The notes under the pieces are model-generated. The model did no database searches. It saw nothing but the letters and a program-made list of their open reading frames with translations, and had not been told where the DNA came from. A program made the translations under genes and the position numbers. From Phoronis pallida (Eukaryota; Phoronida; Phoronidae), in contig JAOXYC010235347.1 of the NCBI GenBank assembly GCA_028565715.1, positions 1 through 26,286 of the forward strand: a stretch of 26,286 bases of DNA, given 5' to 3'. How positions within the stretch are numbered: position 1 is the first letter of the stretch; the number at the start of each line of letters is the position of its first letter. Shown here one piece after another: positions 1-26,286 of the stretch.

Positions 1-329
1 AATAGGACAAACTGACTCTTTTTTAAGCCGAAACGTATCAATGCGTTTCATAATATTTTATTATAGATCTCCCTGAAGGCGCCATTTAATTTTAACAACA
101 TTTATTATGTGCAAAAGTGGTTCGGAAAATTAAGAGAACTAGGCCAAGTGGTAAGAGCAAGTAAACATTGCTTGTGAATCTGAAAATTTTTTATCCTTGG
201 CACCAAAGGCGATTCAAATATTTTTCTACAAAAAAGTGAACAATCCCTCATGGCCTATAAATAATGCTCATTGTTCTTTTTAAATGATTTTACTCAGTGA
301 CTTTCATGTAACCTTAAGCAGGACAAAAT
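1..329. other. Flanking sequence downstream of SVIL
   Basis: AT-rich, no open frame of note, no recognised feature. A further AATAAA on the minus strand near 57-62 could be a more distal transcript end. Confidence 0.4.
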
Positions 330-340
330 AAAAAACACTT

Positions 341-362
341 TTTATTTAGCAAAGTTTTTATT
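341..362 (-). terminator. Paired poly(A) signals, distal site
   Basis: Two AATAAA hexamers on the minus strand, at 357-362 and 341-346, ten bases apart. The next bases on the same strand include TGTTTTTTATTTTG, suitable as a downstream U/GU-rich element. Together they mark a likely transcript end about 1.2 kb after the stop codon. Confidence 0.45.
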
Positions 363-1363
363 TTTTCAAATATATAACACAGGTCTAAATCTACCTTTAA
401 GAATTTACAACCTTCAAATTCAGTTAAATCAACTTAGAGATTATCTCAATTGACCAGCCTGTATATTGAACATAAACATTTTTCGTACAAATAGGCAAGC
501 GGACATGAACAAATGATAAGACTTCCGTTTTGATTGTGAATAAAGTCAAATACTGAGATTTAAAAAAATTTCAAAGGAGTACCAACAAATAATAAATTTC
601 CGTGATAATAACATTTGATGTGTTTTGGCCATATTTGGACATTACAGGGCATACATAAATATATGGCGAGGTTTGGAAACAAATAAGGCCAAACAAATAA
701 TCGTAGGTTGGAAAATAATAACAATCACATATCAAGGTAATTGAAAGTATTTGTTTTACATAAAGTTTGTCTTTTGGAGAATCCATTTGGTATCTGAGTG
801 AGTCTATGTTAGTTTTACTATGTTAAAAATTTTGGAAAATAAGACATCTGACAATGGTCACTACAATATTTTCATGGCACGGATACATTTAATGTGAAAA
901 AATCAAAATCTATTACAAAATTCCATAGAAAAGGGAACTAACTAATTTGCATCTTAAAAAAAATATTTTCACAAGAAAATAACAAAACATGTGATCTTAA
1001 GCGAGTACAGTACAAAATAATAACTTGAAAACAAAACATTAAGTTCTTGGCAAAGTAAGGCTCCCAAAATCGTATTTACCTAAATCTAATAGATGTAATT
1101 GACGTCGGAAGCACAGATTGCAAATAACATGCACTTAACAAAACATGGAAGATTACATTCCACATACAAGCTGCACTTGTACTGTGATACTTACACAATT
1201 TGTATTTTTTCTGGAATCCAATGTGCTTCAAAAATATGAAGTTTACATTTTGACAATCAGACAAAAATTCTGCGGAAGCAAAATATGCATAACTGTGGCA
1301 GTTTACAGTAAACTCGTAACATTTTGGCGTTGAGTTGATTTCTAACCAGTATCTCATAAACAT

Positions 1364-1369
1364 TTTATT
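1364..1369 (-). terminator. Possible proximal poly(A) signal
   Basis: AATAAA on the minus strand about 140 bases after the stop codon. It would give a short 3' untranslated region. A clear GU-rich downstream element is not obvious. Confidence 0.3.
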
Positions 1370-1508
1370 GGAAATATCAGAAAGAAAAACCCTCAAACAT
1401 TCAAAATCAGGATTATGATCTCAATGAATTTGGGATACTTTGTAAGTAATACACAAATGAGCGTACAGACACAGCTTTATCACAAAATAGCATTTTTAGA
1501 AAAGTTAT

Positions 1509-1595
1509 TTAGAAAAGACCCGCATCTTTCTTGAGATCTCGTTGTTTCCATGCTGGCATCTTTTGAAACTCATCTTTCGTTGTTCCCAAAACCTC
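1509..1595 (-). CDS. SVIL: SVIL exon 26 (headpiece C terminus and stop)
   Basis: Acceptor attctttcag. Encodes residues 1682-1709, [20 protein letters not shown] then LKKDAGLF and TAA. This is the headpiece subdomain with the core Trp (W1697) and the C-terminal LKK-x-x-GLF shared with villin. Ending at GLF with an immediate stop is normal for the family, so the C terminus is complete. Human supervillin headpiece is reported not to bind F-actin well; I cannot judge that here. Confidence 0.97.
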   Translation of the reverse strand, partial: EVLGTTKDEFQKMPAWKQRDLKKDAGLF

Positions 1596-4500
1596 CTGAA
1601 AGAATAACAATGTTATTAGTAAATTGCTGAAACCGACAACACCGGCAGCAAAAACAAGAAAATCTATTTCAGTATTGGCCCCCTGTTCTTGAAATATGGC
1701 AGCCATATTGGAAAATGGCTTAAAATGACATTTTGCCTGGGTTACAAAAAGTACCCAAGATATCATTGATCCCACAGTGTCATGGAATATAACCCAGAAC
1801 TCGGAATGAACAGACAACTTTTTTTGCAGATTTATTGCTGAACCTTAGAGTACATTGTATGTCTAGAGTTACATTGAACTTTTCTATGAGAATCCAATTA
1901 GTTAAGTACATGATAAGAGATGTTTAATATCAAATTATGAAATTTGATATTCCACTTTTTTATTTACTATCAAATCAATTCTCATTCTTCATGATTGTCA
2001 ATATTCTAATTAAAACCTTTATCTTTAATTACATTGTGGGTTGTCAGTGTTATTAAGCAAAGAAAGGGATAAGTCTACAGTGCCTAAGTTTTGGCCAATA
2101 AATTCATGTCTCAATTTGGAAAATAGAATCATTTCATGTGTTCCACACAACATTCTCATGAACTTGACACTTGGTTATTTCTTTGATCCAAATTATTTAG
2201 AGATATTCATAAGAATTATAATTTAAGCTGGAAAACAAATGTAGAAACACACAAGCATTTCCACTTTATATTCTGAAAACAACTTCTTTCCCCACACAAA
2301 CAAGGTAATTTTACACAAATGCACAAGCGCCACCTATAACCAGGTCAACAAACCTCAAATTCCTCGTCTGATAAGTATTTCTCCAAGTGAGTAGGGTCAA
2401 CGCCGTCTGGTAGGGGGTGCACTTGTAGCTCGGCCAGTGTGTATCGTGTGCGATTAAGTTTCTCTAGGAGGTCGTCGATAGAAATCCTCTCGCCTTTCCT
2501 CTTACCATCCTGAAACAAATATTTATTTAATCACTGAAAACCATCTATGAATCATTGATAAAGAAGAGCCTAGCAATTTTGTGGAAAACGCCCAACCTCA
2601 ATAAGCAGGTTTTGCATCCTAGTGTCGCTATGTATATCTAGTTGGTTTGTGAACATTTGCGAGCGCCGCCTATCTGCTTTTTTCGCACTTGATTGTCACG
2701 TGATTTTTGTCGGCAAAATTATCCGCTTCGTGTTCATTTATTCTGATTTGTGCAATGGGAGTGTTCGTTTGAAAATGCAATTTGTAAATTGTGAAACATG
2801 TTACATCTATTTAAAAGTTTGTTTTTCTACTCATCTTCTCACTACGACTACTGAACGGCCGTGATTATGGAAAACAATATATGCGGAGAAAAAATCATTT
2901 TTTTGCTGAAGTCTCGAATCCAATAAAAGGAATTTTTACTTCCCATGAATTTGAGAATCACTTTATCACACAAATGTATTAGAAAAACTTTTGAAATTGT
3001 GAGTAACTTCTCGAACCTAAACCTTGATAGGTCAACCCCCATAAGACTTCATTGCATGCTGGCAATACTAATAGCCTTATCGGATTTATTGTGCAGCATA
3101 TTTCAACATAGGTGGTATATTAGCTGAATACTAAATCTATTACAACATTGAGTGATAAACCAGGGTACTACAATATTGACAAGTAATGACTACTGTCTCG
3201 TAAACACATTATTCATACCTTTATATTGAGTTTTGCAATGTCCTCGTGATCGACCCATGCAGGGAAGAGATTGGTAAACTGCAGTGGTTCCAGGCCAGCA
3301 TACACACAGTATGATCGGGGTGGTAGACGGGCGCTCTTCTCTGTAAGAAAAATGTAGAGTAAGATTCCTCATGCAGTTGGTTGAATAATACGGAGCTTAT
3401 CTAATACAGGACTATGTTTAATAAAAGCCTGTGTACTGCACCATTATGGTGCCTTCAGGCTTGTTGATCAGTCTGAAAGCACTGGGCGGGCGACGTCACA
3501 AAGTCTATCATTAAACGCCAGTCAAAGCATTAGATGCACTATATGAGAAAATGTAGGGTTAATAATCCATCGTTTATGTCACAGCAGTTAACTTATTTTC
3601 TGAATGCCAACTCATACATCATATTCAGAACATGTTCAGGTTCAGAAAACAAAATTGTTATATTATTTGATTTTGCTATAAAATAATTGTAAAAAATTCA
3701 TCAGCCAAAGAACTAACTGTAGCTTGTGATTTTTCTCATTTGCATAATTTACAAGTGCATCCTTATTAAAAGCATTAACCCTCCTTTCATCTTCTGTGAA
3801 CTTTGGGAATGTCTGAGGCATATAAATTTTGAAATCGCTTTACAGTATTCAATATCTTCTGATAGGAAACCTACCTTGACAGTATTGCAGTGTGGTCTCC
3901 AGCGCACACTTTCTGTCAAAGTTGAAGCGAGCGTGTGCAGACCCCGTCTTGACGTTGGACTCCTCCTCATCCCCCTGTGGCCACCATCCCTGCCATACGT
4001 AGACTTCAAAGTGGTTGTCCAGCAAGAACAGGGCTGATAAAAATAATAATTATTTTATTTAAACAGCCCGTTGTTATGATGCTATTCTTTTGAATTTGTT
4101 TTCTAAATTATACCTAGTAGTAAGTTGTATGTTGTGTCTTGATGGAGTCATTCACAGGAGTTTTAATTTAATAAATTCACTCAACTGGTAACATCCTTTG
4201 TGTACAGCATGTACAAGTACCAGTTGCGTATATTTAGTCACTTTTATATTTCTATTGGGCAATACAGCTTTTCAAAGGAGTAAGCGAAAAATATCAAAGT
4301 GAGAAAATTTACCTAACTGACTTATGAATACTATGCCAACATATAATAAAAGTTGAACATAAATAACAACTGTTTTCACTGCAGACGTGACATGTTTCGA
4401 CGGGTACAACCATCCTCATCAGAAGTTATTTATGCTAACGATTGCAATTAACCATCCCTACCTGGTTGGTTCCTGTTTGCTTTATACAGCTCAGATTGTC

Positions 4501-7500
4501 TGTGCGGCATAAGACACGGCCGCTCTTTAGAACGTGACGGACACAGAACCTCTGTGACCTCAAATGACCCAGATATGCTTGACATGAAAAAGAGGCGAGG
4601 CATCTTCTCTAACTTTCGAGGATCTGTAAAGTAGAGAACGGGATTCAGGAATTCATTACATGAATTAAAAGATTTTTGCAAGAAATTAAAATTACAGGTA
4701 TTTAGCCTTTATCAATGCGAAAAGAAAATAATGGTCAATATCAAAATAACCCAAAATAACTAAAATTATTCCAAGATACAAAACTGCTTCCTTGAAGCAA
4801 ACTTAATTGATAATTAAAAGCTTCGTTCAAAATTAATGATTAAGATCATTTTTTAACAAAAGAAAATTATAGATTGATGTTATAGTTAAAATAGTTCTCT
4901 TCAAAAAGATTGATAGCAATTTGTTTATAAACTATAACTATTGAAAAGATAGAAAAATTCGGAACTAATCTTTAAGATTGTTTAAAAAAAAGTTAAAGAA
5001 TCATGGCGATACACTTGGATAGCGGAGTAAGAGGACAACAATACTCACTATCGATCATTGAGTTATAATTCCTCTCTTTCCCTCCGAGGGCCGACCAGAA
5101 CTCCGACTTCTCACTCCCCTCCTCAACAATATTCACAACCACTTTTGCACTATCACTTAACCCAACCTCAGCCGGGCATTTTGTTTTCAGTCGCTCGGCA
5201 ATCGCTTTGGCATTAGTCCGCATGTGGGCTGGCGATTTGGCACCGTGCCAGACATGCATCAGTCCCGTTTTCACATTGAGCAAGATAAGAGATGATAAAC
5301 TACGGAGATTTTTCGTTGAGCAAGGCACCTCGAGGAGACAAGCCTCGTTATCATATTCGTGTTTCACGAGGTAAAGTCTGTGTCGACCCTGCGTACAAGA
5401 TTCCTCTTCCTCCCGTTTTCCGATGTGGATGATCATACTTCCTTTGAACAAATTGAGAAAACATGGGGGTTCTAGGCCCTCCGTAACTCTAACCTGGATA
5501 AAGATAACGAAATTTGTGAATAATCATATTGAATAAATTAAATCTTATATTGCTGCAGTGAGACAGATGTTCACAATTTTCTGACAATACTCACAAACAA
5601 TTTTCTACAATGTCATTTGACGTTGACGTTACCTGTGGCCCCCTCTCTTCATCGAGTTCCACCGTCATGAGAGCAGACGCCCCCTTATCACTGATTGCCG
5701 AATCATCACCCTGCCAAAAAAAGTAGGCACAACGCTCCCGCCCAGTCAATGTTTGCTTGGCTGCCTGACCCTTCAGTGTCTTCAAACCTAAAATATTGAT
5801 TTCATAGTTGAGAAAGGTGAAAATTCTAAAATTAATGTTCTTTAGAATAATGTTTGCTTGGCTGCCTTATCCTTCATCTTCAAACCTGAACAATATTCTT
5901 GATGGTTAAGAAATGTTCAAAATTTCTAAGAGCAATGCTTAAGACATGCGCCCACATTTCTAGTGATGATTATCTCAATGATGGGCAGAAGGACGTTTAC
6001 AGGTAACTTTGAAGGTATGAACCAAAATAAATTGGCCACCAGAGGGAGTCAGGAGTGACAAAATGATCTTGATACATCAAAACTTGCAGATATCTTTATT
6101 TTATTGAAAGAATTACTTCTTATTTCCAAAAAAGCCTTCCAATCAATTAATTAATTTATCTAAATTTCTTGCCTGCTTGATTGATCATATATTGCCATCG
6201 GACAACGTAAGTGTCACCATTATGGAACTGTCCGTAGCTCTCTGGTGTGAGCTTATAGTGGTCATATTCCATCACGTGCCAGACTGTCGTCTTGAGCGTC
6301 TTGATCTCAAACTCACGTTGAAGATTTTCTACCTCCTCTTGCCTAAAAACATTAACAAAATAATGAATTGTGAGATTAATATCAAAGAAACAGTAAAAAG
6401 ATCCTTTCCATTGAACATATCAGTTCCAAAATCATTAAATTAAATGCTTTTTCAATCTGCGATTTATTTTATTCAGGAGTGTCACTCGCCAATTGGCCAT
6501 TTTCAGATTTTAATATTAATGAAAATTGAACATAAAAATCCAATGGCATGGTTTTTCAGATTAAAGAAGACTATCAATAGATACATACTTAAAGGCATAC
6601 ATTGCTAAATATAGTAAGAGGACTATTTAAAAGACATTTTTCAGGAACACATTAAAAGACAGCATTTACCAGTGTGTGCCTCTACCAACATGGCTTCCCT
6701 CTAGCATCAGTGATACTGGGCTTTTATTTTCTTGAATCATCAGTTTGGCATCATATGGTTTCAACTCTAGAACTGGATCGGCCTGTTAATACACAGATTA
6801 AAATAATTCAACTGAAACTCTTTTCATACCATTCAGACCATTCAACTTCAAGTGACAACAAGTCTCCAATGCACAGAAGATGTGACAGTTGACGATATTT
6901 GATACTAGCAATGAACAATTTTGGATTATTTCACAGATTATCAGTTAAAAACAAAAATATTTTTTACGAATGAAATTTCTGTTCAATTAACCTGTCTTTG
7001 AACAGGACATATCTGTGCTATAGAAGTGACCAAGTCGGGTATTTTTCTGATCGCGTTATCATATCGAGTTTTAATTTTCATCTGAGCAGAAATTTACTCG
7101 ATCTTCGATCAAGTAAATTTCTCCTCAAGATGAATTCCTGTGTTTTATAACACATTTATCATATTTACAGAGGACAAGTTTACCAACCATCGAGTGTTGG
7201 TACAGAATGGGTTATCATACCATTATTATAATGGGTTATCGCACACTCCATATAAGATGTAAATATGATAAAATTTCTCATTCTACGATAGGGAAAAACA
7301 TCAAACTTACATCTTCTGATACAGCGTCGGCGCCCTTACACTTGATGAGGCGAGACGAGTCGGGCCAGTTTATAAACTTTTCACGGAACAATATTGTTTC
7401 CATATTTTCGTTGACTTTTCCAAACAGCCCCCACTCAGGACGCTTACTGCTTTTCTTTGGAAACTTTTTCTCATCAGCTGAAAATAATTTAACAATTGGT

Positions 7501-10500
7501 GTTAACTTGAAAACAGAACTGTTATTTAAGATTTTTTAAATATCTGTAAAAGATATGATTTTTTTGGATATGTTTTGATTATTATTTCTAAAGTAATTTG
7601 CTTAACCTTTCAATACCATTTTTTTTTGCAAATCACTTATTGCCTTGTTCCAATTTTCTTCACAATTTTAATTATTAAAATAATAAAGAAGTGAACACAG
7701 ATTCAGTCATGAGTGCAAAAAATAAGTATTAGAAAATTCACCACTTTAGAAAACAAACAGTTAATATGCTTCCTTGTAATATACATTTAATTCCAGAATT
7801 TTTCTCCGTCGAACATTCACTCACTTTGCAGGGGATAGAGGGGGTTAATATCACAGTCACTATAATCGTATCCTGCCTCCCACGCTTGTTTGGCCAGTTT
7901 TAACGACACTTTTCTCTTCTCGAGCGGCACTTGCTTTCCCTGCCAGAGGTACATTTCTGAGCCAAAATCAAACACATATGCCTGCAAAAATAATTCAATT
8001 ATGAGAGATATCTACGAGTCCTGAAATTTATCTCTTTTTAAGTTCCATTTGTAAGTAAATCTTCCTTTGAGCCATGCTAAATTAAGACTATCCCGATTTC
8101 GTTGGTGTGAGCAGCGGAGAACTATGGATTTCCTTTGCAGGACACTTGTACTGATGCTCATTCCAAGTGACAGCCAGTACAGTGTCTTGCTCAATGATTA
8201 AATAAGTACAATTTCCACTAAATAAGCTTTTCCACCTGGCTTATCGTTACATACTAAATGGCTTATGGTTGGAAATATACGGTGACTGTCGCATAAACAC
8301 AGCTAACAGGTCTACAAACCTGTGTTTTGAGTTCGTAACTTTGTAAGCAGCGCTTTTTGCAACTGTGAGCCATGCTTGAAGGCCCATTAGCCTATTTATG
8401 TGACAGTTGCCATAAGTTTGCGACCGTCAGCTGTGTACTAGGTAAATCTTGAAGTATACTATAAACACATTATTGTGGCATGGAAAAGAGTGTCTTAAAT
8501 CAATAGACAAGATGGCCGATTTGGGAGTGTTAGCGTTACTAACCTCAGTACTTTGTAACATTTCATGCCTGGGCATGTTGCCCCAGAACTCAGTGTGTGG
8601 CACCAGCTCATCACCCTCCACTGTGTAGATCTTATTGGAGTCAATCATAGACTGTTCATAGAATTCATCCTCCTCCAGGGGACCGGCGTCTGCAATATAA
8701 TTATCAGGGATGATGATGCAATATAAAACACCGATAAGGACAGTCCAATAAACATGAGTGTAGATAAAAACGGACGAATATGTCTGTAAATAGAAATGAA
8801 AAGCTGTTAATATATATTAATTTTACTTTACTGACATGTTTACACTCACTATTAATTACGAGGGATCATCATTGCATAACAATGTCATTTTCAAATATCT
8901 TCACTCCAAATATTTTTGTCAACCTGATAACATTGGCAGACCAACAGCATTATACATTTCACACCCTAATATCCTTCCTCAGAAGAATCCGTCTACATTT
9001 GGAATGAAATATCAAGCAAGACATTTTGCTAAGACAGTTTTTTTAGGACCTGAATTTTGTTAACTTTCTCTCCCTTACCACCATATGACTGTTGACCACC
9101 GAGACACTGCCAGAACTGTTTGCCGGCACTGAGACGTTGTTTCTTCTCCTCAATATTACCTACAGCATTAGCACCTTTACAACCCAAATCTTTTTTCTGC
9201 TGGATGAACGTGGCAATATCTGCTGCCTAAAACATGAATGTTGATAAATTTTGAAAAGACAGAAAAATTCAGAATCCGACCGGGAATCGAACTCGGGTCT
9301 CCTATTTACATGATAGTTGTGCTTTAACTACTACACCACCGGGGTCCTAGTAATTTCTGTGCTAATTTAAACGCTATATGAGTGAATGTCGATGGTAGTT
9401 GTTACCAAATTGTTACTAAATGTTGGTTTACTCGATTGTTGATCCGTTTGTAGAATAATATGGAACCTTGATGAAGTTTGGCATATTTAGAAATTTAAGG
9501 TAATTGACATTACAGTTGCATAGATTTATATTAAAACCGTATCAACACATTTAGAGTGAAGCCATACAATATCCTCTCAACTAATTTCTATACTGATTAT
9601 AACAAATACTTATCCACAAAGGCCTTTCTCTAACTTATTCAGGAAACTTCTTAACGCAATATCCAAAGTCTGTCAATAACTATTTTACTTCTTCAGTGAT
9701 AAAATACATCAATTACATTATATCTATTTAGATTTTCTCAAAAAGACACTGGTTGTATTCTTATTCCAAATTTAGGACATAAGAAACTTATCATGATAGA
9801 AGTTTTAAAATTATCAGCATACCATGATACGTACATATAAATATATTATATATTAATTTTCAGTTATGGTCAAAATCAAATATTTTTAAACTTAAAAGAA
9901 TTTCTGTACATTCCATATACAAACATACCTTTGCTTTTTCAATGACGTTACAATATTCGCCCAGCCATAAGAGCACCTTGACCGGAGTGACAAGAATGAA
10001 GACATCGCCACTATTTATCGACACTGCTTCAGGTTGAACTAAACGTGCCTGGACATGACGACGACCTGGGAACAGAATATTTTTCTGTGTCAACTCTTAA
10101 TTTAAACTTAAAATTCCTTAATAGAGACTACATTTCTTACACATTGTCAAATGTTATCACAACGTAAAATTATTTGCTATTTTGTTGCTTTTTTTCACCA
10201 CAAAATGGCAAAATCCCCACCATATTTGCTTGGTTTGACTTGCACTAGACTGAACTCCAGCCCCTCTACTCTGGTCGAGGGACTGTATCAATCGCGGGGG
10301 TCTACCAAAAGTAGGAGAGTGCGGTTAAGCGAAGTGAAGTCATCCACATATACTTAGCGATACTCGATTATCGCGCGATTGTTTCAGTCTGTTGTTTTCA
10401 ACGACGGACTGAGTTCAGTCTAGACTTGCACTTGAGTTGCAAAATTTCATTTGTTTTTGGCTACAAATGGCATAACAAGTTGACAATTAACCTGCATTTG

Positions 10501-13500
10501 AATGAACAATATGTTCAGCAAAATCTTTTTTCCATCAAAAAAGAAAATTCTATTTCTAGACCAAAACTCCTACCTTTAACCTGTATAAGCATGAGATCTT
10601 GGTATGGGTCCAGTCTGTTAGCTATGATGGGATTAGCCTGAGATGATCGCAGCTCCACCTTTTTGAAGTTTTCTTTACTTGCCAGACCAGCGAGTGCAGC
10701 CTCGGCAAAACCAGCATCGGCTGCGACTAAAATTTAAAACAGGAACTTGAGAGAAAACGATCAAGTGTACTACAAGAGGTTTTTCTGTTTTCTTAAATTT
10801 AGCAAGATTTTAAACATTCTTTTTTAAGATAAAACTGAATATTGCATGGCAATAAGTCTTTTAATTTACTTTTTTTTTGTAAAAACTACAAAATTGAAAT
10901 TTACCACAATGCTATTGAATAATGACTCACTTCAAAGAAATTTAAAAGGAAAATGTTGATCATCATTTGAAAAAGATTTTGTAATTAGTGGAAAGTACAT
11001 TTCATGTCGCCAATTATTTTTTGCAATTTCATTTACAGCAAAACTTGACTCATCCAGAAAGTGATTTTTTTTACATCAAGGAATTCAGGAGACCATAAAC
11101 AATTTTTTGCATTGTTCATTTGATATTTCATTGACTTACGAGCTTGTCGTTTGACCCTCTTCACTTCTTTCTCCGCAGCACCAGTGTTAACCTCTGTGTA
11201 CTCTGTCTGGATGTCTTTCCGTTCCTTTAATTGCCTGAGTGGGTTTTTAGCACCAGCCGCCCTCCTCTGAGGTCGAGGGGCACGCTTTGTTGTGGCAAGA
11301 CTGAAGTTGAACAATGTCCCATTTATATTTATAAATGTTTGGGCTGAGGTAGAATTTGTATAAAACCTGAGCCAAGTTTTTTAGATCACAACATGTTTTG
11401 GTGATTGTATCCAGCATTATCAAGCCTTGTTATACAATGAGGAGCCAAGAGGAGACTGCGTATGAATATGTTCGATTGTGATTTAAACACAGCCTCCTCT
11501 TGTCATTTTATTAAGCCTGATAATGGCAGATGGAATCACCGAAACATGTTGCGATAGAAAACTTGGTTGTTTTTATTCAAGACCTATTTCTCATTTGAAA
11601 ATTTTTAACAAAGCATAATACTTGGTATGCAAAACTACAAATTGGAATAAGTTATAACAATTAAATCTCAAGAAAATTTCCATACAATTATATTACTTGA
11701 AAGAAACTAAAGGTTTGAGTTAACATGACTTACATTTTGTTAGACTTCTCTGCAATGAGATTTAAATCATCGAGCGAGATGTCAACCTTTTGGTCTGATT
11801 TATATGTTGAGTCAAAGAATGTGTCGAAGTCCTCATCCGTTTTCAACACTTCAACTTTACGTTCTTTTGGTTTGTCATCGTCATCATCGTCATTGTGACT
11901 GGCGACAATTGCTGCAAAGAAAGAGAACTTAAATTTGTTGTCATTTTACGGTCTTAGAAATATTAGGAGCGAATTTCTACCTTGTGTAAAGCAAAATTGA
12001 CTGAAGTACAATTTCCAATCCTTTCTACAACTACCAAATTAAATTAGCCTTTAAGAAAAATGTCTTGGTATGTTTCACCAACCAAATTTTTTAATTCAAT
12101 GAGATACTTACACAATGCATAAAACTTACTAGGGACAGGCTCTTTGACTTTAGCTCGTGGAACAATAGGTGTCGCCGGTTTCTTGAACTGTGTTTTGTCA
12201 GGTGATAGAGGGGGTGAAGTGTCAGCTGAATCGGATTCTGAAAATATTCATCAAATTGAACAGACCACATTTTTCACATACATAGGCGCATGCGCCTAAA
12301 TGTGCAACAAAACGGTAGCATGTAGAGTACAAAAAAGAACTAGAGTTAAAAGTTTCCAAATATTATGGAATTCACTTTCCTGGCAATATTTTCTTAAGCT
12401 ACAGTCCCATAAGTTGGACCAAATATGAACTGTCTCAAACAAGAATATAGTAAACATCATAAAATTAATATGGGAAAACAAAACAGGAACAAACAGGAAA
12501 AGGTAATTTAACACACTTTTTGTCAGTATGGTAAATTCAGGCTTTTAGACACTATAAATCACCTAAATGTAGATCATCTTCCATATTGCATTGGATTTTG
12601 AAACCTTAAAAGTAGCGAACCAATCGCTGATGACGTTACCTTTATTGGCTAGTCTAAACGAGTTACTTTTCGGTATCCTTCTCTTCCTGGCCACCAGGGG
12701 GCTCGCTGTTGGTTGTACGGCCTTGCCTAAATCAACCAACAAACATGGGATGCAGTTAGCACATGAACAAGTGGGTTGTACTAAATTGACTAAATTTACT
12801 AAACAAACTAGGAGGGTGACTAGTACATGAACAGTAAAACTAACCAAGACATACTATGTCAAAATATTCTAATTTTTGTCAGAACCGTTGAATGTAAAGT
12901 TAGACTTTGGTGAATTCCCGCCAGTTCCATCAATATTTCCACAAGAACTTTGGTGTCCGAAAATAGGGCAGGTCATCTACTGTAACTGATAATTTTTTTT
13001 TTCAGAAACATTGAATGTAGAGTAGACTTTGGTGAATTCCCGCCATTTCCATCAATATTTCCACAAGAACTTTGGTGTCCGAAAATGGGGCAGGAATGTA
13101 CTGTAACTGGATAACTCAACATGCAAATTGACATTCTGGTAGAAGAAATTTGGTTCATGCACTCAGAAAATGGAAATTCCTAAAAGATGCAGACAGATAT
13201 TGTAATCTAATGACTGACCCAACAATTTCAGGAAAATGCACATCTCAGTGAAGAACTTTGGCTAACAAGCTTTCTGTTTCATTCAACTAAAATATGGCTT
13301 AAATTCTAATTGGTAACCAATTAAAAGCTGCTAGGTGTTCGATCAAACCTACAATAAATTTTAAGCACATTTTATGCTTTGCTGACTTTCCTTATCAAGT
13401 GGCATTTTAGGCAATATTATCAGTAATAGCCTACTCATGTTGCTTTAACTATCGTTCTCTCCAAGTAAGGTATCTATCATGAAAACTTCAGATCTTACAA

Positions 13501-16500
13501 CCAAACTTGCAGATCAGCCCACAAACCCTGCATTATCAATCACCCAAACAGCAATTTTTACCACTTTCACAAACTTTTTAATTTGCATAGAAAGTGCTCA
13601 AAGATCATAGTTGTCAATGGATTTGAGAGTATTTGCTGGGTGGGAGGTTTCTCTTTTGGGGTCATGTGACTGATTGGCAGGTTTGCACAATGGATACCCT
13701 GCTTGAGAGAAAGACATTTCAGACCCCTGCAAAATGCTTATAAAATATTACGACTAAATTACATTCAACTTCACTAACAGCCTGTGAAAAAGATGGATTT
13801 GCTGACATGTGATTATTGTTAACTTACCGGCCATTTTGCCTTCCACTGTGAATTGTGTAGCGTCATTTTCTACGCCTTTTTGAGCTGTCCACTTCTGGGA
13901 TGAAACTTCCAAACAAGACAGTCGGTCTGCGATACTCACGGGACGATCACCTTGACCTTTACATGAATTCAAAAGTTGATATACAAATGATTATCAAAGA
14001 ATTCAATGATAAAGTTTTTCAAAGATGTCTCGATTCGTTGACAAATAGCAATCCTCTTCAATTAGGAATTGCGAAGAGCCCAAGCCTGAGGTAGTGATGG
14101 GGCAACCTAATGTAGACAGATGGGCGTAATTTCTCCCAGAAACACAGAGATTTTCAGATATGTTAAACTACTGATATCCTTGAATCAATATAGCGTACCA
14201 GGAGAAACACTAACTTCTCATTGCCAACACAAAACTTAGTGACAGTTTTTGGGACATAATTTTTCCGGTGAACTTAACCTTTGACCTAAAATTCTTTTAC
14301 GTTAACTTTAAATTTATGGACCACAGACGATACTAATTGATCATGCTTTGGTATACACATAGACTCAATCAACATTAGCACTGAAAGTTGAAAATAAATA
14401 TACCCTTCTTGTCCCTGATAATAACTGCACTGAGATCTTTGGGAACCTTTTTCTTCCAGTTTTCTTCGCCATGCGTCTTCAGTAGCTGGAGACGATCCGA
14501 AATTGACGTGGACATTCCCCCGTCCATTCCGTCGCCACCATCACCAATAGGTTCAACCTCGGCTTTTTCAATGCGTGTGATTGGCTGGGTAAGGTGGCGA
14601 GTCCCGTAGGCTTTCGACTTGCGTGGACTGGGCGATCGCTGGCCCGGTGACGCTTCAATTGGTTGGGTGTTATATCTGTGAAAAAAGTTCAAAATTATAA
14701 GAAATATTCAGAGACTATCTAAAATAACACAAAATTTGAAACAAAACTTGGACAAAACGATGACAAGTACTTAACAATAAATTACACTTGGGAACAAAAA
14801 CTGTTTGAAACTTTTAATTACAATTTTCAAAGACAAGCCACAACAATATACAATATCTAAAACTATTTTTTTCCAAAATTATGCACCAGAAATTGCACAC
14901 ATTGCTTATAATTTCAAACAGGTCCAAGACAATTAAAACATGCTGCAGTACCATGAAAAACCACAATAAATCAACCCTTAGAAAAGCTCATGACTCAATG
15001 TTTGCACATGGAGGGGGACTGTTCAATAGTTCTAATAAAGATAACCTGTGTAAATAAATTAAACAATAAAACAAAAATCTAATTCTTGCAAAATGTGTTT
15101 TAGCTATAAATAGAGTACGCATAGATTAGTCAACCTAATCTGAACTAAACAAAAACCATGAAAAACCTGCATGTTGTTTTAACAACAGGTTTTTATACTT
15201 AAAAGTGTACCTAAACAGATTTCCCATATTGACTGCTCCAAAGAAATTAAAACAATCCACAGAACACCTCTTCCAGACACAGTAAATTGTTTTAAAAAGA
15301 CTGAATGCACATCATTCAACCAAATTTGGCAAGGAAATCAAACTGTTTTCCACAAATGCACATGGGAATTAAGCCCAAAAACAAAACAGGATTTTTTTTG
15401 GAAAAAATGCTAATTATTGATCACAACCTGACGCCACAATACGTATCAAAGCCTATGATAATAGCTAATCAAAAGAAGACTACATCAATGTCAAGAGCAC
15501 AATACATACTTATTATAAGTCACTTAATAAATGCATAATTTGCCTTTATTAGCATCCGTTATCAGTTGTTAATACTTGACAAGGGCTGAATCATACATTG
15601 CTATATAGAGGAATAGCCATAAAATGACCAAACGTTTTTTGCATGTGCGTTGCCAACGTATGCAAAATGACCTCATTTCGTATTCTGTTCAGACGAACAG
15701 CAGAACATGAGCAAAATAATAAATAAATGGTTCCTCATCTAAAAGATAACTTCCTGTTATTATATAATCTATTCATCATAGCCAGTATCTAGTCTGCTAA
15801 AAACAAAAAGATCATGAATAAAAGGAAAATAATTTTACAAATGAAAACATGTAAACACCACTGATTTCAGTTGAGAACAGTTATAAACTATTTCTTCCGT
15901 GTCCCCCAAAATTCCCCACATATAAGATACTGCATATCATGTCTATATAACCCTCAGAATAAATCATCAATTGTCTCTTTACAATATCTCAGTGCACCAA
16001 TGCACATTGTAAAGTACATGTATACAACCTTCATGATTTGGTTATACTCACAATACAGCAACCACACACAATAACACAACGATTTCTCACGAATCCCCTA
16101 CACACACATACAAATTCCCATACACACAAACTTATTTTCTTATTCTCATGAAATCCTGCATAACTTGCCTCAGTGTGCCTGCAGATTATGGTTGTGCTAC
16201 CCTGAACAGCTGCATAAAACTCTTGATCTAACAGAATATCCGTGATTCAACGCAAGATATTGATTTGTTTGTGTGACACTAGCTGAGCGAGATCGAGATC
16301 GGGAAATTATGATGTTACATCAAATAGGTGTGCCCAGTAGTTTTGACATTTGATGAAAACTGTGGATGAATAATTTAAGAAGTGACAATATATATTAAGC
16401 AATCAACTCGACTCCATATTATTAGCAATTTGGATTGTGAGTTTTGTGATTTTTCTAATTCATCCACACAACCATCTTGCATATGCCACGAGAAATTAAT

Positions 16501-19500
16501 CGAGACATTTTGACCACATGGCTCTGTTGAAAAATAAAACTGTCCTAATTCGGAAAACTGAATAATCTGCCTCCAAGCTGTGGTGGGATGCCTTGGCCAT
16601 ATAAAGATACATAGAATATGCAGGACGAACCAGGAATCAATGTGTAAGCACTGACAATTAATCACAATAAATAGTCAGTCTAATCTAGGAAATATTCTTC
16701 AAGTAACACTTACACTTTCAGAAAATAAATAGCTCACAACTATTAATTTGCTCACTTTATTTCTGAATCTCAAATTATCCAATTTAAGGCCAAAAATGTT
16801 TTAATTAGCCAATGAAGTACCTGGAATCAGTCATACACGATTTTATGGAACAATTTGTTTTTTCATTTCCCAGCCAAATCTCTGACTAATACCTCAAGCT
16901 AAGTAATTTGTTTGATAATGAGTTATGAATATGGAAAAGAAGCTTTTCCTATTTGCAACATGGTAAACCACTTAACCCTCTATTATGGCGGTTTCCAGTG
17001 CACACCCACACAAATATAATAAATGGTCCTCAAGGAAAATAGGTACAGTTTAGTTATGGGCCAAGAATTCGCAAGATAAAACCCCGATAAAACATGAGTT
17101 AGAGAAAATAAATTTCAACTCCTTGCAGAGTTATGATTTTCTGTGGAATGAAATGTTAAATGATAACAGTTAAAGTACCGCATGTATACCATACACCTGG
17201 GTAAAAGCCAACCCTCTGTTATAAGCCAACCCCCTATTTTGATAAAATCTTAATTTTGTGCTTGACTGTTAATATAAATGCATGCAAAAGACCACTCGGG
17301 TATAAGCCCACCCTAGTTTTTGGACATTCTCAATCTACAAGCCCATGGGCTTATGGCAGGGTGTGTGTAAGTACTTTCGCTATACTGACATTGAGGTGAA
17401 CCATGTTTGTTTTCCAACTAGTTTTTTTAGGGAATTTATACTAACTGCACTTGGTTCAATTCGTGTAAGAGCAGACATAAAAAATTGACAATTCTAAGTG
17501 CTTATAAATATGTATTTTTATATCTATAACTCTTAATCATCTTACAATCCATTAACTGGTCTATCACAATTCACTATCAAGTGATTTCCCAGCCATGAAG
17601 GTAAACATTGCACTTCAGTGTTCATACACATACAATGGGCTGACACTTATTTCTAATACACAAACCAGTAACATATAATTTAGTCTATCACAATACACAA
17701 TTCAAAACCTGCTCAGTCAGAGACCTTTTCACATTGGAAACATGTTGTCTAATTCTCAATAAAGAATCTTATCGAGATCAGCTAGCCATGTAATTCCATA
17801 AATCACATTTTGCTCAATGATAAAATTACCAGTTTTCAAGCAACAGCCCTTTTCACATTGAAAACATGTGGTCTAATTTTTAAACAGAATCTACTCAAGA
17901 TCAGTTTGCTATGTAATTAAAGAAATCACATTTAGCTGAAGCTGATAAAATAAGCCTTTTCAATGGTTACCATGACAACCACCACCATGATTTATGCAAC
18001 AAAAATTGATATACCTGGATTCGGTGCGCGGCATTTTTATAGTTGATCCTGAACTCCCACACACTATCAATCAATCAAGGTGATTTATGCTGGTGATAAA
18101 ATATCTAGATGTCTACCATTCAGTTTACACCTCTGCAAGATCTCCAGATCAAACTTTTTGTCTTGAGCCACCAAGAATTCTCATATCAGCACAAGTTGTA
18201 ATTTTCAGTCAGGGATGACATTTTTGCTTCATATCACTAACATTTTCCCTATAATTGCTCTTTCAGTCGAGTCTAATGTGCTAATGTGAACATATGACGG
18301 TATGAAGGTAAATCCTTTTCAACACATGCACAGCAGACACCATGCAAAATTCCCATCAATAGAGACACATTCTAATCAAACCAACTTTGGTTAATTCCTA
18401 GGCAGATGACATCTTGAAAAGTCCAGGTTTCAAGTCGGAATCCCCATGAATCCAATTCGGATTTTAAGATTTTCTTGAAAAATGTAGGTAAGGTTGATCA
18501 ATGCAACATTGGTCTATTTTGCAGTTTCAGCAAAAGCAACATGAGAAATAAAACCGGAGGCAGAAAACCGTCTCAAACAGCATAGATATAGACGACTCAT
18601 ATAAAAAATCCATACTTCTATAGCCAGGTAGACACAAAGTCAGTGTGTTCACAGTTTGAATACAGGCAGGTTTTCAATGAAAACAAAGCCGATTTCTAAT
18701 CTTGGATAGTTATATCAACTCCAAAAATCAAGATTACAATTCACAACATTCGTGATCCCAATGAACACATTTCCTAAAAAACTCCAGACCAGGTGTGTCA
18801 ATTCTCCAGTCTGCATGCACACCTTTATAAAACACCAAGTTCACAGTCAAATCCTTATCAGTCGTATAACACAACCTTAGCACGAGAATATCACAAATAC
18901 ATTGACCTCGGCATAACAACACTCTAACCAGCACAAGTGCGCAATCCCTCGTTATCACTGATAAAATTATATGACGATAATTCCCAATTGTCTCTTCCTG
19001 GTTCTAAGTGGTTTAAAACAATGAACTAAAACATCCGATTGGTCAGCAAGCCACCAAGTCGCCCCAACCAACTCTGTGTCACCCTAACACAACTTCATGA
19101 GCCACAATAAACACAAAACCCAATTCAGTGGGAGTGGTTCAGGTTGTCATTTCTAAACTTGTCCCTTATTAAAGATGGCCTCAGGTGGGTTGTTATTAAA
19201 TAGGCTATATTACGCTGGTAATAAAAGGTTAAGATGGTCAAGTGAACCGTATCAAAATATGAAATAAATTTTACCCAGGGACTTGAAGGTGTCACAGTAC
19301 AAAGAAATAAAAGTGAAACATTGATATTTAATTGATGTTTATACCTGAATAAGTGTCAGCCATTGTTGCTCATTGATCACTAAGATACATAAATTTGAAA
19401 AAAAACGAAAAAATCGAACTTGTCTGGGAATCGAACCCTGAGGTTTCCTATTAAAATAATAATTTTTATGTTATTTAGTTAGATTTTGCTAATTAAAAGT

Positions 19501-22500
19501 GCATTTCAGTGTTAAACATGTGTTAATCATGAATAACAGATGCATCAAAAAGCAAGCACCTAAGGACCACCTTAATCCAATTAGTGGTTTACAATATACC
19601 TAATTGGCCTCACAAAGGTAATTACCTTAAAAACAATACAACTCTCTTCCTTTGTGCTAGGTAAGGTTGCTGCTTCAGTTTGATTCAATCTAACATTTAA
19701 CATCAATTGAGAAACAAACATCAGGGTCAAATTTGCAAAATTACCTTTCCTGGAAACACCTTACCTTTCCGAAGCTGAGCTGAGCTTGCAACTAAAGAGT
19801 TGTAATGATGTTTAACAGAATGTTTCTACCTTCGCAGCATCGCTAGGGGGGCATAATTTCAGCTGTCATATTGATGTTTTAATATGATATACGAAGGCCA
19901 TTAATCATTTGATGAATCTTCATGTATACCACCTAACAAGAAACTTAATATGATTTTTTTCTATTTAGTGGTACGTCTTTTTTATTCATGATGCGGGAAT
20001 TAACTATTAAATAAAATTTTCAAATTATCATCCATTTTTACTGGATTGCAAAATGAGCTTCAGCTTAGCTACCAAAGTCTTCAAACTCAAATGATGAATG
20101 ATTCCTGAGCTATCAGAGAATGTAAAATAAAAAGTTTGCAGGCATTAGGAAAAGAGGATGTTATGACCAATAGTTCCTGCTATTAAAGTGGGTACTAAAA
20201 GTAATATAAACAGTACTTACAATAATATTTATAACTAAGATTAAAACTAAATGGAAAACTGAATCCTTCAAGCTTTCAATTCTCAAGTCCCCAAGCTAAT
20301 AACACTAGAACCTGTCCTTTCAAGCACAAATCAACCACTAAATTCCTGTGTTGTTTATGATATTCATAAGTGAAGTGGAGATGTAAAATGCCAAAAATCC
20401 ATTAACTAAACTTTTCCTGTGCAGATTTATAATATCTTTAACCGTGCTAACCAACACGAAAAGTACAAGAACAAAATCCTACCTTTTCTTAACCTCAAAT
20501 CCTCGGGCGTTACAAAATCTAACCACCTTTCATACCCATACTGGTATGATCGCCTTCTACCTATATCCTGTGTTGATTAGACCAGATGTCTTTTTAATCT
20601 GAACCTTTGAGTATATATTATACACAATGCTCGGATTGACCTATTTAATCTAAAGGAAACATAACTCTATCAAAGACGTGTATTATAAACTTGTCTTCTA
20701 AATAATTCCTGGATATTCAGAGGTTAGACACACACTGTTGAACGGTAGGTTTCTATGCTGAGCCATTGTTCGGGTTTTATACGTTTGTTAGAAAAACATG
20801 AAATGTCTATTGTCCCGATTTGTGAATAGGATGCTCAAATTACCACACCTATGCTAAACCAATAAAAAAGTCCAGGGTTGTGTTTTCATGAAAAATAGCG
20901 ACAAGTATCAAAACTAATCTCAGGATTTTGAGACAAGTTCTTTAAAATTGTTAGACCACTGACAATTTTTGTGATTTGCAATTTATGTTTCGTCAAAATG
21001 CAAAGATGGACTTTGCAGAACAAAGCACATTGCATTCACAAGTTATTTCTGGAAAATGATTTGGATAGATTGACAGCAAGCTGTTGCGAATTATCTTAAA
21101 AATAACCAGCGATTCCTGCAAACCGATGGACCAAATTCAATCCTTTAAAAAATTGATAAATAACACAAAATATTTTTAAATTTTCTGAAATTCCTTACCA
21201 GAATATGACTGCAACCATTCACAGTTTAGACCTTCACATAGGATGAGGTCTTTCAAACTGATAATCATTTGACTTTTATGCCAGCATAAATAATGATAAA
21301 CATTGCCAATATCTCCACATTCTTTTGCCATGTGACAGACAAGTGTGTTACATAACTAATATATTTACTAGGCTGGTGTATTATGTAACTAATAAATATA
21401 ATTTCCCCATATGGCACTGAGTGCTTGCAGAGACATCAAAACAACTTGCAGGATTTGCATTTGCAGAAGACCGTAGTTCAAAGACTTCTTCAGAATTGAT
21501 AATCCCAGGCACCAGCAGGCGTTGAGAAGACACCCTTGGGGATAAGGGCCCTTAAGACGAACCAAGGCCAGATATACCAAAAACATGTTTTAAGATCTAA
21601 GCGAGATCTATAAAAGTGGGGAGGGTGGCATATAATAACAACTAACATGAAAATGCAATTGTTTAACTTTTGACTTATTTTTTCTGCAAACTCGTAATGT
21701 TAATTAACTTATTAATTCAGAGCTGTCTTAAACACATAATTCAAACCTCATTTTTATAATTTTTCAACTTTACATCCTTTTTTTTTAAAGGAAATACAGG
21801 AAATTCAATAGACTTCAATTTTCAAGATGGTACTTCTAAATAGTTCAAAGGAATATCAGGAAACCTGTTCATCTAGATATGGAAAGATAGATAAATTTAT
21901 TACATAATAAATCAACTTCCCCTTTACACAAGTTTGACCAGACGAAGGTATAGTGCCGTGCATTCCCATCTAGGTTACCATTCAGAGCACTCACAAACTG
22001 CAAGGCAAGATTATGTCGGAAAAGATTTCAACACTTATTGTTAAATTCCAAAGGAAACCTCTTCAAACCAACTTCAAATTTATGCCGAAATTCACTAATC
22101 TGAAAAATAAGTCTGAATAAATTGCCCATTCCAGACATTGACAACCATCTACAAAAGGGTTCTAAAAACAAAATGGCTACCAACCTGCTTAAGTCTCCAG
22201 AACGACGTGCTTCCGCATTGGCTCTCCTTCTCGACACGGCATCGTTGCTGATTTTGGGGGTGACAGGTTCTTTCTCAGTGACTGTTTCTTCAAATTTTGT
22301 AGAGTCTATCGAATCCCCATCTCCACGATCTGCGTAACCATTTTCCTTTGTTGTTGAGGTGACTGTTTTCTTGGGGGTTTTAAAGTCTGTGTTGATATTT
22401 TCGTTGACAGGCTGCGTTTTAGTTTTTAACATAGGTTCTTTAACTGGGGTAGATAATTTGGATTCTTCTGGTACTGTTCGCTCGACAGGCTCAGCTGATT

Positions 22501-25500
22501 TCTTCACAACTGTAATTCAAAATTTATAAATTAAATCTTATCTATTTATCAGTTCACAGACTTAGATCAGCCTTGCTGAATTCCAATTATCTAAACTAAC
22601 AGCTTATATCATTTTTGATCACCACACCAATCAGATCATGCAATGAGTGATTCTTTACTAACCATGGACCTGTATGGCACCGGGCCCACTAAGATCAGAA
22701 TTTAATCTAATTTTAAGCACACTCAAATCTTAAATTTTTGGTAAAAATGAATTTTTCGTGTACAAATGTTTTGTTCTATTACAAACCTGGGCGTAATGGG
22801 CCTTCAGAGAATGAACCACTCCTTGAATTTGGGTTAGACCCGGGCCTGGACGAGGGACTACCCAATGCAACTTCTGCGTTGCGCTGAATCAGGTCCCATT
22901 GTGCTGAGATAGGAATGGTCTTTAAGATCTCCGGGTCGGGTGGTTTCACTAGGCTCATGGCTAGTGGTGAGATTTTGCTGGCTTTCTCCACTTCTTCATG
23001 AGTGACCGGCTGTAACACAAAACAAAATAGCATTAATAATCAGAAAAGTAGGCAACGGTCAACATCTTTACCCTTTTCTCCAATATTTTCCAAAATTCAA
23101 CCAAACACGTGTTAAAAGTAGGTCACATTGTTAAGTGACCTAGGTAGGAAACGTGAGATATTTAAATGATTTTGAAATTCTTGAACCAGTGTCATTCACA
23201 GAATGACTGAGACCTCTATGGTCTTTTCTGAGGAACAGAGTTACACACTAAAACATGTTAAACAAGGCTTAAAGACTTCGCAAAATAGATTCAGGTTAAA
23301 CAGGATGTCTAGTTAGTATTTCCATTGAAAGTTTATGGTGTCATCAGAAGAATATTGGCAATGCGAAGTACTGAGGAAAGTACCAGTAAGACGGTACTGA
23401 AAATTTCTGCACGGTAAGATTTTGCATATTGTTTGGATGATACAACAAACTTTCAATGGAAAAAGGCTTAAGGACTCATTTTGAGAAAGAGCCAGGATCT
23501 CACCAGACTCTCAATTGATTTAGAAACAAACGATTTTGTACATAATTTGCAAGTTCATCCAATAACTGTACATACCTGTGTTTTAAACCTAGAAGCCAGT
23601 CGACCCTTTCTACGCCGGACAACAGGTGCCTCTGTCTTCGGAGGTGCCTTCTCTTCCTGCTTCTTTTGGAATAATTTCATTTTCTCCATTAGACTTAGCC
23701 TGTAGGGTGAAAAATCAAAATTATGATAGCAAAAATTTTAATTTCTTAAAAACCTTTGGAAATTTTTTTGTAAATGATAAAGGCGTAATGAAAGTTGTTT
23801 CGACCTCTTATTCCAATATGTAAGGAAAACACATGAAAACAAGGAAAATAAAAGCGTTCTGAACTTGCTGGCAAATAGTCCTAGCCTAATCTGAACAACA
23901 AATTTTACAGTTTGATAAAAAAATTCACCTTGAGTGTAAAATGAAAAATGTAATTCTTTCAAGAAATTAACAAAAGTTCTATACAAAGAAACAACACTTG
24001 GTCCTTATTTAGTTTCCTCAACCCGAGTTAAAATCATTTTGAAAAAACCTGTAAAACAATAGTAATAAAATGGCCGATCGCCAGCGTAAAACAATTATGA
24101 TCCTGGAAAACAGTTCTACAAACCTTGACACATCTTCTTCAGAATCAGAAGATGGCTCGTCCCGCTTTGGTCTCACAACTTCCGTCCTGGGTAGCGACTC
24201 GGTGCTAGCCTTATTTTCATTTGTTCCCAATTTCCCCGCAGCCTTCACCTCCCATTCTGTAATTGGTTGAGTACGGGACCTCTCTCGACGTGCCTTATCC
24301 AGTATTCGCTTGGCTCCAACTGATTTTGGTTTTGACGCAGCCGCAGCTTTTTCCTGCTCCTTGTTAATGCGTTTAAATTTCGACGCCTTCGATGTGACGC
24401 TTCCTTTCGACTCATCGCCCAGCGGCAAACTCAGCTCTTCCGCGAATGCCTGAAGCTCCGCCAATGCATCCGAATTCTTTTCAAAGTATTTTTCAAATTC
24501 CGGATCATCCAGATCGATATCAATATGGACAGGGGACCTCCTGGGTGACTTTTGGATAACGGTAGGTGGTGAGATACGGATAGGAGATGGTGGGGAGTTC
24601 TGGCCCGATGGTGGTGACTTCCTTACAGGAGATGGTGGGGGTTTACCAGTAACGACTCCAGGAACTTCAGATGTTTCAATTTTGGGAGGTTTCTTCACTG
24701 CACGTTTCTTTTCAACAGCAGATATTTTTTTCTCCAAGGGACGAGCGTGGCGCGAGGCTAATTCTGCCGCCTCAACAACTTCTTCTTGGGTGATGGGAAG
24801 GGTTTTGAACCTTGGGTCCAAGTGTCGATCTTTGGCATATTTCCTTCGCCGTGTTTTCTTCTCGGGTGGTACAAGGTGTTGTGGGTACTCTAGCTTCGCA
24901 CCGGGAGGATATTTGGGTGCAGATTTGTCGTCCTGTTGGAACACGCTCAATGACGCCCTCTTCATAACTTCTGCTCGGAATGTCAGTACTGTTTGCAGGC
25001 TAGAAACCAAAAGGAGATATTAAAGTTTACAAAACTTGAAGGTAATTTAACCTGGAAACTAATAAATTCTCTCTCAAGAAAATCATTAAATCTTTAAAAT
25101 ATAATCCAACATGGAAAGATGGCTTCTAACATTCTTTGCAACATTTCAATGAAATCAATGTGCGTACACAACGCTCATGAGGAAATATGACTAGCGCCCC
25201 CATATGGCCATCACATTCGTCCAGCAAGCAAATGTTAGGGGTTGGATTCCTAGCGTGTTGACTTGATTTCTCAGTATATCCCACAATTATTCATTTCTTC
25301 AATACACCAACAAAGGTTTAGTTTTTACGTAACCATGGCAACATACTTGTCCGCTTCTGTCACCTCTTCGTGAGTGACAGGAAGTGTTCTCGTCCTCCAA
25401 TCATTGCGTCCCCTCTGAAATCTCTTGCGTCTTGAACCAGCCTCATCAGTCGACATCTGCTTGATAGGACCAGGTGAAACTTCTAGCATTTCCTCGTGCT

Positions 25501-25517
25501 CTTTTGCTCTCGCAGGC
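1509..25517 (-). CDS. SVIL: Supervillin-like actin/membrane linker, 26 exons, 5' partial
   Basis: One spliced gene on the minus strand; coordinates span first visible exon to stop codon. Joining 26 exons by GT-AG borders (one GC-AG) gives a continuous frame of 1,709 complete codons with no stop. Layout by residue of this fragment: 1-900 charged, low-complexity N-terminal half; about 925-1030 gelsolin segment G2; 1031-1131 G3; 1190-1350 G4; 1360-1480 G5; 1484-1625 G6; 1635-1709 villin headpiece. W-x-G core motifs sit at W969, W1092, W1306, W1415 and W1549. Lack of a G1 segment, the long N-terminal extension and phrases such as [23 protein letters not shown] and LPDGVDP identify supervillin rather than villin, advillin or gelsolin. 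Family knowledge: it ties F-actin and myosin II to the plasma membrane. Vertebrate forms run about 1,800-2,200 residues, so perhaps a few hundred N-terminal residues lie outside the window. Confidence 0.95.
1926..1951. repeat. Perfect 11-base palindrome in intron 25
   Basis: aatatcaaatt and its exact reverse complement aatttgatatt are separated by atga. AT-rich, so it may be chance or part of a small inverted-repeat element. Confidence 0.5.
2354..2509 (-). CDS. SVIL: SVIL exon 25 (villin headpiece, N-terminal part)
   Basis: Acceptor ttgtttcag, donor gtttgt, phase 0 in and out. Encodes residues 1630-1681: a Lys/Arg-rich linker, helix [17 protein letters not shown], then [21 protein letters not shown]-x-L-x-x-L-x-x-x-PLPxGVDPxxLExYLSDExF is the standard start of the headpiece. 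The next intron (1596-2353) holds only a short palindrome. Confidence 0.97.
3219..3340 (-). CDS. SVIL: SVIL exon 24 (end of G6)
   Basis: Acceptor tttcttacag, donor gtatga. Encodes residues 1590-1629 with [20 protein letters not shown] and DHEDIAKL. The AGLEPL-FTN-FP-W phrase ends G6 in supervillins. The next intron (2510-3218) shows no gene. Confidence 0.96.
3426..3461. repeat. Nested hairpin in intron 23
   Basis: Outer arms agcctg/caggct enclose a perfect inner hairpin gcaccat-t-atggtgc. Richer than the surrounding intron. Could be the core of a small inverted-repeat element. Confidence 0.5.
3875..4033 (-). CDS. SVIL: SVIL exon 23 (G6 core)
   Basis: Acceptor tttttatcag, donor gtaggt. Encodes residues 1536-1588: [20 protein letters not shown] (W1549), an acidic insertion [12 protein letters not shown], then [19 protein letters not shown]. 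FLxDNHxEVYxWQGWWP is diagnostic for supervillin. The next intron (3341-3874) contains a nested hairpin at 3426-3461. Confidence 0.97.
4358..4434 (-). repeat. Stem-flanked CTGATGA/CGAAAC (hammerhead-like) motif
   Basis: On the minus strand, CATAAATAAC (4425-4434) and GTTATTTATG (4358-4367) form a perfect 10-base stem. Between them lie CTGATGA (4416-4422) and CGAAAC (4394-4399), the two conserved boxes of hammerhead ribozymes, spaced as in hammerheads of retroelement origin such as Penelope-like elements. Stem II pairing is poor and two extra bases precede CTGATGA, so an active ribozyme is doubtful. Probably a decayed repeat fragment. Confidence 0.4.
4462..4623 (-). CDS. SVIL: SVIL exon 22 (G6, first half)
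   Basis: Acceptor actttacag, donor gtaggg. Encodes residues 1483-1535: [20 protein letters not shown], then [20 protein letters not shown] and ANRNQP. PRLF-x-x-SS-SG-F-x-x-E is the first strand of G6. The next intron (4034-4461) contains the hammerhead-like inverted repeat at 4358-4434. Confidence 0.95.
5049..5493 (-). CDS. SVIL: SVIL exon 21 (end of G4 and all of G5)
   Basis: The second longest exon, acceptor ttatccag, donor gtgagt. Encodes residues 1334-1481: [20 protein letters not shown] and IIHIGK close G4; then G5 with [37 protein letters not shown] (W1415), a helix through AERLKTKCP, and [19 protein letters not shown]. The order V-x-G-x-EPP-FL-x-x-FxG-M-I then RL-x-x-V is shared with gelsolin and villin. 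The following intron (4624-5048) is AT-rich and featureless. Confidence 0.97.
5633..5787 (-). CDS. SVIL: SVIL exon 20 (G4 core)
   Basis: Acceptor aatattttag, donor gtaacg. Encodes residues 1282-1333: [17 protein letters not shown], then [20 protein letters not shown] and [13 protein letters not shown] (W1306). YFWQG...S...[14 protein letters not shown] is the strongly conserved centre of G4. The 5' part of this exon and its acceptor are duplicated in the adjoining intron. The next intron is short, 139 bases. Confidence 0.97.
5850..5938 (-). pseudogene. Partial duplicate of exon 20 start with its acceptor
   Basis: The interval matches 5748-5830 about 101 bases away, covering roughly 41 coding bases of exon 20, the acceptor and adjoining intron. 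The copy reads ttgttcag|GTTTGAAGATG... and encodes [11 protein letters not shown], against [12 protein letters not shown] in the true exon; it has lost three bases but keeps the frame. It stops at the equivalent of ACATT, has no donor and then runs into TAA-containing intron. It is a truncated tandem duplicate, with a functional-looking acceptor that could compete with the real one. Confidence 0.75.
6173..6342 (-). CDS. SVIL: SVIL exon 19 (G4), with a GC donor
   Basis: Acceptor tgtttttag. Encodes residues 1226-1281: [20 protein letters not shown] followed by [15 protein letters not shown], the first G4 strands (VWHV, QFH-GD-YVV). The exon ends CAG|gcaaga: the intron starts GC, not GT. No usable GT lies near, and the phase-1 end joins exon 20 exactly. 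The GC-AG intron is inferred from frame and homology on both sides. Confidence 0.93.
6670..6782 (-). CDS. SVIL: SVIL exon 18 (entry to G4)
   Basis: Acceptor gtattaacag, donor gtaaat, ending two bases into a Trp codon. Encodes residues 1188-1224, with LKPYDAKLM and [13 protein letters not shown]. The L-x-G-x-xVGRG element matches supervillin before G4. The intron 6343-6669 shows nothing notable. Confidence 0.93.
7077..7134. repeat. Imperfect hairpin with 27-base arms
   Basis: Left arm 7077-7103 and right arm 7107-7134 are reverse complements with few mismatches around a three-base loop ttc (core agaaatttactcgatc / gatcaagtaaatttct). It lies in the exon 17-18 intron. Probably a small fold-back element. 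Confidence 0.65.
7311..7477 (-). CDS. SVIL: SVIL exon 17 (G3-G4 linker)
   Basis: Acceptor attattttcag, donor gtaagt. Encodes residues 1133-1187 with [20 protein letters not shown] and [12 protein letters not shown]. The RP-W-x-x-FG-x-x-x-E-x-x-ETxLFxEKFxxW phrase is specific to supervillins and absent from villin and gelsolin. The next intron (6783-7310) contains the hairpin at 7077-7134. Confidence 0.95.
7825..7981 (-). CDS. SVIL: SVIL exon 16 (G3 core)
   Basis: Acceptor atttttgcag, donor gtgagt. Encodes residues 1080-1131: [20 protein letters not shown] (W1092), helix [15 protein letters not shown] and DCDINPLYP. The F-DFGSE-x-YxWxGK core is diagnostic of supervillin G3. The intron 7478-7824 shows nothing notable. 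Confidence 0.96.
8286..8407. repeat. Weak inverted repeat in intron 15
   Basis: actgtcgcataaa near 8286-8298 and tttatgtgacagt at 8395-8407 are inverted with one mismatch, with acacagct and agctgtgt as a second offset pair near the ends. May be a decayed terminal-inverted-repeat element. Confidence 0.3.
8544..8689 (-). CDS. SVIL: SVIL exon 15 (gelsolin segment G3, first half)
   Basis: Acceptor atattgcag, donor gttagt. Encodes [20 protein letters not shown], then [20 protein letters not shown] and HEMLQSTE (residues 1032-1079). Matches the supervillin linker and early G3 (DELVP...WG..P). The intron 7982-8543 contains a weak inverted repeat near 8286-8407. Confidence 0.94.
9079..9226 (-). CDS. 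SVIL: SVIL exon 14 (end of G2)
   Basis: Acceptor catgttttag, donor gtaagg. Encodes residues 982-1030: helix [18 protein letters not shown], an EE-K linker and [13 protein letters not shown], the F-W-x-x-LGG turn that closes gelsolin segments. The intron 8690-9078 is AT-rich and holds nothing notable. Confidence 0.95.
9273..9345 (-). repeat. tRNA-like sequence, probably a tRNA-derived SINE remnant
   Basis: On the minus strand a 73-base stretch has a box A-like TGGTGTAGTAGTT, a D arm (GTGT/GCAC), an anticodon-like stem (CTAT/ATAG), a near-perfect box B (GAGTTCGATTCCC) and a TTTTT shortly after. Two or more acceptor-stem pairs are lost, the T stem has a mismatch, and the position before the anticodon is A instead of T, so an active tRNA is unlikely. 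A related sequence with shared flanks occurs at 19388-19502, favouring a dispersed tRNA-derived repeat. Best resemblance is to the Glu/Asp tRNA type. Confidence 0.55.
9929..10065 (-). CDS. SVIL: SVIL exon 13 (gelsolin segment G2)
   Basis: Acceptor ctgttcccag, donor gtatgt. Encodes [20 protein letters not shown], then [20 protein letters not shown] and VIEKAK (residues 936-981). The S-x-N-x-GD-x-F-x-L and LW-x-G elements are the gelsolin-fold core strands; KGRRxVxxR corresponds to the G2 start in gelsolin. The intron 9227-9928 holds a tRNA-like repeat. Confidence 0.96.
10574..10726 (-). CDS. SVIL: SVIL exon 12 (start of gelsolin segment G2)
   Basis: Acceptor aaattttag, donor gtagga. Encodes residues 886-935, including [20 protein letters not shown], conserved in supervillin, and the first strand of gelsolin-like segment G2 (LMLIQVK). 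The intron 10066-10573 shows nothing I can name. Confidence 0.95.
11140..11300 (-). CDS. SVIL: SVIL exon 11
   Basis: Acceptor caacttcag, donor gtaagt. Encodes a basic stretch ([14 protein letters not shown]) and then [19 protein letters not shown] and [11 protein letters not shown] (residues 832-884). The NPL-x-x-L-x-x-R-x-D-I-x-x-EYTE phrase is a hallmark of supervillins directly before the gelsolin-like region. The intron 10727-11139 is AT-rich with nothing notable. Confidence 0.94.
11372..11567. mobile_element. Fold-back/MITE-like element with about 55-base inverted ends
   Basis: The left end (11372-11426) and the reverse complement of the right end (11513-11567) agree over most of about 55 bases, both reading ccaagtttt...caacatgttt-ggtgatt...cattatca-gc. 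An inner inverted pair (ccaagaggagactg / cagcctcctcttgt) extends the hairpin, so almost the whole 196 bases can fold back. The right arm contains CCTGATAATGG...CCGAAACATGT, resembling the motif at 4394-4422. Non-coding; no transposase. It lies in the exon 10-11 intron. Confidence 0.75.
11734..11911 (-). CDS. SVIL: SVIL exon 10
   Basis: Acceptor ttctttgcag, donor gtaagt. Encodes residues 773-830: an Asp run (NDDDDDDK), then [13 protein letters not shown] and [15 protein letters not shown]. The acidic FD-FF and SLDDL elements match the supervillin segment ahead of the gelsolin repeats. The following intron (11301-11733) contains the fold-back element at 11372-11567. Confidence 0.93.
12130..12237 (-). 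CDS. SVIL: SVIL exon 9
   Basis: 108-base exon, phase 1 in and out, acceptor atattttcag, donor gtaagt. Encodes residues 736-771, a Ser/Pro/Lys-rich linker ([14 protein letters not shown] then [18 protein letters not shown]). It contains LSPDK and ATP proline-directed sites. Like exon 8 it could be skipped without a frameshift. Confidence 0.9.
12640..12726 (-). CDS. SVIL: SVIL exon 8
   Basis: Short 87-base exon, phase 1 in and out, acceptor gatttag, donor gtaacg. Encodes [20 protein letters not shown] and NSFRLANK (residues 708-735). The Pro-Leu-basic-Pro pattern ([10 protein letters not shown]) is characteristic of this part of supervillin. Its length is a multiple of three with equal phases, so skipping would keep the frame. 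The intron 12238-12639 shows nothing notable. Confidence 0.9.
12871..13115. repeat. Two-copy tandem duplication of about 120 bases
   Basis: 12871-12990 and 12991-13115 share long identical blocks (gactttggtgaattcccgcc, then ccatcaatatttccacaaga, then actttggtgtccgaaaat). They differ by a few substitutions, a poly-T length change and small indels. It lies inside the exon 7-8 intron. Non-coding on both strands as far as I can see; a fairly recent local duplication. Confidence 0.85.
13828..13956 (-). CDS. SVIL: SVIL exon 7
   Basis: Acceptor atgtaaag, donor gtaagt. Encodes [20 protein letters not shown] and on to QFTVEGKMA (residues 664-706). The SIADRLxxL...KW pattern parallels exon 6, and SIADR followed later by QFTV-GKM is typical of the central region of supervillins. 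The following intron (12727-13827) carries a tandem duplication, described separately. Confidence 0.93.
14404..14675 (-). CDS. SVIL: SVIL exon 6
   Basis: Acceptor ttttttcacag, donor gtatat. Encodes residues 574-663 of the long form (residue 573, Arg, spans the junction). Starts [12 protein letters not shown], contains SPSPRKS, then [14 protein letters not shown] (602-615, another copy of the recurring motif), a Gly/Asp-rich linker and a helix [20 protein letters not shown]. The xISDRLxxL...W pattern recurs in exon 7, suggesting two related short helical units. The following intron (13957-14403) shows nothing notable. Confidence 0.93.
15161..15195. repeat. Short hairpin in the large intron
   Basis: aaaaacctg and caggttttt form the outer arms, with gttgttttaacaac as an inner palindrome. 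Small and AT-rich. Confidence 0.45.
17172..17377 (-). mobile_element. MITE-like inverted-repeat element, copy 1
   Basis: About 205 bases. The ends read aaagtac...acacctgggtaaaagcc on the left and, reversed, aaagtac...acacaccctgccataagcc on the right: imperfect terminal inverted repeats. The inside repeats ggtataagcccaccct-type sequence in both orientations. The reverse complement aligns along its length with 25766-25950. Non-autonomous and non-coding. Confidence 0.75.
17721..17952. repeat. Imperfect tandem duplication, about 110-base units
   Basis: 17721-17829 and 17845-17952 share the order ccttttcacattg-aaacatgt, gtctaatt, agaatct, agatcag, atgtaatt, aaatcacattt, gataaaat. Similarity is patchy, so the duplication is older than that at 12871-13115. 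No coding content. Confidence 0.7.
18015..18034 (-). CDS. SVIL: Candidate alternative first coding exon of SVIL
   Basis: The minus strand reads ATG CCG CGC ACC GAA TCC AG followed at once by gtatat, a good donor. It leaves phase 2, exactly what exon 6 needs, giving [16 protein letters not shown]. The start context has A at -3 (aaaaATGC), and an in-frame stop lies shortly upstream (in ttgattgatag), as expected of a 5' untranslated leader. The predicted isoform would drop exons 1-5 but keep the linker, gelsolin segments and headpiece, about 1,143 residues. No convincing core promoter was fixed; a weak ctataaaa lies just before the ATG. Supported by phase, start context and donor; expression is inferred. 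Confidence 0.55.
19388..19502 (-). repeat. Second, decayed copy of the tRNA-like repeat
   Basis: Contains GGGTTCGATTCCCAG (box B) on the minus strand. On the plus strand both copies share an aaattttgaaaa-type tail on one side and a tag...tgctaattWaaa-like stretch on the other, matching the surroundings of 9273-9345. The box A half is largely lost and the middle is shorter. Consistent with a SINE-like family. Confidence 0.45.
20483..20567 (-). CDS. Candidate cassette or alternative exon in the large intron
   Basis: An open, coding-looking 28-codon stretch ([20 protein letters not shown] in its middle) lies between an acceptor-like aacacag and a donor-like AAAG|gtagga, the same donor context as exon 12. 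A second donor, TTGAG|gttaag at 20494, would leave phase 2 and join exon 6 in frame. The entry phase is 0, which does not match exon 5 but matches exon 3. Base composition is richer than the surrounding intron. It could be an alternatively used exon, a relic, or chance. I do not recognise the peptide. Confidence 0.35.
22185..22509 (-). CDS. SVIL: SVIL exon 5
   Basis: Acceptor gaattacag, donor gttggt, ending two bases into an Arg codon. Encodes residues 465-572: Lys/Glu/Thr-rich, with TQPVNENIN (a degenerate relative of the recurring motif), several TP dipeptides and an Arg/Ala-rich end ([15 protein letters not shown]). It reads as intrinsically disordered. A coding-like run of unrelated residues continues past the donor but is intronic, because exon 6 joins in phase. 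Confidence 0.9.
22787..23009 (-). CDS. SVIL: SVIL exon 4
   Basis: Acceptor gtgttacag, donor gtttgt. Encodes residues 391-464, starting [12 protein letters not shown]. The TQ that completes the recurring motif is supplied by the last two codons of exon 3, so the motif straddles a splice junction. A Pro-rich segment and a Ser/Arg/Pro stretch ([13 protein letters not shown]) follow. No folded domain recognised. Confidence 0.93.
23316..23466. mobile_element. MITE-like element with perfect 16-base inverted core
   Basis: tttccattgaaagttt (23319-23334) and its exact reverse complement (23447-23462) lie at the ends; the similarity continues inward for about 12 more bases (tggtgtcatc against ttgtatcatc). 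The total is about 150 bases, with no coding content, in the exon 3-4 intron. No clear target duplication found. Confidence 0.7.
23576..23699 (-). CDS. SVIL: SVIL exon 3
   Basis: Acceptor ccctacag, donor gtatgt; its first base completes the Arg codon begun in exon 2 and it ends on a codon boundary. Encodes [16 protein letters not shown] followed by a basic tail with RRRKGR (residues 350-390). The amphipathic [10 protein letters not shown] helix resembles short helices in the N-terminal half of supervillins. The next intron (23010-23575) contains an inverted-repeat element described separately. Confidence 0.92.
24124..24999 (-). CDS. SVIL: SVIL exon 2, large disordered N-terminal exon
   Basis: The longest exon (876 bases), acceptor tttctag, donor gtttgt. 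Encodes residues 57-348. Contains a basic stretch [10 protein letters not shown] (104-113), the motif [14 protein letters not shown] (123-136), a Pro/Ser segment with repeated SP dipeptides (about 177-213: [20 protein letters not shown]), an acidic stretch around 216-226, Lys/Ala-rich sequence, and another motif copy [13 protein letters not shown] (300-312). It ends in a Ser/Asp/Glu cluster. Predicted disordered, with likely proline-directed phosphorylation or SH3-binding sites by inference. The intron that follows (23700-24123) holds nothing I recognise. Confidence 0.93.
25347..25517 (-). CDS. SVIL: SVIL exon 1 of window (N-terminal region)
   Basis: Acceptor tttctcag at the 5' side, donor gtatgt. 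Its first base completes a codon begun in an exon not yet assigned; it ends two bases into a codon. Encodes residues 1-56, rich in Arg, Lys and Glu, with a basic patch RRKRFQRGR and the first copy of the recurring motif ([12 protein letters not shown], residues 44-55). No domain recognised. The following intron (25000-25346) shows nothing notable. Confidence 0.88.
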
Positions 25518-25522
25518 CTGAG

Positions 25523-25566
25523 AAATAAAATAAATTGAAATTAAATAAAATAAATTGAAATTAAAT
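25523..25566. repeat. Two tandem copies of a 22-base AT-rich unit
   Basis: The unit aaataaaataaattgaaatt occurs twice in a row just upstream of the acceptor of exon 1. It lies near where a branch point and pyrimidine tract should be, so the acceptor has an unusually short pyrimidine tract. Confidence 0.7.
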
Positions 25567-25765
25567 TTCTTTTCTACCAAATTGTACTCGACTCTACCTT
25601 CAGGATATTAACCAAAAGCAACAGTTGCTTTGATTCAAGTGGCTGATGACTTTTGCAATTTAAATGTTTTTAACTAGAAGAATGAGAAGAAGAGATTAGT
25701 TTGAGAACGGACTTGGTGAAAGAATTCCCAAAACTTGGTAGCTAGTAAGTGTAATTATTCAAAGA

Positions 25766-25950
25766 ATTGCACACACCCTAGCGTAAACCTATGGGCTAGT
25801 GGATTGGAAATGCCAAAAAATTGGGCTTGGCTTATCCCCAGGTGGGCTTGTACACTCAAGCATTTATGTACAAGCACAAAATTGAGATTTCATCAAACTT
25901 AATATACCGAAGGTATTTGGGCTTACATTCCGGTAATGCACGGTAACAAT
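25766..25950 (+). mobile_element. MITE-like inverted-repeat element, copy 2
   Basis: Starts cacacaccct and ends near gggcttacattccggtaatg. It matches the reverse complement of 17172-17377 in the same order: cacacccT, cctatgggct, ccaaaaa, ggcttatccccaggtgg, aagcacaaaattgagatt, catcaaa, ggcttac. The copy is somewhat shorter and diverged. The opposite orientation shows independent insertions of one family. Confidence 0.7.
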
Positions 25951-26128
25951 ATTCAAGTGAAAATGTGAATCATAATTCTTAAGACTGAGGTTGTTTAAAA
26001 ATCCAAAACACAAGCAATTTGAAACCAATTAAGAGATAACCAAATAACAAGCAAATTCTCTTTATACAACCTTATTCCAAAACAAATATAACCCATACCA
26101 ACAGAACAAAAATCTGCATGGCAAAAAC

Positions 26129-26151
26129 CTGAGCGTGTCCATGTTGTTGGT
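26129..26151 (-). CDS. SVIL: Possible start exon upstream of exon 1
   Basis: On the minus strand ACC AAC AAC ATG GAC ACG CTC AG ends two bases into a codon and would join exon 1 in frame as [14 protein letters not shown]. The ATG (26140-26142) has a strong start context (AACATGG), and a ctgtcag acceptor-like sequence precedes it. The donor gttttt is poor. It may be a first or small internal exon, or chance; no better exon was found in 25518-26286. Confidence 0.25.
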
Positions 26152-26286
26152 CTGACAGTAATATACATAGACAACATCATCTGTATGATTGTCTATTATT
26201 ACGTAGACCAAGGATTAAAACTGTGAACAGCAAGATCTCAATAACATAGCATAGTGCTAATATGCGATAATTAGGGATTTGACTAA

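Follow-up and report, generated by a model that had tools for sequence, protein, structure and literature searches.

A candidate alternative start exon in intron 5 of the supervillin gene of Phoronis pallida

Dp71 and Dp116 of dystrophin, like G-utrophin, are made from promoters in late introns of their genes, each with a first exon of its own that supplies N-terminal sequence (PMC1790709). This first exon is joined to a common downstream exon, so that the actin-binding N-terminal part is lost and the C-terminal module is kept (PMC1790709). Transcripts support Dp71, whose first-exon peptide is given as conserved across jawed vertebrates in the available part of that account (PMC1790709). The vertebrate SVIL forms SV1-SV5 and archvillin, which belong to the same gene family as the locus described here and resemble its product in the C-terminal half, vary by internal coding exons and have the N-terminus in common; the available part of that report describes none that is without the N-terminus (PMC6192639). 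In Drosophila, a chimeric Svil-roo transcript was found, also by the 5'-end method RAMPAGE (PMC10570057). As far as the available text of that study goes, it resembles the present case in that supervillin transcripts are able to carry sequence from elsewhere, and differs in being made with a transposable element (PMC10570057). Our literature search, which covered few subscription papers, found no description of a short supervillin form arising from an internal start; this does not prove that none exists.

In the phoronid Phoronis pallida, the fifth modelled intron of the supervillin gene contains a short exon-like segment encoding MPRTES that, on balance, is probably a genuine alternative-start exon. 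Its likeness to Dp71, Dp116 and G-utrophin lies in the late-intron position, the separate first exon and the loss of the N-terminal half; it differs in concerning another protein family, in being predicted from sequence and in a first-exon peptide with no counterpart beyond the two copies compared here.

The window, by which we mean the whole stretch of 26,286 nucleotides analysed, carries the supervillin gene on the minus strand, modelled as 26 exons from 25517 down to 1509 that form a single ORF of 1709 amino acids with its TAA stop in the last exon. What the initial annotation had called exon 1 is merely the first exon within the window, and the true 5' end of the gene lies beyond 26286. 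Supervillins have an extended, disordered N-terminal half that carries RxxTQP(I/V)T repeats, and exons 1-5 of the window fit this in matching the N-terminal halves of the Mya, Potamilus, Ptychodera and echidna supervillins. Pfam found neither gelsolin repeats nor a villin headpiece in the 573 residues of exons 1-5, and found both in the predicted short product (gelsolin repeats, PF00626, E 1.6e-20; villin headpiece, PF02209, E 1.7e-17). Exons 6-26 share about 50% identity with proteins of Lingula and molluscs, which are also the best matches of the predicted short protein (about 50% identity, among the best 120 of the matches listed); identity to a Lingula supervillin-like protein is 51% over the whole length. 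The parts of the gene that matter here are as follows.

22185..25517, minus strand: exons 1-5 of the window, encoding 573 amino acids (junction Arg included) that the short form lacks
22185..22509, minus strand: exon 5, to which exon 6 is joined in the long form as the alternative upstream partner; its end reads GDLSR, phase 2
14676..22184, minus strand: intron 5, 7509 bp, host of the candidate start exon
14404..14675, minus strand: exon 6, with the common acceptor after ttcacag; acceptor kept in the second copy, contig C28
1509..14403, minus strand: the remainder, the intron after exon 6 and exons 7-26 with the stop codon; common to both forms; gelsolin region and villin headpiece

Within intron 5, the initial annotation had pointed to an ATG in good context, six codons, a gtatat donor in the phase needed by exon 6 and an in-frame stop upstream, and each of these elements is present. 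The ATG at 18034-18032 on the minus strand has A at -3 and opens the codons ATG CCG CGC ACC GAA TCC (MPRTES), which lead to AG/gtatat, with the donor G at 18014. Joining 18015 to exon 6 at 14675 fits the required phase 2, the AG and the A forming an Arg codon, and a TGA lies in frame upstream at 18073-18071. The predicted frame is open for 1143 amino acids to the TAA of the last exon, with seven residues replacing at least 573. An alternative first exon should have an ATG, an open frame and a donor whose phase suits the downstream exon, and the segment has all three.

The splice sites are also of normal strength. On a matrix built from the gene's own 24 GT donors, CAG/GTATAT scores 8.31, which ranks third among the 494 GTs of intron 5 and exceeds the median of the gene's own donors. 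Upstream, the acceptor AG at 18090 scores 6.95, ninth among 393 AGs and level with the median score of the 26 acceptors that the gene itself uses. The first ATG within 18089-18015 is the one at 18034, and it is open to the donor in phase 2. The proposed exon thus consists of the following elements.

18015..18089, minus strand: proposed whole exon, 75 nt, a 55-nt leader without ATG and then the 20-nt coding part; 76 nt in C28
18015..18034, minus strand: coding part of the start exon, MPRTES plus 2 nt; identical in C28
18090..18110, minus strand: proposed 3' splice site, ..TCTAGATATTTTATCACCAG/C, as scored for the acceptor; identical in C28
18009..18014, minus strand: 5' splice site gtatat, third of the GTs in intron 5; identical in C28
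18071..18073, minus strand: in-frame TGA upstream of the ATG; in C28 an in-frame TAG instead
17953..18062, minus strand: run of 110 bp identical in both copies, containing the ATG, the codons, the donor and 62 bp of intron

An unspliced leader beginning as far upstream as 19100, as had been suggested, is unlikely, with 24 ATGs between 19100 and 18035, the last of them at 18119. These upstream ATGs argue that transcription would start at about 18118-18035, no more than some 85 bases from the ATG, or that the exon would be entered via the acceptor at 18090. Two possible promoter signs were considered and rejected. A TATAAAA at 18041-18035 touches the ATG; transcription starts 25-30 bases downstream of a TATA box, so a start directed by this one would fall past the ATG at 18034. 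Nor do CpG content and GC skew, in 400-base windows, peak in any singular way at 18-19 kb, the CpG ratio being 0.71 at 18984-18585 compared with 0.77 at 15784-15385 and 0.69 at 16584-16185. Rfam returned no family at gathering score, and ARAGORN no tRNA.

Based on these features, the transcription, splicing, translation and function that we infer for the exon would run as follows. A transcript would start inside intron 5, either at about 18118-18035 or in a non-coding upstream exon spliced to the AG at 18090. Translation would begin at the ATG at 18034, and 18015 would be spliced to 14675 in phase 2, giving a supervillin of 1143 amino acids in which seven new or junction residues replace at least 573 of the N-terminal half. 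This short product would keep the gelsolin region, the headpiece and probably one A3-like actin-binding segment. Several N-termini would then enter through the one acceptor of exon 6, much as exon 63 serves Dp71 in dystrophin.

How far such an arrangement stands from chance depends on how much of it is counted. The MPRTES ATG-to-donor pair by itself is near chance, barely above it: intron 5 holds two pairs this good against 0.77 expected (mean of 100 dinucleotide shuffles). The other pair starts with the ATG at 21218 (21218-21198) and encodes MVAVIF before CTG/GTAAGG, a donor scoring 9.51; this candidate lies outside the stretch covered by C28 and has no purine at -3. With 0.77 equally good pairs expected, the MPRTES frame could be an accident within conserved non-coding DNA such as an enhancer, or within a patch where the two copies happen to have diverged little, and no exon would be made; we consider this unlikely, if far from negligible. 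Against it stands the organization of the segment, in which acceptor, first ATG, phase and donor form one 75-nt unit. At the observed scores, 18089-18015 is the sole exon-like acceptor-donor pair (20-400 nt) in intron 5, and a comparable start exon arose in 25 of 300 shuffles (mean 0.083), a test that is post hoc in that the exon-pair thresholds were set at the observed scores.

A second copy of the region offers a comparison within the same assembly. Contig C28 is collinear with 19455-5522 of the window and about 90% identical to it. Its exons 6-20 are intact, with pS of 0.151 and pN of 0.005 relative to the window, which indicates that both copies have long been under selection. C28 may stem from a recent duplication, be a homeolog or represent a divergent haplotype; a pS of 0.15 is high for alleles. 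Among random probes of the assembly, one of three had a collinear partner at 90-95% identity (C5 with C236) and two of three had none; a search of the assembly for a second copy of exon 2 found none. If the window and C28, which differ at 15% of synonymous sites and have intact frames, are haplotypes, they are unusually divergent ones; the pairing of C5 with C236 is similar. The copies also differ at the exon 19 donor (6173), which is GC in the window (CAG/GCAAGA) and GTAAGA in C28. Where the similarity to C28 ends, at 19400-19455, there is a GGTTCGATTCCC-like stretch that is perhaps the edge of a SINE insertion and in which ARAGORN finds no tRNA; we take the stretch to be reminiscent of a tRNA B box.

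The acceptor, ATG, codons and donor of the candidate exon are identical in the window and C28. Neither copy has an ATG ahead of 18034 within the exon, and the in-frame upstream stop is kept in C28 as TAG. Only two changes fall in the exon, both in the leader, so that the differences between the copies spare the coding and splice parts, which argues against a chance frame. One of these two changes shifts the exon length by 1 nt, from 75 to 76, and leaves the reading frame untouched; such a change should be tolerable for a leader and would not be for a coding cassette. The stretch 18129-17953 contains two difference events; the median is 10 for intron 5 and 18 for the other introns.

The support that identity to C28 lends to a start exon is no more than moderate. 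Where intron 5 is aligned, the copies differ at 217 of 4346 well-aligned columns (5.0%), compared with 449 of 4773 (9.4%) in the other introns pooled, and intron 7 is about as conserved as intron 5 (4.4% raw mismatch). Aligned intron 5 has six identical runs of at least 108 bp, and a 32-bp segment placed at random falls in an identical run of 110 bp or more in 12.3% of cases. Of 4548 windows of 177 bp, 165 have two events or fewer, and these form four clusters, one of them exactly at 18129; the share with no more than one event is 22 of 910 in intron 5 and is higher, 48 of 868, in the other introns. Comparable identical blocks without exons thus occur in intron 5 and in other introns, as an enhancer or patchy divergence would have it. 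Multiplying the pairs expected in aligned sequence by the 12.3% placement share gives about 0.06, which is small and not tiny.

Other non-coding features of the region deserve mention in their own right. The longest identical run of intron 5 is 265 bp (17670-17406), contains no candidate exon and is a possible control element. Directly downstream of the alternative donor, a 123-bp unit is tandemly duplicated at 17724-17963, its repeats about 80% alike, in both the window and C28. A dispersed repeat of about 130 bp occurs at 17238-17370, in intron 5, and in inverted orientation at 25767-25897, the two being 73% alike. In intron 7, an identical non-coding run of 219 bp (13228-13010) adjoins a 122-bp tandem repeat (12873-13114); a 121-base insertion in C28 looks like an additional copy of this repeat.

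Since the acceptor at 18090 and the donor are both of normal strength, the same 75 nt could instead be included at times between exons 5 and 6. Read from exon 5, the frame reaches a stop after SINHLD in both copies (TGA at 18073-18071 in the window), so that inclusion would send the transcript to decay and tune the amount of long supervillin. A poison exon of this kind would need neither an ATG nor phase 2 toward exon 6. The segment has both, and C28 retains them; we regard this explanation as distinctly improbable. A coding cassette of the long form is very improbable indeed. From an AG at 18054, a 39-nt exon could be placed between exons 5 and 6 with a length divisible by three and an open frame, but that acceptor scores -5.26, ranks 364th among the 393 AGs and falls under every own acceptor of the gene, while the better acceptors at 18090 and 18049 yield a stop and a frameshift, respectively. 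The 34-nt cassette from AG 18049 (score 4.78, rank 38) was rejected on account of this shift.

The start-exon interpretation gains from the predicted supervillins of other lophotrochozoans. Two protein searches had 1964 and 3313 matches, of which the best 120 each were listed; about 8000 candidates were scored, and 28 of 201 listed proteins were examined in full: ten named lophotrochozoans, 'lgn' proteins, several vertebrates, a hemichordate and arthropods. With only the best 120 of each set at hand, the lack of short vertebrate forms among the matches listed is uninformative. Among the matches listed, the top match of the short product is a Lingula anatina gene model of 1148 amino acids that starts MLYSM/YNTLG. 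Six of the ten named lophotrochozoan predicted proteins carry a non-canonical N-terminus that ends directly ahead of the Y-x-T with which exon 6 begins.

Lingula: alternative N-terminus of 5 amino acids; predicted protein of 1148
Plakobranchus: 27 amino acids; protein of 839
Dreissena: 28 amino acids; protein of 1146
Batillaria: 120 amino acids (incomplete)
Bulinus: 194 amino acids; protein of 1328
Elysia marginata: 527 amino acids; protein of 1674

The switch falls before Y-x-T-Q-P (Y-N-T-L in Lingula), the first whole codon of exon 6, as in the Dreissena gene model (..LQI/YKTQP). Lingula, Dreissena, Plakobranchus, Bulinus and Elysia marginata have the same predicted join before exon 6 as the phoronid and unlike N-terminal peptides, the MLYSM of the Lingula gene model being about as short as MPRTES. 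No counterpart of MPRTES was found among the other species' proteins examined, and blastp of the three alternative N-termini that are long enough against five canonical N-terminal halves gave no similarity at E<=0.01. The residues before the switch are M, I, E, R, R and K (R in the window), all codable as NN plus a purine, which is what a single phase-2 acceptor starting with a purine would demand. The sea slugs Plakobranchus and Elysia have different N-terminal pieces at the same switch point in these models, as if several starts docked on one acceptor.

The remaining four of the ten are without the switch: the canonical half is present in Mya and Potamilus, and the Elysia chlorotica and Tegillarca models begin further in. 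A search limited to residues 20-200 of the Dreissena protein returned four proteins, including Dreissena itself. Four 'lgn' proteins (P0009, P0011, P0040 and P0128; 1095-1176 amino acids), which appear to be arthropod-like, are also short; as far as they align, their switch lies elsewhere, and they are outside the six of ten. In other species, exon 6 thus serves as an entry point in gene models. That predicted N-termini switch at the same residue in other species speaks against a chance frame in the phoronid. Together with the acceptor-framed exon and the identity in C28, this shared switch point favours the alternative start.

The initial annotation proposed that a product lacking exons 1-5 would keep the gelsolin segments and headpiece and lose a region that probably carries the myosin- and actin-binding functions. 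The first part agrees with the Pfam assignments; for actin binding as a whole the second is too strong, as an A3-like segment probably stays. The junction aligns at about residue 634 of the 1783-residue echidna supervillin, in a poorly conserved stretch, with firm alignment from 684. In bovine supervillin, the A3 actin-binding segment presumably spans about 571-830. From the junction and these bovine coordinates, the myosin site, A1 and A2 would be lost and most of an A3-like segment would stay. The short form may therefore still have weak contact with actin, but recruitment of myosin II through the known site would be lost. Another report, in its available part, names supervillin as bearing a short actin-filament motif (PMC13364712).

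A broader proposal, which we put forward tentatively, is that protostome supervillin genes are two-headed like that of dystrophin. Under this scenario, the internal unit would be old and the exon-6 acceptor a fixed dock, the first exons (MPRTES, MLYSM and others) would turn over fast between lineages, and the conserved blocks of intron 5 would be the control region of the unit. If so, these animals would make a supervillin of gelsolin region and headpiece, without the myosin II site and most of the actin sites. The question is directly testable in oysters, snails or Lingula, for which short database models already exist. If the short form is real, it may act as a partner-binding module, as a competitor of the long form or as a regulator freed from the cortex, and a natural form consisting mostly of the C-terminal half would show what role that half has of its own.
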